Of a DNA stretch of 64,000 nt, positions 1 to 64,000 are shown piece after piece (position 1 is the stretch's first letter; each line of letters begins with the position of its first letter). The position numbers were made by a program, and so were the translations under genes. The stretch is from NCBI GenBank assembly GCA_017547685.1, contig JAFYPD010000020.1:1-64000 (forward strand). The letters are read 5' to 3'. Source of the stretch: Peptococcaceae bacterium. GTDB taxonomy: Bacteria; Bacillota; Peptococcia; Peptococcales; Peptococcaceae. Below the pieces are notes generated by a model. That model searched no databases and had not been told where the DNA came from. It saw nothing but the letters and a program-made list of their open reading frames with translations.

Positions 1-306
1 GGAGCAGTGCTCACGGATGTTTGCCATTTCGAACATATATGGGTTCATCCCAACTTTTTCTACGCAGGCACGGAATGTTTTTTCATGCATACGAGGAGAA
101 CAGGATGCTACAACCACACGGTTCAGATTGTGTTCTTTGATTGCGTTCTGAATCATTTCCTGACCAGGTTCGGAACACATATATTTATAGTCTGTGCTGT
201 AAGCAACGCCCGGATAGTCTCTTACCGCTTCGGCTACTCTTGCACAGTCAACAACGGCACCGATGTTAGAACCGCAGTGACAAATAAATACCCCTACTCT
301 TTCCAC
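1..306 (-). CDS. hdrA: HdrA-like subunit, N-terminal part only (cut by window edge)
   Basis: Reading on the minus strand from a GTG at 306-304 gives 102 codons that run off the left edge. The translation starts [16 protein letters not shown] and includes [10 protein letters not shown] and [11 protein letters not shown], the N-terminal signature of heterodisulfide reductase subunit A, the FAD and iron-sulfur flavoprotein that can bifurcate electrons. The GTG shares one base with the hdrB stop codon (TAGTG), so translational coupling to hdrB is likely. It would act with HdrB and HdrC in the cytoplasm. FAD-binding and ferredoxin domains lie outside the window, so its electron partner cannot be seen. 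In a non-methanogen the substrate is probably not CoM-S-S-CoB; the true acceptor is unknown. Confidence 0.85.
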
Positions 307-1187
307 TATGCTTCACCGCCTTCACTAGTTTTACCGATTTTGCCTAATGTGGATTCAGCTTCAACAAAGTGTCTGTTGATGCACAGATCTTTGGCGTTCA
401 TACCCATTGCAACACCCATCATTTCAGTTACAAAGTATACCGGAATATTGTAAGCACCATATTTTTTGCTCAGCTGATCCTGACGCATATCCAGGTTGGA
501 ATGACACATCGGGCATGCGGTTACGATGCAGTCAGCACCGGATTTTTTCGCAGCATCCATGATTTTTTTGGTCATATCCAGACCAACCTGCGGACGGCAT
601 GCTGTTAAGCTGCCGCCGCAGCATTCTGTTTTGAAGCCCCACTGCAGCACTTCAGCACCTAAAGCGGTCATGATGTGGTCCAGCATCACTGGATCTTCGA
701 TATCATCGCAGGCCAGTTCCGGCGGACGGGACATCAGGCAGCCGTAGTATGTCAGAACTTTCAGACCTTTTAAAGGTTTCACAACTTTTGCTTTGATTGC
801 GTCAACACCCAGGTCATTATGCAGAATTTCGGTCAGGTTTCTTGCTTTGCTTTTACCAGTGTAAGGACGACCGATAATTTCTTCAATTTTTTCTTTTGCT
901 TCTTCCGATTCTGTTACTTCCAGCTCAACCTTTTTACTTCTTGCATAGCAGGCGGCACATGGAATAGCAACGTCTAAACCAGCAGCTTCTGCAATTGCCA
1001 TATTACGAGCCGGCAGAGCCAGAGAAATCCAGTGGCCTCTCGCATGGGCACTGCTTGCACCACAGCAGTTCCAGTCTGGAATTTCAATCAGGTTGATACC
1101 CAGTTCTTTGGCTACCGCTTTGGTGGATGCGTGGAATTCAATCCCTGTGGATTCCAGAGAACATCCAGGATAGTATGCGTAATCCAT
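306..1187 (-). CDS. hdrB: HdrB-like subunit (CCG-domain protein)
   Basis: This 293-residue protein has the two CCG domains of heterodisulfide reductase subunit B. The first half has PGCS near residue 9 and the paired cysteines of WNCCGAS at 41-42. The second half has YYGCLMSRP near 148, TECCGG near 188 and TACPMCHSN. In the family these cysteines hold non-cubane [4Fe-4S] clusters at the disulfide-reducing site. The ATG overlaps the hdrC stop by one base (TAATG) and the stop overlaps the hdrA start, so the three genes form one tight operon in the order hdrC-hdrB-hdrA. The protein is of normal length. The family call is secure; the physiological disulfide or other acceptor in this organism is not known. 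Confidence 0.93.
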
Positions 1188-1768
1188 TATTTATTGCCCC
1201 TTTCTTCTCTGTCCATTGCTTCCGCTTTCGAAATCAGAGATTTAATTTCATCCATGTTTTTGCATTTGTATGGAACCAGTTTCAGTTTCTGTTTTGCGAT
1301 GTATGGCACACCATAGCTGGTATCCTGGAACAGTTTCCCGGTGGAAACGTTCCGGCCCACAATCAAACCAGGTTCGTACATTCTACCCATAGATCCTACG
1401 ATACCCATCCATACACTGTGGAATTTGTCCACATTTTTCTCTGCAACATAGCCATGTTCTTTTGCCATGATACGCAGAGTTTCCATTACTGCAGCCACGT
1501 CAACCCCTTTTGGACATCGGGTTGTGCATGTAGAACAGCTAGCACACAGCCAGATTGCGGAGCTCTTCATAGCATCTTCAATCAGACCCATCTGTGCCAG
1601 ACGCATAACCTTGTTTGTTGGAATGTCCATGTGATCGCCTACAGGACAACCTGCAGAACATTTCCCACACTGGTAGCATTTCGAAACATCAACACCGCTG
1701 CGTCTGAGGAACTCTTTGTTCAGTTCTTCATTTTGCATCTGTTTTTCATTCAGCGTCAACAGTACCAC
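1187..1768 (-). CDS. hdrC: HdrC-like subunit (4Fe-4S ferredoxin-type)
   Basis: This 193-residue protein carries two classic [4Fe-4S] motifs: CYQCGKCSAGCP (cysteines 31, 34, 37 and 41) and CASCSTCTTRCP (75, 78, 81 and 85). That is the layout of heterodisulfide reductase subunit C, which passes electrons between HdrA and HdrB. The open frame starts with GTG at 1768, but GGGAG sits almost against that codon. A TTG a few codons downstream is better spaced from it, so the true N-terminus may be about four residues shorter. It is the first gene of the hdr operon; a good promoter lies about 70-100 bp upstream. Confidence 0.92.
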   Translation of the reverse strand: MVLLTLNEKQMQNEELNKEFLRRSGVDVSKCYQCGKCSAGCPVGDHMDIPTNKVMRLAQMGLIEDAMKSSAIWLCASCSTCTTRCPKGVDVAAVMETLRIMAKEHGYVAEKNVDKFHSVWMGIVGSMGRMYEPGLIVGRNVSTGKLFQDTSYGVPYIAKQKLKLVPYKCKNMDEIKSLISKAEAMDREERGNK

Positions 1769-1836
1769 TCTCCCTTTATATTTATTACATTTACCTGAAC
1801 CTTACTTCTTCAAGCAAATAGTTTTACCTATGTTTC

Positions 1837-1865
1837 ATTATATAGTACCGATAAATAAAAGTCTA
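1837..1865 (-). promoter_or_regulatory. Probable hdr operon promoter
   Basis: On the minus strand a perfect -10 TATAAT (1837-1842) lies 17 bp from TAGACT (1860-1865), a 4/6 match to the -35 consensus. It points at hdrC. Inferred from sequence only. Confidence 0.5.
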
Positions 1866-1870
1866 GCGTT

Positions 1871-1930
1871 GTTCGTGAACGTCAGCACAAAATTTCTTGT
1901 TCAAGAAAATGCATGGCTTTATTAAGCCAT
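1871..1930. promoter_or_regulatory. Three stacked inverted repeats upstream of the hdr promoter
   Basis: Directly upstream of the -35 are GTTC-GT-GAAC (1871-1880), TTTCTTG-TT-CAAGAAA (1893-1908) and ATGGCTT-TATT-AAGCCAT (1913-1930). The last two have perfect 7-bp arms. None is followed by a T-run in either direction, so they look like regulator sites rather than terminators. The 446-bp gap between hdrC and the YhgE gene otherwise holds AT-rich DNA and a Rex-like site near 2163. Confidence 0.4.
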
Positions 1931-2162
1931 TTCGGCAATCTTAAACAAATTTAATTTCTGATATTAAGTCCGTTTATTCGCATTTATTATACCGATATCA
2001 TTTTTCATTATAGCAATATTTCAATACCACTATAATAATTTACAATCACTAAATTGCCGGTGATTCTACAGACTCACGCATTACAGCGTTTCTTCCTGTC
2101 ATTTTTATAGAATCAAACAATTTATTTTTTCTTTTCCCCGATTGTATGTTCTCGCTAACAGA

Positions 2163-2182
2163 TTGTGAAATATTTTTCAAGT
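2163..2182. promoter_or_regulatory. Rex-like site in the intergenic region before hdrC
   Basis: The left half is TTGTGAA, followed by a six-base AT spacer and TTCAAGT. The Rex consensus is TTGTGAA-N6-TTCACAA, so 11 of 14 conserved positions match. A rex gene is present at 49911. The site is about 400 bp upstream of hdrC, far for a simple operator, and could be chance in AT-rich DNA. Confidence 0.25.
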
Positions 2183-2214
2183 AATAACAGGCAAAAACAC
2201 AAGGCTGACAGATA

Positions 2215-4506
2215 TCATTTCATTACACCAGTTGCTTTTTTGCTTTTATCTAACATAGTCCTGGTACGGCGGGTAGCGCGTTCCAGAAATAGACACACAA
2301 CAGCTGCAGCCCCACTGTAACCCAGCAATATGCCAAGGTTTTTCCAGTATAAATTGCCATACATACCACCTACCGTTTCTCTGATGGCATCCAGTGCATA
2401 TGGGAACGGCAGAAACTTGTATATCATCTGATACAGTTCTGGAAGCACTTCAACAGGGAATGTGCCTCCGCCGCCTGCCACCTGCAATACCAGAATAATT
2501 ACCGCAACGCCTTCCCCGATATTGCCCAGTCCATAGGTAAGACTATACATAATCAGACTAAAACAGAAGCTGATAATCAGACATCCCAGCACAAACAGCT
2601 CCGGCTGCAGACATTGAATACCCACAAAAAACAACACGCCAAGAGACGTAATGAGGGCCTGTACTTCCGCAATCACAAAAAACAGTGTATATCTCCCCAG
2701 GAACCGATGATAGAACCGTGCGCCTGCCAGTTCTGGACGCGGTTTTACGCCGGTATGCACCATAGCCACCAGCAACAGAGCCCCTACCCACAATGCCAGC
2801 ACTGTGTAGAACGGTGCCATTGCAGAACCATTATTGGCGATTTCGTAGAAGGTTACCGTATTCAACGCAATCGGAGAAGTCATAAACTGTGCGATGTCTT
2901 CTGTGCGATTGTCCAGCAAGTTCATAATAACTTTGTATTGGTCATTTTCGGAAAGGCTTTTCAGTTCTCCAATCAGCACGCCCAATGCTTTTTCCATGGA
3001 TTTCAGATAGGTCAGGCTTCCATCAATGCCTTCTTTGGAACCGATTACGGCAATACGATAAGTATCCAGTGCATTCTGCAATATGTCAAAGTCTCCTTGT
3101 ACGGCATCCAATGCCGCTTTTGCTTCCTGAATGGAGCTTACAGCCGTAGCTGTTTTTTCACGCAAATCCGGCAGCAGGGAATTGTCAACAGAATCTTTCA
3201 GCTTTTTCAGTCCAGTAATGGTTTCTGCTGTAGTTTTTTCCAGATTTCTTCTGATTTCGTCCGCATCTGCTGTGGTCATATCCGCATGGGTTGCTAAGGA
3301 ATCCACTTCCCGCTGCAATTCCTCATATTTTTTTACAACGAACTGATATTCCGCCTTTCTCTCTCCTACAAGTTCATTCATAGCGCTAAGAATAATTTTA
3401 ATCTGTTTCAACGTATCAGAATATGCATCTGCAATACCTGTCCAGTCCACCCGGTCGGTCAATTCTGGCAGTTTGTCAGGAAAATCGTCTTTCAGGTCTG
3501 GCAATTCTTCCGGCAATTTATTTACGGTATCCTGCAAATCACCGATTGCCCCGGAGGCCTTGTCAAATTCACCGCTTCGATCCGGCAAGTCCGTATCGTA
3601 AGCATTTACCACACCAGAATAGTCCGTAGAAAAGCTGCTGTTTTTCAGCTGATGATCCAGTCGTTCCAGGGAAGTAATGGCATTATCCAGATTCAGTTCC
3701 AGCAGCAATCCAACGGCATTTACCACATCGCCGGAGGCCGCGGCACTTTCCAGCACGCCATCCAGGGAAGCACTTCCTTTATCTGCCACTGCGTATACAT
3801 CCGGAATAATCTGTCCGGATACCTGAAGCCATTCCCCTGCATTCCCTGTTAAATTCACAAAACTCTCTAACAGATTCATATACAGCCGCAAGCTGTCGTC
3901 TGCCTCTTCCAGTCTTCCCAAAACTGTATAATAGGAACTTTCCCCTTTATCATCACCTGCCAGAGTTTTTCCAGTTTCAGAAAGGCCTTCTGCCAGCATG
4001 CGCATCAGGCCGGCATTCACTTCCTGCTGAATGGAAGTTTTAACCTTGGAAGTGATTTTTGTAGCAATGGCATTTTTTTTGCTGTTTTCATAATACTGAA
4101 TTTTCGGATTTTCAATTTCCCCGCTCATAAAACTAATCATATCTGCGGTAAACGCGTCCGGAATAATCAATGCTGCATAGTATTCGCCGCTGTATACACC
4201 CTGCAGAGCTTCTTCTTTGGAATTGCTGAACACCCAGCCAATAGAATCATTTTTTCGCAGATTCTCTATAATCGTGTTTCCAACACACAACTCAAAGGAT
4301 TCAATCTTCACACCGGCATCGTCGGAATATACAGCAATCTGCATATGTGATGTAGACTCACTGCCATATGGATCCCAGTTAGATAAAATATTAAACCATG
4401 CATACAGGGATGGAATCACCGCCAGACCGATCAGCACCAGTAAAGCCACAATATTATGACTGATTCGTTTCCAGTCAGACTGGATGATTTTCCAGATATT
4501 TTTCAA
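2215..4506 (-). CDS. YhgE/Pip family membrane protein
   Basis: This 763-residue protein opens with a basic cytoplasmic stretch and a membrane helix ending in IPSLYAWFNILSNWDPYGS, the N-terminal hallmark of the YhgE/Pip (phage infection protein) family. A long, mostly helical extracytoplasmic region follows at about 60-560. About five C-terminal membrane helices, resembling ABC-2 permeases, fill 560-745. The family includes phage receptors and relatives of the type VII secretion protein EsaA, but its molecular role is largely unknown. The start overlaps the stop of the upstream 179-residue gene by 4 bp (ATGA type), so the two are co-translated. A second, diverged family member lies just upstream. 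No terminator was found after the stop. Confidence 0.88.
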   Translation of the reverse strand: MKNIWKIIQSDWKRISHNIVALLVLIGLAVIPSLYAWFNILSNWDPYGSESTSHMQIAVYSDDAGVKIESFELCVGNTIIENLRKNDSIGWVFSNSKEEALQGVYSGEYYAALIIPDAFTADMISFMSGEIENPKIQYYENSKKNAIATKITSKVKTSIQQEVNAGLMRMLAEGLSETGKTLAGDDKGESSYYTVLGRLEEADDSLRLYMNLLESFVNLTGNAGEWLQVSGQIIPDVYAVADKGSASLDGVLESAAASGDVVNAVGLLLELNLDNAITSLERLDHQLKNSSFSTDYSGVVNAYDTDLPDRSGEFDKASGAIGDLQDTVNKLPEELPDLKDDFPDKLPELTDRVDWTGIADAYSDTLKQIKIILSAMNELVGERKAEYQFVVKKYEELQREVDSLATHADMTTADADEIRRNLEKTTAETITGLKKLKDSVDNSLLPDLREKTATAVSSIQEAKAALDAVQGDFDILQNALDTYRIAVIGSKEGIDGSLTYLKSMEKALGVLIGELKSLSENDQYKVIMNLLDNRTEDIAQFMTSPIALNTVTFYEIANNGSAMAPFYTVLALWVGALLLVAMVHTGVKPRPELAGARFYHRFLGRYTLFFVIAEVQALITSLGVLFFVGIQCLQPELFVLGCLIISFCFSLIMYSLTYGLGNIGEGVAVIILVLQVAGGGGTFPVEVLPELYQMIYKFLPFPYALDAIRETVGGMYGNLYWKNLGILLGYSGAAAVVCLFLERATRRTRTMLDKSKKATGVMK

Positions 4507-5042
4507 GGTGATTCCCTTCTTTCCGAAGAAATTTCCTCTGTTATTACTTCTGTTTCGAACAAAACACCATTTTCATCTTTAAAAAAACGTTTCCCCTCTA
4601 AGCAGGAACGATTTTTTTCTGTACTCCAGGCACTGTCCATATAATCAAAGCGTTTTTCCTTGCGATCTTTCACAGCCTCTGCTATGGGCCCGGCAGGCGG
4701 CATTACAGAAAGAGATTGTATTTCTTCCTGAGAGCCTCCGATTATGGAAATCCATTTTTTCTGCAGCAAATAATCGGAGTACTCCACCCCAATCAAAAAA
4801 ACAGCAATGATGAACATACTGACAATCCAAAGCACCAGAAATACAAGTTTACTGCTGGATGGCGCCCAGAACATCAAAAACATGAACAGCCAGGGAACAA
4901 TAAACATAGTGCGCAGTCCGCTGTGAATCCATTTCTGGTTATGTTCATGTACGGCTCTTTGCAGACTGTTGATTTCATGATACATGCCTCGCAGCATTTC
5001 TTCCTTATCCTGCTGTTCACTATCAAACTTCATTCTTTCCAC
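4503..5042 (-). CDS. Small two-helix membrane protein between YhgE/Pip genes
   Basis: I do not recognise this 179-residue protein. It has a charged, coiled-coil-like N-terminus (1-40), two membrane helices at about 44-61 and 66-86, and a soluble acidic C-terminal tail. No signal peptide or cysteine motif is visible. A GTG at 5042-5040 is preferred because AGGGGGG lies six bases upstream; an ATG three codons later is too far from that site. It sits 31 bp after one YhgE/Pip gene and overlaps the next by 4 bp, so it is probably an accessory subunit of those proteins. That is inference from operon position only. Confidence 0.75.
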   Translation of the reverse strand: MERMKFDSEQQDKEEMLRGMYHEINSLQRAVHEHNQKWIHSGLRTMFIVPWLFMFLMFWAPSSSKLVFLVLWIVSMFIIAVFLIGVEYSDYLLQKKWISIIGGSQEEIQSLSVMPPAGPIAEAVKDRKEKRFDYMDSAWSTEKNRSCLEGKRFFKDENGVLFETEVITEEISSERRESP

Positions 5043-5073
5043 AATCGTCCCCCCTCGTTTCTCAATTATATTT

Positions 5074-7236
5074 TTACATCATATCCGTTTCTTCCATACG
5101 TTCTTCAAAAAAGTCAAACAGACCGATAAACGGTACTCGAATCACCAACCCTACCAAGAGGGAAGCAACACAGAATGCACCCAGTCTTGCCAGGCACAGC
5201 CAGTAAAAGTTTCCATACATTCCGCCTACACATTCCCGCATGGCATCAATGGCATACGGGAACGGAAAAAACATGTATACGTTCTGGAAAAACTGCGGCA
5301 GTGCTTCAATCGGAAAAGTTCCTCCGGAGCCGGCAATCTGAATTACCATGATAATAATGCACAAAGCTTTCCCTACATCTCCGAAGGAAAGTGCCAGGGT
5401 GTATACCAGCAGGGAAACGGTAATACTGGTAGCCATAGCTGCCAGCCAGAATAATCCCGGGTGGAGGCATTGAATATGAAAGAAATATAAATCCCCTGCC
5501 ACGATAATCGCTGTCTGGATCAGGGACATAACCATAAACAGCAGATATCTTCCAAAATACAGTTCCCACATTTTAGCGCCCGGATAACAGTTTACTTCCG
5601 GGCGGATTACAATCAGACTGGACAGAATGGTCATTCCTACCCAGATAGACAAAACGGTATAAAACGGTGCTACACCACTGCCGTAATTCATCATCGGATA
5701 AATATAATTTTCTTCCATCTGTACAGGTTCCTTAAAGAAATTGCCCAGAACTTCTGCATCACTATGAAGAAACCGGTTCAGCATCTGCACCTTTTCGTCG
5801 CCTTGGGCTTGTTCCACAGCGGAAAGCAGCGCATCAATCCGGCTGACCCCTCGTTCAATCACGGTTCGCAGCATACGCATACTTACCGTTAGCGCCTGCT
5901 GCGTCCCCATTGCGCTATCCAGCACCTGATCGGTATCTCTTACCAGAGCGTTCATTGCGGTTACCAGCTCGCCGCATTTTTCCAGAGAATCTCCCATACC
6001 GTCTAACATGTTATGTACAGAACCATATACCTGCCCATCATACAGATTTTTGTTCTGTTCCAAAGTTTTAATGATATCCGTCAGATTTACCTCTGCAACC
6101 TGTTTATAGCCGCCTGCATCCACCGCAGCAGACAATCGTTCCGTTTCTTCTTTCACTGCCCGAACCGTATTTCGGATGTTATGCAAAGCCTTAACCTCTT
6201 CAGAAGTGTTGATAGCCGCTTTTATATTTTCCGCTGCATCACCTTTTTCCGGCATTCCCAACCTTGTCAGCAAGCTTGTAATACGATCTAAAGAGGCAAG
6301 CAGACCGGAAGCGGTATTGGCTATATCATGCAGATCATCACGCATGGCATCTGCATCCTGTTCCAGCTTTGCCTCCCGCAGCTGTACCAGCAAAGTATTC
6401 AATCGGCTCTGCCCATCCAGCAATTCGCCATCCAGTTTAACGCTGAAATTCTCAAAACTGTCGACTTCTGCATCTAGTTCTGTACCTGCATTTGTCAGCT
6501 GATTTTCGGCCTGATTCAGATGTTCCTGTGCCATCGCCAGCCCTTCTTTTGAAGAAGCACTTACCTGATCCAATATCGTTCCTGCATCCAGAAAGGAAGC
6601 CAGAACACTGTCATAGGCCATCAGATTGTCGCGAAGATTATGCAGATCTATGATGGCTTTATCGGCAGTATGTTCATCTGTAATTTCATCCGCAATCAGA
6701 TTCAGCTCTGTAAATACTTTTTCAGTTACAATCTGTATATATTTTTCATTGATGCTGTTTTCTAAAGTACTGACCGCGGTATCTGTTATTTTAGTAGCAA
6801 TAGCATTTTTCTTCCCGTTCACATAATAGTTCAGAGTCGGTCGTACACCGCTTTCAAAAATGCCGTTATACATATCGGCTGAAAAGGATTCTTCAAAAGA
6901 AATGGCAGCATAGAATCTTCCACTGCGTACACCATCTATGGCCTCTTCTTTGTTATCTAAAAAGAACCAGCCAATACTATCATTGTTCCGCAGTTCCTCT
7001 ACAACCGAATCCCCCAAATTGATACGTTCTCCGTCATCGCTTGTAAAGCCGGAATCCAGATTTACCACAGCAATCTCCAGCTGACCTGTATTAGAATAAG
7101 GGTCCCAGTTGGAATATATATTAAGCCATGCATACAATGCAGGTAACACACATAATCCAATTGCTATTACCAGCGCCAGAAAATGATTGCAAATACCTTG
7201 TACATCATGTCTGAAAATCTGAAAGATATGTTTCAT
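5074..7236 (-). CDS. YhgE/Pip family membrane protein, second copy
   Basis: This 720-residue paralogue of the protein at 2215-4506 shares the N-terminal membrane helix followed by LYAWLNIYSNWDPYSN and the C-terminal block of about five membrane helices (GGTFPIEALPQFFQNVY matches GGTFPVEVLPELYQMIY in the other copy). The middle is a long helical extracytoplasmic region. The start is the ATG at 7236, which has GGAGG five bases upstream; an in-frame codon six residues earlier lacks a ribosome site. It heads a three-gene unit with the small membrane protein and the other YhgE/Pip gene. Two different copies suggest a hetero-oligomeric complex, possibly for export or surface display. The function is not established. 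Confidence 0.87.
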   Translation of the reverse strand: MKHIFQIFRHDVQGICNHFLALVIAIGLCVLPALYAWLNIYSNWDPYSNTGQLEIAVVNLDSGFTSDDGERINLGDSVVEELRNNDSIGWFFLDNKEEAIDGVRSGRFYAAISFEESFSADMYNGIFESGVRPTLNYYVNGKKNAIATKITDTAVSTLENSINEKYIQIVTEKVFTELNLIADEITDEHTADKAIIDLHNLRDNLMAYDSVLASFLDAGTILDQVSASSKEGLAMAQEHLNQAENQLTNAGTELDAEVDSFENFSVKLDGELLDGQSRLNTLLVQLREAKLEQDADAMRDDLHDIANTASGLLASLDRITSLLTRLGMPEKGDAAENIKAAINTSEEVKALHNIRNTVRAVKEETERLSAAVDAGGYKQVAEVNLTDIIKTLEQNKNLYDGQVYGSVHNMLDGMGDSLEKCGELVTAMNALVRDTDQVLDSAMGTQQALTVSMRMLRTVIERGVSRIDALLSAVEQAQGDEKVQMLNRFLHSDAEVLGNFFKEPVQMEENYIYPMMNYGSGVAPFYTVLSIWVGMTILSSLIVIRPEVNCYPGAKMWELYFGRYLLFMVMSLIQTAIIVAGDLYFFHIQCLHPGLFWLAAMATSITVSLLVYTLALSFGDVGKALCIIIMVIQIAGSGGTFPIEALPQFFQNVYMFFPFPYAIDAMRECVGGMYGNFYWLCLARLGAFCVASLLVGLVIRVPFIGLFDFFEERMEETDMM

Positions 7237-7417
7237 ACTATCCTCCGAAATCAAAATTTCCTGCAGTTCTTACTATTCAGCAAACTATGATTACAAAACT
7301 CTCCATGAGAAAATATAACTTTCGCCGTCAAAATTCATGATCCTGTTTCTATCGTATCATAATCCGCTTTGGTTTTACGCCCATAGTATTTTCCTCTCCA
7401 ATTCTTATTTTTCCTGC

Positions 7418-7477
7418 TAAAAAAAACTGACCTCCAAAAAAAATCAGATTTTCAAATCTAACTTTTTGGGGTCGGTT
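7418..7477 (-). terminator. Terminator after the Rrf2 gene
   Basis: The outer arms AACTGACC (7425-7432) and GGTCGGTT (7470-7477) pair with one G-U, and an inner stem TCAGATTT/AAATCT extends the hairpin. On the minus strand a run of T follows. The rest of 7237-7498 has no gene apart from an 11-codon ORF (7349-7384) that I do not trust. Confidence 0.75.
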
Positions 7478-7498
7478 ATCTCACTCCACAGATTCAGT

Positions 7499-7942
7499 TC
7501 ATTCATATTCTGCAGCGCCATTGCTCTGGGCCAGCTGTTTTTCCAGCAAATCCTGCAGTGTAATATGATCAATCACATTGTTTACCGCATCATTAATCTG
7601 CTGCCATACTTCTAATGTCACACAATTATTGCACCGGCGGCATTTGTTGGGGTTGTCCTCCAGACAGCTTACCGTGGACAGATTGCCCTCAATCTGCCGC
7701 AGAATCATACCAACCGTATACGCCTCCGGTTCCCACGCCAGACAGTAGCCCCCCTGTGCCCCGCGGGCACTGTTCACAAAACCGGAGCGGCTCAGCTGTG
7801 CCACAATCTGCTCCAGGTATTTTTCAGAGATATCCTGGCGCTGTGAAACTTTTTTAATCGATACATATTCCTGTTCCATGCTGTGCTGGGCCAGGTCCAG
7901 CATCAGCCGCAATGCATAACGCCCTTTTGTAGAAATTTTCAT
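7499..7942 (-). CDS. Rrf2 family transcriptional regulator
   Basis: This 147-residue protein starts MKISTKGRYALRLMLDLA, typical of Rrf2 regulators (IscR, NsrR, CymR, RirA). A winged helix-turn-helix covers about 1-75 (YLEQIVAQLSRSGFVNSARGAQGGY). A cluster of four cysteines in SCLEDNPNKCRRCNNC, near 90-105, could ligate an Fe-S cluster, so it is probably an Fe-S, redox or sulfur sensor. The ATG at 7942 has GAGGTG six bases upstream; in-frame GTG and TTG codons just before it are not needed. A perfect 9-bp inverted repeat lies 14 bp upstream of the start, which points to autorepression. Which Rrf2 subtype it is cannot be settled by eye. Confidence 0.9.
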   Translation of the reverse strand: MKISTKGRYALRLMLDLAQHSMEQEYVSIKKVSQRQDISEKYLEQIVAQLSRSGFVNSARGAQGGYCLAWEPEAYTVGMILRQIEGNLSTVSCLEDNPNKCRRCNNCVTLEVWQQINDAVNNVIDHITLQDLLEKQLAQSNGAAEYE

Positions 7943-7955
7943 ATCCAACACCTCG

Positions 7956-7981
7956 ATATTCCCATTATATACTGGGAATAT
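7956..7981. promoter_or_regulatory. Probable Rrf2 autoregulatory operator
   Basis: The perfect arms ATATTCCCA (7956-7964) and TGGGAATAT (7973-7981) have an 8-bp AT-rich spacer. The repeat sits directly upstream of the Rrf2 ribosome site. Its size and its ATA..CCC half-sites resemble Rrf2-family operators. Autorepression is inferred. Confidence 0.6.
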
Positions 7982-8065
7982 AAAAAAAACAATACTTGTT
8001 TCCTATGAATTCCGTATAAAAATTCCCGTAACTAAAGCTATCGTCAGAAACATCTACCTTGTCTG

Positions 8066-9415
8066 TCACAGAACGCCCTGCCCGTACATGGCCCGGGCAA
8101 CCCGGTGAAACCCTGCCAGATTGGCACCGGCCATCAGATTATAGCCAAGGCCGTATTCCTCTGCAGCAGCGGCAGCGTTGTCGTGAATGTCCTTCATAAT
8201 TTCCGCCAGTTTCTCTTCCACCACATCAGCCTCCCACGCATACCCCTGGGAATTCTGGCTCATTTCCAGTGCAGATACGGCCACCCCGCCGGCATTGACC
8301 GCTTTCGACGGCGCCATCACCACACCGTGCTGCATCAGATAATCGATGGCCTCGTTGGTGCACGGCATATTGGATACCTCAATCACATACCGTACCCCCT
8401 GACGGACAATCGCAATTGCTTCATTCAATGTAATTTCGTTCTGGGTAGCGCAAGGCATATAAATATCCACATCCGGAACTTTGCCCCACGGCGTCTCACC
8501 CGGATAGAACTGTGCCGATGGATAGCATTCCGCGTAGGCTTTCACGCCGGTATTGTGTTCCCGCATCCACAGCAGATATTCCACTTTTTCTCCGCTGATG
8601 CCGTCTGCATCGTAAATGTACCCGTCGGATCCGGAAATGGTAACCACTTTGCCTCCGAGCTGATTGATTTTCAGCGCGGCGCCCCAGGTGACATTGCCAT
8701 AGCCGGAGAGCGCCACGGTTTTCCCTTCCAGCGAAGTACCCTCATGCTGAAGCAAGTGCTGCAGAAAATACACAGCGCCGTAGCCGGTTGATTCAGGCCG
8801 AACCTGTGACCCGCCGTATTCCAGGCTCTTTCCGGTGAGAACGCCGTTTTCAAACGAACCGCGCAGCCGTTTATACTGGCCGAACAGATAGCCGATTTCT
8901 CTGCTGCCAACGCCGATGTCACCGGCCGGTACATCCACACTGGACCCGATATGCCGGTACAGCTCTGTCATAAAGGCCTGGCAGAACCGCATGATTTCGC
9001 CGTCCGATTTACCCCGCGGGTCAAAATTGGAACCGCCTTTGCCGCCTCCGATACTCAGTCCGGTCAGAGCATTTTTAAAAACCTGTTCAAAACCGAGGAA
9101 TTTTATAATCCCGCTGTAAACAGTGGGATGAAACCGCAGCCCGCCTTTGTACGGCCCGATGGCGCTGTTAAACTGCACTCGGTAGCCCCGGCTGGTACGC
9201 ACTCTGCCCCTGTCATCCAGCCAGGACACCCGGAATGTAATCATCCGTTCCGGCTCCACCAGACGCCCCAGAATATCTGCCTCCACATATTCAGGATGCT
9301 GTGCAATGGCGGGTTCCAGTGAGCGCAGAACTTCTTCCACTGTCTGAATAAATTCCGGCTCCGCCGCGTTCTGCTGTTTGACGTCCTCAATGACCTGTTC
9401 GATATATGTATGCAT
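8066..9415 (-). CDS. gdhA: Glutamate dehydrogenase
   Basis: This 449-residue protein is a hexameric-type glutamate dehydrogenase, interconverting glutamate with 2-oxoglutarate and ammonia. The substrate domain contains GPYKGGLRFHPTV and GGGKGGSNFDPRGKSD, with the catalytic lysine in the GGGKGG loop. The nucleotide domain contains VALSGYGNVTWG. Length and N-terminus match the bacterial, often NADP-linked, class; the cofactor is not proven. The ATG has AGGAGG upstream. It is a single-gene unit with its own promoter, next to but not in an operon with the Rrf2 gene. In glutamate-fermenting anaerobes this enzyme can be catabolic, while elsewhere it assimilates ammonia. Confidence 0.95.
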   Translation of the reverse strand: MHTYIEQVIEDVKQQNAAEPEFIQTVEEVLRSLEPAIAQHPEYVEADILGRLVEPERMITFRVSWLDDRGRVRTSRGYRVQFNSAIGPYKGGLRFHPTVYSGIIKFLGFEQVFKNALTGLSIGGGKGGSNFDPRGKSDGEIMRFCQAFMTELYRHIGSSVDVPAGDIGVGSREIGYLFGQYKRLRGSFENGVLTGKSLEYGGSQVRPESTGYGAVYFLQHLLQHEGTSLEGKTVALSGYGNVTWGAALKINQLGGKVVTISGSDGYIYDADGISGEKVEYLLWMREHNTGVKAYAECYPSAQFYPGETPWGKVPDVDIYMPCATQNEITLNEAIAIVRQGVRYVIEVSNMPCTNEAIDYLMQHGVVMAPSKAVNAGGVAVSALEMSQNSQGYAWEADVVEEKLAEIMKDIHDNAAAAAEEYGLGYNLMAGANLAGFHRVARAMYGQGVL

Positions 9416-9504
9416 ACCAGATTCCTCCTTCTGTCTGTTCCAGACCTGCTTTGTTGTCTCCGTCCCTGCCTACCGTAGAAAATACCAGCAAACGACATAG
9501 CATG

Positions 9505-9533
9505 ATTATAGCGTCATTGTTCATATAGCACAA
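9505..9533 (-). promoter_or_regulatory. gdhA promoter
   Basis: A minus-strand TATAAT (9505-9510) lies 17 bp from TTGTGC (9528-9533), about 90 bp upstream of the gdhA start. Confidence 0.55.
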
Positions 9534-9611
9534 TATTATTTGTGCATGTATACAAGATAATCGCAAATATACCTGTAATAAACAATTCTGCAGGTTCTGA
9601 TACTGCACATA

Positions 9612-9654
9612 TCAAAAAGAGCCATGCATGAATATGTTCACACATCGCTCTTTT
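9612..9654 (-). terminator. glmS terminator
   Basis: The arms AAAAGAGC (9615-9622) and GCTCTTTT (9647-9654) enclose an imperfect inner stem. On the minus strand the hairpin ends in a T-run, just after the glmS stop. Confidence 0.75.
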
Positions 9655-9666
9655 GAAAAATCTGTT

Positions 9667-11493
9667 TTATTCTACTGTCACACTCTTGGCCAGATTGCGC
9701 GGCTGGTCAATCTCACAGCCCCTTGCCTTTGCCGTGTAGTAACTGATTAACTGCAGCGGAATCACGGCCAGCACCGGCGCGATAAAGTTGTTGATTTTCG
9801 GAATAGCCAGTGTCTGATCCACAAATTTCTGCGTCTGGTCATCGCCTTCGCTGATGATGGCCAGCACACTGGCATCTCTGGCTTTGACTTCCTTGATGTT
9901 GGATGCTGTTTTGTCGTAGGTGCTCTCCTGCACGCAGATGGCAATCACCGGTGTCTGGCTGGTAACCAGTGCCAGGGTCCCGTGTTTCAGCTCCCCTGCC
10001 GCATAGGCTTCGGCGTGAATATAGGAGATTTCCTTTAATTTCAGCGAGCCTTCCAGCGCAATGGCCCAGTCTAACCCGCGGCCGATAAAGAAAATATCAT
10101 TGGCGTCTTTAAAGGTTTCAGCCGCCTGCCGAATCTGTGCCAGATAATCATCGGTCAGCACCTGTTCTGTCACAGCAGGCAGCTGCTGTAACCCTTCCAG
10201 AATCGCTGCCCGTTCCTCAGCATTCGGCATGCCTTTCTGCTGTGCCAGATATACCCCCAGCAGATATTCAGCAATCAGCATGGTGGTGTACGCTTTGGTA
10301 CTTGCCACAGAAATTTCAGGGCCTGCCCAGATATAAATCACATAGTCACTTTCCCGGGCAATAGCACTGCCCACCACATTGGTGATGGCCATTACCTTGC
10401 ATCCGTGTTTTTTCGCTTCCCGCAGCGCCGCCACCGTATCAGCGGTCTCGCCGGACTGGCTGATCACGATAACCAGCGTATCTTCATCCAGCATCGGGTC
10501 CCGATAGCGGAACTCCGATGCAATCTCCACTTCCACCGGAATGCGGGCCAGTTTTTCAATCACGTTTTTGCCGACAAGCCCTGCATGGTACGCGGTACCG
10601 CAGGCCACAATGTAGATTTTTTTCCATTTCTGCACCTGTTCGGCGGTCAGTTCAAACTCATCAAACTGCACATTGCCGCCGTGAATCCGGCCTGCAATGG
10701 TTTTATGGAACACAGCCGGCTGTTCAAAGATTTCTTTCAGCATGAAATGTTCAAAGCCGTCTTTTTCAGCCGCTTCCGCATCCCACTCAATGGTGTGCAC
10801 TTCTTTTTCCAGCGGCTGCAGATCATGATTTTTGATGGTGATGCCATCGCGGGTTAACACGCACAGCTCGCCTTTTTCAATGTACATGCACTTGCGGGTG
10901 TAGGCCAGCAGTGCAGGCACATCCGATGCGATAAAGCTTTCGCCTTCGCCCACGCCCAGCACCATCGGGCTGTCTTTACGGCATGCAATGATTTTATCCG
11001 GCTCATCGGCACATACCATCACCAGCGCATAGGCGCCTTCCAGCACATCCAGCACCTTCACTACCGTTTCCTCAAAACTGCCGTTATAGAATTTCTCCAG
11101 CAGATGGGCCACCACTTCCGTATCGGTTTCCGATGTGAAGTGTTCCCTTGCCAGGTACGTTTCTTTCAGTGTCAGATAATTTTCCACAATACCGTTGTGC
11201 ACCACAGCAAACCGGCCATTCTGGCTGGTATGCGGGTGGGCATTGTAATCACTCGGGCGGCCGTGCGTTGCCCAGCGGGTATGACCAATCCCGATATTGC
11301 TGTTCAAATGATACCCTTTCAGTTTCTCCTGCAGATTGGCTAACTTCCCCTCAGCCTTCTGCACATTGATTTCATTGTGCTCTACAATAGCAATGCCGGA
11401 AGAATCATATCCGCGATACTCCAGTTTCCGTAACCCGTCAATCAGAATATCCACTGCGTTCTGTTTTCCGATGTATCCTACGATTCCGCACAT
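9667..11493 (-). CDS. glmS: Glucosamine-6-phosphate synthase (isomerizing)
   Basis: This 608-residue enzyme makes glucosamine-6-phosphate from fructose-6-phosphate and glutamine, the first step toward UDP-GlcNAc for peptidoglycan and lipopolysaccharide. The start is the ATG at 11493, giving MCGIVGYIG, because Cys2 must be the N-terminal nucleophile of the glutamine amidotransferase domain (1-240). Two SIS sugar isomerase domains follow (CGTAYHAG and SQSGETADTVAALREA), and the C-terminus is the usual DQPRNLAKSVTVE. The 135-bp leader has no recognisable glmS ribozyme core, unlike many Firmicutes. It does hold a promoter and a 14-bp palindrome. Confidence 0.97.
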   Translation of the reverse strand: MCGIVGYIGKQNAVDILIDGLRKLEYRGYDSSGIAIVEHNEINVQKAEGKLANLQEKLKGYHLNSNIGIGHTRWATHGRPSDYNAHPHTSQNGRFAVVHNGIVENYLTLKETYLAREHFTSETDTEVVAHLLEKFYNGSFEETVVKVLDVLEGAYALVMVCADEPDKIIACRKDSPMVLGVGEGESFIASDVPALLAYTRKCMYIEKGELCVLTRDGITIKNHDLQPLEKEVHTIEWDAEAAEKDGFEHFMLKEIFEQPAVFHKTIAGRIHGGNVQFDEFELTAEQVQKWKKIYIVACGTAYHAGLVGKNVIEKLARIPVEVEIASEFRYRDPMLDEDTLVIVISQSGETADTVAALREAKKHGCKVMAITNVVGSAIARESDYVIYIWAGPEISVASTKAYTTMLIAEYLLGVYLAQQKGMPNAEERAAILEGLQQLPAVTEQVLTDDYLAQIRQAAETFKDANDIFFIGRGLDWAIALEGSLKLKEISYIHAEAYAAGELKHGTLALVTSQTPVIAICVQESTYDKTASNIKEVKARDASVLAIISEGDDQTQKFVDQTLAIPKINNFIAPVLAVIPLQLISYYTAKARGCEIDQPRNLAKSVTVE

Positions 11494-11530
11494 GTACTGC
11501 TTCCCCCTCAAATTCTACAAATCTATATCA

Positions 11531-11545
11531 GCAGGCAGCTGCCTG
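11531..11545. promoter_or_regulatory. Palindrome in the glmS leader
   Basis: The perfect palindrome CAGGCAGCTGCCTG lies between the glmS promoter and its ribosome site. On the plus strand a T-rich run follows it, so it could also stop antisense transcription. Its role is unknown. Confidence 0.35.
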
Positions 11546-11584
11546 TTTTTATTATTTTTATTTATATGCAAATCAAATCATTTT

Positions 11585-11613
11585 ATTATACTATTTCTGG
11601 CAGAAAAACACAA
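11585..11613 (-). promoter_or_regulatory. glmS promoter
   Basis: A minus-strand TATAAT (11585-11590) lies 17 bp from TTGTGT (11608-11613), about 90 bp upstream of the glmS start. Confidence 0.55.
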
Positions 11614-11629
11614 CAGAAAGATTGCATCT

Positions 11630-12208
11630 CTACCGTTCTATCTCTAACAATTCCAGCTCATCTGCCACCAGCGATTCTGCTTCCGCCGGGTCCAGATTCA
11701 GCATATTGTTTACCGGCAGCTGCTCCAGACTCTCGATATTGAAATACTGCAGAAATTTTCGCGTGGTGCCGTATAAAATCGGACGGCCAGGTGCATCTTT
11801 ACGCCCTTTCTCCTCGATTAATTCTTTTGCAATTAAATTCTGTACAATTTTATCAGCTTTTACACCGCGAATCAGTTCCACTTCCCCGCGGGTTACAGGC
11901 TGCTTATAGGCAATGATGGCCAGCGTTTCCAGCGCCGCCATGGACAGGGTACTTATCTGCGGGCGGTACAGTTTTTCCACATAAGGCAGGTAATCCTGCT
12001 TGATGGCCATGATGTAACCGTCGCCCAGCTTCATCACGCCAATGCCTTTGGAGGCATCGCTGTAATCCTCCTGGAGCCAGTCCAGCACATCGAGAACATC
12101 ACGCTCCTCCAGCTCAGCCAGCTCGGCAATCTGAGCCGAGGTTAAAGGCTCATTGGTTATAAAAAGCAAACTCTCTACCGTTGCTCGAATCTTTTCTACA
12201 TACTGCAA
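11630..12208 (-). CDS. scpB: Segregation and condensation protein B
   Basis: This 192-residue protein is ScpB, the winged-helix (kite) subunit of the SMC-ScpAB condensin that compacts and segregates the chromosome. Recognisable stretches are ESLLFITNEPLTSAQIAEL, LETLAIIAYKQPVTRGEVELIRGV and LIEEKGRKDAPGRPILYGTT. The start is a TTG at 12208, with GAGGTG six bases upstream. It lies 10 bp after scpA, so the two are co-transcribed. The length is normal. Confidence 0.95.
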   Translation of the reverse strand: MQYVEKIRATVESLLFITNEPLTSAQIAELAELEERDVLDVLDWLQEDYSDASKGIGVMKLGDGYIMAIKQDYLPYVEKLYRPQISTLSMAALETLAIIAYKQPVTRGEVELIRGVKADKIVQNLIAKELIEEKGRKDAPGRPILYGTTRKFLQYFNIESLEQLPVNNMLNLDPAEAESLVADELELLEIER

Positions 12209-12218
12209 CTACTTCACC

Positions 12219-12983
12219 TCATTGCAACGCTTCAGAAGCATTCTGTTTTGGAAAAATCCACAAAGCGCCGAAATTGTTCTGCTGCTGGAACGTCAGCTCG
12301 CCTAAGCGGCATAACTCCAGCAATGCCATAAAAACGGTAATAATTTTACGTTTCCGGTCACCCCGTTTAAACAGAGTGGTAAATTCAATACTGTTTTCCC
12401 GAAGCAGCCGATAGCGGATATCGGCCATACTGTCCTCCACCAGATATTCCTCTTTTTCCAGAGTCAGCTGATGTTTTTCTTCGGTGGCCTCAACCTGATC
12501 CATCACCTGCAGAAAGGCTTTCATCAGCATATCCAGTGTGACATCCTCCACCGGATTGCCAGGTTCCAGTTCACTGGTCATCTGGTCAATATCGTGGGGC
12601 TTCAGCATGTAGGTACTCTCATACTGTTCCCGTTCCTGCAGCATCCGGGCAGTCTCTTTGTAAAACCGGTATTCCACCAGACGCTGTACCAGTTCCGCAC
12701 GCGGGTCTTCCTCCTGCTCCGGCTCACCGTCGGCGGTTCTGCGTTTTGGAAGCAGCATTTTTGCCTTGATATTCAGGAGCGTGGCCGCCGTCAGCAGAAA
12801 TTCGCTGGCGATTTCCAGGTCCATCTCCCGGGCCTCGTCTAAATAGACCAGATACTGCTCGGTAATCACCGCAATTGGAATATCATAGATATCCATTTTA
12901 TTTTTATCGATTAAATGCAACAGCAAATCCAGCGGGCCGTCAAAATTGTCCAGATGGATTTCATATTTTTTGCCGTCTGACAT
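12219..12983 (-). CDS. scpA: Segregation and condensation protein A
   Basis: This 254-residue protein is ScpA, the kleisin that bridges SMC heads in bacterial condensin. The N-terminus YEIHLDNFDGPLDLLLHLID and the following IYDIPIAVITEQYLVYLD are characteristic. The C-terminal winged helix ends near FGALWIFPKQNA. The middle is acidic and variable, as usual. It precedes scpB and follows the M50 protease gene with a gap of about 47 bp, so the three may share a transcript. Confidence 0.95.
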   Translation of the reverse strand: MSDGKKYEIHLDNFDGPLDLLLHLIDKNKMDIYDIPIAVITEQYLVYLDEAREMDLEIASEFLLTAATLLNIKAKMLLPKRRTADGEPEQEEDPRAELVQRLVEYRFYKETARMLQEREQYESTYMLKPHDIDQMTSELEPGNPVEDVTLDMLMKAFLQVMDQVEATEEKHQLTLEKEEYLVEDSMADIRYRLLRENSIEFTTLFKRGDRKRKIITVFMALLELCRLGELTFQQQNNFGALWIFPKQNASEALQ

Positions 12984-13030
12984 GTCACGGCCTCCGTTTA
13001 TTTCATAAAATCACAGATTCAATAACAGCA

Positions 13031-13660
13031 TTAAAAAATCGCAAACAGAATCATACTGAACAGATTCAGCACTGCATTGGCCAGCGGCACCAGAATCATA
13101 TCAGTGATGTTAAACACAATCAGCACCATCAGAATCAAAAAGCCGTACTGTTCCACGGTGTTCAGATACTGGTAGGCTACGTTTCTCGGCAGGAACCCTG
13201 CCAGAATTTTGGAGCCGTCCAGCGGCGGAATGGGAATCAGGTTAAAAATGGCCAGATAAATATTCAATGTCACCATACTTCTGAGAAACAGGGACAGAAA
13301 TGGAATGGTTTCAAACCCTTCACCAGCTACAAAAATAAAATAGGCGATAAAGGACAGCGCAAGATTGGTCAGCGGCCCTGCCACAGATACCAGCATCATG
13401 CCCTTGTTGCGGTCGCCTTCAAAATAGAATGGGTTCACCGGCACCGGTTTGGCCCAGCCGAAGCCGGCAACAAACATCAGCAATGCCCCGACAGGATCTA
13501 AATGGGCAATCGGGTTTAAGGTTAAGCGGCCCTGATTTTTTGCGGTCGGGTCGCCCAGTTTATATGCGATGAAGCCGTGGGCTGTTTCGTGAAAGGTAAT
13601 TGCAACCAGTACTGCCAGCAGTGTAGCCGCCATACTGGTTAAAGAACTGCCAAAAAACAT
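13031..13660 (-). CDS. Site-2 protease family (M50) membrane metalloprotease
   Basis: This 209-residue integral membrane zinc protease starts at the ATG at 13660 ([10 protein letters not shown]), with AAGGAG about 11 bases upstream. The zinc motif HExxH is in TFHETAHGF at about 29-33. The third-ligand motif appears as [13 protein letters not shown] near 140. [11 protein letters not shown] is typical of the FtsH-independent, PDZ-less M50B branch often found beside scpAB in Firmicutes. It has about five membrane helices. The substrate is unknown. Longer upstream extension in this frame is not credible. Confidence 0.92.
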
Positions 13661-13830
13661 AGATATCTTCTCTCCTTTTTTGTATCGAAACCTGCGTGAC
13701 ATTTTATTATAGCACAGTTTTTTCGTCTGGAAAAGCAATCCTGTGCAGATTTGCAAATCATTTTCATACAAGATTTCCCTGTGCGGGAGGAGAAATCCTG
13801 CCTGCTGTTCTTTTACACAATCAGATGCCG

Positions 13831-13971
13831 TTAAAATAGCCCGATATATGCTTGACAACCGGCATGATTTAGACCAATATACACATTAGGAAATTTCCGA
13901 TTTATTTTTTCCTGAACGATAAACTTCTCTGGTCTATGCAATGCTTTATTGATAGAATAGGTGTACAGCAT
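13831..13971 (-). CDS. Candidate 46-residue small protein downstream of purL
   Basis: An ATG at 13971-13969 has a perfect AGGAGG seven bases upstream. It opens a 46-codon frame beginning MLYTYSINKALHRPEKF and ending IGLF. I recognise no family. It has no membrane helix or signal peptide, is basic, and contains one cysteine. It lies just after the purL terminator with almost no room for a promoter, so expression would need read-through or an internal start. It may be the 5' remnant of a decayed gene or a true small protein. The ribosome site is the only strong evidence. Confidence 0.4.
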   Translation of the reverse strand: MLYTYSINKALHRPEKFIVQEKINRKFPNVYIGLNHAGCQAYIGLF

Positions 13972-14003
13972 ACGATTACCTCCTTAGGATTGGTCTCGAC
14001 AAC

Positions 14004-14053
14004 AAAAAAATCCCTTGTATCTACGTTATCTTCGTAAAATACAAGGGATTTTT
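14004..14053 (-). terminator. Terminator of the purine operon
   Basis: The arms AATCCCTTGTAT and ATACAAGGGATT form a strong stem, with T-runs on both sides, 37 bp after the purL stop. It could work in both directions. Confidence 0.85.
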
Positions 14054-14089
14054 ATTATGCTGCTGTCATATTGCTACATGCCGTTGGAT

Positions 14090-17000
14090 TTACTGAAAGT
14101 ATTTTACGCCGGCTGCGAAAATTTTCTGGTCTTTTTCGCCCAGAATGTTTTTCGCAATATGGGTGCCGATACGTTCACTGTGACCCATTTTACCGAATAC
14201 ACGGCCATCCGGGCTCAGAATCCCTTCAATTGCCATGTTGGAACCGTTTGGATTGTGTGCGATATCCATAGACGGCTGACCGGCAAAGTCTACATACTGC
14301 GTTGCAATCTGACCGTTGGCAGCCAGTTTTGCCAGCAGTTCATCGGAGCACACGAACCGGCCTTCCCCGTGGGAAATTGGAATAGTATGCATGTCGCCAA
14401 CTTCCACCTGAGATAACCATGGAGATTTCACCGAAGCAATCCGGGTTGTCACATAGCGGGACTGATGACGGCCGATGCGGTTGAATGTCAAGGTCGGGCT
14501 GTTGATATCGGTATCCACAATTTTTCCGTAAGGCACCAGACCCAGTTTAATCAGTGCCTGGAAGCCGTTACAGATCCCCAGAATCAGACCGTCATTTTTG
14601 TACAGCAGTTCATGGATGCGATCTTTCAGAATTGGATTGCGCATAAACGCTGCGATAAATTTACCGGAGCCTTCCGGTTCATCCCCAAAAGAGAAGCCGC
14701 CAGGGAAAATCATCATCTGTGCAGTCTGCAGTGCTTTTTCCATACGAGCGATGGAATCTTCCAGCATAGCAGGTGTCAGGTTGGCAACGGTTACGATTTC
14801 CGCTTTGCCGCCTACCCGTTCCAGAATGCGGGCGGTGTCGTATTCACAGTTGGTGCCAGGGAATACAGGAATCACTGCTTTTGGACGAGCGATTTTCGCT
14901 GCCGCGGTGTAGGCAGGGCGTTCGCTGCAGCTGTAGGCTTCCACAGTGCCTTTATCGGAAGTGCGGGTTGGGAAGATATCTTCCAGTGTGCCTTCCCAGA
15001 TTGGTGTCAGTGCATCCAGAGAAACGGATGCATCGCCCAGAACAATCTGCGGTTCTGCAGTGGTGCGGCCAATCAGTACAGCGCCTTCCACAGGAGCATT
15101 TGCTTCTACCAGAATTGCACCGTAATTTTTCTCAAACAGAGCTGGTACATAGATGCTGTCCAGACTTGCAAAGCCAATCTGGTTGCCCAGTGCCATTTTA
15201 AATACGGCTTCTGCCGCGCCGCCTTTGCCTAATGCCCAGGCTGCTTCGATTTTGCCTTCTTCGGCTGCTTTGTTTACCAGAGTCCACATTTCTTTGATGG
15301 CTGCCATTTTCGGCTGACCGTTTTCATCGTATGGAGCTGCAAACAGATATACATCATGACCAGCCGCTTTAAATTCCGGAGACAGAACGTTTTCAGAATC
15401 AATGGTGCCGGCTGCGAAGGATACCAGTGTTGGAGGAATATCCAAATCCATAAAAGAACCGCTCATGGAGTCCTTCCCGCCGATTGCGCCGACGCCGTAA
15501 GCCATCTGGGCTTTGAATGCACCCAGCAGAGCAGATACCGGCATTGCCCAGCGTTTGCTGTCGCCGCGCAGGCTTGGGAAATATTCCTGGAATGTTAAAT
15601 AGCAGTCTTCTGTTTTACCGCCGGCTGCCACAATCCGTGCCAGCGATTCGGTTACGGCACACATGGCACCTAAATGCTGATTCTGGCTGGACAGATACGG
15701 GTCAAACCCGTAAGAGAACAGGGATGCGGTGTAGCTCTGGCCTTCCAGTACAGGGATTTTTGCCGCCATGGACTGGGTCGGGGTCAGCTGTGTTTTGCCG
15801 CCGAACGGCATTAATACACTGCCTGCACCGATGCTGCTGTCAAAATATTCTACCATCCCTCTTCTGGAGCAGATATTCAGGTCGCCAACCAGTTCTTTCA
15901 GTGCAGTTTCTGCATCGAAATTTTCTGCTGCCTCTTTGCGTTCTGCTACCGGGAACTGTGCCACATCGACTGTGATTTTTTTGCTGTCGCCTGCGGAATC
16001 CAGGAATGCACGGCTTAAATCCACGATGGTTGTACCCTGATATTCCATTACCAGACGAGGTTCTTCTGTTACATATGCCACAACGGTTGCTTCCAGGTTT
16101 TCGCTGTCGGCTGCTGCGATAAACTGTTCCAGGCTTTCCGGCGCCAGTACCACTGCCATACGTTCCTGGGATTCGGAGATTGCCAGTTCGGTTGCAGACA
16201 GGCCTTCGTATTTTTTCGGTACACGATCCAGGTGAATGTGCAGACCTGCTGCCAGTTCACCGATGGCTACCGATACACCGCCGGCACCAAAGTCGTTGCA
16301 GCGTTTGATTAATTTGCTGATTTCAGGACGACGGAACAGACGCTGAATTTTGCGTTCTTCCACCGGATTCCCTTTCTGTACTTCTGCACTGCAGGTAGAC
16401 AGAGATTTTTCGGTATGGCTCTTGGAAGAACCGGTTGCACCGCCGCAGCCGTCACGGCCTGTACGTCCGCCTAACAGCACGATTACATCTTCCGGAGCGG
16501 GTACTTCGCGCACTACGTTTTCAATTGGAGCAGCACCTAATACCGCACCGATTTCCATACGTTTTGCCACATAGCCAGGATGATACAGTTCATCTACCAG
16601 CCCGGTCGCCAGACCAATCTGGTTCCCGTAGGAGGCGTAACCCTGTGCTGCTGTAGTGGTGATGGTGCGCTGCGGCAGTTTGCCAGCCATGGTTTCTTCC
16701 AGCGGTTTGCGCGGGTCGGCTGCACCGGTCACACGCATTGCCTGGTACACATAAGAACGGCCGCTCAGCGGGTCACGGATTGCGCCGCCCAGACAGGTTG
16801 CTGCACCGCCGAATGGTTCGATTTCAGTCGGATGGTTGTGTGTTTCATTTTTGAACATGAACAGCCATTTTTCAGTGCCGTTATCGGTTTTTACGTCCAC
16901 TTGTACGCTGCACGCATTGATTTCTTCACTCTCATCCAGATTTTTCAGGACGCCGCGTTTTTTCAGTGCTTTTGCAGCGATGGTACCCATATCCATCATG

Positions 17001-17812
17001 GTAACCGGGCGTGTTTTTCCCCGTTCGCCGTACACTTCTTCTCTGGCAGCCAGATATTCTTCGTAAGTAGCTTTTACCAGAGGGTCGTCCAGTGTGATTT
17101 CAGTAATCTGGGTATTGAATGTGGTATGACGGCAGTGGTCAGACCAGTAGGTGTCAATCATTTTTAATTCGGTGATGGTTGGATTGCGTTTTTCCTCATC
17201 GCGGAAATAACCCTGCATGAAGCGCAGGTCGCCTAAATCCATTGCCAGACCGTACTGCTGACGCAGCGCTTCCAGCTGTTCGTCATTTGCTTCCATGAAG
17301 CCTTCCAGATAGAACACCGCTTCCGGTTCTTCTACTGCGTCCACTAAGGTTTCCGGTTTTTCCAGAGCAGCCTCTCTGTTTTCCACCGGGTTGATTAAAT
17401 GTTTTTTCATTTTCTGCAGGTCAGTATCAGAAACACTGCCTAAGAACGCATATACTTTTGCTGCACGCACAACAGGACGTTCTTTGGTGATAATCTGAAC
17501 ACACTGTGCGGCCGAGTCGGCACGCTGGTCATACTGGCCCGGCAGCGCTTCCACAGCAAAAATAATGTGTTCCCCTTCAATTTCCGGCAGTTCTTCTCTG
17601 TACAGATTGTCACACTGTGGTTCGGAGAAAATCAGCCGACCTGCTGCTTCACAGTTTTCTTCGTCGAGCCCCTGTACGTCATAGCGGTTAAAAATCCGCA
17701 GACCGGTCAGCCCTTCAATATGCAGATAGTTCTGCAGGGTCGATAACAGACCCTGTGCTTCGATATCAAAGCCAGGACGTTTTTCTGCAAAAAAACGATA
17801 AATAGTTGCCAC
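14090..17812 (-). CDS. purL: Phosphoribosylformylglycinamidine synthase, single-chain
   Basis: This 1240-residue enzyme converts FGAR and glutamine to FGAM in purine synthesis. It is the long, fused form: an N-terminal PurS-like part, the FGAM synthase core (MFKNETHNHPTEIEPFGGAATCLGG; FGAGGVSVAIGE) and a C-terminal class I amidotransferase (about 975-1240). The amidotransferase has PVFPGTNCEYDTA, and LGICNGFQALIKLGL with the nucleophile Cys; His and Glu lie in PISHGEGRF and the end of the domain. It matches the clostridial/streptococcal long-PurL subtype, so no separate purQ or purS is needed. It is the last gene of the operon, 20 bp after purD. Confidence 0.96.
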   Translation of the reverse strand: MATIYRFFAEKRPGFDIEAQGLLSTLQNYLHIEGLTGLRIFNRYDVQGLDEENCEAAGRLIFSEPQCDNLYREELPEIEGEHIIFAVEALPGQYDQRADSAAQCVQIITKERPVVRAAKVYAFLGSVSDTDLQKMKKHLINPVENREAALEKPETLVDAVEEPEAVFYLEGFMEANDEQLEALRQQYGLAMDLGDLRFMQGYFRDEEKRNPTITELKMIDTYWSDHCRHTTFNTQITEITLDDPLVKATYEEYLAAREEVYGERGKTRPVTMMDMGTIAAKALKKRGVLKNLDESEEINACSVQVDVKTDNGTEKWLFMFKNETHNHPTEIEPFGGAATCLGGAIRDPLSGRSYVYQAMRVTGAADPRKPLEETMAGKLPQRTITTTAAQGYASYGNQIGLATGLVDELYHPGYVAKRMEIGAVLGAAPIENVVREVPAPEDVIVLLGGRTGRDGCGGATGSSKSHTEKSLSTCSAEVQKGNPVEERKIQRLFRRPEISKLIKRCNDFGAGGVSVAIGELAAGLHIHLDRVPKKYEGLSATELAISESQERMAVVLAPESLEQFIAAADSENLEATVVAYVTEEPRLVMEYQGTTIVDLSRAFLDSAGDSKKITVDVAQFPVAERKEAAENFDAETALKELVGDLNICSRRGMVEYFDSSIGAGSVLMPFGGKTQLTPTQSMAAKIPVLEGQSYTASLFSYGFDPYLSSQNQHLGAMCAVTESLARIVAAGGKTEDCYLTFQEYFPSLRGDSKRWAMPVSALLGAFKAQMAYGVGAIGGKDSMSGSFMDLDIPPTLVSFAAGTIDSENVLSPEFKAAGHDVYLFAAPYDENGQPKMAAIKEMWTLVNKAAEEGKIEAAWALGKGGAAEAVFKMALGNQIGFASLDSIYVPALFEKNYGAILVEANAPVEGAVLIGRTTAEPQIVLGDASVSLDALTPIWEGTLEDIFPTRTSDKGTVEAYSCSERPAYTAAAKIARPKAVIPVFPGTNCEYDTARILERVGGKAEIVTVANLTPAMLEDSIARMEKALQTAQMMIFPGGFSFGDEPEGSGKFIAAFMRNPILKDRIHELLYKNDGLILGICNGFQALIKLGLVPYGKIVDTDINSPTLTFNRIGRHQSRYVTTRIASVKSPWLSQVEVGDMHTIPISHGEGRFVCSDELLAKLAANGQIATQYVDFAGQPSMDIAHNPNGSNMAIEGILSPDGRVFGKMGHSERIGTHIAKNILGEKDQKIFAAGVKYFQ

Positions 17813-17832
17813 GAGTCCGTTCCTCCTATAGT

Positions 17833-19098
17833 TTACAGAAATGCTTTTTTACCGATGTCGGTACGATACTGCATGTTTTCAAATGTGATTTTTTCAACGC
17901 CTCTATAAGCGTTCGCGATTGCTTCCGCGATGTCTTTGCCCAGCGCGCTGATGCCCAGTACACGGCCGCCATTTGTTACAATGTTGCCGTCAGTTTCTTT
18001 GGTGCCTGCATGGAATACAATCGCGCCGGTTTCCGCAGCATCTTCCAGACCAGTGATGACACGGCCTTTATCAGAACTTTCCGGATATCCGCCGGAAGCC
18101 ATAACCACACAAACAGCCGCTTCTTCATGCCATTGGATGTTCATTTCGCTTAAGCGGCCATCGATGATGGCCAGGAAGATTTCCACCAGATCAGATTTTA
18201 ATCGAGGCAGCACAGCCTGTGTTTCCGGGTCGCCGAAACGGGCATTGAATTCCAGCACTTTCGGGCCATCTGCAGTGAGCATTAAGCCGGCATACAGAAT
18301 CCCTACAAACGGGCGTCCTTCCTGTTCCATCGCTTTGATGGTTGCTTCCAGAACCTGCGGCACAACAATTTCATGTACATCCGGTGTGTAGATTGGAGCC
18401 GGGGAATAAGCACCCATACCGCCGGTGTTTAACCCTTTGTCACCGTCCCAGATCCGTTTGTGGTCCTGAGAGGATACCATCGGCACAATTGTTTTGCCGT
18501 CAGAGAAAGCCAGCATGCTGACTTCCTGGCCGGTCAGGAATTCTTCCACCACAACACGGCTGCCCGCATTGCCGAATTTATTGTCTACTAAAATATCATC
18601 CACTGCAGTTTCCGCTTCTTCTTTTGTCTCGCAGATTAATACACCTTTCCCGGCTGCCAGACCATCCGCTTTTACAACGCATGGCAGACCAACCTCTGCC
18701 AGGAATGCTTTTGCTTCCGCCGCATCGGTGAATGCACCGTATTTTGCAGTCGGGATGCCGTATTTCGCCATCAGGTCTTTTGCAAAGGTTTTGCTGCCTT
18801 CGATTTCAGCTGCTCTGCCGCTTGGACCAAAGATTTTTAAGCCTTTTTCCTGGAATTTATCTACGATACCCATTGTTAACGGCACTTCCGGCCCTACTAC
18901 CGTCAACCCGATTTCATTCTGCAGAGCAAAGTCCAGCAGACCGTCCAGGTCTTCTGCTTTGATGGCAACGCATTCCGCCATCTGACCAATGCCTGCATTG
19001 CCAGGCGCACAGTAGATTTTATCCACCATCGGGCTCTGGCTGATTTTCCATACCAGCGCGTGCTCTCTGCCGCCGCTGCCAATTACAAGAACTTTCAT
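17833..19098 (-). CDS. purD: Phosphoribosylamine-glycine ligase
   Basis: This 421-residue ATP-grasp enzyme joins 5-phosphoribosylamine and glycine to give GAR. It starts MKVLVIGSGGREHALVWKI, continues with FGPSGRAAEIEGSKTFAKDL, and has VKADGLAAGKGV in the ATP-grasp lobe and FNARFGDPETQ near the metal site. It lies between purH (21-bp gap) and purL (20-bp gap), so it is part of one transcript. Length and motifs are normal. Confidence 0.97.
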   Translation of the reverse strand: MKVLVIGSGGREHALVWKISQSPMVDKIYCAPGNAGIGQMAECVAIKAEDLDGLLDFALQNEIGLTVVGPEVPLTMGIVDKFQEKGLKIFGPSGRAAEIEGSKTFAKDLMAKYGIPTAKYGAFTDAAEAKAFLAEVGLPCVVKADGLAAGKGVLICETKEEAETAVDDILVDNKFGNAGSRVVVEEFLTGQEVSMLAFSDGKTIVPMVSSQDHKRIWDGDKGLNTGGMGAYSPAPIYTPDVHEIVVPQVLEATIKAMEQEGRPFVGILYAGLMLTADGPKVLEFNARFGDPETQAVLPRLKSDLVEIFLAIIDGRLSEMNIQWHEEAAVCVVMASGGYPESSDKGRVITGLEDAAETGAIVFHAGTKETDGNIVTNGGRVLGISALGKDIAEAIANAYRGVEKITFENMQYRTDIGKKAFL

Positions 19099-19119
19099 AT
19101 CATACCCTCCGTCAGCGTG

Positions 19120-20649
19120 TTAGTGTTTGAAATGGCGAACGCCTGTAAATACCATGGCAATCCCATGTTCGTTGCAGGCATCAATGGATTCCTGATCACG
19201 CATGGAGCCGCCAGGCTGAATCACAGCTGTAATACCGGCTTTCGCTGCTGCGTCGATGGTATCGCGGAACGGGAAGAATGCATCGGAAGCCAGTACAGCG
19301 CCTTTGCATTTTTCGCCGGCCTGTTCAAACGCAATGTTTGCGGAACCGACACGGTTCATCTGACCGGCACCCACACCAATGCTCTGGCCGTCTTTGGTTA
19401 CAACGATCGCATTGGATTTTACGTGTTTTACAATATTCCATGCGAAGATTAATTCGGTCATTTCTTCTTCGGTCGGCACTTTTTCGGTTACCACTTTACA
19501 GTCTTCCAGTTTCAGATTGTGGTTGTCCCGTTCCTGCACCAGGAAACCGCCGCTTACTTTCTCAATCCACAGTTCATTGCCGGCAGCTTTTTCGCCAACT
19601 TCCAGCAGACGCAGATTTTTCTTTGTTTTCAGTACTTCCACAGCATCTGCATCGAAAGATGGCGCAATCACTGCTTCCATAAATGTTTCGATAACCTGTT
19701 CCGCAGTCGCCTTGTTCATCGGGCGGTTTACCGCAATGATACCGCCGAATGCGGATACCGAATCAGCTTCGTAAGCACGTGCATAAGCTTCTTCCAGTGT
19801 TGCACCGATTGCAGTGCCGCATGGATTGGTGTGTTTTACAATAACAGCTGCAGGCTGTGCAAATTCATTGACCAGCTGCCATGCGGCGTCCACATCCACA
19901 ATGTTATTGTAGGACAGTTCTTTCCCGTTCAGCTGTTTTGCGTTTGCAACAGTGCCGCTCACTGGAATACCGGAACGATAGAATGCGGCTTTCTGATGCG
20001 GATTTTCACCGTAACGCAGTTCCTGAATTTTCTGACCGCCGAATGCGATTTCTCCAGCCAGCGGTTCTGCACCGAATGCATCGGTCAGATAGTGGCTGAT
20101 GGCAGCATCATACTGTGCTGTGTGCTGGAATGCTTCCAGCGCCAGAAAACGTTTTGTCTCGAGGCTCAGTTCGCCTGCTTCTTTCAGTTCTGCAATGATG
20201 CTTTCATAACGGGCAGGATTTACCACGATTGCAACGCGGTCATGGTTTTTCGCGGCAGAACGAACCATAGTAGGACCGCCGATATCAATATTTTCAATGG
20301 CATCTGCAAGTGTTACATCCGGTTTTGCAACAGTTGCCTGAAACGGATACAGGTTTACCACAACCAGATCGATTGGTTTGATGTTGTGCTCAGCCAGCAC
20401 TGCCATGTGTTCGTCGGTGCCTTTTGCCAGAATACCGCCGTGTACACTCGGGTGCAGTGTTTTCACGCGGCCTTCCAGAATCTCCGGAAAACCTGTCACA
20501 TCGGAAATACCGATAACCGGCACATCCGCAGCCTGCAATGCTTTGGAGGTACCGCCGGTGGATACAATTTCATAGCCCAGCGCAGTCAGTTCTCTTGCAA
20601 ACTCCACTACACCTGTTTTATCGGATACACTGATTAATGCTCTTTTCAC
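19120..20649 (-). CDS. purH: AICAR transformylase / IMP cyclohydrolase
   Basis: This 509-residue bifunctional enzyme does the last two steps to IMP. The N-terminal MGS-like cyclohydrolase domain begins [22 protein letters not shown] and includes [20 protein letters not shown]. The C-terminal transformylase has [26 protein letters not shown] (the K-H catalytic pair) and [25 protein letters not shown] split near the end. It starts 4 bp after the purN stop. Confidence 0.97.
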
Positions 20650-20653
20650 GATT

Positions 20654-21265
20654 TTATTCTCCCTTCACTTTTACCATACGGCCGCATACTTCCAGTCTGC
20701 CCTGAGCAAACAGCTGAATCGCCTCGGAATATGCCTGATGCTCCTGCACCAGAATCCGTGCCGATAAAGTATCTTCTGTATCATCATCCAGTACCGGTAC
20801 CACTTTCTGCAGAATAATGGCGCCGCTGTCCATGCCTTCATCCACAAAATGAACGGTACAGCCTGCCACCTTCACACCGTATTCCAGTGCCTGACGCTGC
20901 CCGTGCAGCCCCGGAAAAGACGGCAGCAGAGCCGGATGAATATTCATAACCGGACAGGATGCATGGCTGATAAAATACGGACTGAGAATCCGCATATAAC
21001 CAGCCAGACAGATCAGCTGGCAGTCTGCCTGTTCAATCAGGCACAGCAGTTCTGCCTCATAGTCTGCTTTCTGTTCATAGGCTTTTGGATTTACATGATA
21101 CGCTGGAATCCCTGCTTCTCTTGCATGGTCCAATGCTTTTGCCTCTGCCTTGTCGCTGAGCACCACTGCAATTTCACCGTTGATTTTGCCCTCTGCAATG
21201 GAGTTCATGATTGCCAGCAGATTGGAGCCGCGGCCAGAAGCCAGCACGGCAATTCGAATTCCCAT
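20654..21265 (-). CDS. purN: GAR transformylase (10-formyl-THF dependent)
   Basis: This 203-residue enzyme formylates glycinamide ribonucleotide using 10-formyltetrahydrofolate. It starts [19 protein letters not shown] and has the catalytic N-H-D set in [16 protein letters not shown] and [15 protein letters not shown]. It is followed after 4 bp by purH, and a 151-bp gap separates it from purM. That gap shows no terminator. Confidence 0.96.
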
Positions 21266-21416
21266 AAAGCTCCCCCTTTATCATGTTCTGCTTCACAAAC
21301 TGTATGTTTAGAAGCGTTTTTTGATGTTTTTTATGATGTCATACAGAAACAGGAAAAAGGACTGCCGCCAGAATCCGAAAATTCCCCCTTGCAACAATCC
21401 TTGCCCCATTCATTTT

Positions 21417-22469
21417 TTATAATTCGCAGGTCTGGTCGATAACAACTTTTTTCTCGCCAGCCACAACAGAACCAATCTGATATACAGGCTGATCCATAGC
21501 TGCGCATGCTGCTTTTACTTTTTCCGCATTTTCCGCATCGGTAATGATAACGAATCCGATACCCATGTTGAAAGTACGGTACATTTCACGTTTTTCTACA
21601 TTGCCTTTTTCCTGAATCAGCTGGAATACAGGCAGTAATGGCCATGTGGAGCTGTCCAGCTGAACCTGGCAGTCTGCAGGCAGAACACGCGGAATATTTT
21701 CCAGCAGGCCGCCGCCTGTAATATGAGCCATACCTTTGATTTCCGCTTTTTCAATCAGTTCCAGAACTGTTTTTACATAGATTCTGGTTGGAGTTAAAAT
21801 TACGTCACCCAGTTTTGCACCCAGTGCTTCGATTTCTTCGTCCATTTTCAGGCCGGCATGTTCCAGCAGAACTTTACGAGCCAGAGAGAAGCCGTTGCTG
21901 TGTACACCGGTAGATGGCAGACCCAGAACAACGTCGCCGGCACAGATTTTGCTGCCGTCGATCATTTTCTTTTTGTCTACAATCCCTACCGTGAAGCCGG
22001 CAACATCGTATTCGCCAACCGGATAGAAGCCTGGCATTTCAGCAGTTTCGCCGCCGATTAATGCGCAGCCTGCCTGACGGCAGCCTTCCGCAATACCGGA
22101 CACAACCGCAGCAACCTGTTCCGGCTCACATTTGCCTACAGCCAGATAATCCAGGAAGAATAATGGTTCTGCACCGTTTACCAGTACGTCATTGACACAC
22201 ATCGCTACCGCATCGATACCAATGGTATCATGCTTGTCCATTTCGAACGCAATTTTCAGTTTGGTACCTACGCCGTCGGTACCGGAAACCAGAATTGGTT
22301 CTTCGTATTTGTCTTTGTCGATTGCAAACAGACCGCCAAACCCACCTAAATCAGTACATACTTCTTTGCGGAAAGTGGATTTTACCAGCGGTTTCATCAG
22401 TTCTACAGCTTCGTTGCCTTTTGTGATATCCACGCCGGCACCGCTGTATGTTAAACTCTGTTCTGCCAC
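21417..22469 (-). CDS. purM: AIR synthetase (FGAM cyclo-ligase)
   Basis: This 350-residue enzyme closes FGAM to AIR with ATP. Typical motifs are [51 protein letters not shown] and [14 protein letters not shown]. It lies 48 bp after purF. The length is normal. Confidence 0.97.
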
Positions 22470-22517
22470 TTTACATCATCTCCTTTTATCCTTTTGCTTT
22501 TTATTATAAATAGATAC

Positions 22518-23924
22518 TTATTTGCTTTTCTTGCAATGATTACATGGAACGCCCAGCGGATACTCACCGCTGACACAGGCCGTACAGAACCCGACACCGC
22601 TCCATTCCACCGCGCGCAGAATCCCTTCCATGCTGATGTAGTGCAGACTGTCCGCACCGATGTGCTCACAGATGCCGTCCACATCCAGCTTCGCTGCAAT
22701 CAGTTCTTCCGGATTCCCGGTGTCAACACCGTAAAAACAAGGATATTTTACCGGCGGGCAGCTGATTAGCATATGCACCTCTTTGGCACCGTATTCCCGC
22801 AGCAGTTTCACCAGTTTACGGCTGGTTGTGCCGCGCACGATAGAGTCATCCACAACAGCAACCCGTTTGCCCTCCAGCGCGTCACGAATCGGATTCAGTT
22901 TCAGTTTTACCATCTGCTCCCGCATTTCCTGCGTTGGCTGAATAAAGCTTCTGCCGGTATACCGGTTTTTCAGAATCCCCTGGGTAAACGGAATGCCGCT
23001 TTCCTCTGCATACCCGATTGCCGCTGTGGTGCCGGAATCAGGAACGGAAATCACAATATCCACATCCAGTTTCGCTTCTTTTGCCAGCTCTCTCCCCATC
23101 AAACGGCGGGCTTTGTTTACGTTAATGCCGTCGATGTTACTGTCTGGACGGGCAATATAAACAAATTCAAAAATACACAGTGCCTGCTTGTCAGTGCCAA
23201 ACATGTTGGTAGAGTGCAGACCGGTTGCATCGACGGTTACAATTTCACCAGGCGCCACATCGCGCAGGAAAGTCGCCCCGATGGCATCCAGTGCACAGGT
23301 TTCGGAAGCAACCACATAGCCTTCATCTCCCAGCTTCCCGATACACAGCGGACGGTTGCCCAGCGGATCACGCACCGCATACAAGGTGTCTTCCGTCATA
23401 AGCACCAGCGAATAGGAGCCTTTCAGGTCAATCATGGTCTTCAGCATTGCCTGCTCCATGGCATCATGCCCGTGGCTGGCAATTAACGCAACAATCTGCT
23501 CGGAATCGACTGTGGTATGGAACAGCGAGCCGCGCTCCATCAGGCTCTGCCGCAGTTCTTCGCCGTTAATCAGGCTGCCGTTGTGGGCAAGCGCAATCTC
23601 CCCGTGCTGATAGCGCGCCACAATCGGCTGCGCGTTCTGCTGTGTTTTAGATTGCCCGCTGGCAGAATAGCGAACATGACCAATGGCCAGATAGCCGTCC
23701 AGCGTGTTCAGCGTATTCTGATTGAATACCTCGGTCACCATACCCAGATTTTTATAGTGATGAATCATATCGCCATCACTCACTGCAATCCCGCAGGCTT
23801 CCTGCCCTCTGTGCTGCAGCGAAAACAAACCTAAATAAACTAACTCAGAAACAGAACGACCCGGTGCATAAATCCCGAATACACCGCATTCGTCATTTAC
23901 TTTTTCTAATCTGTCATCAAACAC
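22518..23924 (-). CDS. purF: Amidophosphoribosyltransferase
   Basis: This 468-residue enzyme commits PRPP to purine synthesis. A short propeptide (MFDDRLEKVNDE) precedes CGVFGIYAPG, whose Cys becomes the N-terminal nucleophile after cleavage, as in the Bacillus-type enzyme. The phosphoribosyltransferase part has VAVVDDSIVRGTTSRKLVKLL. The cysteines near 235 and at the C-terminus (GVPCNHCKKSK) fit the [4Fe-4S]-containing, oxygen-sensitive subtype, though not every ligand was placed. It lies between purB and purM. Confidence 0.96.
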   Translation of the reverse strand: MFDDRLEKVNDECGVFGIYAPGRSVSELVYLGLFSLQHRGQEACGIAVSDGDMIHHYKNLGMVTEVFNQNTLNTLDGYLAIGHVRYSASGQSKTQQNAQPIVARYQHGEIALAHNGSLINGEELRQSLMERGSLFHTTVDSEQIVALIASHGHDAMEQAMLKTMIDLKGSYSLVLMTEDTLYAVRDPLGNRPLCIGKLGDEGYVVASETCALDAIGATFLRDVAPGEIVTVDATGLHSTNMFGTDKQALCIFEFVYIARPDSNIDGINVNKARRLMGRELAKEAKLDVDIVISVPDSGTTAAIGYAEESGIPFTQGILKNRYTGRSFIQPTQEMREQMVKLKLNPIRDALEGKRVAVVDDSIVRGTTSRKLVKLLREYGAKEVHMLISCPPVKYPCFYGVDTGNPEELIAAKLDVDGICEHIGADSLHYISMEGILRAVEWSGVGFCTACVSGEYPLGVPCNHCKKSK

Positions 23925-24045
23925 TGTGATATCCCCCTAGTTTTTTAGATTTCATAACTCTCTTACTATATTCTGTAACCATTGATGGAATTTTTATACT
24001 TCCAGTCCCGTCAACACCAAAGCAGTTATTTCTGTGCGGTATGCA

Positions 24046-25341
24046 TTAAATCAGACCGCAGCGTTTAAAAATATAGTCCACATGTTTGGTGTGATATCCA
24101 TAGTCAAAGATGCTGTCCAGCTCTTCTTCGGTGATATACTGCATAATCGTTTCATCCTGGCGTACCAGTTCCTTGAAGGATGTTCTGGTGTCCCAGGCAC
24201 GCAGTGCAAGTGCCTGCACCAGAGGATACACATCGTCTCTCTGATGGCCTTTGCCAACGATGGTCAGCATCAGGCGCTGAGAGAATACCAGACCCAGTGT
24301 TTTTTCCACATTGGCCATCATCTGGTCTTCATGCACTTCCATATTTTTTACAATATTGATTGCCAGTCCTAAAATATAATACAGAAGGGTTGTGCTGTCC
24401 GGAATAATCACGCGTTCTACCGAAGAGTGAGCCAGATCCCGCTCGTGCCACAGGACAGAGTTTTCCAGTGTAGGAATCACATTGCCTCGGATAACTCTCG
24501 CCAGGCCGCAGACACGTTCGCAGGTCATCGGATTGCGTTTATGCGGCATTGCAGAAGAGCCTTTCTGGCCTTTTTTAAATTCTTCCATCACTTCGAAAAT
24601 TTCTGTTCTCTGCAGATTGCGGATTTCTGTCATGAATTTATCCAGAGAGGTGGCAATGATAGCCAGTGTCATCATATATTCGGTATGCCGGTCGCGGGCA
24701 ATTACCTGTGTGGAAACCGGTTCCGGTTTCAGCCCCAGATGTTCACATACATATTCCTCGATGCGCGGGTCAATGTTGGCAAAGGTGCCGACGGCACCGG
24801 AAATCTGACCGGCACTGATATTGGCAATGGCATGTTCCAGACGCTCGATATTGCGCAGGGTTTCTTCATACCAGACTGCCAGTTTGAGCCCGAAGGTGAT
24901 TGGTTCGGCATGCACCCCGTGGGTACGGCCGATACACAGGGTATCTTTATACTGAATTGCTTTTTCTTTAATAACCTCTGCAAATTCTTTCAGCAGCTTC
25001 AGATTGGCTTCGCCGGCCTGTTTCATCTGCACAGCCAGCCCGGTATCCAGCACATCGGAACTTGTCATACCAGCATGTACATACTTTCCGTCTTCGCCGA
25101 TATTTTCGGCCAGGCAGGATACAAAAGCAATCACGTCATGACGGGTTGTTTGTTCAATTTCGTTCACCCGTTCCACGGTGAAACTTGCCTTTTCGCGAAT
25201 ATTTTTTGCGGCTTCCTCCGGAATCTGTCCGATAGCCGCCATACCCTCGCAGGCCAGAATCTCAACTTCCATCATGACTCTGAGTTTGTTTTCCTGAGAC
25301 CAGATCGCTGCCATTTCCGGCCGCGTATATCTCTCGATCAT
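24046..25341 (-). CDS. purB: Adenylosuccinate lyase
   Basis: This 431-residue lyase removes fumarate from SAICAR and from adenylosuccinate. The start is the ATG at 25341 (MIERYTRPEM); an in-frame TTG three codons earlier is less likely. Family signatures include TRHDVIAFVSCLAE, HAGMTSSDVLDTGLAVQMKQ split at SS, GRTHGVHAEPITFG and SSAMPHKRNPMTCE, the fumarase/aspartase-superfamily loop. Gaps of about 120 bp lie on both sides, within the same strand run. Confidence 0.96.
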   Translation of the reverse strand: MIERYTRPEMAAIWSQENKLRVMMEVEILACEGMAAIGQIPEEAAKNIREKASFTVERVNEIEQTTRHDVIAFVSCLAENIGEDGKYVHAGMTSSDVLDTGLAVQMKQAGEANLKLLKEFAEVIKEKAIQYKDTLCIGRTHGVHAEPITFGLKLAVWYEETLRNIERLEHAIANISAGQISGAVGTFANIDPRIEEYVCEHLGLKPEPVSTQVIARDRHTEYMMTLAIIATSLDKFMTEIRNLQRTEIFEVMEEFKKGQKGSSAMPHKRNPMTCERVCGLARVIRGNVIPTLENSVLWHERDLAHSSVERVIIPDSTTLLYYILGLAINIVKNMEVHEDQMMANVEKTLGLVFSQRLMLTIVGKGHQRDDVYPLVQALALRAWDTRTSFKELVRQDETIMQYITEEELDSIFDYGYHTKHVDYIFKRCGLI

Positions 25342-25460
25342 TGCACACAACTTCCCTTCTCAGTTAAGGTTTTCTGTTTTTATATACAATCCGCAGTCAG
25401 GCGGGACCCGCTGCAGAAACTGTATCAAAAAGATGGTTCTGATGATGCTTCAGATGGCAT

Positions 25461-25961
25461 TTATTCTATAACTGCTTCCTGAACCTTTCTGTTTTTCTCG
25501 TCTACCTGCTGTGCCATTTTTGCTTTGTAGTCTTTCAGTTTCGCACGCAGCTCCGGCTCTTTGCCTGCCAGAATCTGTGCCGCCAGAATACCGGCATTTT
25601 TCGCACCGTTGATTGCAACGGTTGCCACCGGAATACCGGACGGCATCTGCACCATAGCATACAGTGCATCCACGCCCTGCAGTGCAGTTGCATTGATTGG
25701 AACCCCGATGACAGGCAGCGTAGTCACTGCTGCCAGAACACCGCCCAGATGAGCTGCCGCACCGGCACCGGCAATGATTACCTCAATGCCTCTTTCTTCT
25801 GCCGTCTCTGCATACTGTAACGCTTTGTACGGTGTACGGTGTGCCGAAGCAACAATCAGTTCACTTTCCACGCCAAACTCCCGTAATACTTTTACTGCAT
25901 CCTGCATAATGTTCAAATCTGAATCGCTTCCCATCACGATTCCTACTCTCGGATTGCCCAT
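25461..25961 (-). CDS. purE: N5-CAIR mutase (PurE)
   Basis: This 166-residue protein has [31 protein letters not shown] and [24 protein letters not shown], typical of PurE. By appearance it is class I, which moves CO2 from N5-CAIR to CAIR and normally works with PurK. No purK is in the window, so either purK lies elsewhere or the enzyme acts as an AIR carboxylase at high CO2. The ATG has GAGGAGG upstream. It is the first gene of the purine run. Confidence 0.95.
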
Positions 25962-26002
25962 CGTATTCCTCCTCGTTTGTCTGTTAAATATCAGAAAAGT
26001 AT

Positions 26003-26031
26003 ATTATATAATAAAACCATATTCCCTACAA
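26003..26031 (-). promoter_or_regulatory. Promoter of the purine operon
   Basis: A minus-strand TATAAT (26003-26008) lies 17 bp from TTGTAG (26026-26031). It is about 40 bp upstream of the purE start. No purine riboswitch core was found. Confidence 0.6.
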
Positions 26032-26035
26032 GCTG

Positions 26036-26095
26036 TTATTTCAGAATCACGGTGCCATTCTGAATCGCCTGCACAACGGCCAGTTCCATTCTCAC
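26036..26095 (-). CDS. Candidate 17- to 19-codon leader peptide before purE
   Basis: GTG (26095) or ATG (26089), preceded by AAGGGG, opens a tiny frame ending LKTAA-type at 26036; the ATG form reads MELAVVQAIQNGTVILK. Eight-base perfect inverted arms TTCAGAAT/ATTCTGAA overlap its 3' half. It lies between the glucosaminidase stop and the purE promoter. It could be a leader peptide, a remnant, or chance. Confidence 0.25.
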   Translation of the reverse strand: MRMELAVVQAIQNGTVILK

Positions 26096-26116
26096 GTTAC
26101 CCCTTATATTTCGTTT

Positions 26117-27259
26117 TTATTCCGCCAGCGAATCCTCCACGGCCGGCATCCAGTAATCATCAATAATACTCTCTCCGTAGCCATCCCCCGGAATCGCCCA
26201 TCTGCCATTCAAATCTGTCCAGGTTTCCGCTGCACCGCGTTTTACATACTGAAACCGCGGGTCAACCAGTTCACAGCCATCCGGTAGCTCCTCATCAGCT
26301 GCATAGGCATACAGATGCTGAATATGGGCTTCCACACCGTCCGCCACTGTCATAAAGGTTAAACCGTGCAGCCCCGGTATATAAACCGCTCTGTCCGGGT
26401 CAACGCCGTTCAGCGCCTCTTCCCCGGTATTCTCAAATCCCGATGCGCCTAAGCCGCAGAAATTATTCTGAAAGGCCTGCACTCTGCCGTAAAACTGAAA
26501 ATAGCCTGTCTCCTTCAAGGCCTGCGCGAAAGCTAAATCGCCGCGGATATTGTACTTCGCTCCAATTTCCAGATACAGCTCTGCAATATCGTCCGGGAAC
26601 GGCGTAAAGCCCATCTCCGGATACTGGGTTTCCATCATTCGGCGGATGGCAGGTTCTTTTTCCTCCAGCAGTGTATTGAGCTGCACCGCCGTGGCAATAC
26701 TGCCGCCCCGGATGGTTAAACCGTAATAGCCCGCGTCTTCCCTGTCGTTGTAAGATTCGTTGTTTTCTTCCGTCGGTACTGTCACTTCCGGAATTTTTTC
26801 CACAATCACAACGCCGTCCATCCACTGCACATCACAGTGTAACGCCTCTCCGACCAGCCGCAGCGGAACCATACTCTGCCCGGTTTCTGCAATATACGGC
26901 ATGCCGGTCATCTCATCCGCTGCCAGCTCGATACCGTCAATATAAATGCGAATTGGCGCATCCTCCGGCACCGCAGCACCATCGTCCGGTATATGAACCT
27001 GGTTTTCTGCATCGGTGACGATGCGTACCTGACGCTTATGCTCCACCCAGCTGACTTCATGACCCATACTTTCGCCAATGAGCCGCAATGGCACATAAAC
27101 GCGTTCATTCTGCAGTCTTGGCCCTGCCTGCTGTTCTGTCTGCGTGTATAACTGATTATCAATAATCAGCTGCAGATCTTCTGCCGCAAAGGCTGACGGC
27201 ACCGCCGCTGCACTCAGAAAGGCCAGCATAGCTCCTGTTATCATTATTTTTTTGCGCAC
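26117..27259 (-). CDS. Secreted glucosaminidase with copper-amine-oxidase-N domains
   Basis: This 380-residue protein has a signal peptide (MRKKIM..., cleavage near SAFA-AED at about 26). Two copper-amine-oxidase N-terminal-like modules follow at about 30-155; VYVPLRLIGESMGHEVSW and SMVPLRLVGEALHCDVQW are the repeats. A GH73-type glucosaminidase domain covers about 215-375, with the likely catalytic Glu in FAQALKETGYF and the conserved NNFCGLGASG. It would cut peptidoglycan glycan strands outside the membrane. The first modules are not oxidases; in Firmicutes and Negativicutes they act as wall- or ligand-binding adaptors. The start is GTG. It ends about 150 bp before purE and probably has its own promoter in 27260-27440. 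Confidence 0.88.
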   Translation of the reverse strand: MRKKIMITGAMLAFLSAAAVPSAFAAEDLQLIIDNQLYTQTEQQAGPRLQNERVYVPLRLIGESMGHEVSWVEHKRQVRIVTDAENQVHIPDDGAAVPEDAPIRIYIDGIELAADEMTGMPYIAETGQSMVPLRLVGEALHCDVQWMDGVVIVEKIPEVTVPTEENNESYNDREDAGYYGLTIRGGSIATAVQLNTLLEEKEPAIRRMMETQYPEMGFTPFPDDIAELYLEIGAKYNIRGDLAFAQALKETGYFQFYGRVQAFQNNFCGLGASGFENTGEEALNGVDPDRAVYIPGLHGLTFMTVADGVEAHIQHLYAYAADEELPDGCELVDPRFQYVKRGAAETWTDLNGRWAIPGDGYGESIIDDYWMPAVEDSLAE

Positions 27260-27444
27260 GAATCATCGCCCCTGTCGTTCCACTCAGCATTTCATCTCTG
27301 TAACTAAAATTAGAGACAAAAATTGCTATTTTATGCTATTTTATTTTAATATTTTATCATATCAGTAAACCGTTTGTCTTCCCTTTTACAGGCATTTTTT
27401 GCGATTTTTTAGAAAAAAAACTATGGCAGAAGGATTTTTTTATT

Positions 27445-27472
27445 TTGCAAATAACTTAATATATGATATGAT
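27445..27472 (+). promoter_or_regulatory. Promoter of the cyclophilin gene
   Basis: TTGCAA (27445-27450) lies 16 bp from TATGAT (27467-27472), about 45 bp before the start codon. Confidence 0.5.
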
Positions 27473-27517
27473 GAATACATCAAACAACAATCTATTTTTG
27501 ATATGGAGGAATATACA

Positions 27518-28039
27518 ATGGCACAGAATCCAATTGTCACCATGACAATGAACAGCGGCAACTCTGTAAAAATCGAATTATATCCAGACGTTGCGCCAAA
27601 CACTGTAAACAACTTTATTCATCTGGTTAACAAAGGCTTTTACAATGGCCTGACCTTCCACCGTGTTATCTACGGTTTCATGATTCAGGGCGGCTGCCCG
27701 AACGGCAACGGCATGGGCGGCCCGGGCTACAGCATTCCGGGTGAATTCACCCAGAACCGTTTCAAAAACGACCTGAAACACGAACCAGGCGTTATTTCCA
27801 TGGCTCGTTCTATGCATCCGGACTCCGCCGGCAGCCAGTTCTTCATCATGCATAAAAACGCTCCGCATCTGGACGGCGCTTATGCAGCATTCGGTAAAGT
27901 TATCGAAGGTATGGATGAAGTAAATCGCATTGCTGATGTACCAACCGGTTACGGTGACAAACCAAAAACACCAGAAGTTATCAAAGAAATGACTGTTGAA
28001 ACCTTCGGTGTGGAATATCCGGCACCAAAAAAAGCATAA
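27518..28039 (+). CDS. Peptidyl-prolyl cis-trans isomerase, cyclophilin type
   Basis: This 173-residue cytoplasmic cyclophilin catalyses proline isomerisation in protein folding. It has NTVNNFIHLVNKGFYNGLTFHRV, the catalytic-site FMIQGGCPNGNGMGGPGY split at GG, MARSMHPDSAGSQFFIMH and AAFGKVIEGMDEV. The ATG at 27518 has GGAGG eight bases upstream; an in-frame ATG five codons earlier has none. There is no signal peptide. It is a single-gene plus-strand unit that ends in a terminator. Confidence 0.95.
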   Translation: MAQNPIVTMTMNSGNSVKIELYPDVAPNTVNNFIHLVNKGFYNGLTFHRVIYGFMIQGGCPNGNGMGGPGYSIPGEFTQNRFKNDLKHEPGVISMARSMHPDSAGSQFFIMHKNAPHLDGAYAAFGKVIEGMDEVNRIADVPTGYGDKPKTPEVIKEMTVETFGVEYPAPKKA

Positions 28040-28065
28040 TGCAGGTCATTCGGCTCTAAAGCAGC

Positions 28066-28111
28066 AAAAAAGGCTGTATCGCCAGCAATCTGGTCGGCAT
28101 ACAGCCTTTTT
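28066..28111 (+). terminator. Cyclophilin gene terminator
   Basis: The arms GGCTGTAT (28072-28079) and ATACAGCC (28099-28106) are followed by TTTTT, just after the stop codon. Confidence 0.8.
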
Positions 28112-28279
28112 CGCTGCAATCTCCATTGCGGAGTTCCTGTCGTTCTGCCCTGTTCATTTTCCAGAAATTTTGCATAGCAGTGCCCCCTTCTCTGTGATAT
28201 GCTGAATACAGCACTTATTTGCGCGCCGCGCATATTTCAGTACGACAGAAGATTCTGCCGGAACAAAGGAGCGATTATT

Positions 28280-28462
28280 ATGCAGGTAAAAGTTATCTAT
28301 GAAGACGAAGCTGTGCTTCCGGTAAAAGAACGCATTGCACAGCTGGACACAGAACAGCTGTTTTTTGTGGAACAGTTTATCCGGCGAACAAAAGCAGAAC
28401 GAAAACAGGAAGTCTTTCAGCAGTGGCAAAGCACGTTACACAATCTTGTAGAAAAAACCTGA
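28280..28462 (+). CDS. Small 60-residue protein, unknown function
   Basis: An ATG at 28280 with AAAGGAG eight bases upstream opens a 60-codon frame, MQVKVIYEDEAVLPVKERIAQ split at the end. It is charged, with LDTEQLFFVEQFIRRTKAER predicted helical. There is no signal peptide or membrane helix. I do not recognise the family. It lies 33 bp before the UPF0173 hydrolase gene on the same strand, so co-expression is likely. Confidence 0.6.
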   Translation: MQVKVIYEDEAVLPVKERIAQLDTEQLFFVEQFIRRTKAERKQEVFQQWQSTLHNLVEKT

Positions 28463-28495
28463 TTCCCATTCAGGTCATTGACAGGAGGAATTCCT

Positions 28496-29185
28496 ATGAA
28501 AATTCAGTTCCACGGCCATGCCTGTTTCTCCATCATCACCGGGAACGGCACCCACTTACTCATCGACCCGTTCATCACCGGCAACAGCCAGGCAAAAATC
28601 TCTGCCGATGAACTGACACCGGATGTGATTCTGCTGACCCACGGCCACTGGGACCACATCGGCGACACCGTAAGCATTGCGTCCAGAACCGGCTGTCTGG
28701 TGGTGTGCTGTCCGGAAATCAAAACCTATCTGGCAGGCAAAGGCTTAAGCAGCTTCCACACCATGAACATCGGCGGCGGTTACCAGTTTGACTTCGGCTA
28801 TGTGAAAATGACACCGGCACTGCACAGCTCCGCCATCGAAGAAAACGGCCAGAACATTTATCTGGGTAACCCGGGCGGCTACCTGATGAAACTGGACGGC
28901 AAAACCATCTATCATGCAGGTGATACCGGCCTGAGCCATGAAATGACCCTGCTGGGCAATGCCAACCGTATTGACGTGGCCATGCTGCCAATCGGCGGCA
29001 ACTTCACCATGGACATCAGCGATGCCATGCTGGCAGCCCGTGCACTGCGCGCCAGACTGGTGGTGCCGATGCACTACAACACCTTCCCGGTTATCGAGCA
29101 GAATGCAAACTTCTTCTCCAACCAGCTGCTGAACTTCGGCGTGATGTGTCAGGTGCTGAACCCGGAAGACAGCTTTGATATGTAA
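28496..29185 (+). CDS. UPF0173 metal-dependent hydrolase (beta-lactamase fold)
   Basis: This 229-residue protein starts at the ATG 28496 (MKIQFHGHACF), which has GGAGG upstream. It shows the metallo-beta-lactamase metal motif THGHWDHIGDT, later ligands in the HAGDTGLS region, and a C-terminal VVPMHYNTFPVIEQN. This is the YtkL/UPF0173 family of predicted metal-dependent hydrolases with no settled substrate. A bidirectional terminator follows 15 bp later. Confidence 0.92.
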   Translation: MKIQFHGHACFSIITGNGTHLLIDPFITGNSQAKISADELTPDVILLTHGHWDHIGDTVSIASRTGCLVVCCPEIKTYLAGKGLSSFHTMNIGGGYQFDFGYVKMTPALHSSAIEENGQNIYLGNPGGYLMKLDGKTIYHAGDTGLSHEMTLLGNANRIDVAMLPIGGNFTMDISDAMLAARALRARLVVPMHYNTFPVIEQNANFFSNQLLNFGVMCQVLNPEDSFDM

Positions 29186-29200
29186 AAACTGCAAAATGAT

Positions 29201-29237
29201 ACAAAAACGCAGCGGCTGCGATCCGCTGCGTTTTTGT
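29201..29237. terminator. Bidirectional terminator between convergent genes
   Basis: The 15-bp perfect arms ACAAAAACGCAGCGG and CCGCTGCGTTTTTGT, with a 7-base loop, separate the hydrolase gene (plus) from the amidase gene (minus). Confidence 0.9.
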
Positions 29238-29267
29238 GTCCTTCCGTTGCTGTTCTTCTCCCGCCTG

Positions 29268-30185
29268 TCAGCCGGATACACAAACATCCTCTGTTTCAGA
29301 TTCATCGAACTGCCAGGTTTCCGCCTCCTCAACCGGAAGACCAGCCATCGCCCGCTCCATCGCTGTTTCAAAATCGCTAATTTTCAACAGGCCGCTGCGG
29401 AACTCGCTTTCCGTGTAATACTCCGGCGGATAGAGCAGAATCTTTTTCGTCTGTTCCTCGTAATACACCGCAAACCCCAGATTTTTGCTGAACTGCCGCA
29501 GCTGTACATAGTAACTGCCGTTGATGAATACAGCCGGGCAGGTACAGTTTCTGGCTGTGTTCAAATCCTCATTCACGATTTTATACCGCAGTGTCACAGT
29601 GCTGTCGGCAAGATAGGTAATACCGAAAAACTCCAGGATAGACCGCACATAGGCCTTGCTCAGCTTCTCAAGCTGCTCCGGCTGACTGTACCACACTGCC
29701 CGCGGCCCGTCGATAAAGAAGTTTTCCACCAGAATACACGACGTGTTTTCCTGTTTCAGCCAGCCCAGATTCCGGTTTGTTTTCAGCCCTCTGGTGTTCA
29801 CATTCAGATATTTACACACGTTCTCGTCAAACAGTTTCGCCATCTGCAGAGATGCTTTGCTGTGCTCCCACGGTTCCAGCTGATAATATACCTCAAAGCC
29901 GGTGCCGCCGCCCGCATTGGTGTGAATCTCCACCGCAAAGTCCGGTGCAAATGCATTGCACTCGGCAATTTCCTCTTTCAAGCGGTCTTCTTCATCTACA
30001 TTGCGGGACAGCTTTACCTGCACCCCGTGGCGTTTCAAATCATACTGCATCAGCATGGCAATGGTTAAATTGATGCCGGCTTCTTCCAGCGCAAGCGCTG
30101 TATTAACCGCACCGGGGTCCGTCCCGCCGTGGCCAACCCCGATAAAAATGCGAAGCGGGTTTTTAATGTAATCACGTTTTGTCAT
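29268..30185 (-). CDS. N-acetylmuramoyl-L-alanine amidase (Amidase_3), endolysin-like
   Basis: This 305-residue zinc amidase cuts the bond between MurNAc and the stem peptide. The catalytic domain, at about 12-190, shows FIGVGHGGTDPGAVN (first zinc His), FAVEIHTNAGGG (second His) and CILVENFFIDG (catalytic Glu). The C-terminal part (195-305) looks like a wall-binding or copper-amine-oxidase-N-like module (FINGSYYVQLRQFSKNLGF). There is no signal peptide, so export would depend on a holin, and a holin gene overlaps its start by 4 bp. This is the arrangement of a phage lysis module or its domesticated form. It is the last gene of a four-gene minus-strand unit. Confidence 0.88.
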   Translation of the reverse strand: MTKRDYIKNPLRIFIGVGHGGTDPGAVNTALALEEAGINLTIAMLMQYDLKRHGVQVKLSRNVDEEDRLKEEIAECNAFAPDFAVEIHTNAGGGTGFEVYYQLEPWEHSKASLQMAKLFDENVCKYLNVNTRGLKTNRNLGWLKQENTSCILVENFFIDGPRAVWYSQPEQLEKLSKAYVRSILEFFGITYLADSTVTLRYKIVNEDLNTARNCTCPAVFINGSYYVQLRQFSKNLGFAVYYEEQTKKILLYPPEYYTESEFRSGLLKISDFETAMERAMAGLPVEEAETWQFDESETEDVCVSG

Positions 30186-30376
30186 GGCATTTCTCCTTTC
30201 TTATCCCACCATACCCACAACGCCGATACCGTAGTAAACAGCGCTGTCAGCAGTTCACTCAGTTCCTCCTCCGAAATGGGAAGAATGGTATAGCCAAACA
30301 CCATCAGCAGCTGGTTGAGCAACGCCGCAAACAGCACGATAGTGCGAACCAGCACAGCAATTTTTTCTTTTGACAT
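30182..30376 (-). CDS. SPP1-type holin family protein
   Basis: This 64-residue membrane protein has a first helix of VLVRTIVLFAALLNQLLMVFG and a second of LTALFTTVSALWVWW, with a charged end. The RTIVL..LLNQ and ILPISEEELSEL pattern matches SPP1-type phage holins, which make membrane pores that release an endolysin. The ATG has GGGAGG eight bases upstream. It is translationally coupled to the amidase gene. No other phage structural genes are near. Confidence 0.8.
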   Translation of the reverse strand: MSKEKIAVLVRTIVLFAALLNQLLMVFGYTILPISEEELSELLTALFTTVSALWVWWDKKGEMP

Positions 30377-30505
30377 TTCTTACGCCTCCCTGGTTGTAAT
30401 CGTATTGCTTCAGCACGGGCGCAACCCAGCGTGAAGAACCCTGTTTCTATACAGAGCAGATTTCTCCCCGCGCCGTTTTGCCCCGGTTATACTGGCATGC
30501 TGCAA

Positions 30506-30736
30506 TTAAAACAGCACGTTTTCAATGGTCTTCTGAATTTTCGCTGTTTCGGCTACTGCCAGCGGGTCACCGTCGGCGTACTGGAATACCCCTTTGCTGA
30601 TGATCGTGTCCATATTGGTGGATACGGTTTCTGCATCCAGGGTATCCAGCGCATCCTTCACAGTGATATTCATGCTGTTTCCTGAATCGGAGCTGAACCC
30701 CATAATTAATTTCTGACTTGTTACGACTTCTGCCAT
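30506..30736 (-). CDS. DUF2922 family small protein
   Basis: This 76-residue protein has KLIMGFSSDSGNSMNITVKDA split near residue 25, matching the small DUF2922 family of Firmicutes (YvlD/YqzC-like size; function unknown). There is no signal peptide or membrane helix. It is almost always found beside a DUF1659 protein, as here (46 bp downstream of it). Its presence between DUF1659 and holin-amidase genes suggests a role tied to those, but this is inference. A gap of about 130 bp to the holin holds no clear terminator. Confidence 0.7.
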   Translation of the reverse strand: MAEVVTSQKLIMGFSSDSGNSMNITVKDALDTLDAETVSTNMDTIISKGVFQYADGDPLAVAETAKIQKTIENVLF

Positions 30737-30782
30737 ATTTCAATTCCTCCTGAATATTTTGATTTGATTATTGATTTTTGTT

Positions 30783-30980
30783 CTACTCGGTAATATCACT
30801 TGTTACAACCTTCTGATACCCCACCACATTCTTGCTCTGCATATCACTTAAGATGCGCATAGCACTGGCGACGCTTGCGTCAGACGCCTCAGGATTGATG
30901 CCGGAATAAGTCTGACTGCCGGCTTTGCCCTCGTCGGTCTCGGTTAAAAATTTTGCTTTTACTGTATTTGCTGCTGCCAT
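30783..30980 (-). CDS. DUF1659 family small protein
   Basis: This 65-residue protein (MAAANTVKAKFLTETDEGK...) ends with IRILSDMQSKNV-like DUF1659 sequence. Function is unknown. It is soluble and small, first in the DUF1659-DUF2922-holin-amidase unit. A region with 20-bp-spaced TAACCA motifs lies 147-210 bp upstream of its start. Confidence 0.7.
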   Translation of the reverse strand: MAAANTVKAKFLTETDEGKAGSQTYSGINPEASDASVASAMRILSDMQSKNVVGYQKVVTSDITE

Positions 30981-31126
30981 TGTACATGTCTCCTTTTTGA
31001 CTCATTAAAATTTAGATTAGATGTGCTATCATGATAGGTTTTATTGTTCCGGGCAGGCCCTTACCCTGGTTATATTATAGCGCAGCGCCTGCGGCTGACA
31101 CAAAATTGGTCATTCTGCCCTTTCGC

Positions 31127-31219
31127 TGGTTAAATGCAGGCAAATAACCAATCTATTTTTCGAATAACCAGTGCCTGCACCGGCTAACCAAACCTGCAAA
31201 AAAGTTTTTCGCTCAACCA
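31127..31219. repeat. TAACCA motif array, locus A
   Basis: The motif occurs inverted at 31127-31132 (TGGTTA) and direct at 31145-31150, 31165-31170 and 31185-31190, the three direct copies exactly 20 bp apart. A variant CAACCA is at 31214-31219. The same motif and spacing recur at 37359-37510. It lies before the DUF1659 operon and looks like an operator or iteron set. No gene is trusted in 30981-31557; a 64-codon ORF there is an antisense or chance frame. Confidence 0.65.
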
Positions 31220-31330
31220 GTATGGTTTCAGCTGTTTTTGCAAAAGTATTTAACACAGTTTCCACCTCAGATACATCACAAAAAAATCGGATGACTGCTG
31301 TCACCCGATCTGAAAAATTCTGAATTATGT

Positions 31331-31423
31331 AAAAAAGCCGGAACAGACAGTTTGCTCACTGGCTTTCCTCGCCTCTTTGGACATTGCCTTGCCTGTTCGC
31401 AATTCTATCTGTTCCGGTTTTAT
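31331..31423 (-). terminator. Long-loop terminator of the surface-protein gene
   Basis: The arms CCGGAACAGA (31338-31347) and TCTGTTCCGG (31408-31417) enclose a 60-base loop. A T-run follows on the minus strand, and a shorter one on the plus strand. Confidence 0.6.
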
Positions 31424-31557
31424 ATAAATTTTATCTTATCATTTGTAATAGATTGCAGGGGCGGAACCGGCGCGCCTTTCTGCACCGAACCACATCCGCC
31501 CGCATTTCCACGCAGAACTGCATCGCCCCAATGAATGCCATTCCAGAAAGACAAGTC

Positions 31558-34500
31558 CTACTGTTCAATCATAATCTGCTGTGTTGCTGCAATCCATTCT
31601 ACGTTAGCACCCAGTTTTTCCGCTACATAACGGATTGGCACATAGGTACGGTCGCTGATGATGGATGCAGAAGTACCAAAGCCTGGAATTGGCTGGTCGA
31701 TAACCAGTTTCATCACTTTGCCGTCGATGGTTAAAGTAACCGTGCGAGTTGCATCGTCCCAGTCGGCAGTGCCGCCTAACAGTTCGGTTACAATACGAAC
31801 CGGAACCAGAGTGCGGTCACCCACGATTACAGGAGCCACATCATTGGTGATGGTTCTGTTGTTTGCTACAATGTTTTTGTTGTTAATCTGCATTACAATA
31901 CGCAGGTCATAATCCGCTGCTTCTGTAGTCACAGCTACAGTTACTTTGCCGGCAGGCATTGTAAAACTGTATTTGTTGTCGCCCACTTTTGTTACAGGGA
32001 TTACATCACCATCTGTATCGGTCACAATCACTTCATCCACCTGTTTGCCCAGAGCAGGGTCAACGGTAATGGTTACTGTTTCGCCGGCAACTGCATAGTT
32101 CTGGTCAGCTGTTACAGCTGCACCAATGGTATCCGCAATATTTACCGGATAGTTGTACTTGCCGGAGAAACCGCCGCCGGAAGAAGAACTGCTGGAAGAT
32201 GCTTTTGTTACAGTCACTGTACAGGTAGCAGTTTCACCATTTGCGATTTTTGCTGTGACAGTTGCAGTACCTTCTTTTGCACCTGTTACGTTACCCATTT
32301 CATCAACAGTTACAATAGTTGTATCAGAAGATGTCCATACAATTTCATCAGTTGCATCGCTCGGAGCAAGTGTTGCTGTTAATGTTACGGTTTTACCGCA
32401 TTCCACACTCACTTCGTTTTTTACGAAAGTAATATCAGTAGCAGGAATAATCAGATTTTTTAATTTCCCATCTTCAAATTTTTCATAATAAGAAGCTACT
32501 GTCACAGCTGTGCCGCTTACTACAGGTGCACTTTCACCATCCCAGTAGTTTGCATCTGCAGAAACTGTTGTATCTGCTGTTGTACCGCTGATATGAGTTG
32601 TACCTAAAACAGCATTTTCTTCCATACTGATATTCGCATTTGCTGCGGAATCACGCAGTATGATAACTGCATCTCCATCATCACAGTTACTGCTTAATAC
32701 ATTGTTCTTAATCACAAAAGTTTTTGTGACAGTTGAAGTACTGCCATCTACGCCTGCACGAATCGCATAACCTTTTACAGCAAAATCGCATCCGGTCATT
32801 GCAAGACTTACAGTGTTGTTAATGTTTACACCATTTTTAGATTTTACAACACAGTCAGAAATAGCAAGCCCTTCTTCAACATTGGTTACCTGCAGCAGGG
32901 AATGCATGTTTTCAGAAACAGTACATCCCGTAATGATAAGGTTTTTATCGCCGCCAGTATAGGATTTAATGGCAACTTTGTCGTCTGTACCATTATAGTC
33001 AAAAGTACAGTTTTCAACTGTTACATGGTTCGTATAACGGGTATTACTGTTACCGGAAACGCCAAGGTTAATATATGCAGCAGGGCTATTTTTATCGGAA
33101 AGGAAATTCACATTCTTGATAGTAACACCTGCTGTTTCATATCTTGCACTCTTACCATCCACAGTAATTGAGCCGTTCATTGTTTTGCCTGAACCGTCAA
33201 TGGTAATTTTAACAGTTTCCGCCTGAACTACAGTTACATCTTCGGTTACATCTGTAAGCAGAGTAATGGTATCGCCGTTTGCAGCTGCATCAATTGCAGA
33301 CTGTAATGTTGCATAGTTGGTACTGCCAATTTTAGCAGCAGCCATATTATCTGGAATAACCAGTTTAACAGTATTGTTTTCTGCGGTTAACGTACCTTCA
33401 CCTGTGGTATTATAAGCAGAACCTACCAGCCCGTTATTTGCAAACTCCGTAACTCCAGGACTGGTTAATGCACCAGTATAAGAGCAATTCTGAATGGTAA
33501 CGGTTGTCCCGGTCTCGTTATGCCATACACCTGCGATGCCGCCAATTTCCAGTTCTGGTGTATCACCAGCATCTGTGATTGTTACATCGCCTGTGCAAGT
33601 GCAATTGATAAATTTGTTATTGTAATGCGCAATGCCGGTAATGCCGCCAACATCACAGGTAGAGCCAATAACATCAATGTTAGAGGTTACATTTTCTACC
33701 TTGTGACCACCTTCACCCATAAAACCTACAACACCGCCAACATAGGTACGATATGCAGTACCATTTTCAACGGAATCAGCGTTTACATAACTGGTATCGT
33801 CAACATCAACCGTAATGCTGGTTAAGTCTGCATAAGCATTTTTCCCGACAACACCGCCAACATATGCCATACCGTTCACTTCAACATGACCAGTTACTTT
33901 AATGTTAGTATATTTGCTGGTATATGGCGTACCTGCAACAACACCAACATTTAAACGTCCAGAAACTTTAGCATTATTTACTGTCAGATTTTTCACTTCG
34001 CCATTTGCGGTATGGCCAAATAAACCTGCATTGCTATTGTTACCGGTAATGGTCAGATTGGAAATAGTATGATTATCACCATCGAAGGTGCCCTCGAATT
34101 TGTTTGTACTATTTCCAATAGGTGTCCATTCTTCGTTATTTAAATCAATATCAGCAGTTAAATATACTGTTTTTTTAGAATAACTGTTGCCGCTATTTAC
34201 CGCATTAGCAAATGCAGCTAATTCGTCTTTGGTGGCAATATAATACTTGTCTCCATCTACCTTGGTTTCACCGCCAACTGTAACGCTTAACTTATTACCT
34301 TTTTTCCCGTTATATAACGAATTTCCACTTATGGTACCTTTACTAAAACCTGTTGCGGTTGTTTTATCATCAATTACAAGCTTACTGCCTTCTGGCATTA
34401 AACTTGTATCGATTTCAATAGCAGCTTTACCTTCCACAGGTGCAGAGGCGTTAAATTCGCAATCAGTTACAGTAAGAACAGTTGCACAAGCGCCTTCGTT

Positions 34501-35034
34501 ATAAACTAAAACACTTTTACCGGCACTGTTAAATGTGCAGTTTTCGAATTTTACCGCTTCGGAGCCATAGGTCCAGATGTTGTAAGCATCGCTGCTTTCC
34601 TGATTAAACACACAATCAGTAAATTCAGCTGTAACACCGTAAGTCCAGTACTGACCATTGATAATGCAATTATCATAAGTTTCACGATTTACATGATGGA
34701 AACCTTTATAATTTACATTATCTCTTTCCAGTGTCAGATTTTCAAAAATCAGATCTCTGCTACTTGCAGCATTTGCTGTATCCCCTAAATCCAGCACAAC
34801 ATCTTTTGTGGCACCAACAAATTTCAAGTCTTTATCGATGTTTCCTGTCAGAGTAGTATCTGCAAGAATTTTGATTGTGCTGCCAGTTGTGTTTGCAACT
34901 GCATCAGCTAATGATGTGAAATAAACACCTTTGTCATCGACAGCGACATTTTCTTCCGCCATTGCTGCAACCGGCATCAGTGTGAACAGAAAGCACACCA
35001 ATGTCAGAATTGCAAATAATTTTTTGTTTTTCAC
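31558..35034 (-). CDS. Large secreted beta-helix/GLUG surface protein
   Basis: This 1158-residue protein has a signal peptide (cleavage near AMA-EEN, residue 26). Residues 40-240 and 570-860 are right-handed beta-helix-like, rich in short N/C/T turns. A GLUG-type region spans about 290-540 (NAGLFGHT, YVGGVVGKNA, YVGGVVGFMG, DVGGITGIAH). A Big_2 domain lies at 863-943 (SSDTTIVTVDEMGNVTGAKEG split), then a Ser/Gly linker at 945-956. The C-terminal 1048-1158 holds a copper-amine-oxidase-N-like module with two VGDRTLVPVR/ISDRTYVPIR repeats, probably a wall or envelope anchor. There is no LPXTG or SLH motif. The start is GTG with AGGAGG eight bases upstream. It is probably an adhesin or glycan-binding protein; the ligand is unknown. 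Confidence 0.85.
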   Translation of the reverse strand: MKNKKLFAILTLVCFLFTLMPVAAMAEENVAVDDKGVYFTSLADAVANTTGSTIKILADTTLTGNIDKDLKFVGATKDVVLDLGDTANAASSRDLIFENLTLERDNVNYKGFHHVNRETYDNCIINGQYWTYGVTAEFTDCVFNQESSDAYNIWTYGSEAVKFENCTFNSAGKSVLVYNEGACATVLTVTDCEFNASAPVEGKAAIEIDTSLMPEGSKLVIDDKTTATGFSKGTISGNSLYNGKKGNKLSVTVGGETKVDGDKYYIATKDELAAFANAVNSGNSYSKKTVYLTADIDLNNEEWTPIGNSTNKFEGTFDGDNHTISNLTITGNNSNAGLFGHTANGEVKNLTVNNAKVSGRLNVGVVAGTPYTSKYTNIKVTGHVEVNGMAYVGGVVGKNAYADLTSITVDVDDTSYVNADSVENGTAYRTYVGGVVGFMGEGGHKVENVTSNIDVIGSTCDVGGITGIAHYNNKFINCTCTGDVTITDAGDTPELEIGGIAGVWHNETGTTVTIQNCSYTGALTSPGVTEFANNGLVGSAYNTTGEGTLTAENNTVKLVIPDNMAAAKIGSTNYATLQSAIDAAANGDTITLLTDVTEDVTVVQAETVKITIDGSGKTMNGSITVDGKSARYETAGVTIKNVNFLSDKNSPAAYINLGVSGNSNTRYTNHVTVENCTFDYNGTDDKVAIKSYTGGDKNLIITGCTVSENMHSLLQVTNVEEGLAISDCVVKSKNGVNINNTVSLAMTGCDFAVKGYAIRAGVDGSTSTVTKTFVIKNNVLSSNCDDGDAVIILRDSAANANISMEENAVLGTTHISGTTADTTVSADANYWDGESAPVVSGTAVTVASYYEKFEDGKLKNLIIPATDITFVKNEVSVECGKTVTLTATLAPSDATDEIVWTSSDTTIVTVDEMGNVTGAKEGTATVTAKIANGETATCTVTVTKASSSSSSSGGGFSGKYNYPVNIADTIGAAVTADQNYAVAGETVTITVDPALGKQVDEVIVTDTDGDVIPVTKVGDNKYSFTMPAGKVTVAVTTEAADYDLRIVMQINNKNIVANNRTITNDVAPVIVGDRTLVPVRIVTELLGGTADWDDATRTVTLTIDGKVMKLVIDQPIPGFGTSASIISDRTYVPIRYVAEKLGANVEWIAATQQIMIEQ

Positions 35035-35111
35035 GTTTATCTCCTCCTAATAAAAATTGATATTGCTACGCCGGACAGTTCTGGTGCAGGAATCGCCCGG
35101 CAGACTAGCCT

Positions 35112-35316
35112 TTAGATTGTCTGTTTGTCTTTCATCGCCTCATAGCTCTGCAGATACTCTGCTGCTCTGGCCTTATCCGCAAACCATCTGCCCGATACGA
35201 AGCAGAAACAGTGCTGTATTGCCCGGCAGCACGGCCGAGCCGTATACCGTACGCTGGTTCTCTTCTGTGATTTTGTAAATATCGATATCCTGCAAAAAAA
35301 GTTCCCCCTTTGCCAT
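35112..35316 (-). pseudogene. Possible frameshifted small gene
   Basis: From an ATG at 35316 the frame reads MAKGELFLQDIDIYKITEEN and on to FLLRIGQMVCG, then stops near 35173. A shift of one base near 35180 continues as GRWFADKARAAEYLQSYEAM and ends at 35112, a natural-looking charged C-terminus. The two parts together would make about 68 residues. Either one base is lost, or the two frames are unrelated. I do not recognise the family, and the ribosome site (GGAG, two bases away) is poor. Confidence 0.35.
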
Positions 35317-35356
35317 TTCTCCGGTACAGCTATCCAGATTTTGTGTGATTTTGTTT

Positions 35357-35406
35357 CCAGAAATTAGTGTACAGAAATGTATACTTTTCCGGACACTAAT
35401 TTCTGG
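35357..35406. repeat. Near-palindrome centred on GTATAC, copy 1
   Basis: Fourteen-base perfect outer arms CCAGAAATTAGTGT/ACACTAATTTCTGG surround an imperfect inner palindrome centred on GTATAC. A related copy in the same orientation is at 35477-35525. Confidence 0.7.
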
Positions 35407-35415
35407 CAATAAAAA

Positions 35416-35451
35416 AGTGGATATTTAGGGCTGAAACCCTAGATATCCACT
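35416..35451 (-). terminator. Terminator after the ComK-like gene
   Basis: The arms AGTGGATAT-TTAGGG and CCCTAG-ATATCCACT have one G-U pair. Six T follow on the minus strand. It lies between the two GTATAC palindromes. Confidence 0.85.
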
Positions 35452-35476
35452 AGATGTAGTGATTTTATATGTACTT

Positions 35477-35525
35477 TTGTTTCCAGAAACTGGTGTGCAT
35501 AAAAGTATACTTTTCTGGACACTCA
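35477..35525. repeat. Near-palindrome centred on GTATAC, copy 2
   Basis: It shares TTTGTTTCCAGAAA, GTGT and GTATACTTTTC-GGACACT with copy 1. Its core AAAAGTATACTTTT is a perfect 14-bp palindrome at 35501-35514. The outer right arm has diverged. The 35035-35639 interval holds the two copies, the terminator and the possible pseudogene. Confidence 0.65.
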
Positions 35526-35639
35526 CAATGTATGATTTTTCAGTATTATTTTACACGAACCTGTCCGGTTTGTCTACGTATATCTGCAGATAATTTCGTC
35601 AATTTCCACTTTTTTGTAACACTTCGCGCTATCAGCTGA

Positions 35640-36221
35640 TTATGGTTCCGTTTTTTTTCGCCGGATGCTCCTTTTCCATGCCTGCAGCTGTTCTTCCTGC
35701 TCTTTCTGCTTCTGGTTCTTCTCCACATAGCGGGCCAGGCTGTTGGCGCCGCGGCTCATCTGCAGTTCCACCGTTTCTTTTCGCTGCGGAATCAGCAGCC
35801 CTTTGTGTCTCTCGTGAAAAAACAGCATGGTGCCGTAAGGCTCCACCTCCACCGCATAGGCAATGGCATGCATAGATACATAGCCCAGTGTGCCGGTGTT
35901 GCGGCCCGTCTCCTCCCGGCATTTTAACGGCAGCAGGCACAGGTTTTCATGTACCACCAGCACCAGCCTGCGCTTTGCATCATCTTTCGCCAGTTCTTTT
36001 GCCAGTTTCTGCACAGCGGCCAGCGATGTATGATGGTACTCCATCCAGCGTTCCAGCACGCGCTCGCAGCGGTTGTATACCAGCTCATAGTTGCCGTCGG
36101 TGTAGTGAATCTGGCTGCCGGTGCGGTTTTTGCCGTAATAATAGGGGATCACCGCCGCCACCCATCTCCATTTCACTTCATCCAGCGTCACCACACGGCA
36201 CGGTTTTTTTGTGTATTTCAT
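35640..36221 (-). CDS. Possible ComK-like regulator (uncertain)
   Basis: This 193-residue soluble protein has an order of features that reminds me of ComK, the Bacillus competence regulator: a basic N-terminus with AAVIPYYYG, an ELVYNRCERVLERWMEYHHTS stretch in the position of the ComK 'ACLxxGSTYEGR' helix, a VVHENLCLLPLK strand, and a C-terminal LLIPQRKETVELQMSRGANSL that resembles the ComK 'G..V.L.VS..S...Q..R' end. A charged 25-residue tail follows. Similarity is weak and by eye; a phage or mobile-element regulator is also possible. The ATG has AAAGGAG upstream. It lies about 170 bp after the DnaD-like gene. Confidence 0.4.
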   Translation of the reverse strand: MKYTKKPCRVVTLDEVKWRWVAAVIPYYYGKNRTGSQIHYTDGNYELVYNRCERVLERWMEYHHTSLAAVQKLAKELAKDDAKRRLVLVVHENLCLLPLKCREETGRNTGTLGYVSMHAIAYAVEVEPYGTMLFFHERHKGLLIPQRKETVELQMSRGANSLARYVEKNQKQKEQEEQLQAWKRSIRRKKTEP

Positions 36222-36389
36222 ATGCAGTCTCCTTTCCAGGTATTGAAAATCATTGCATGCAGTATAGCATATTTCCAGATTTTCGAAAGATTTTGTCTGC
36301 TTTTGTAATTATATTATAACAATTCTGTTCCTTTTCACCTGTTTTTAATGTATTACTACGCATTTATACAAATATTTTGTTAATCCGGC

Positions 36390-37280
36390 TCAGCGTTCCA
36401 GAAAGGATAAGTCTCTGCCTTCCGGTTTGAACTTCTGTATCGGGGACGATTTCGCCCATGGCTTCTGATACGCTTTCTGCTGTTTTTCCTCCTGCCTGAT
36501 CAGCTTTGCCCCGCTTGGCTTCGGCGTTACCTTCAGCTCATAAAATCCTTTCCAGCGCCGTTTCACGGACTGCTTTACAATCTCAGCCATAGCGGCAGCA
36601 CAGCCGCCTGCCAGGGCAATCAGCTTTTTCAGTACTTCCTCCAGCCCCCACAGGGTCAGTGTCCAGCCGTTTGCTTTACGCATCTCCGCCCACTGCAGCA
36701 ACTCTGATTGCAGGCCGGAACCGAACCGGTCACAGAAGGCTTCGATGTACGGGCGGTACTGACTGGTGAGGATGATGTCACCGGAAGGAAGGGTACGGCT
36801 GGACATGTCATTCTGAGCGAAGCGAAGAATCTCGTCTGGGTGAAACGATCCTTCGACTCCGGCCCGCCGGCCTTCGCTCAGGATGACAGATTTGTGTTCT
36901 GACTCAGTCTGCGGGTACGCTCCGGCGCAGAACTGTGTGCCAGCGGCACCAGTCCCTGCAGCATCACTCATTCGAGCCGGTGTATCTGCAGATTTTTCCC
37001 CCACCACGCTGCCGTTCAGGAGCAGGGTGTAATAAATCTGCTGATGCTCGTCCTGCCGGATGGATAAAAAGCCTTTGTCGATTAAGGTCTGTCGCATAGC
37101 CTGCAGGCCCTGGCGGGTTACATCCAGCATGGCGGTCAGAACACTGGTGTTCTGCATCACATCGGCAAACACGCCTTTGCGGTGCATGGTGAAATACAGG
37201 TACTGCCACAGCAGAATGGCTCCTGCGGATAAATTCTGTTTTGCGGCGCAGTGGTTGAATCGTTCAATGGCGTATAACAT
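36390..37280 (-). CDS. DnaD/phage replisome organizer-like protein with in-frame repeat
   Basis: This 296-residue protein starts with a winged-helix pattern, LSAGAILLWQYLYFTMHRKG to LDVTRQGLQAMRQTLIDKGF, close to the N-terminal domain of phage replisome organizer/DnaD-like proteins. The C-terminal half (about 165-265) has helices ending KRRWKGFYELK, similar to the DnaD-like 'xxWxGFxxLK' tail, then a basic end. Between them, HKSVILSEGRRAG to EILRFAQND is encoded by an inserted palindromic repeat (36806-36888). The ATG has AGGAGG seven bases upstream. The upstream 80-230 bp carries the TAACCA array, so it may bind that DNA as initiator or repressor. Calling it a Rep protein is inference. Confidence 0.55.
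   Translation of the reverse strand: MLYAIERFNHCAAKQNLSAGAILLWQYLYFTMHRKGVFADVMQNTSVLTAMLDVTRQGLQAMRQTLIDKGFLSIRQDEHQQIYYTLLLNGSVVGEKSADTPARMSDAAGTGAAGTQFCAGAYPQTESEHKSVILSEGRRAGVEGSFHPDEILRFAQNDMSSRTLPSGDIILTSQYRPYIEAFCDRFGSGLQSELLQWAEMRKANGWTLTLWGLEEVLKKLIALAGGCAAAMAEIVKQSVKRRWKGFYELKVTPKPSGAKLIRQEEKQQKAYQKPWAKSSPIQKFKPEGRDLSFLER
36806..36888. repeat. Palindromic repeat (REP/MITE-like) inside the DnaD-like gene
   Basis: An 83-bp element has near-perfect 17-bp ends, TGTCATTCTGAGCGAAG and CTTCGCTCAGGATGACA, one mismatch apart. The motif GTCATTCTGAGCGAAGC-GAAGAATCTC is a familiar interspersed palindromic repeat in several bacterial phyla. It adds residues without breaking the reading frame. 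Confidence 0.75.
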
Positions 37281-37358
37281 GGCGGTTCCTCCTGTTCCCC
37301 GTGCATCGGGTTCTGTTTGTCACACAGTATACCGCATCAGCGCGCATGGTGTCGAACC

Positions 37359-37510
37359 TGGTTATTCTATGCTTTCACTGGTTATTTAGGGGGAAATAAC
37401 CAATGAATCTGCAGAATAACCAATGATTTCAGGGGAATAACCAAGATTGGGTATTATTTTTTGTGTCAACCATCGAGGTGCAGCGGTATCAGGGCAGAAA
37501 AAAATAACCA
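37359..37510. repeat. TAACCA motif array, locus B
   Basis: Inverted copies TGGTTA are at 37359-37364 and 37379-37384. Direct copies TAACCA are at 37397-37402, 37417-37422, 37438-37443 and 37505-37510, with a CAACCA variant at 37467-37472. Neighbours are spaced about 18-21 bp over the first five, giving the extended form GAATAACCAATG. Arms TGGTTATTT/AAATAACCA form an inverted repeat in the middle. It lies upstream of the DnaD-like gene. Confidence 0.75.
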
Positions 37511-37555
37511 ATGCAGACTTCCTGATGGTTCGGCTGCGGGCTTCGCCCTTTGCGT

Positions 37556-37590
37556 AATGTTTTTAATGTTTTTAATGTTTTTAATGTTTT
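37556..37590. repeat. 9-bp AT-rich tandem repeat
   Basis: About four copies of AATGTTTTT run in tandem, followed by further AT-rich DNA to about 37650. It lies next to the TAACCA array, a layout seen in iteron origins, where an AT-rich stretch melts first. Confidence 0.7.
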
Positions 37591-37670
37591 ACTATGTTTT
37601 TATTATGTTTTATGTTTTGATGTTGTATGTAATATTTATAATATATAAGCGTTTGTAGAATGAAAGGTAA

Positions 37671-37699
37671 AGAAAAAGGTGCCAAGCATGGTTGGCACC
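37671..37699 (-). terminator. thiI terminator
   Basis: The arms GGTGCCAA (37678-37685) and TTGGCACC (37692-37699), with a T-rich run on the minus strand, lie 20 bp after the thiI stop. Confidence 0.85.
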
Positions 37700-37718
37700 C
37701 AATGTAATCTCTGTTTTC

Positions 37719-38969
37719 TTATGCTTCTGTTTCTTCCGACAGGTCTGTTTCCGATAAAATCACTTCATCGGCACTGCGGCGGCGTTCCGGTTTGTCTTTT
37801 CCGTACATGATAATCCGTTCGGTATTGGCTACCGCATCGGCAATGAGTTTATCCAGCTCCAGTTTTTCTTCTTCTTTTTCGCAGGCATCCACTTTTGGTC
37901 TTGTTTTCGGCTCTTTCGGCACAAAAACGGTGCAGCAGTCTTCATAGGGCAGAATGGATGTTTCGTATGTGTCAATCTGCTGTGCCAGACGGATGATTTC
38001 CTCTTTCTCCATGGTGATGCACGGCCGCAGAATCGGCATGGCTGCCACATTGTTGATGGCATAGATGCTCTCCATGGTCTGGCTTGCCACCTGACCCAGG
38101 TTATCGCCGGTGAAAATAGCCAGGCAGTCGCGCCGGCGGGCAATCTCCTCGGCAATGCGCACCATGATGCGGCGCATAATTGGAATGCGCATGTTGTCGT
38201 GGCAGTAGTGGGCAATTTCTTCCTGAATTTTGGTAAACGGCACCATATGCACCACAACGCGGTTGGAGTATCTGGCCATCCGTTTTGCCAGTTCCAGCAC
38301 TTTTTCTTTTGCTTTTTCGCTGGTGTACGGATAACTGTGGAAATGCACAGCCTCCACGGTCACGCCGCGTTTCATGGCCAGCCAGCCGGCCACCGGGCTG
38401 TCGATGCCGCCGGATAACAGTACCACCCCTCTGCCGCTGCTGCCAACCGGCAGCCCGCGCAGCCCCGGATAGCTGCGGGTGTAGATGTAGGTGCCGTCGG
38501 TGCGGATTTCCAGCAGCAAATCAATATCATAGTGATGCAGATCGGCTTTTAACCCCGGCACGTTTTTCAGCATATGGGCAGCGATAATCTGCTGCATTTC
38601 CGGAGAGGTCACCGGGAATTGTTTGTTGGCCCGTTTCACACTGACACGGAACCGGCTCGGGCCGCTGATTGCCGCGCGCAGTTCTCCCAGCGCTGCTGCC
38701 TTGATGTCCTCCAGCGCAAAGCCGGTTTTGCGGGCCGGGCTGTAGGAGGAAATGCCGAATACATGATTCAGCGAATCGTAAAACAGTTCCGGCGCTCTGC
38801 CTTCCAGTTTCAGATACAGGCGCCCCATCTCCCGCTCAATGACCGGGTTGATGTCTAAATCGGTTTTTACCTGTTCTTTGATATTATGCACCAGACGATT
38901 TAAAAAATCTTTCTGGTTTTTCCCTTTCAGCGCAATTTCGGCGTATCGAATCACAATATGATCGTACAT
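37719..38969 (-). CDS. thiI: tRNA sulfurtransferase ThiI
   Basis: This 416-residue enzyme adenylates and sulfurates U8 of tRNA to 4-thiouridine, and in many bacteria supplies sulfur for thiazole synthesis. An N-terminal ferredoxin-like/THUMP region (1-165) begins YDHIVIRYAEIALKGKNQKDF split. The PP-loop is VVLLSGGIDSPVAGWLAMKRG split, near 185. It lacks the C-terminal rhodanese domain, as is normal in Firmicutes. The start at 38969 (MYDHIV) is chosen; a GTG four codons earlier lies directly on the ribosome site. It follows the helicase gene by about 20 bp on the same strand. Confidence 0.95.
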   Translation of the reverse strand: MYDHIVIRYAEIALKGKNQKDFLNRLVHNIKEQVKTDLDINPVIEREMGRLYLKLEGRAPELFYDSLNHVFGISSYSPARKTGFALEDIKAAALGELRAAISGPSRFRVSVKRANKQFPVTSPEMQQIIAAHMLKNVPGLKADLHHYDIDLLLEIRTDGTYIYTRSYPGLRGLPVGSSGRGVVLLSGGIDSPVAGWLAMKRGVTVEAVHFHSYPYTSEKAKEKVLELAKRMARYSNRVVVHMVPFTKIQEEIAHYCHDNMRIPIMRRIMVRIAEEIARRRDCLAIFTGDNLGQVASQTMESIYAINNVAAMPILRPCITMEKEEIIRLAQQIDTYETSILPYEDCCTVFVPKEPKTRPKVDACEKEEEKLELDKLIADAVANTERIIMYGKDKPERRRSADEVILSETDLSEETEA

Positions 38970-38989
38970 ATCATCAATCACTCCTGCTA

Positions 38990-40555
38990 TTATTCAGCTG
39001 ATTTGTTTTTCTTGTAGCTTTTCTTGCCGTCCCGGCCACAGGTTTTGTGTTTCCCTGCTTTATTGCTGTGATCGTTTTTCTTGCCGCTGTCTTTTTTGAT
39101 AGCGTCTTTTTTGAAATTTTTTTTATATTTGCCGTCGCCGCCAAAGCGGTTTCCGCCGCGGCCATCGCTGCGATGACCGTTTTTGCCTTTGCCGCCGTCT
39201 TTTCTTGACTCTTTCAGCCGTTTCACATAGATTGGCCGTTCAGCAGACAGGCGGATTTCTTCCACATCTGCTTCATGGCCGCCATCGCCTGCCATCAGCT
39301 CCAGCACTGCGGCCAGGGCATCCACACTGCCATACTCCTGGATCAGGTCGTTGGCAAATTCCTGATAATCCAGCACATGCCCGTCTTTGATGGCGGTTAC
39401 GATTTTCCCGTACAGGATATCCTGTTTTTTCTGGCGGCTGTCCTGTGCCGACGGCAGTTTGGTTCTCTGCAGCTTGCGCTGGATGGTTTTTTCAATCAGT
39501 TTCAGGTGGGGCAGCTCGCGCGGCTCCACAAAAGTCAGCGCGATGCCCTCTTTCCCGGCACGGCCGGTACGGCCAATGCGGTGTACATAGTTATCGATTT
39601 CCTGCGGCAGGTCAAAGTTAAATACATGGCTGACGCCGGTAACATCCAGCCCGCGGGCGGCCACATCGGTGGCAACCAGAATATTAATCTGCCCGTTGCG
39701 GAATTTGTTCATTACAATGTCACGGTGCCGCTGGGTCAAATCCCCGTGCAGCCCTTCGGCCTGATAGCCCAGTTTCTGCAGGGCTTCGGTCAGTTCATCC
39801 ACGCGGCGTTTGGTACGGCCAAACACCATGGCCAGTTCTGGATTATGGATGTCCAGCAGGCGGCACAGCAGTTTGAATTTATCCTGCTCCGGCACTTCAA
39901 AGTACTGCTGTTCAATGGATGGCACCGTCAGTTCCTGTGCTTTTACTTTCACCAGCACAGGCTCTTTCATGAATTTGTTGGCGATGGCTTTGATTTCATC
40001 CTTCATGGTTGCAGAGAACATCATGGTCTGCCGTTGTTCCGGACAGGCGCCCAGAATGGTTTCAATGTCTTCTAAAAAGCCCATATTCAGCATTTCGTCG
40101 GCTTCGTCCAGTACGATCATTTTCAGATGGTCCAGACGGATGGTTTTGCGGTTCATATGGTCCATCAGACGGCCCGGTGTTGCCACAATCACCTGCGGAC
40201 GGCCCTTCAGTTCCCGAATCTGACGGTTAATGTCCTGACCGCCGTACACCGCTGCCGATTTGGTGCGCAGATATTTGCTCAGCTTTTTCACTTCTTTTTC
40301 CACCTGCATGCACAGCTCTCTGGTTGGTGTTAAAATCAGCACCTGTACAGCTGGTTCATTGCCTAGCAGCTGCAGGAACGGAATGGTGAAGGCAGCCGTT
40401 TTGCCGGTGCCGGTCTGGGCCTGGCCAATGACATCCTGGCCTGTTAACGCAACTGGAATGGCCTGTTCCTGAATCGGCGTTGCTTCTGTGAAGCCCATAT
40501 CCTGAATGGCTTTCAAAATTTCTTCTTTCAGATTTAATGTTTCAAAATTTAACAT
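38990..40555 (-). CDS. DEAD-box ATP-dependent RNA helicase (CshA/DeaD type)
   Basis: This 521-residue helicase unwinds RNA in decay, ribosome assembly or cold adaptation. The Q motif is in GFTEATPIQEQAIP, motif I in AQTGTGKTAAF, then PTRELCMQ, DEADEMLNMG, FSATM and HRIGRTGRAG. A C-terminal tail of about 75 residues is very basic and low in complexity (Lys, Gly and Asn), a likely RNA-binding extension. It is closer in size to CshA than to the longer DeaD. It starts its own unit upstream of thiI. Confidence 0.93.
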   Translation of the reverse strand: MLNFETLNLKEEILKAIQDMGFTEATPIQEQAIPVALTGQDVIGQAQTGTGKTAAFTIPFLQLLGNEPAVQVLILTPTRELCMQVEKEVKKLSKYLRTKSAAVYGGQDINRQIRELKGRPQVIVATPGRLMDHMNRKTIRLDHLKMIVLDEADEMLNMGFLEDIETILGACPEQRQTMMFSATMKDEIKAIANKFMKEPVLVKVKAQELTVPSIEQQYFEVPEQDKFKLLCRLLDIHNPELAMVFGRTKRRVDELTEALQKLGYQAEGLHGDLTQRHRDIVMNKFRNGQINILVATDVAARGLDVTGVSHVFNFDLPQEIDNYVHRIGRTGRAGKEGIALTFVEPRELPHLKLIEKTIQRKLQRTKLPSAQDSRQKKQDILYGKIVTAIKDGHVLDYQEFANDLIQEYGSVDALAAVLELMAGDGGHEADVEEIRLSAERPIYVKRLKESRKDGGKGKNGHRSDGRGGNRFGGDGKYKKNFKKDAIKKDSGKKNDHSNKAGKHKTCGRDGKKSYKKNKSAE

Positions 40556-40708
40556 CAGATACCTCTTTACCTGTATATAATAACAATCATATGCCGCATC
40601 TTCTCTTTTAAGAAAAATGCACTATCTTTATAGTTTATATGAGTTCGAATCAAAAAACAATTTTTTTCTGATTCATATTATTTATGCAATCTATTTATGA
40701 ACTGCCGT

Positions 40709-40747
40709 AAAAAAGGACATCCCTGGAACAGAGACATCCTGTTTTTT
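40709..40747 (-). terminator. Terminator after rodA
   Basis: A 12-bp stem AGGATGTCTCTG/CAGGGATGTCCT, with G-U pairs, has TTTTTT behind it on the minus strand. It closes the mre-min-rodA unit. Confidence 0.8.
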
Positions 40748-40768
40748 CATTGCTTTTCGCATCGTCCG

Positions 40769-41890
40769 TCAGAAAATCAGCCGCTGCCGATGCACATAAA
40801 TATTCTGCAGCAGCGCGATTCCCACCAGATTGGTCAGCATCGAACTGCCGCCGTAGCTGACAAAGGGCAGCGGAATCCCGGTAACGGGCATCAGCCCCAT
40901 GGTCATACCGGCATTCTCTAAAATATGAAACAGATACATGCTGACAATCCCTGCAGCCGCCAGAGCGCCGAATAAATCCCTGGACAGCATGGCAATCCGC
41001 AGCCCGCGGAACAGTAAAAATGCATACAGCAGCAGCAAGGAACATGCCCCGATAAATCCCAGTTCTTCTGACAGCACAGCAAAAATAAAGTCCGTCCACT
41101 GTTCCGGCATGAACGCCCCGCTGCTCTGGCTGCCCATGTGCAGCCCTTCTCCCCAGAGACCGCCATTGCCGATGGCAATTTTCGACTGGGCTACGTTATA
41201 GCCCGCCCCGCGCGGATCCAGAGTGGGGTCAAACAGCACCAGAAATCGATTCAGCTGATATTTCTGCAGCGGACACCACCAGTTAAACTTCCAGACACCA
41301 ATCAGATACACAATCAGCGCAACGGTACTGCCGCCAAACAGGCCTACCAGTATTTTACGGTTGGCACCGGCAATCAGCAGCATCCCCACCATAATAAAGA
41401 TATATACCAGCGAGCTGCCTAAATCGGGCTGCAGCATCAACAGGCAAACCGGAGGCACCATAAATAAGATGCACGGAATCAGTTCCTGAAACGTCTGCAG
41501 ATGTTCCCGCCGCGCAGATAAAAACTGGGCATAACTGAGAATCAGCAGAATTTTGCAGAACTCTGCCGGCTGCAGCGTGAAGCCTCCAATGGAGAACCAG
41601 CCTCTGGCGCCGCCGCGTTTTACCCCGAAAATCAGAACCGCCACCAGAAGCACAATCGAGGCAATATATAACTCTTTCGGATAGTTTTTCAGCATACTGT
41701 AATCAAACTTCAAAAGAACAAAAATGGCGGCCGTTCCGGCAAAGACAAAGATCAGCTGCCTCATCACATAATTGCTCTCTTTACTGGCCGCAGCGCTGTC
41801 CAGCACAAACAGACCCAGCACAATGATACTGGTAACGGTAAGCAGAATACTGAAATCCATTTTTTTTAACAAACGATAAAAGTTCTGCAT
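40769..41890 (-). CDS. rodA: SEDS peptidoglycan polymerase RodA
   Basis: This 373-residue membrane protein has about ten transmembrane helices and is the SEDS-family glycosyltransferase that polymerises glycan strands for side-wall growth with PBP2. Family features include GVKRGGARGWFSIGGFTLQPAEF split, LQPDLGSSLVYIFI, AQSKIAIGNGGLWGEGLHMGS split, FAVLSEELGFIG and GIPLPFVSYGGSSMLTNL. The ribosome site AGGAG lies an unusual 16 bases before the ATG. It is the last gene of the shape cluster, 63 bp after minE. Confidence 0.95.
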   Translation of the reverse strand: MQNFYRLLKKMDFSILLTVTSIIVLGLFVLDSAAASKESNYVMRQLIFVFAGTAAIFVLLKFDYSMLKNYPKELYIASIVLLVAVLIFGVKRGGARGWFSIGGFTLQPAEFCKILLILSYAQFLSARREHLQTFQELIPCILFMVPPVCLLMLQPDLGSSLVYIFIMVGMLLIAGANRKILVGLFGGSTVALIVYLIGVWKFNWWCPLQKYQLNRFLVLFDPTLDPRGAGYNVAQSKIAIGNGGLWGEGLHMGSQSSGAFMPEQWTDFIFAVLSEELGFIGACSLLLLYAFLLFRGLRIAMLSRDLFGALAAAGIVSMYLFHILENAGMTMGLMPVTGIPLPFVSYGGSSMLTNLVGIALLQNIYVHRQRLIF

Positions 41891-41953
41891 CGGATTTGTG
41901 TGACAGCTCCTTTCTATATTTCATTTCAGAATTTTATTGCGAATGATTCCCAA

Positions 41954-42223
41954 TCAGACACCGGCATTTCGTTTTACACTGGAAACCGGAATATTTACCT
42001 CCAGCATGGTCATATTATCCTGCTCTGCCATCTGTACATCCAGAGCCGCTTCGTCAAAGTCCATATATCTGGAAATCACTTCTATCAGGTCACGGCGCAG
42101 ATGTTCCATCATTGCCGGGGACATGCTGGCACGGTCATGAATCAGCACCAGTTTCAGGCGGTCTTTGGCCAGGTCCTTGCTGTTTTTTTCACCGCCGAAC
42201 AGTCGTTGTAAAAAACTTGCCAT
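41954..42223 (-). CDS. minE: Cell division topological factor MinE
   Basis: This 89-residue protein is MinE, which drives MinCD from pole to pole. The N-terminal MASFLQRLFGG is the amphipathic membrane-sensing piece, LAKDRLKLVLIHDRA is the MinD-binding strand/helix, and DLIEVISRYMDFD belongs to the dimer domain. It lies 11 bp after minD. Confidence 0.93.
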   Translation of the reverse strand: MASFLQRLFGGEKNSKDLAKDRLKLVLIHDRASMSPAMMEHLRRDLIEVISRYMDFDEAALDVQMAEQDNMTMLEVNIPVSSVKRNAGV

Positions 42224-42234
42224 CTCGCGCCCCC

Positions 42235-43029
42235 CTAGTTTCCTTTGAACAGTTTCATCAGACGGGCAAAGAAGCCTTCTTCCACTTCCAGATTCATCAG
42301 CGGAACCTCTTCTCCCAGAATACGTTTTACAATATTGCGGTATGCCTGTCCTGCTCTGGACTGCTGATCCAGCACGGTTGGCTCGCCCCGGTTGGTGGAA
42401 ATGACAATGCTGTCGTCATCCGGAATCACACCCAGCAGTTTGATTGCCAGAATTTCCAGAATATCATCCACACTCATCATATCACCCTGCCGCACCATAT
42501 TCGGGCGCACACGATTCAATACCAGCTGCGGATTGCCAAGGCCATGGGCTTCCAGTAATCCAATGATGCGGTCGGCATCACGCACGGCAGACACTTCCGG
42601 ATTGGTTACCACAATGGCCCTGTCGGCACCGGCAATGGCGTTTTTAAAGCCCTGTTCAATGCCGGCCGGGCAGTCCACGATGATATAATCCGCTTCCTGT
42701 TTTAACTCGTTGCAGATGGCTCGAACCTGTTCTTCCGTTACAGCGGTTTTGTCCTTTGTCTGCGCCGCAGGAATCAGATACAGTTCCGGAAACCGTTTAT
42801 CTTTAATCATGCCCTGTTTCAGTTTGCAGTGCCCCTGTGCAATATCCACAATGTCATACACAATGCGGTTTTCCAGACCCATCACCACGTCCAGATTACG
42901 CAGCCCGATATCGGTGTCCATCAGTACCACTCTTTTGCCCTGCGCCGCCAGCCCGGTGCCGATATTGGCAGCAGTTGTGGTTTTGCCAACGCCGCCTTTC
43001 CCCGATGTTACTACAATTACTTCGCCCAT
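42235..43029 (-). CDS. minD: Septum-site ATPase MinD
   Basis: This 264-residue ParA-type ATPase starts MGEVIVVTSGKGGVGKTTTA, with the deviant Walker A, and has VLMDTDIGLRNLDVVMGLEN split and YIIVDCPAGIEQGF. The C-terminal EGFFARLMKLFKGN is the amphipathic membrane-targeting helix. It recruits MinC to the membrane at the poles. It lies between minC and minE. Confidence 0.97.
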   Translation of the reverse strand: MGEVIVVTSGKGGVGKTTTAANIGTGLAAQGKRVVLMDTDIGLRNLDVVMGLENRIVYDIVDIAQGHCKLKQGMIKDKRFPELYLIPAAQTKDKTAVTEEQVRAICNELKQEADYIIVDCPAGIEQGFKNAIAGADRAIVVTNPEVSAVRDADRIIGLLEAHGLGNPQLVLNRVRPNMVRQGDMMSVDDILEILAIKLLGVIPDDDSIVISTNRGEPTVLDQQSRAGQAYRNIVKRILGEEVPLMNLEVEEGFFARLMKLFKGN

Positions 43030-43050
43030 ATGAAAGCCTCCATTCCTCTT

Positions 43051-43758
43051 TTATACTTCCTCAATCACCAGATAATTATCGATAATTCTTGCCAGCTCCG
43101 GTACATGCCGTTCATTGCTCTCGCCGTCCGGCGCTCTTGCAATCAAATCAGCAATGCGCAGCTGCAGCGAGCACAGATTCGTGGCGTACACAATCGCCTG
43201 TTTGTTTCCCTGGCAGCCCGCATGCGCCACACCGCGCAGCGTTCCCAGCACCAGAATATGCCCGGTTGCCACCAGTTCTGCACCGGCATTGACATCCCCG
43301 AATATAATCAGGGTACCGTCGTAGGAAATTTTCTGCCCGGAGCGGACATTTTTTCGTACCGCCAGCGCCCCGTTTGCCGGATAGTGAGCCACGTCAGCCA
43401 GTTCTGCCGGAACAGCAGCCTGTAATGCCTCCATGTTCCAGTTTTCCGCCTGCTGCACCGATGGCGTCAGTTCTGTTTCCTCCGGCTGTTTCGGCAGTAC
43501 TGCCGCACTATCTTCCGGCAGGAAATACTTCACTTCATGCCCCAGCGACTGCAGCAGCACTTTCAGTGCCAGCCGCTGACCGCCGTCCAGACATACATCG
43601 CCGGAGTTGACAACCAGAGTCGTATGTTCCCCCAGAAAACTTCTGGACTGCCACAGCTTCTGCACAATCATCTGACACAGGGATTCAAACTCCACACCGC
43701 AGTCCAGCAGCAGAACAATCCCGTCTTTATTTCCTTTAAAACTTACTGCTTCTCCCAT
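43051..43758 (-). CDS. minC: Septum-site inhibitor MinC
   Basis: This 235-residue FtsZ antagonist has the MinC N-terminal domain (GIVLLLDCGVEFESLCQMIV split to about residue 95), a linker rich in P/E/Q, and the C-terminal beta-solenoid (VRSGQKISYDGTLIIFGDVN split, then AGAELVATGHILVLGTLRG) ending near 230. It lies 21 bp before minD in the same operon. Confidence 0.94.
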   Translation of the reverse strand: MGEAVSFKGNKDGIVLLLDCGVEFESLCQMIVQKLWQSRSFLGEHTTLVVNSGDVCLDGGQRLALKVLLQSLGHEVKYFLPEDSAAVLPKQPEETELTPSVQQAENWNMEALQAAVPAELADVAHYPANGALAVRKNVRSGQKISYDGTLIIFGDVNAGAELVATGHILVLGTLRGVAHAGCQGNKQAIVYATNLCSLQLRIADLIARAPDGESNERHVPELARIIDNYLVIEEV

Positions 43759-43820
43759 ACGTATCTCTCCAGACTCCTGTCTTTTGATTTATTATACATG
43801 AAACTAAAAACTCCTGCAAT

Positions 43821-45824
43821 TTACTGCTCATTCAGGTTAAAATATTCTTCCAGTACAGCTTTGGCCACACGCCCTGCCGAACCGGAACCGCTATACCCGT
43901 ATTCCATCACGCAGGCAAATGCAATCTCCGGATCATCAGCTGGTGCAAAGCAGATGAACAGACCATCGTAGTACTCTTTATTGCCAACACGATACCCGCT
44001 TCCCCCCGGCTGTGCGGTACCGGTTTTTGCCGCCACCTGAATGTCTGCCGGGAAACTGGCAAACAGACCGTACGCACCGCCGCCAACGTCAGTTACCTTG
44101 CACATGGCATTGCGCACTCTGGTCAGCGTTTCTTCACTGATACCGGCTTCCTGCCGCACCACAGGCTCTTTTGTTTCAATCACTTCTCCGGCATGGTTGC
44201 GGATTTCTTTTACCACATACGGCTGGTATACAGTGCCGCCGTTGGCGATGGCCGCCGTGTAAACTGCCAACTGTAACGGCGTATAGTTCTGACGGCCCTG
44301 CCCGATGGCAACGTTAAAGGTATCGGCTGCATGCCATTCCGAGTTCCATTTATGGTTAATCAGTTTATCACTTTTTGCAATCGCAATACTGCTGTTATAT
44401 CTTCGTTCTATTTTTTTCTTTTCTTCCTCCGTCGAGGCCGCTGCCAGCGCAGCCGCTTTTTCCTCTTCCAGCGCTGCTATTTTTTTATCAAACAGCATAT
44501 CGGAACTTTCCGCCGCCATATTCTGATACATCTGCCGTTTTTGCGCTGTCGGCAGCCCCTGGGTAGCCCGATCGCCGGTGCTTTCATAGGCCAGGTCAAT
44601 ACCGGTCGGCCCTTCAAGCCCCAGCGCCTCACCATATTTTGCAATGGTGTCAATGCCGGCTCTGCGGCCGATTTCCTGGAAATAAACATTATCCGACTTA
44701 GCCATCCCGTTGTACAGGTTATAGTAGCCAATGGGCGCTGTTGTTTTGATAAATGGTGCAATCCAGTATCGACCCGGGTTGTAGATGGTTTCCGAATCGG
44801 TTGCCACACCGCTTTCCAGTGCAGCCACCGCCGTCACCGGTTTAAAGGTGGAGCCGGGAATATACCGCCCCTGAATGGCTCTGTTCTGCTGCCCCACATT
44901 GTCATCAGGGCGGCTGGCCATAGCCAGCACTTCGCCGGTTTTTACGTTCAGCAAAACACCCGCGCCTGCACCCGCTTTGTCGGAACGGCTCTGACTCTGC
45001 AGACCGGCAATGGTAGTATCCAGCGCTGTTTCCAGAGTCTGCTGCAAATCTGCATCGATGGTCAGCACCAGGCTGTTGCCTGCTTCCGGCTCCACCACTT
45101 TTACATCTGACACAGGACGGCCGCCGGCGTTCACTTCCACCTGGCGGTACCCGTCGGTCCCGCGCAGTGTTTCATCATAATATTTTTCCAGCCCGACTTT
45201 CCCGACGTAATCCCCCATCTTATAAAGGGTTTCTTCGCCTGCCTGTTCCGCCTGCACCGTTGCTTCTTCCAGTTCCGACTGGTTAATCTCACCGATATAT
45301 CCCAGCACATGGCTGACCAGCATGCCGTGCAGATAGGTTCGTTCCGGAACGGCCTCCACACTGACACCGGGCAGCGTATCCCGGTTGGCTTCTATCCGGC
45401 TTACCGTCGCCATGTCCAGATTTTTTTTCAGCACAACCGGCTTATATAAATAGCCGCTGTTGGCATCGCAGATTTCTTTTACTTTTTCAGCGGTCAGTTC
45501 CGGATCCTGCACAACCCGAACCAGCCGATTGATTAATGCTTCATCATATTCGCCATCCGCCCGCATCGACAGATACTCTACTGTCAGCTGATAGCTTGGA
45601 CGGTCCGTCACCAGAACCGTCCCGTCACTGGTTATAATGTCACCGCGGGTGGCAGTGATTGCCATCAGTCGATTGCGCTGGGCATCTGCACGGGAAGCAT
45701 ACACATCTGTCTCCACCAGCTGCAGCCAAACCAGACGGGTAATTAAAAGTCCGATGACCACAAACACCAGCACCGTATAGATACGAACCAGATCTTCCAG
45801 GTTTTTCTTTTCTTTTGCCTGCAC
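43821..45824 (-). CDS. mrdA: Penicillin-binding protein 2 (class B transpeptidase)
   Basis: This 667-residue PBP cross-links side-wall peptidoglycan with RodA. A single N-terminal membrane helix spans about 14-34, then the class B dimerisation region. The transpeptidase domain has SxxK at S325-K328 (GSTFKP), SxN at S377-N379 (KSDN) and KTG at 600-602. Between SxN and KTG lies a lysine/glutamate/alanine-rich, probably coiled-coil, insertion at about 426-492 (ALEEEKAAALAAAS), not usual in PBP2. The start is GTG, with AGGAG eight bases upstream. Confidence 0.95.
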   Translation of the reverse strand: MQAKEKKNLEDLVRIYTVLVFVVIGLLITRLVWLQLVETDVYASRADAQRNRLMAITATRGDIITSDGTVLVTDRPSYQLTVEYLSMRADGEYDEALINRLVRVVQDPELTAEKVKEICDANSGYLYKPVVLKKNLDMATVSRIEANRDTLPGVSVEAVPERTYLHGMLVSHVLGYIGEINQSELEEATVQAEQAGEETLYKMGDYVGKVGLEKYYDETLRGTDGYRQVEVNAGGRPVSDVKVVEPEAGNSLVLTIDADLQQTLETALDTTIAGLQSQSRSDKAGAGAGVLLNVKTGEVLAMASRPDDNVGQQNRAIQGRYIPGSTFKPVTAVAALESGVATDSETIYNPGRYWIAPFIKTTAPIGYYNLYNGMAKSDNVYFQEIGRRAGIDTIAKYGEALGLEGPTGIDLAYESTGDRATQGLPTAQKRQMYQNMAAESSDMLFDKKIAALEEEKAAALAAASTEEEKKKIERRYNSSIAIAKSDKLINHKWNSEWHAADTFNVAIGQGRQNYTPLQLAVYTAAIANGGTVYQPYVVKEIRNHAGEVIETKEPVVRQEAGISEETLTRVRNAMCKVTDVGGGAYGLFASFPADIQVAAKTGTAQPGGSGYRVGNKEYYDGLFICFAPADDPEIAFACVMEYGYSGSGSAGRVAKAVLEEYFNLNEQ

Positions 45825-45862
45825 TGCCGTCGCTCCTTTCTAACCAGTTAGCACACCATCTG

Positions 45863-46348
45863 TCAGTTACCGGCTTCAGCCGCAAAAAACCGATAAAATA
45901 CCGCATAAAAAACCGGAGAAAAACACATGTTGTAAACAGCATCAGGGATGCTGGTAAACAGCATGGTATCCAGCCCTACATTACCGCCAATCATAACGCT
46001 GAACAGATAATACAGCACTGCATTTCCAAAGGTGGCAATCAGCACCGCTGCAATGGGCACAAAAAAGTTATTTTTGTGAAGATTACGCTCCGAATACCCG
46101 GCCATAAATCCGATTAACCCTTTGCAGATAGCATTAATCCCGATAAAACGACCTGTCATCAGATCCTCCATCAGGCCAAGCGCAGCACCAAGCAGGCCGC
46201 CCTGCACCGATCCGCGGAATATGGCAAAATACACCACCATAATCAGCACAAAATCCGGCTTGCCGCCCGCCACCGATAATCCATTAAACACCGTATCGCG
46301 CAGCACGATACCTAAAAATGCAACGAGAAAGAGAACAACCACTCTCAC
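45863..46348 (-). CDS. mreD: Rod shape-determining membrane protein MreD
   Basis: This 161-residue, mostly hydrophobic protein with about five membrane helices starts at a GTG that overlaps the mreC stop (GTGA). The FRGSVQGGLLGAALGLMEDL split and GFMAGYSERNL segments fit MreD. It links MreC and the cytoplasmic MreB filaments. It is identified mainly by order between mreC and PBP2. Confidence 0.9.
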   Translation of the reverse strand: MRVVVLFLVAFLGIVLRDTVFNGLSVAGGKPDFVLIMVVYFAIFRGSVQGGLLGAALGLMEDLMTGRFIGINAICKGLIGFMAGYSERNLHKNNFFVPIAAVLIATFGNAVLYYLFSVMIGGNVGLDTMLFTSIPDAVYNMCFSPVFYAVFYRFFAAEAGN

Positions 46349-47190
46349 TGGGCAGCCCCTCCTCCGCTGTTCATCAGAACAAACACTTCCTCCAGACGAG
46401 AGAAATTCACGTACGGCTTCACGGTTGCCGTTTTGGTCAGACCGTTTGCGCTGTATTCGATGGCAGTCACTTCCCCGATCTGTATCCCGCCCGGGAATAC
46501 ACCGTCCAGGCCGGAGGTTGTCAGAGAATCTCCAACGTAGAGGTCCGCATCGTGAGGCAGATGAATCATCTGCAGGCTGGACGAGCCGCTGCCGTCCCCT
46601 TCTACCACACCGATGACTTCACGGGTGCTCCGCACACGGGCACCGATGGCGCTCTCTCTGTCCGGCAGCAGCATCACTTCGCTGGAGTCCGGCAGCACCG
46701 CTGTGATACGGCCAATGAGCCCCCAATGATTCAGCACTGTCATCCCGGTTACCACACCGTCATTGCTGCCTTTATCCAGCGTGATGGTGTGCTGAAGATT
46801 CGTATTATTTTCCGCAATAATCCCGGCCAGCTGTAATTGATACTGTCCCCGGGTTTCCTCTTTGTAATTCAGCAGTTCTCGCAGCCGAATATTTTCCATA
46901 CTGATTTCATCCATCTGAGTCAGCTCGTTGTTTCGCTGGCTCAGTTGCTGTTTTAACGCTTCATTCTCCTGCTGCAGGGCTTCTTTTTCTGTAAAATAGG
47001 CAAAAAAGCCGCTCACACTGTCATTGATAGCCTTAAACCCATACTGAAACGGACTGGCTGCAATGCGCAGCCCTTTTTCCACAAACGTCAGGTTTTCTCT
47101 CGGCTGTACAGTATTCACCGCCAGCGTTAGAAAAACAGCTATCATTGCCGCTACAACAAGCAGATTGCGAACCCATTTCCTCCTGAACAT
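46345..47190 (-). CDS. mreC: Rod shape-determining protein MreC
   Basis: This 281-residue protein has one N-terminal membrane helix (about 10-25), a coiled coil (70-110, with QENEALKQQLSQRNNELTQM) and the periplasmic beta-domain with NDGVVTGMTVLNHWGLIGRI and REVIGVVEGDGSG. It is the scaffold for PBP2 and MreD on the outer face of the membrane. It lies 15 bp after mreB. Confidence 0.95.
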   Translation of the reverse strand: MFRRKWVRNLLVVAAMIAVFLTLAVNTVQPRENLTFVEKGLRIAASPFQYGFKAINDSVSGFFAYFTEKEALQQENEALKQQLSQRNNELTQMDEISMENIRLRELLNYKEETRGQYQLQLAGIIAENNTNLQHTITLDKGSNDGVVTGMTVLNHWGLIGRITAVLPDSSEVMLLPDRESAIGARVRSTREVIGVVEGDGSGSSSLQMIHLPHDADLYVGDSLTTSGLDGVFPGGIQIGEVTAIEYSANGLTKTATVKPYVNFSRLEEVFVLMNSGGGAAQ

Positions 47191-47205
47191 AGCAGCCAGC
47201 TCCTA

Positions 47206-48228
47206 CTAGCGGCCCAGTTTATGGCCGTTTTCTACTTTTCGCAGTAAATCAATATTTTCCAGGGCTTTGCCTGCACCCAGCACAATGCTGGTCATCGGAT
47301 CTTCGGCATAAATCACCGGCATACCGGTTTCCTCGGAAATCAGCTGATCCATACCGCGAATCAGCGAACCGCCGCCTGCCAGCACAATGCCGCGCTGAAT
47401 AATATCACCGGCCAGTTCCGGCGGTGTTTTTTCCAGACAGGACTTGATGGCATCCAGGATGCTCTGAATAATATCACTGAATGCCAGATGAATCTCATGG
47501 TCAGAAATTTCCACCTGACGAGGCAGACCAGTCACCAGATCACGCCCGTTTACCACATAGGTCAGATGTTCACTTTCCGGCAGCATGTGCACCGTGCCGA
47601 TTGCCATTTTGATTTCCTCTGCGGTGCGCTCCCCGATCAGCAGGTTATAGTTTTTCTTCACAAAGTTTACAATGGCATCATCCATTTTGTCGCCGCCAAT
47701 GCGGATAGACTGACTGGTTACCACGCCGCCCAGCGAAATCACTGCCACGTCAGTGGTGCCGCCGCCGATATCCACAATCATGCTGCCGGTCGGGTCCGAT
47801 ACCGGTAATCCTGCACCAATGGCAGCAGCCATCGGTTCTTCCATCACATGTACTTCTTTTGCGCCTGCCTGGGCTGCTGCATCGCGCACAGCCCGTTCTT
47901 CAACCGATGTGGTACCGGCAGGTACACAGATAATCACCCGCGGTTTTGCGAAAAACCCGGTCGGGCCGACTGCCTTGTCAAAGAAATACTTCAGCATGGT
48001 GGCGCAGACGTCAAAATCTGCAATAAAGCCGTCCTGTAATGGCTTTACTGCCACTATATTGCCGGGCGTGCGGCCAATCATTTTTTTTGCCTCATCCCCT
48101 ACTGCCAGCACTTTTCCCGTATCTTTTTTAATGGCAACCACCGACGGTTCCCGAATGACAATGCCTTTTCCCTGTACATACACCAGGCTGTTGGCTGTCC
48201 CTAAATCAATTGCAATTTCTTTCGACAT
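47206..48228 (-). CDS. mreB: Rod shape-determining actin homologue MreB
   Basis: This 340-residue actin-fold protein starts [20 protein letters not shown], continues with [20 protein letters not shown], and has [19 protein letters not shown] and [13 protein letters not shown] at the phosphate loops. It forms membrane-bound filaments that guide side-wall synthesis. It is the first mre gene, about 30 bp downstream of radC. Confidence 0.97.
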
Positions 48229-48257
48229 CGTTTCCTGCTCCTTTCACTCTGGTTTCG

Positions 48258-48947
48258 TCAGAACACCTGGTTCTCACGAAAACTATAATAGGTATCTTCT
48301 CCAATAATGATATGATCTATCACTTCAATTCCTACAATTTTTCCAACTTCTTTTAAGCGCTGTGTCACCTGCAAATCCTGCTCGCTTGGCTCACAAACGC
48401 CGCTGGGATGATTATGTACCAGAATCATCGTGGAAGCGCTGCGCCTGATGGCCGGTTTAAACACTTCCCGCGGATGCACCAGCGAACCGTTCAGTATGCC
48501 GACTGATACTGTTTCAATGCTGATGAGCGCCTGTTTCTGATTTAACAGCAGCACCAGAAAATGCTCCCGGTCAAGTCCCTGCAGCTGGCCCTGCAGAATA
48601 CGGGCCGCATCGGCAGAACTGCCAATCACCGGCCGGTAACCACATCCGCCGGTACAGATTCGTTTGCCCAGCTCAACAGCTGCCGCAATGGTGGCAGCCT
48701 TCGCAACGCCAATACCTTTCTGCTGCATCAGTTCATCCAGCGCTACATCACGCAGGCCGCTCAGACCTTTGTACTGCACCAGAAGCTGTTCGGCCAGATC
48801 CAGCGCACTGCAGTCTCTGCCGCCGGTAGCCAGTAAAATTGCCAGCAGCTCTCTGTCAGACAGTCTGGCTGCTCCCAGCATTTCCATCCGTTCCCGCGGA
48901 CGGGCATGCTGTGGATATTCTTTCATTTTGCAAACCGTTGTATGCAT
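48258..48947 (-). CDS. radC: RadC/JAMM family protein
   Basis: This 229-residue protein has an N-terminal helix-hairpin-helix region (LSDRELLAILLATGGRDCSA split, and MQQKGIGVAKAATIAAAVEL) and a C-terminal MPN/JAMM metal motif VHNHPSGVCEPSEQDL. The old link to DNA repair is doubtful; its substrate is unknown. The ATG at 48947 has GGGGGA nine bases upstream and lies 92 bp inside the maf reading frame, so the two genes overlap. It precedes mreB. Confidence 0.93.
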   Translation of the reverse strand: MHTTVCKMKEYPQHARPRERMEMLGAARLSDRELLAILLATGGRDCSALDLAEQLLVQYKGLSGLRDVALDELMQQKGIGVAKAATIAAAVELGKRICTGGCGYRPVIGSSADAARILQGQLQGLDREHFLVLLLNQKQALISIETVSVGILNGSLVHPREVFKPAIRRSASTMILVHNHPSGVCEPSEQDLQVTQRLKEVGKIVGIEVIDHIIIGEDTYYSFRENQVF

Positions 48948-49518
48948 AGAGATTCATCCCCCAGTTTCGCAGTCCGGCTGCGACTCTCTGCAGGGGCAAT
49001 CCAACAACATTAAAATAACATCCTTCGATTTTTTCCACCAAAAGTGCTCCGTATCCCTGGATTCCATATGCGCCTGCTTTGTCCATCGATTCGCCGGTTG
49101 CGATGTAGGCCGCAATATCCTCCCCGGTCAGCACACGAAATTTTACACCTGTTTTTTCCACCGACACCCAGGGCTTCCTTTCACCCGAGGCATCCACCAG
49201 TGCCACCGCTGTCATCACCTGATGCCATTTGCCGGACAGACTGCGCAGCATGTCAGCCGCTTCTTCTGCAGTTCCCGGTTTTCCCAGCAGAACGCCATCA
49301 TTTACCACAATGGTATCAGCACCAAGCACCAGCCCGGTTTCATGCCCTGCCGCCACGGCAGATGCCTTCTGCAAGGCCAGCTGCTGCACCATCTCTTCCG
49401 GCGGCAGCGATGCATCAATAATCTCCGGTGTATGGCTCACTTCCACTTGAAAATCTGCACCAATCTGACGCAGTAATTCCCGGCGCCGCGGAGATGCAGA
49501 AGCCAAAATCAATGTCAT
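48856..49518 (-). CDS. maf: Maf-type nucleoside triphosphate pyrophosphatase
   Basis: This 220-residue protein starts MTLILASASPRRRELLRQIG and has PEEMVQQLALQKA, LGADTIVVNDGVLLGKPG and AGAYGIQGYGALLVEKIEG split, the Maf/YhdE pattern. The family hydrolyses non-canonical or canonical dTTP/UTP and affects septation. Its C-terminal tail of about 30 residues runs beyond the usual end (LPLQRVAAGL) and overlaps radC in another frame by 92 bp. The ATG at 49518 is chosen over an in-frame TTG next to the ribosome site. Confidence 0.93.
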   Translation of the reverse strand: MTLILASASPRRRELLRQIGADFQVEVSHTPEIIDASLPPEEMVQQLALQKASAVAAGHETGLVLGADTIVVNDGVLLGKPGTAEEAADMLRSLSGKWHQVMTAVALVDASGERKPWVSVEKTGVKFRVLTGEDIAAYIATGESMDKAGAYGIQGYGALLVEKIEGCYFNVVGLPLQRVAAGLRNWGMNLYAYNGLQNERISTACPSAGTDGNAGSSQTV

Positions 49519-49659
49519 AACATGGGTCAATCCCTTCTGATAAGTCTAATTTCCCATATTAGATAATAATAACATTACAAATGAGCGGAAACAAGCAGTA
49601 TTCTGCAATCCATGAAAAAAAACGATAAAAATTTTCATCTTTAAAAAAATTCCATTCAC

Positions 49660-49689
49660 AGTATACCATAATTTTACAGCAGCTGTAAA
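49660..49689 (-). promoter_or_regulatory. Promoter before maf with palindrome over the -35
   Basis: A minus-strand TATACT (49660-49665) lies 18 bp from TTTACA (49684-49689). The palindrome TTTACAG-N3-CTGTAAA (49673-49689) covers the -35 and may be an operator. It would drive the maf-radC-mre-min unit. Confidence 0.5.
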
Positions 49690-49710
49690 CACTTTCATTC
49701 TGATTGCATA

Positions 49711-49802
49711 AAAAATAAAAAGCCCCCGGCGCTACCAACGCCAAGGGCTTTTCCGTACTGACAGGAAAAACCTATACAATACTTAGACCATTTCATAGTA
49801 TA
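49711..49802 (-). ncRNA. Candidate small RNA between rex and maf
   Basis: An extended -10 (TGT-TATACT, minus strand, 49797-49805) is followed after about 45 bases by a hairpin pair ending in a strong terminator (arms AAAAGCCC and GGGCTTTT, 49717-49752) with a T-run. The rex gene already has its own terminator at 49863-49899. A transcript of about 75-80 bases would fit a small RNA. The -35 is weak, so this may just be a second terminator. Confidence 0.35.
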
Positions 49803-49862
49803 ACACAACCTGAATCAGATTTCTACAACAAAATATCCGATTTTCTCATAATTTTATTGATG

Positions 49863-49899
49863 AAAAAAGAGCCTTGCCGAATCTATTCCGCAAAGCCCC
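49863..49899 (-). terminator. rex terminator
   Basis: A hairpin of GAGCCTTGC and a partner GCAAAGCCC, with one mismatch, has a T-run on the minus strand. It starts 12 bp after the rex stop. Confidence 0.8.
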
Positions 49900-49910
49900 T
49901 GCATACAAGT

Positions 49911-50540
49911 TTATTTCTTCTCGATATTATAGGAAAGCACTTCCAGATTTACAGTCAGGTCAACATCACGCACTTCAATTTCCTCCGGAATGGTTAACAC
50001 CACCGGAGCAAAATTCAGAATTCCTTTGATGTTCTGTGTTTCTACCAGAATGTCGGCAATATCCTGTGCATACTCGGCCGGCACAGTGATAATGCCGATG
50101 GAAACATCGTTTTTATCAACAAATTCTGCCATCTGGCTCACCGCATAAATCGGCAGCCCGTTCAGCTTCAGCCCTACCTTGTTCATATCGTTGTCAAATA
50201 CTGCAATGATATTGAAGCCGCGTTCCTGAAATCCGCGATACTGGCTCAGCGCCGAGCCCAGGTTGCCTGCACCGATTAAAATGACGTTCCAGCGTTTTTT
50301 CAACCCCAGAATGCCCATAATTTCATGATTCAGCTGTTTTACATTGTAACCCACGCCACGAGTACCAAACTCTCCGAAATAAGCCAAATCTTTCCGAACC
50401 TGAGCAGGTGTACCGCCCACCCCTTCCGCAATCTCGCCGGAAGAAATATTAACGATGCCCTGCTTTTCAACGCCTGTTAAATATCTGGAATATACCGATA
50501 ATCTGCTGACTGTCGCTTCTGGGATTTTTAATTCTTTCAT
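49911..50540 (-). CDS. rex: Redox-sensing repressor Rex
   Basis: This 209-residue NADH/NAD-sensing repressor has an N-terminal winged helix (IPEATVSRLSVYSRYLTGVE split, GGTPAQVRKDLAYFGEFGTRG split) and a Rossmann domain with LIGAGNLGSALSQYRGF and IAVFDNDMNKVG. It controls fermentation and anaerobic respiration genes by the NADH:NAD ratio. The start at 50540 has AGGGG eight bases upstream. A Rex-like site overlaps its own promoter. Confidence 0.96.
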   Translation of the reverse strand: MKELKIPEATVSRLSVYSRYLTGVEKQGIVNISSGEIAEGVGGTPAQVRKDLAYFGEFGTRGVGYNVKQLNHEIMGILGLKKRWNVILIGAGNLGSALSQYRGFQERGFNIIAVFDNDMNKVGLKLNGLPIYAVSQMAEFVDKNDVSIGIITVPAEYAQDIADILVETQNIKGILNFAPVVLTIPEEIEVRDVDLTVNLEVLSYNIEKK

Positions 50541-50566
50541 CAATACAACCCCTTTTGTCAATCTGC

Positions 50567-50586
50567 TTCGAAATTTTACCTCACAA
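50567..50586. promoter_or_regulatory. Possible Rex operator at the rex promoter
   Basis: On the minus strand TTGTGAG-GTAAAA-TTTCGAA resembles TTGTGAA-N6-TTCACAA; the left half is 6/7 and the right half about 4/7. It lies directly downstream of the -10. Autoregulation by Rex is known in other Firmicutes. Confidence 0.35.
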
Positions 50587-50587
50587 T

Positions 50588-50616
50588 ATTATACCGATTG
50601 CAGCGCAGATAATCAA
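50588..50616 (-). promoter_or_regulatory. rex promoter
   Basis: A minus-strand TATAAT (50588-50593) lies 17 bp from TTGATT (50611-50616), about 50 bp upstream of the rex start. Confidence 0.6.
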
Positions 50617-50634
50617 TAAAAATCGAATCGGCAT

Positions 50635-51438
50635 TCACAAATTAATTTTATCGCTATTCTCAGTCATAAAGCCGTGATACTGTTCTATCAGTTCCAGCAG
50701 GCAGCTCTGGGCCAGCAATACAACCTGATCACTTTTCTTCTCCTGCATCAGCTGCAGGCTTTCCCCGTATTCCTCGGTCACCGCCAGCAGATTTAAAATC
50801 CCGCTGGCCACCGGCTCGCTGGCCTCATCGTTGAGCAATGCACCGGCTGTTTCCTGTATCATGGTCAGTTCTTCTGCAATCTGTTCAATCATGTTCGCCC
50901 AGTTTTCCTCACTGCAGGCCTCATAGCGATAATCCTGAAACATCTGCAGCGAATGTTTCAGCACCACATCATAACTGCTGAGCAGTGCCGCTGCCTGTTC
51001 CATCACCTGGCTGTCCGCTGCTGAAAACCGCAGGGCTGTCTCATTCAGAATCTTTTTCTGTACAAATATATCACTGCTGCTGTTTCGCACGGCCTCCGGC
51101 AAATCACTGAGCTGCGGCTCCTTCCCCATACAGCCAAGCCACAAAGCAAACGGCGGCCCCTGTGATACACAGACCCGGTATCCCATCTGTGCCAGTGCAT
51201 TAATCCTGGCCTGTCCAGCCGATGCCTCCTGGTATGACCCCACCTGAACCGTATAATACTCCATGGGCTCCAGCTGCAGCACCATCTGTTTCACTACTTT
51301 TTCCTCCGTCTGCGGCTCCAGAACCTGTCCGGTATTCTGGCTCAGCTGCCCGATCAGATAACCGCCCACAATCTGCACAAAGGCAAACATCAGCACCAGC
51401 GACAGCAGCGCTGCTGCAACTTTCCTGACCCACTCCAT
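50635..51438 (-). CDS. SPOR-domain membrane protein
   Basis: This 267-residue protein has an N-terminal membrane helix (about 5-30) and then a SPOR domain (about 60-110), with YYTVQVGSYQEASAGQARIN and MGYRVCVSQGPPFALWLG. SPOR domains bind peptidoglycan lacking stem peptides at septa. The rest (115-267) is helical and unknown. It is not a sporulation regulator by itself. The ATG has GGAGGG close upstream. It lies between folC and rex on the same strand. Confidence 0.82.
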   Translation of the reverse strand: MEWVRKVAAALLSLVLMFAFVQIVGGYLIGQLSQNTGQVLEPQTEEKVVKQMVLQLEPMEYYTVQVGSYQEASAGQARINALAQMGYRVCVSQGPPFALWLGCMGKEPQLSDLPEAVRNSSSDIFVQKKILNETALRFSAADSQVMEQAAALLSSYDVVLKHSLQMFQDYRYEACSEENWANMIEQIAEELTMIQETAGALLNDEASEPVASGILNLLAVTEEYGESLQLMQEKKSDQVVLLAQSCLLELIEQYHGFMTENSDKINL

Positions 51439-51493
51439 ACGCCCTCCGTTCCTTTCTCTGTCAGATTACTGTATGGGTATGCAGAAGGAAACG

Positions 51494-51521
51494 AAAAAAG
51501 ACCTCCTGAAACAGAAGGTCT
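51494..51521 (-). terminator. folC terminator
   Basis: The arms AGACCTTCT and AGGAGGTCT, with one G-U, are followed by TTTTTT on the minus strand. The stem overlaps the folC stop codon. Confidence 0.8.
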
Positions 51522-52773
51522 AAGACAATATTTCATGTAACGCCCGGCGGCAGTCGCCCAGCAGATATAAAGAGCCGGTAACACACAGCAGCTGCCCCGG
51601 CTTCAGGTTTTCCACTTCCCGCTGTAATCCGTCCCGGTAATCCTCGTACAAACGGCACGGACAGCCCGGCACAATCTCCTGTATGGTCCGCTCCATCTGC
51701 CGCCAGTGCTGCGCCCGCTGGTCGTGTTCCGGTCTGGTCAGCACGACAGCCGATGCCAGCGGCAATATCTCCCGCAGCATGGGGAGCTGCTCTTTGTCAT
51801 CAAGAATCGATAAAAACAGCACAAGTTCTCTGTCACTGTATAGGCTGCGCAGATTTTCCGCCAGACACGCAATACCGGCAGGATTGTGCGCACCGTCCAG
51901 TAAAATGGCACGCTGCTGTCCTAAATTCCGATACTCCATGCGCCCCGGCCAGAATACCTGCTGTAACCCGGACGCAATCTGTTCCTGGGTAACAGAGAGA
52001 ATACCCCGTTCCGCCAGGTTGTGCACGGCTGCCACTGCCGTATTGCAGTTCATCTGCTGATAAACGCCCTGCAGGCTGGTTTCCATCGGCTGCAGAGATT
52101 CAGGCAGTATGGCTGTTACCGGCACCTGCAGTATTTCCGCCGCATTTTGGATTGCCTGCAGGCCCTCCGGCTGCTGCGGTGCCACAATCACCGGCACACC
52201 GGCTTTTAAAATACCGGCTTTTTCCCGGGCAATCTCTGCAACTGTACTGCCCAGAATCTGGCAGTGGTCCAGACTGACTGGCGTAATCACAGTGAGTACC
52301 GGCGCTTTTATGATATTGGTCGGATCCAGTGTGCCGCCCAGGCCCACCTCCGACACTACGAAGTCGGTTTTGTCCTGAAAATACAGCCAGCCGGCCACGG
52401 TCAGCAGTTCAAACTCACCGGGATGCTGCATGCCCTCCTCCAGCAGTTTCGGCACAATCTGCTCAATCAGCCTGGTCAGAATGGCGGCAAAGTCTTCCCG
52501 GGAAATCATCTGCCCGTTTATCTGAATGCGCTCCTCATAGCACTCCAGATGGGGCGATGTGAACAGCCCCACCCGATACCCCGCCTGCTGCAGAATGGAT
52601 GTGACAATGGCTGCGGTAGAACCTTTCCCGTTTGTTCCGGCAATATGAATGGTACGCAGGTGATCCTGCGGATTGCCCATTAGTTCTGCCATCCGCTGCG
52701 TGCGTTCAAAGCCGCCCGGCACATTGCGCGCACAGCTGCTGCTCAGATAGTTCAGACAGGACTGATACTCCAT
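51520..52773 (-). CDS. folC: Folylpolyglutamate / dihydrofolate synthase
   Basis: This 417-residue Mur-ligase-fold enzyme adds glutamate to folates. The ATP loop is IAGTNGKGSTAAIVTSIL, followed by GLFTSPHLECYEERIQING split; the later LDGAHNPAGIACLAENLRSL split belongs to the C-terminal domain. The start at 52773 (MEYQSC) is chosen; an in-frame GTG three codons earlier lies on the ribosome site AAGGAA. It starts 16 bp after hslO. Confidence 0.94.
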   Translation of the reverse strand: MEYQSCLNYLSSSCARNVPGGFERTQRMAELMGNPQDHLRTIHIAGTNGKGSTAAIVTSILQQAGYRVGLFTSPHLECYEERIQINGQMISREDFAAILTRLIEQIVPKLLEEGMQHPGEFELLTVAGWLYFQDKTDFVVSEVGLGGTLDPTNIIKAPVLTVITPVSLDHCQILGSTVAEIAREKAGILKAGVPVIVAPQQPEGLQAIQNAAEILQVPVTAILPESLQPMETSLQGVYQQMNCNTAVAAVHNLAERGILSVTQEQIASGLQQVFWPGRMEYRNLGQQRAILLDGAHNPAGIACLAENLRSLYSDRELVLFLSILDDKEQLPMLREILPLASAVVLTRPEHDQRAQHWRQMERTIQEIVPGCPCRLYEDYRDGLQREVENLKPGQLLCVTGSLYLLGDCRRALHEILS

Positions 52774-52788
52774 TGGCGCCACTTCCTT

Positions 52789-53682
52789 TTAATCCTTTGC
52801 TAAATCTTCCTTCATGCCAGCCAGAATCTCTTCCAGCTCTGATCTGTCAAAATGATACCTGGTGCTGCAGAAATGACAGGTCACTTCCGTTTCCCCATCG
52901 TTTTCAATCATATCTTCCAGTTCTTCCACACCAATACTTTTCAGCAGACCGCTAATCCGGTCCCTGCTGCAATTGCAGTGCCACTGTACCGGATTTTCTT
53001 CCAGAAGCTGCACTTCCACGCCCGGCAGATAATTCCGGATGATATCCGCAATGCCGGCCCCTTCATTGATTAAGGTACTCACAGGCCGTGCGCCCTGCAG
53101 TCTGGCTTCTAAATCATCCAGAACCGCCTCATCACAGTTCGGCATGGCCTGCAGAATAATACCGCCTGCAGCTGCTACCGTGTAATCCGCATTCACCAGC
53201 ACACCCACCGATACCACCGACGGTGTCTGCTCGGATGTCATCAGGTAGCTTGCCACATCATCTCCAATCTCGCCGGTCACCAGCGGCACACTGCCGGTGT
53301 AAGGCTCTTTCAGTCCGATATCTTTTGAGATATACAAATCCCCGGTTCCGATGGCGCCGCCCACATCCAGCTTGCCTCTGCTGTTCAGCGGCAAATCGGT
53401 CTGCGGTTCCTGCACATAGCCTTTTACATTTCCTTCCGCATCGCCGGTTACAATGATACCGCCCAGCGGGCCGTCGCCAAAGATGCGCAGGGTGATATGC
53501 CCCTCCCCTTTTAAGCCCCAGGACAGCAGCAAAGTGCTGGCCATGGTTCTGCCCAGCGCTGCGATTGCAGTCGGAAACGCATCATGACACTGACGCGCCG
53601 TTTCCACCGCATCGGTGCAGATAACCGCAGAAACGCGAACCTGTCCATCATACGCTAACGCACGAATAATCCCATCTGACAT
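52789..53682 (-). CDS. hslO: Redox-regulated chaperone Hsp33
   Basis: This 297-residue chaperone is activated by oxidation. The zinc-binding cysteines are in the C-terminal WHCNCSRDRI (CxC) and CHFCSTRYHF (CxxC). The N-terminus (MSDGIIRALAYDGQVRVSAV split) and GYVQEPQTDLPLNSRGKLDV split are typical. The ATG at 53682 has GGAGG ten bases upstream. It is followed closely by folC. In an anaerobe it would protect against oxidative unfolding. Confidence 0.95.
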   Translation of the reverse strand: MSDGIIRALAYDGQVRVSAVICTDAVETARQCHDAFPTAIAALGRTMASTLLLSWGLKGEGHITLRIFGDGPLGGIIVTGDAEGNVKGYVQEPQTDLPLNSRGKLDVGGAIGTGDLYISKDIGLKEPYTGSVPLVTGEIGDDVASYLMTSEQTPSVVSVGVLVNADYTVAAAGGIILQAMPNCDEAVLDDLEARLQGARPVSTLINEGAGIADIIRNYLPGVEVQLLEENPVQWHCNCSRDRISGLLKSIGVEELEDMIENDGETEVTCHFCSTRYHFDRSELEEILAGMKEDLAKD

Positions 53683-53721
53683 AACATACACTCCTCCAAC
53701 ACCACGGTTTTATAAAATAAT

Positions 53722-53746
53722 ACAGGGCGATGCCGCACCGCCCTGT
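53722..53746 (-). terminator. thrC terminator
   Basis: The arms ACAGGGCG and CGCCCTGT lie just after the thrC stop. The following minus-strand stretch is T-rich but interrupted, so it is a moderate terminator. Confidence 0.6.
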
Positions 53747-53775
53747 TGTTTTCATTTTTCCAACGGATTCGCCGG

Positions 53776-55254
53776 TTACAGCCCCAGAATCGTCTGGACT
53801 GCTGCGCTGATGCCGTCTTTTTCACATACGGTATTGTGGCGCACCGGTTTTTTATCTAAATCCAGCAGCCCGACATGCTGTGCAATACCGGTTTTTGCAG
53901 CCAGTTCTTCCAGTTGTTCCAGTTCGCTGGCCTGGCTTGGCGCACCGTTTAATGCAGTCAGTACGCTGGATACAAATTTGCATGGATGGGCAGTGGAATC
54001 GATAACGGCCACATTGCCGCTGTTCTGTTCTCTGCTCACTTTCAGCGCAACCGCTGTGTGAGTATCCAGCACATAGTTGTGCTCTGCGTAGCACTGCTGA
54101 ATCATAGCCAGCGTTTCTGCCTCGTCAGCCGCACCGCCCACAACAAATTGATCTATATTTGCTTTTGTTTCCGCATCAACGGTAAAGATACCGTCCTGTT
54201 TCAGCGCATCCATCCACTGTGCCACTTTATCGCCGTTGCTGCCGGTCATGGCAAACAGGAACCGTTCCAGATTGCTGGAAATCAGAATATCCATGGATGG
54301 GCTGTTTGTCTGATAAAAATCGCGGCGGCGGTCATACACGCCAGTTGCAAAGAAATCGGTCAGAATACGGTTCCTGTTGGACGCACATACCAGCTGCCCC
54401 ACCGGCAGACCCATCTGACCGGCATACCATGCTGCCAGAATGTTGCCGAAATTACCGGTTGGAACAACAAAATCCACTTTGTCGCCGTACTGGATGGCCT
54501 GTTTGTCCACCAGATTCAGATATGCTGCAAAGTAGTACACAATCTGCGGCAGCAGCCGGCCCCAGTTGATGGAGTTTGCAGAAGAAAACTGATAGCCCTT
54601 CTGCGCCATTTTTTCTTTCAGCGCCTGGTCTGCAAAAATTTCTTTTACCGCACTCTGGCAATCGTCGAAGTTGCCTTCCACGCCAACCACATACGTGTTA
54701 TCCCCGTCCGTGGTTACCATCTGCAGTTCCTGCACACGGCTGACACCGTGTGCGGGGTAGAATACAATAATACGGGTGCCTTTTACATTTTTGAAGCCTT
54801 CCAGCGCTGCTTTACCGGTGTCACCGGAAGTTGCAACCAGAATGATAATCTCCTGTTTCAGATCCAGCTTTTCGATGGCCTTCACCAGCAGACGAGGGGT
54901 TAACTGCAGTGCCATATCTTTGAACGCAGCTGTCGGGCCATGCCATAATTCCAGCACATATTCCTTCTCGGTTAATTTCACCAGCGGTGCAATTTCCGCT
55001 GTATCAAAGTTGGTGTTGTATGCGCCCTGCACGCAATCGGCAATCTCCTCCGCGGTATAATCGGTTAAATATTTACCCAGAATCCATGTTGCAATTTCCT
55101 GATATGGTTTTCCTGCCATTGCCGCAATTTCATCGGCAGCCAGCGCCGGGACAGACTGCGGCACAAACAGACCGCCGGCCGGCACCATGCCCTGTGCAAT
55201 AGCCGCAGCCGCACTGACTGGCTCATAATTATTTCTGGTACTGATATAATTCAT
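53776..55254 (-). CDS. thrC: Threonine synthase
   Basis: This 492-residue PLP enzyme converts O-phosphohomoserine to threonine. The PLP lysine lies in HGPTAAFKDMALQLTPRLL split, and VATSGDTGKAALEGFKNVKG split and FVVPTGNFGNILAAWYAGQM split are family marks. It is the longer, E. coli/yeast-like subclass. The start at 55254 (MNYISTRNNYE) has GGAGG nine bases upstream; eight extra residues upstream are not needed. It is a single-gene unit. Confidence 0.95.
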   Translation of the reverse strand: MNYISTRNNYEPVSAAAAIAQGMVPAGGLFVPQSVPALAADEIAAMAGKPYQEIATWILGKYLTDYTAEEIADCVQGAYNTNFDTAEIAPLVKLTEKEYVLELWHGPTAAFKDMALQLTPRLLVKAIEKLDLKQEIIILVATSGDTGKAALEGFKNVKGTRIIVFYPAHGVSRVQELQMVTTDGDNTYVVGVEGNFDDCQSAVKEIFADQALKEKMAQKGYQFSSANSINWGRLLPQIVYYFAAYLNLVDKQAIQYGDKVDFVVPTGNFGNILAAWYAGQMGLPVGQLVCASNRNRILTDFFATGVYDRRRDFYQTNSPSMDILISSNLERFLFAMTGSNGDKVAQWMDALKQDGIFTVDAETKANIDQFVVGGAADEAETLAMIQQCYAEHNYVLDTHTAVALKVSREQNSGNVAVIDSTAHPCKFVSSVLTALNGAPSQASELEQLEELAAKTGIAQHVGLLDLDKKPVRHNTVCEKDGISAAVQTILGL

Positions 55255-55397
55255 AAACGAACGCCTCCAGCATTTCATAGTTAGTCGTCAATTTTTAAAC
55301 ATCTCACTGTGTCAGCTATCGTTTCATTTTACTATATTTTTCTGGCGTTGCCTAGTCTTTTTCCTGTAAATTCATCAAGAATACAGCATGCATACCA

Positions 55398-55742
55398 TCA
55401 GCGCTGATTAAAATTCTCTTCCCCGATCAGATTAAACAATTCATCCTCTCCAGCCTGGTCAAACAAATCACTGTCCGTTATCCAGCCGCCCAGTTCATCA
55501 GCCAGCAAATCCTGCTCCAGGTTTTCTCCGTCATCATTCCGGAACGGATCCAGTAATACCTCCAGCACGGCACCGGCCTGCAGATTCACCAGCTCACTGG
55601 TGAGCGCGATCAGACCCAGCAGGAAAATATGCCCTGCATAGCGCAGAACCGATATACACTGGTCATCATTTGAAGGAGTATGATTCTGTTTTCGTTTTGG
55701 CCGGACCAGCCGCTGATGATACGCTTCCCCGTTCTGCTGCAA
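55398..55742 (-). CDS. Hypothetical acidic protein with one membrane-like segment
   Basis: A TTG at 55742, with GGAGGAGGG seven bases upstream, opens a 114-codon frame. It has a basic N-terminus, a hydrophobic stretch HIFLLGLIALTSELVNLQAG near 38-57 and a very acidic C-terminus. I do not recognise it. It lies between thrC and the divergent DUF3243 gene. Support is the ribosome site and the lack of any other frame; it could still be chance. Confidence 0.4.
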   Translation of the reverse strand: MQQNGEAYHQRLVRPKRKQNHTPSNDDQCISVLRYAGHIFLLGLIALTSELVNLQAGAVLEVLLDPFRNDDGENLEQDLLADELGGWITDSDLFDQAGEDELFNLIGEENFNQR

Positions 55743-55842
55743 AATACATCCCTCCTCCCTTCAGTATATGAATCAATTTGTTTTTTTGCGTATATCTGAT
55801 TTTGTTTTTGACCATACTACAGACAAGCAGGAGGTGATCAGC

Positions 55843-56106
55843 ATGTTTGGTAAAAACACAAACGAACCGGCACAGTTTCCGCAGGCGCTGGCCCGCGTCA
55901 TCGAGGACGGCCAGAAACACGGTGTGACCGATGAGATGATGGTAAAAGGTATGGTGAGCGTCGGTAACCTGATGGGACAGTTCGTGAAGCCGGACTCTCC
56001 GGAAGAAGCCCTGATGAAAGAAATGTGGGAATCGGCCAATGACCAGGAAAAGAACGCCGTTGCCCAGATGGTGTTAAAAGTAGGCCGCAAAAAACTGGCC
56101 CACTGA
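55843..56106 (+). CDS. DUF3243 family protein
   Basis: This 87-residue protein has an order close to DUF3243 (B. subtilis YmfJ): GVTDEMMVKGMVSVGNLMGQ, then FVKPDSPEEALMKEMWESAN, then DQEKNAVAQMVLKV. It is helical, soluble and of unknown function. The ATG at 55843 has AGGAGG eight bases upstream; an in-frame ATG 25 codons earlier has none. A terminator follows. Confidence 0.8.
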   Translation: MFGKNTNEPAQFPQALARVIEDGQKHGVTDEMMVKGMVSVGNLMGQFVKPDSPEEALMKEMWESANDQEKNAVAQMVLKVGRKKLAH

Positions 56107-56160
56107 CATACTGTGATTTACAGATTATTTTTTGTTTTTCATTTTCTCCCCTCATTTTAT

Positions 56161-56197
56161 AAAAACCGTGCATACGTTCTCAGTATGTACGGTTTTT
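56161..56197 (+). terminator. DUF3243 gene terminator
   Basis: The arms AAAAACCGTGCATAC and GTATGTACGGTTTTT, with one mismatch, lie 55 bp after the stop. Confidence 0.85.
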
Positions 56198-56252
56198 CGT
56201 TGTATAAACATCTCTATCCCCCTGTTTCCCTGCAACGGGGCGAGGATAACAG

Positions 56253-56308
56253 AAAACGGCCTGGATAACGCATGGTATATTTCAGCTATGCGTTGTCCAG
56301 GCCGTTTT
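56253..56308. terminator. Strong bidirectional terminator
   Basis: About 21-bp arms, AAAACGGCCTGGATAACGCA and the matching partner at 56288-56308, form a long stem between the DUF3243 gene (plus) and the CDF transporter (minus). It can stop transcription from both sides. Confidence 0.85.
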
Positions 56309-56333
56309 GTCATATCACATCAAAACAATCCTG

Positions 56334-57227
56334 TCAGTTTTTACTGCATGCGGCAGGATTGACATGCACCACGCAATGTTTCACCAGCGGAAAGCTCTCT
56401 TCAATGCCGTTATGCACCTGCACCGCAATATCATGCGCCTGGCGCAGCGACAGATTTTCATCAGCTTCAATTTCCACTTCCACATACATTCTGGAGCCAA
56501 ACAGACGGGTGCGCAGCACATCCAGTTCTTTCACGCCATGGCAGGATGTAATCAGCTGACGCATGGCGGTTTCTGTTTCAGCATCGCAGGAGCGGTCTAC
56601 CATACGATCGAAGGTTTCCCGGAAAATATCGACTGCCACTTTCAAGATGAGTACGGCAATCACCACACTGGCCACCGGGTCCAGCACGGGATAGCCCAGA
56701 CGGGCACCCAGAATGCCGGCAAAACTGCCAACAGAACTCAGCGCGTCGGAGCGATGATGCCAGGCTTCGGCCATCAAAGAAACAGAGTTGATTTTTTTGG
56801 CAGCAATTTTTGTATACCAGAACAGCCCTTCCTTTACCGCAATGGAAATGACAGCGGCAAACAATGCCAGCTGCCCCGGCACCGTCAGAGCGCTGTAATC
56901 GCCGGAGAGGACTTTTTCCAGTCCGCTCATGCCGATACCCAGCCCGACCAGCATCAGAATATTGGCCAGAATAATAGATATCACGCACTCCATGCGCTCA
57001 TGACCGTAAGGATGTTCTCTGTCGGCCTCTTTACCGGACACATTGGCACCGATGATTACCAGAAAGGAACCGAATACATCCGATGCTGAGTGTACAGCAT
57101 CGGCTACCATGGCACCGGAACGGGCCGCAACACCGGCTGTCAGTTTCATCACCGTCAGCAGCACATTGAGGATAATGCTGATACGGGATACTTTTATGGT
57201 TAATGCTTTTTCCTCTGACACTGTCAT
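56334..57227 (-). CDS. Cation diffusion facilitator family transporter
   Basis: This 297-residue CDF protein exports divalent metals in exchange for protons. It has six membrane helices (about 12-210) and a cytoplasmic ferredoxin-like domain (about 215-297). Metal-site residues include AVHSASDVF in helix 2 and HHRSDALSSVGSF in helix 5. The tail has HGVKELDVLRTRLFGSRMY and VKHCVVHVNP. Zn, Fe, Mn and Co cannot be told apart by eye. It is transcribed divergently from the ferritin-like gene at 57319. Confidence 0.92.
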   Translation of the reverse strand: MTVSEEKALTIKVSRISIILNVLLTVMKLTAGVAARSGAMVADAVHSASDVFGSFLVIIGANVSGKEADREHPYGHERMECVISIILANILMLVGLGIGMSGLEKVLSGDYSALTVPGQLALFAAVISIAVKEGLFWYTKIAAKKINSVSLMAEAWHHRSDALSSVGSFAGILGARLGYPVLDPVASVVIAVLILKVAVDIFRETFDRMVDRSCDAETETAMRQLITSCHGVKELDVLRTRLFGSRMYVEVEIEADENLSLRQAHDIAVQVHNGIEESFPLVKHCVVHVNPAACSKN

Positions 57228-57318
57228 TGTGATTCCTCCTGTTTGTCATCTGGCATATTGCACCGTCATCCGGCATATACATGAAAATCCCTGAAAAATC
57301 CTGACAGGAGGAATCATC

Positions 57319-57864
57319 ATGGAATCAACAACATTATATGCTTCGCCGGAGCCTTATCCGTCTATTCAGGCCGCTGCACCCAATATCGCCTATGCACAGC
57401 TGCTGGCCGCGTCCCTGGCTTCCGCCAGAAGTGAACTGACGGCTATTACACAGTATACGTATTTCAGCTGGGTTTTAGACACGGAATGGGCACAGCTGTG
57501 CACTGTATTCCGAAATATTGCGAAAGTGGAGATGCGCCATCTCGATCTGCTGGGGCGCACCATCACAGCACTGGGCGGCAACCCGATGTTTCGCGCATTC
57601 CCTTATAAAAGGCCTGCTTTCTGGAGCAGCGGCGTTCTGCAGTACCAGTCCCATATAGAAAAAGTCCTGCATATCAGCATTGCCGGTGAACAGGAAGCCA
57701 TTGACGGCTACCAGCACCTGTCCAAACTGATTCAGGACCAGAGCGTGATTGATTTGCTGCAGAGAATCATTGTGGATGAAGAAATCCATCTTCATCTCTT
57801 TCAACAGTATCTTACCACAAGACAAACAAAAAGTAAACAATTATTTCACAACGATATAATATAA
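57319..57864 (+). CDS. Ferritin-like / rubrerythrin-type diiron protein
   Basis: This 181-residue, four-helix-bundle protein has carboxylate/histidine pairs in the right order: SELTAITQYTYFSW (Glu near 39), VEMRHLDLLG (ExxH near 71-74), IAGEQEAIDGYQHL (Glu near 124) and VDEEIHLHLFQQ (ExxH near 159-162). This pattern fits the ferritin-like superfamily, near manganese catalase/CotJC or rubrerythrin, without a rubredoxin tail. A stress or metal role is inferred. The ATG has CAGGAGG upstream. It is divergent to the metal transporter. Confidence 0.8.
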   Translation: MESTTLYASPEPYPSIQAAAPNIAYAQLLAASLASARSELTAITQYTYFSWVLDTEWAQLCTVFRNIAKVEMRHLDLLGRTITALGGNPMFRAFPYKRPAFWSSGVLQYQSHIEKVLHISIAGEQEAIDGYQHLSKLIQDQSVIDLLQRIIVDEEIHLHLFQQYLTTRQTKSKQLFHNDII

Positions 57865-57936
57865 TTGCCATGAAATAATTATTGCAATCCAAAATATTTT
57901 ATTGAAAATCAATTTTAGTTACCCTTGTTAAACAAT

Positions 57937-58455
57937 CTAGTATTCAATGCCTTCCCGGGCAGGAATGTTCTGTCCATACGGATGTTTCCGCCCAATCAGT
58001 TCTGTCACATAATGTGCCTGTTCTATCCACTTTTGCGGCGCATTGCGGCCGGTCAATACCAGTTCCATGGCATCTGGCTTACGGGCAATCAGAGCATCCA
58101 CCATTGTTTCATCGGCCAGCTGTGTCTGACAGGCGGCCATAATCTCATCCAGAATCACCATGTCCCAGATGCCCTCGCTGCATTCACGCAGCACGGTCTG
58201 CAGCATCTGGTTCTGGGCTTCCAGTATGTGCTGCTTTTCAGCATCACTCAGCTGCCATACAAATCCGGCACTGGTCAGGCCGCGCACTGTCACACCAATC
58301 TGGCGCAGCGGCGCAGCTTCTCCGGAACTGTTATCCTTTAAAAACTGTACAAACAGCACCCGTTTTTTCCGCCCCGCAGCCCGTACCGCCAGCCCTGCAG
58401 CGGCGGTTGTTTTCCCTTTTCCGTCACCGGTATAAATATGAATCATTCCCTGCAT
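57937..58455 (-). CDS. Cob(I)alamin adenosyltransferase (CobO/BtuR type)
   Basis: This 172-residue protein starts MIHIYTGDGKGKTTAAAGLA, with its P-loop, and contains VLFVQFLKDNSSGEA, WDMVILDEIMAAC and LVLTGRNAPQKWIEQAHYVT split. It adds the adenosyl group to reduced corrinoids to make coenzyme B12. The start at 58455 has AGGAG seven bases upstream. It lies 70 bp after secF, from which a terminator separates it. Confidence 0.93.
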   Translation of the reverse strand: MQGMIHIYTGDGKGKTTAAAGLAVRAAGRKKRVLFVQFLKDNSSGEAAPLRQIGVTVRGLTSAGFVWQLSDAEKQHILEAQNQMLQTVLRECSEGIWDMVILDEIMAACQTQLADETMVDALIARKPDAMELVLTGRNAPQKWIEQAHYVTELIGRKHPYGQNIPAREGIEY

Positions 58456-58475
58456 GAAATCGCTCCTTTACCAAA

Positions 58476-58504
58476 ACAGGCCCTGATGCTGTATCAAGGC
58501 CTGT
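58476..58504 (-). terminator. secDF terminator
   Basis: The arms ACAGGCC (58476-58482) and GGCCTGT (58498-58504) have an inner TGAT/ATCA stem and a short T-run on the minus strand. Confidence 0.7.
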
Positions 58505-58525
58505 CTGTTTCTATGATGTTACCTT

Positions 58526-59398
58526 TTATTTACTGTCTACGCGGCTGCCCTTGAGATGCATTTTCATTTCATACCAGATCGGACTGGCAATGCACAGCGA
58601 GGAATACGTCCCTGCGATGACACCGATAGAGATGGCCAGTACAAAGATTCTGGTTGTCTGACCGCCGAAAATCAGCGTAGCCAGCAGCAAAATCAACGTA
58701 CTGATGGAGGTATTCATGGAACGGGTGAAACTCTGACCGATACTCATATTTACAATACCGGACAGCTGGTCTTTTTTCACACGGCCCATATTTTCACGGA
58801 TACGGTCAAACACAACGATCTTGTCGTTGATGGAGTAACCAAAAATGGTCAGCAGCGCTGCAATGAAGGTGCTGTCGATTTCCAGCTGCAGAATACTGAA
58901 AATCGCCACCACAATAAAGATATCATGGAACAGTGCAATCACACCAGCGATAGCAAAATGCAGCTCAAACCGGAAACTGATGTATGCAATCATCAGCACA
59001 ACAGCCAGCAGCAATGCAACTATGGCATTCTTTTTCAGTTCGGCACCTACACTAGGCCCTACCAGACCGCTGGACACAATTTCTAACGCACCGAATTTCG
59101 CGTTCAGATCCGCCATCAGGCTGTCCTGCTTGGCCTGATCCATGACGGCGGTTTTCAGCACAAAGGAACCGTCATCCAGTTCCTGAATCTTGCTGCCTTC
59201 CAAACCATTTTCATTCAGTGCTTCGCGCAAATCTGCGATGTCCACCTGTTCTTCAAACTGCACTGTGATTTTATTGCCGCCCACAAAGTCGATACCCAGG
59301 TTCAAACCCTGCACCGCCATGGATACCATGCCGGCCAGCAGAATCACGGCAGAAATGATGTACCAGATTTTTCTCTTTTCAATAATATTAATCTTCAT
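58526..59398 (-). CDS. secF: Protein translocase subunit SecF
   Basis: This 290-residue protein has six membrane helices and a periplasmic loop after helix 1. GLNLGIDFVGGNKITVQF, SSGLVGPSVGAELKKNAI split, and SINDKIVVFDRIRENMGRVK split are family marks. It uses the proton gradient with SecD to pull proteins through SecYEG. The ATG at 59398 overlaps the secD stop by 11 bp and has GAGAGG eight bases upstream. Confidence 0.96.
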   Translation of the reverse strand: MKINIIEKRKIWYIISAVILLAGMVSMAVQGLNLGIDFVGGNKITVQFEEQVDIADLREALNENGLEGSKIQELDDGSFVLKTAVMDQAKQDSLMADLNAKFGALEIVSSGLVGPSVGAELKKNAIVALLLAVVLMIAYISFRFELHFAIAGVIALFHDIFIVVAIFSILQLEIDSTFIAALLTIFGYSINDKIVVFDRIRENMGRVKKDQLSGIVNMSIGQSFTRSMNTSISTLILLLATLIFGGQTTRIFVLAISIGVIAGTYSSLCIASPIWYEMKMHLKGSRVDSK

Positions 59399-60659
59399 CA
59401 CAGACACCTCTCTTCAGACCATACAGTTGCGGATTGCTTACCAGATTGGAAGATACCAGTGTGGTCAGCATGAAACGGGTGAAGGTGATAGCTGTGAGCA
59501 TACTAGCCAGAATACCAATGGTTAAAGTGATGGCAAAGCCGCGCACAGAACCGCTGCCGAATGCAATCAGAATCACCGCTGCAAGCAGTGTTGTGATGTT
59601 GGAATCAAAAATTGTCGCAAATGCTTTTTTGAACCCGGCTTCAATGGCAACACGCAAGGTTTTGCAGACATGCAGTTCTTCTTTGATACGTTCAAAAATA
59701 ATAACATTGGCATCTACCGCCATCCCGACCGACAGCAGGAATGCAGCGATAACAGGCAGCGTAATCGTAGCCTTGATGGCCACATTGGCACCAATAACAA
59801 GGATAGCATACAGCAGCAGTGCAAAGGTGGCAACCAGCCCAGGTACCCGGTAAACAGCAATCATAAAGACTGCCAGTACAGCAATCCCGATGATAGCCGC
59901 TTTGATACTCTTTTCAATAGAATCGGCCCCCAGCTGCGGACCGGTGGTCTGTTTTTCCACGATGGTTAAATCAATCGGCAGTGCACCGCCCTGCAGCATC
60001 ATAGCCAGGCTCTGTGCTTCCTCATAGCTCGCAAAGCTGCCGGAGATCTGTGCTTTGCCGTTTGGAATCGATGATTTTACTGCCGGTGCGGAAATAATCT
60101 GATTATCCAGAATGATCGCAATAATTCTGTTCTGGCGGGTACTGTCATCTGTCCCGTAGGTGTTTACCAGATCTGCTGTGGCATCAGCAAAGGCTTTTGT
60201 CCCTTCGCCGTTAAATTCCAGAGAAACCCCGTACATTTCAGATGCATGGATGGTTTCCTGGTTTACATAAGCGCTTGCTTTTTTCAGCTGACTGCCTTCC
60301 ACAATCACCTGTCCGTTATCGTAACGCACAAACTGCAGCTTTGCAGTTGTACCGATAACACGTACTGCCTCCTCGGCATCTTCTACCCCCGGCAGTTCTA
60401 CCGAAATCCGGTTGCTGCCCTCCAGCCGAACCTCCGGCTCGGCTACCCCAAGCGCATTGATTCTGTTTTCAATTACGGTTTTCGCCGCTTCCATTTCTTC
60501 ACTGGTGGTTCCTTCCGGCGCTTCCAGACGAACCATAACACCGCCCTGCAGGTCCAGGCCCAGTACCGCATTGTCTGCGTAGATCGGGAACAGAATGCCT
60601 GCGGCCAGTACAACAACCAGAATGGTTGCGACCAGTGTAATTACTTTTGGCCAACGCAT
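59388..60659 (-). CDS. secD: Protein translocase subunit SecD
   Basis: This 423-residue SecD has GLDLQGGVMVRLEAPEG in the first periplasmic domain, PGVEDAEEAVRVIGTTAKLQ split, and SVGMAVDANVIIFERIKEEL split in the membrane part. The start at 60659 (MRWPKV) has AGGAGG ten bases upstream. It is shorter than the proteobacterial form but normal for Firmicutes. It starts the secDF unit. Confidence 0.96.
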   Translation of the reverse strand: MRWPKVITLVATILVVVLAAGILFPIYADNAVLGLDLQGGVMVRLEAPEGTTSEEMEAAKTVIENRINALGVAEPEVRLEGSNRISVELPGVEDAEEAVRVIGTTAKLQFVRYDNGQVIVEGSQLKKASAYVNQETIHASEMYGVSLEFNGEGTKAFADATADLVNTYGTDDSTRQNRIIAIILDNQIISAPAVKSSIPNGKAQISGSFASYEEAQSLAMMLQGGALPIDLTIVEKQTTGPQLGADSIEKSIKAAIIGIAVLAVFMIAVYRVPGLVATFALLLYAILVIGANVAIKATITLPVIAAFLLSVGMAVDANVIIFERIKEELHVCKTLRVAIEAGFKKAFATIFDSNITTLLAAVILIAFGSGSVRGFAITLTIGILASMLTAITFTRFMLTTLVSSNLVSNPQLYGLKRGVCDED

Positions 60660-60777
60660 AAAAGTCAATCCTCCTAGATTTTAAATACTCTGCTTCTGCT
60701 GCCTCATCCGGCCAGTACAGCACCGGACGGACAGAAAAACAAAGCGATTTACTCAACTTATCTATTATAGCTCCAAA

Positions 60778-60813
60778 CAGAAAAGGTTGCAATTGTTTCT
60801 TTGCAACCTTTTT
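60778..60813 (-). terminator. Manganese catalase gene terminator
   Basis: The arms AAAAGGTTGCAA (60781-60792) and TTGCAACCTTTT (60801-60812) form a perfect stem after the catalase stop, with T-runs on both sides. Confidence 0.85.
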
Positions 60814-60858
60814 CCAATCTTAACATTTGTAAATTATCTACAGAACAGCCGCTGTTTT

Positions 60859-61527
60859 TTACCGGAATGCCGGATGTTTTACATCTGTATGCGGAAATGG
60901 ACTGTCTTTTGGCGAAGGCGTTGACAGATCAAAATACATACGGGCAGCTCTGGTTGTACCAAAATCCTGATTGGAACCGCTCTCCTGCACCTTGTTAAAC
61001 GCTTCGCGAAACATGGCGTTGTGAGCCTCTTCTCTGTTCAGCAGAAAATCAATCGTTTCCCGCACTTTCTTGTCATAAATCTGCCGATACAGATATTCAT
61101 ACGTCACTTTCGCCCGCTGCTCTGACGCAATATTGGACAGTAAATCGGCACACAAATCGCCGGTGACCGTAACATAATCAGCTGTCCAGGAATAGCCGGA
61201 AGCATTGATCAATCCCGGATTCAGTCCCAGCACCGTATGGCTCTGAATTTCGCCTCCCGGCACAGTAGAATAATCCACATCATGACCGTTCAGCATATGA
61301 ATTGTGGCCGCCAGCATTTCCAGATGACTCAGTTCCTCGGCAGCAATGTCCATAAATAAATCCTTGATTGTCGGGTCTTTGATACGAAAACTCTGTGACA
61401 TATACTGCATGGCCGCTTTCAATTCACCGTTGGCGCCGCCCAGCTGCTCCTGCAGCAGTGCCGCATACTGAGGGTTTGGCCGCTCTACTGCGACCGGATG
61501 AAACAATTGTTTTTCATGTTTAAACAT
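60859..61527 (-). CDS. Manganese catalase family protein
   Basis: This 222-residue protein starts MFKHEKQLFHPVAVERPNPQ and has the dimanganese ligands in GGANGELKAAMQYMSQSF (Glu), AAEELSHLEMLA (E..H) and LLNREEAHNAMFREAF (E..H). It removes hydrogen peroxide without haem, fitting an anaerobe. Related spore coat proteins (CotJC) look alike, but no other spore coat genes are seen here. The ATG at 61527 has AGGAG eight bases upstream; 22 extra codons further up have none. Confidence 0.92.
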   Translation of the reverse strand: MFKHEKQLFHPVAVERPNPQYAALLQEQLGGANGELKAAMQYMSQSFRIKDPTIKDLFMDIAAEELSHLEMLAATIHMLNGHDVDYSTVPGGEIQSHTVLGLNPGLINASGYSWTADYVTVTGDLCADLLSNIASEQRAKVTYEYLYRQIYDKKVRETIDFLLNREEAHNAMFREAFNKVQESGSNQDFGTTRAARMYFDLSTPSPKDSPFPHTDVKHPAFR

Positions 61528-61589
61528 GGCTTTCACTCCTTTTTGTAATATAAGACTAGTGTCTCCATGTTCTTTTCTGTTATGCCTGC

Positions 61590-61646
61590 ACAAAAAACCG
61601 GCCTCTGCGAAATCAGATTTTCACATCTGACCTCTTGAAGCCGGTT
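61590..61646 (-). terminator. nrdD terminator
   Basis: The outer arms AACCGGC (61596-61602) and GCCGGTT (61640-61646), with an inner TCAGAT/ATCTGA stem, have a T-run on the minus strand, 15 bp after the nrdD stop. The design closely matches the Rrf2 terminator at 7418-7477. Confidence 0.8.
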
Positions 61647-61660
61647 TCAACTGTTTTTAT

Positions 61661-64000
61661 TTACATGTTCTGTGTCACATACCGGCGGATTTCCGGCACC
61701 GATACGTATTTCTGTACCCCGTCAGCAGTGCTGACAATCAAAGTAGGCGCCTGCATGATTGCATACTGCTGTACCAGATCCGCGTGTTCTTCCGCTGCCA
61801 GTTTTTCGTAGCGGACACCGGCCTGCTGCAATAAGGTTTCCGCCATTTTGCAGTTCGGGCAGGTTCTGGTGGTAAACAGCAGCACTTCCTCCCGGCCGAT
61901 GGCTGTCGGCTCAGGTTCAGCCGGTGCCGGCTGCAGTTCTGCCGGTTTTGCCTGCATGGCAGGATCCCGTTTTAACACGGAAGTGCCAATGTTATATACT
62001 TTTCTGTCTTTGAATTCTTTGCTCTTGCCGTCGTTCCAGTTCTGCACCGGACGATAGTACCCAGTGATACGGCTGTACACTTCTGTTTTGGCACCGCAGG
62101 CCGGACAGTCGTACACTTCACCGGTGATATAACCGTGCTCTTTACAGATGGAGTAGGTTGGCGACAGGGTATAATACGGCAGGGTGTAGTTTTCTGCAAT
62201 TTTGCGCACCAGAGATGCCGCAGCCTGCCAGTCCGGCAGTTTTTCGCCCAGGAATGCGTGGAATACAGTCCCCGATGTATATAAGGTGTGCAGCTCATCC
62301 TGCAGATCCAGCGCTGTGAAAATATCTTCGGTATAGCCGACCGGCAGATGGGAACTGTTGGTATAGTACGGTGTGTCGTTTGGCTCGGATGCTGTGATGA
62401 TATCCGGATAGTGTTTCACATCGTGTTTCGCTAACCGGTAGGATGTAGATTCAGCCGGTGTGGCTTCCAGATTGTATAAATCACCGTACAGTTCCTGATA
62501 ATCGGATAACCGGCTGCGCATGTGGTTCAGCACATCTTTGGCAAACTGAGATGCTTTTTCATGGGTTAAATCTTCTCTGATCCAGTTTGCATTCAGGCAG
62601 GCCTCGTTCATCCCCACCAGACCGATGGTGGAGAAGTGATTGTCGAAGCTGCCCAGATACCGTTTGGTATACGGATATAAGCCCTCATCCAGCAGTTTGG
62701 TAATCTCTGTGCGCTTGATTTTCAGCGAGCGGGCTGCGATGTCCATCAGCTTGTCCAGACGATGATAGAAATCGGCTTCGTCTTCTGCCAGATAAGCAAT
62801 GCGCGGCATGTTGATGGTCACAACGCCCACAGAGCCTGTGCTTTCCCCGCTGCCGAAGAACCCGCCCGATTTTTTGCGCAGCTCTCTTAAATCCAGACGC
62901 AGACGGCAGCACATGCTGCGCACATCGCTCGGTTCCATATCACTGTTGATATAGTTGGAGAAATACGGGGTGCCGTATTTGGCTGTCATTTCAAATAATA
63001 AACGGTTATTTTCTGTGTCGGACCAGTCAAAGTCTCTGGTGATGGAGTAGGTTGGAATCGGATACTGGAACCCGCGGCCGTTGGCATCGCCCTCAATCAT
63101 AATTTCGATGAAGGCCTTGTTGATGATATCCATCTCCGCTTTGCAGTCTTTATATTTGAAGTCCATCTCCTTGCCGCCCACGATGGCATACTGTTCTGCC
63201 AGATCCGGCGGCACTACCCAGTCCAGTGTAATGTTGGAGAATGGTGCCTGGGTCCCCCAGCGGCTCGGTGTATTGACACCATAGATGAAAGATTCAATAC
63301 ATTTTTTCACCTGGTCATAGCTCAGATTATCTACTTTTACAAAAGGTGCCAGATAGGTGTCAAAGGACGAGAACGCCTGCGCCCCTGCCCATTCGTTCTG
63401 CATGATACCCAGAAAGTTTACCATCTGGTTGCACAGCGTTGACAAATGGCGTGCCGGTGCCGATGTGATTTTTCCAGGAATACCGCCTAACCCTTCCTGA
63501 ATCAGCTGTTTTAACGACCAGCCCGCACAGTAGCCGGTCAGCATAGACAGGTCGTGAATGTGCATATCGGCATTACGGTGTGCATCGGCGATATCCTGGT
63601 CATAGATTTCGCTCAGCCAGTAGTTCGCTGTAATGGCGCCGCTGTTGCTTAAAATGAGCCCCCCTACCGAGTACGTTACAGTAGAGTTTTCTTTTACACG
63701 CCAGTCGGTAACATTCAGATAGCTGTCCACCAGGTCTTTGTAGTCTAAAATAGTAGAGCGCATATTGCGCATTTTTTCCCGCTGTTTGCGATACAGAATA
63801 TAGGCTTTTGCCACATCGGCATACCCTGCCTGAATCAGTACATCCTCCACGCTGTCCTGAATATCCTCCACCTGAATCATGTTATTTTTTATTTTTGGTT
63901 CAAAATGAGCTGTCACTTTCAATGTCAGCAGGTCAATCACCGTTGGATGATACTGCTTGTTCTGCGCTTCAAATGCTTTCGTAATCGCCGTGCTGATTTT
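61661..64000 (-). CDS. nrdD: Anaerobic ribonucleotide reductase NrdD with glutaredoxin-like tail (cut by window edge)
   Basis: The frame is open to the right edge (780 codons in the window), so the N-terminus, including most of the ATP cone, is missing; TKAFEAQNKQYHPTVIDLLT split belongs to it. The body has MHIHDLSMLTGYCAGWSL, the zinc site CKEHGYITGEVYDCPACG, and a glycyl-radical loop RITGYYRPVQNWNDG. It makes dNTPs under anoxia with the NrdG activase, not seen here. After about 70 residues of linker rich in A/E/P, the C-terminus adds a glutaredoxin/thioredoxin-like domain, LLFTTRTCPNCKMAETLLQQ to PTLIVSTADG, with active-site CPNC. Such a fused reductant is not usual in NrdD. Confidence 0.94.
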   Translation of the reverse strand, partial: KISTAITKAFEAQNKQYHPTVIDLLTLKVTAHFEPKIKNNMIQVEDIQDSVEDVLIQAGYADVAKAYILYRKQREKMRNMRSTILDYKDLVDSYLNVTDWRVKENSTVTYSVGGLILSNSGAITANYWLSEIYDQDIADAHRNADMHIHDLSMLTGYCAGWSLKQLIQEGLGGIPGKITSAPARHLSTLCNQMVNFLGIMQNEWAGAQAFSSFDTYLAPFVKVDNLSYDQVKKCIESFIYGVNTPSRWGTQAPFSNITLDWVVPPDLAEQYAIVGGKEMDFKYKDCKAEMDIINKAFIEIMIEGDANGRGFQYPIPTYSITRDFDWSDTENNRLLFEMTAKYGTPYFSNYINSDMEPSDVRSMCCRLRLDLRELRKKSGGFFGSGESTGSVGVVTINMPRIAYLAEDEADFYHRLDKLMDIAARSLKIKRTEITKLLDEGLYPYTKRYLGSFDNHFSTIGLVGMNEACLNANWIREDLTHEKASQFAKDVLNHMRSRLSDYQELYGDLYNLEATPAESTSYRLAKHDVKHYPDIITASEPNDTPYYTNSSHLPVGYTEDIFTALDLQDELHTLYTSGTVFHAFLGEKLPDWQAAASLVRKIAENYTLPYYTLSPTYSICKEHGYITGEVYDCPACGAKTEVYSRITGYYRPVQNWNDGKSKEFKDRKVYNIGTSVLKRDPAMQAKPAELQPAPAEPEPTAIGREEVLLFTTRTCPNCKMAETLLQQAGVRYEKLAAEEHADLVQQYAIMQAPTLIVSTADGVQKYVSVPEIRRYVTQNM

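What the first reader, a model, noticed from the sequence alone, without database searches (positions are those of the whole stretch)
31127..37510. Same 20-bp-periodic TAACCA array at two distant intergenic loci
Two gene-free stretches about 6 kb apart carry the same motif, extended form GAATAACCAATG, spaced about two helical turns. Locus A (31127-31219) has one inverted and three direct copies exactly 20 bp apart plus a CAACCA variant. Locus B (37359-37510) has two inverted and four direct copies with 18-21 bp steps, plus a variant. Both lie 80-230 bp upstream of a minus-strand gene start: the DUF1659-DUF2922-holin-amidase unit and the DnaD-like gene. Shared iterons before two operons suggest one DNA-binding protein, most simply the DnaD-like or ComK-like product, controlling both. 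I know no description of such a link between a lysis-type cassette and a replisome-type protein.
Basis: partly seen in the sequence, partly recalled or inferred. Interest (0 to 1): 0.75.

Follow-up and report, generated by a model that had tools for sequence, protein, structure and literature searches.

The report
Initiator-type iteron arrays controlling lysis operons
In one genus of gut Peptococcaceae, a family of chromosomal genes resembling phage replication starters carries arrays of short repeats spaced 20 bp apart next to their own promoters, and the same repeats sit before a small holin-amidase (cell-lysis type) operon, with different gene copies using different, matching repeat sequences; the link looks real and undescribed, but no binding has been shown.

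Summary
In 1.67 Mb of this genome, four or more TAACCA within 110 bp occur only at the two reported loci (0.01 expected). The exact motif is absent from 59 relatives, but the architecture is not. The DnaD-like gene belongs to a genus-restricted, multi-copy family of phage O-like initiators. Most copies have a ~20-bp-stepped array near the -35 box, and the array sequence differs between copies. DUF1659-DUF2922-holin-amidase promoters of the genus carry such arrays too, usually with the motif of a DnaD-like gene in the same genome: two separate sets here (TTGGTTATT; GCAGGATAA), two more in a goat-gut relative. The same operon in 10 genomes outside the genus, and in a genus member without the family, lacks promoter arrays, even where a ComK-like gene is adjacent. 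The DnaD-like cassettes also carry an invariant CTACRAAYGCTTATA element, very AT-rich DNA, and a C-terminal tail shared with the housekeeping DnaD. Best reading: the arrays are iterons/operators of the DnaD-like initiators, which autoregulate and co-control a lysis-type operon with orthogonal specificities. Binding, direction of control and origin activity are inferred. ComK-like as array binder is disfavoured. One relative's array is an orphan.

The parts
31127..31190 (-). Locus A array: 3 direct + 1 inverted TTGGTTATT-type sites (TAACCA core) with 20/20/18-bp steps upstream of the DUF1659 operon promoter
31104..31115 (-). Degenerate promoter-proximal site (GAATGACCAATT) next to the -35 of the operon
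31193..31221 (-). Motif-independent shared element ACTGGTTGAGCGAAAAACTTTTTTGCAGG upstream of the array; a similar block recurs before arrays of other motifs (own C24, G005 C34, C36 and C37 operon, G004 C13 operon)
31074..31101 (-). Sigma70-type promoter of the operon: GTGTCA-16-TATAAT
31051..31066 (.). Palindrome-like GGGTAAGGGCCTGCCC just after the -10, shared with operons of G002, G003, G004 and G005
30783..30980 (-). DUF1659 protein (PF07872)
30506..30736 (-). DUF2922 protein (PF11148)
30182..30376 (-). SPP1-type holin (PF04688)
29268..30185 (-). N-acetylmuramoyl-L-alanine amidase (PF01520; PHROG endolysin)
35640..36221 (-). ComK-like protein (sub-threshold PF06338); relatives lie next to the operon in other families
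36390..37280 (-). DnaD-like / phage O-like initiator: wHTH (1-90), helical domain (about 170-245), tail KFKPEGRDLSFLER shared with housekeeping DnaD
37326..37355 (-). Sigma70-type promoter of the DnaD-like gene: TCGACA-18-TATACT
37359..37443 (-). Locus B array: 3 direct + 2 inverted TTGGTTATT sites, 18-21-bp steps, abutting the -35; same 3+2 geometry as the C24 paralogue with another motif
37505..37510 (+). Outlying TAACCA copy, not in step with the array
37555..37660 (-). AT-rich (84%) AAAACAT-repeat stretch, the most AT-rich 100 bp of the window; unwinding-element candidate
37644..37658 (-). CTACAAACGCTTATA, exact matches only in genomes with the DnaD-like family; the own-genome copies and all inspected copies lie upstream of DnaD-like genes
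37677..37700 (-). Terminator-like hairpin GGGTGCCAACCATGCTTGGCACC-T5 at the outer edge of the cassette

Best explanation
The arrays are iteron-type binding sites of a genus-specific family of chromosomal phage-O/DnaD-like initiator proteins. Each DnaD-like gene is a compact cassette of about 1.4 kb: AT-rich stretch with CTACRAAYGCTTATA, a paralogue-specific 20-bp-phased array, a sigma70 promoter, and the initiator gene. The initiator binds its array next to the -35 box and autoregulates. The same motif placed next to the -35 of a DUF1659-DUF2922-holin-amidase operon puts that lysis-type operon under the same protein. Paralogues with different motifs form parallel, non-overlapping sets (TTGGTTATT: DnaD-like 36390-37280 with the operon at 29268-30980; GCAGGATAA: contig C24 with the operon on C53). 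Shown: arrays, geometry, promoter position, motif pairing, genus restriction, shared C-terminal tail. Inferred: that the DnaD-like protein is the binder, that the effect is on transcription (I favour activation, because the sites lie upstream of the -35 on one helical face), and that the cassette is or was a replication origin.
For: Unique clusters: TAACCA clusters only at A and B, ATCCTG clusters only at the C24 DnaD-like promoter and the C53 operon promoter in 1.67 Mb. Cross-motif matrix: the window motif hits its own promoter (7), the own operon (4) and a G004 operon (3), 0-1 elsewhere; the C24 motif hits C24 (6), C86 (2), C53 operon (5), G005 C35 gene (5) and operon (6). In this genome the paired gene and operon regions share the motif without being alignable by blastn across the arrays, so simple copying does not explain it. 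20-bp chains of 4 or more sites in 13 of 20 genus regions, against 2 sites in 11 of 12 regions from genomes lacking the family, and 1 of 128 shuffles. Promoter-proximal site within a few bp of the -35 in most promoters. All 11 family members match PHROG 678 'replication initiation O-like'; confident wHTH. Tail KFKPEGRDLSFLE shared with the DnaB_2-domain housekeeping DnaD of this genome, G005 and G006, and changed in parallel in G004 (VDLSFLEE in both). CTACRAAYGCTTATA exact only in genomes with the family.
Against: No binding data. The recognition helices of the window and C24 proteins differ at one residue (A61T), which does not track the motif in G005, although the arrays differ strongly. 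G005 has an orphan operon array (GTCCTTAAT, only at C14), and two of its DnaD-like genes have a second array (TTGCTTATT) of unknown owner. In G003 the seen gene and operon arrays do not match; G003 is 68% complete. G005 pairs are partly explained by recent copying (83-84% over 103-148 bp). C94 has lost its array; C86 is a fragment. Operon promoters lack the AT-rich element, so origin activity there is unlikely.
Confidence: 0.6

Rival explanations
1. The arrays are operators of another, unlinked regulator (one per motif); the DnaD-like genes are merely targets, like the lysis operon.
For: Near-identical recognition helices with different arrays; orphan array in G005; two arrays with different motifs before one DnaD-like gene.
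Against: Array presence follows the DnaD-like family: operons in 10 genomes outside the genus and in G002 (no family) lack promoter arrays. No other gene type with such arrays emerged from the unbiased scans except more DnaD-like copies and one unrelated Fic gene.
Confidence: 0.2
2. Remnants of dispersed mobile rep-ori cassettes: the arrays were replication iterons, spread by copying, and the operon arrays are passengers or fossils without present regulatory function.
For: Cassettes copied to unrelated sites (G005 C34/C36 up to 94% identical with unrelated flanks; own C107/C67/C94), several decayed; YhgA/Rpn-like genes on the same contigs.
Against: Own-genome pairs share only the motif and the position next to the -35, not flanks; the pairing operons are intact and promoters are kept; sites are more conserved than the spacers between them.
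Confidence: 0.13
3. The ComK-like protein binds the arrays.
For: A ComK-like gene lies next to the DnaD-like gene or the operon in several genomes.
Against: ComK-like plus operon without promoter arrays in other families; one ComK-like gene but at least two array specificities in this genome, and none near C24 or C53. The shared motif-independent element ACTGGTTGA..AAAAA.TTTTTT could be its site instead (guess).
Confidence: 0.05
4. Chance or low-complexity repeats.
For: The 12-mer alone is not enriched.
Against: Genome-wide uniqueness of the clusters (expected 0.01) and recurrence of the same architecture in relatives.
Confidence: 0.01

Closest known systems
Phage lambda O / Gram-positive phage replisome organisers with iteron origins (PHROG 678 'replication initiation O-like')
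   Same: wHTH-type initiator, array of ~20-bp iterons, adjacent AT-rich stretch, tail apparently feeding into the host primosome; all 11 members match PHROG 678
   Different: Chromosomal, multi-copy, no phage genes nearby, no viral or phage carrier found; iterons upstream of the gene rather than inside it, and also placed before a separate lysis operon
RepA_N plasmid and satellite initiators (pTZ2162, pSK41, PLE RepA; PMC7145576)
   Same: DnaD-type N-terminal domain binding iterons, host-specific C-terminal part; Foldseek lists 4pql and 5kbj ('Rep-DNA complex', which I take from memory to be the pTZ2162 RepA N-terminal domain) among weak wHTH matches
   Different: No PF06970 match; Foldseek E only 0.07-0.1 among MarR hits; no plasmid or satellite context
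Bacillus DnaD (PMC10201434)
   Same: N-terminal wHTH with weak DnaD_N scores; C-terminal tail shared with the local DnaD
   Different: Bacillus DnaD recognises single-stranded TnnT repeats at oriC through its C-terminal tail; no iteron array or autoregulation is described there
ComK autoregulated competence switch
   Same: ComK-like gene in the neighbourhood; an autoregulated switch is the functional analogy for coupled control
   Different: The array is not a ComK box and does not track the ComK-like gene

Membership tests
Phage O-like replication initiators (PHROG 678) | Profile match of the protein | tested here: met
   11 of 11 members, best E 2.5e-10; window protein 5.6e-7 over residues 194-275
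Phage O-like replication initiators (PHROG 678) | Encoded in a phage genome or prophage | tested here: not met
   Housekeeping neighbours (thiI, DEAD-box helicase, rodA-like, minD); no phage or viral contig relative
RepA_N (PF06970) | Pfam match to PF06970 | tested here: not met
   No PF06970 for the window protein or 4 paralogues
RepA_N (PF06970) | DnaD-like winged-helix N-terminal domain | tested here: inconclusive
   wHTH modelled at pLDDT about 90; best structural hits are generic wHTH proteins, 4pql/5kbj at E 0.07-0.1
Iteron-type origin | Two to seven repeats of about 17-22 bp (PMC4980987) | tested here: met
   5-site chains, 18-21-bp steps
Iteron-type origin | Adjacent AT-rich unwinding element | tested here: met
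   84% AT, maximum of the window, about 110 bp beyond array B; absent at array A
Iteron-type origin | DnaA boxes in the origin | tested here: inconclusive
   Nearest good match TTATCCGCA at 37224, inside the gene
Iteron-type origin | Supports autonomous replication | not testable with these tools
   Needs a plasmid assay
ComK (PF06338) | Pfam match above cut-off | tested here: not met
   19.9 bits against cut-off 22.3; G003 relative 20.8
Shared regulon (gene plus operon under one factor) | Same motif at both promoters, next to the -35, not clustered elsewhere | tested here: met
   (70% of the genome held)
Shared regulon (gene plus operon under one factor) | Binding by one protein and co-expression | not testable with these tools
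   No expression or binding data

The most novel reading that the evidence does not exclude
The cassettes are live ectopic chromosomal origins. When a DnaD-like initiator is switched on it fires local replication from its own cassette and at the same time turns on a holin-amidase operon, giving programmed local DNA amplification and lysis (a DNA-release system of phage ancestry, linked to a ComK-like competence regulator), run as several orthogonal copies per genome.
Probability: 0.1. Interest if true: 0.93.

Novelty: new variant of a known kind. Interest (0 to 1): 0.72.

Why it matters
It would be a chromosomal, domesticated use of phage-type initiator/iteron modules as transcriptional switches for a lysis-type operon, with several mutually exclusive DNA specificities evolving side by side in one genome. 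That gives a natural set for studying how initiators change sequence recognition. It also gives a first lead on what controls the DUF1659-DUF2922 operons, on which the held literature has essentially nothing.

Tried and rejected
Literal-motif search in relatives: none in 59 genomes; misleading because motifs diverge. RNA explanation: no Rfam match in 29200-39100. Defence-system reading: no PADLOC match. Phage, viral and plasmid carriers of the cassette or protein: none, apart from one weak Bacteroides plasmid hit. ComK-like as array binder: rejected on distribution. Solved-structure sequence search: only weak wHTH hits. L247 (G015) shows a degenerate 20-bp AAGCAAGG repeat some 200-290 bp upstream of its DUF1659 gene, away from the promoter, and is not counted as the same thing. 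L185:13055 is a copy of a dispersed repeat, not a promoter array. Literature searches for the combination found nothing relevant.
Full report
OBSERVATION. Locus A has three direct copies 20 bp apart and one inverted; locus B has two inverted and three direct copies in 18-21-bp steps; B's fourth direct copy (37505) is out of step. The motif by itself is ordinary. Its clustering is not: in 1.67 Mb of own sequence held, four or more TAACCA within 110 bp occur only at A and B (0.01 expected), and paired AATAACCA at ~20-bp steps occurs nowhere else in the 2.37-Mb genome.

FAMILY. The DnaD-like gene behind array B is not a singleton. The protein matches five places in this genome and several in G003-G007 of the same genus; a profile search finds it in 6 of 8 genus members and, apart from one weak hit, in none of 13 other genomes of the order. 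All 11 aligned members match PHROG 678 'replication initiation O-like'. The model has a confident N-terminal winged helix, a disordered linker, a helical domain and a short tail. The tail (KFKPEGRDLSFLER) is the tail of the housekeeping DnaD (DnaB_2 domain) of the same genomes, and in G004 both carry the altered VDLSFLEE version. I infer a common primosome partner. Named relatives are Peptococcaceae MAGs from ruminant gut (G005 has contigs of the same lengths as RGIG1748, goat cecum).

ARRAYS DIVERGE, GEOMETRY STAYS. Upstream of the paralogues lie arrays with the same ~20-bp step but different sequence: GCAGGATAA (own C24), TTATCCTGC (G005 C35), GCAGGAGAA plus TTGCTTATT (G005 C34, C36), CAGATAAAT (G003), ATAAGCGGA (G004 C17), TGCAATATA-type (own C107 and its decayed copy C67). 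The window and C24 promoters share the 3-direct-plus-2-inverted layout at nearly the same distance from the start codon. The site nearest the gene lies within a few bp of a sigma70 -35 box in most cases.

THE LYSIS-TYPE OPERON FOLLOWS. The DUF1659-DUF2922-holin-amidase operon exists twice here and in several relatives. Operon promoters in the genus carry arrays too, and mostly with the motif of a DnaD-like gene in the same genome: window operon with window gene; C53 operon with C24 (and the two sites of C86); G005 C35 operon with G005 C35 gene; G005 C37 operon with G005 C34/C36. The two own sets do not cross-match. In this genome the pairs are not alignable by blastn across the arrays, whereas in G005 they are, so recent copying explains part of the G005 similarity but not the own pairs. 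The G004 operon has the window-type motif; most of its DnaD-like genes lie on contig ends and their promoters could not be read. G003 is unpaired but 68% complete. G005 C14 is a true orphan: its GTCCTTAAT array is found nowhere else in that genome.

CONTROLS. Outside the genus the operon is common (10 of 13 genera in the order) and has ComK-like neighbours in several genomes, but without promoter arrays. G002, a genus member without the DnaD-like family, also has operons without arrays. So arrays track the DnaD-like family, not the operon and not the ComK-like gene.

ORIGIN-LIKE PARTS. Upstream of the array each class-1/2 cassette has CTACRAAYGCTTATA (or a close variant) followed by an AAAACAT-rich stretch, at the window the most AT-rich 100 bp of the 64 kb. 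The 15-mer occurs exactly three times in this genome, each before a DnaD-like gene; exact matches were seen only in G000 and G003-G005, all carriers of the family, and in none of the other 36 genomes searched. Copies at unrelated sites share only the ~1.4-kb unit from this element to the stop codon. The parts list (initiator, iterons, AT-rich DNA, host-type tail) is that of a rep-ori module, but no replication was or could be tested, and operon promoters lack the AT-rich part.

MECHANISM. Most likely the DnaD-like protein binds its array, autoregulates and controls the operon. Against it stands the nearly identical recognition helix of proteins with different arrays, so recognition would have to involve other residues, or another factor binds. 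Direction of control is a guess: activation, from sites upstream of the -35 on one helical face; iteron initiators often autorepress (general knowledge).

LIMITS. All genomes are draft assemblies; own genome 93% complete in 108 contigs, about 70% scanned for unbiased arrays; cassettes tend to break contigs. Literature searches of the held library found no description, which is not proof of absence.

Noticed in passing
L081 9796-10789 (own C86): DnaD-like gene truncated and joined to the 3' part of an amidase gene; G005 C37 has the intact order DnaD-like, ComK-like, DUF1659, DUF2922, holin, amidase at the syntenic place, so this looks like a deletion scar.
   Followed up: partly
L048 8486-8556 (own C108): GGAATAA/TTATTCC array with about 20-bp steps upstream of a Fic-family gene with an N-terminal HTH; a separate autoregulation-like array.
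   Followed up: partly
L179 5447-6385, L083 1776-2881, L124 4950-5897, L081 2048-3082, L090 1762-2043: All YhgA/Rpn-like (PF04754) genes found in held own sequence lie on contigs that also carry DnaD-like copies, and one lies before a DUF1659 operon in G005; possible mobility partner.
   Followed up: partly
L036 3327-5101, L035 1-240, L037 1-240: A phage-type DnaD helicase-loader gene with two TTGGTTA sites and ATGCATAA repeats upstream; about 130-240 bp of this upstream DNA recurs at the ends of two other contigs, so this cassette looks multi-copy too.
   Followed up: partly
window 36805-36895: The linker of the window DnaD-like protein seems to contain an in-frame copy of a dispersed repeat (CATTCTGAGCGAAGCGAAGAATCTC..CTCAGGATGACA), similar to L185 12970-13060 and absent from the paralogues.
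   Followed up: no
L247 940-1020 (G015): Degenerate 20-bp tandem repeat AAGCAAGGTA between a sugar-biosynthesis-type gene and DUF1659 in another family, away from the promoter.
   Followed up: partly
L246, L250, L253, L254: ComK-like relatives lie next to the DUF1659-DUF2922 operon in other families and genera of the order, an association I found no paper on.
   Followed up: partly
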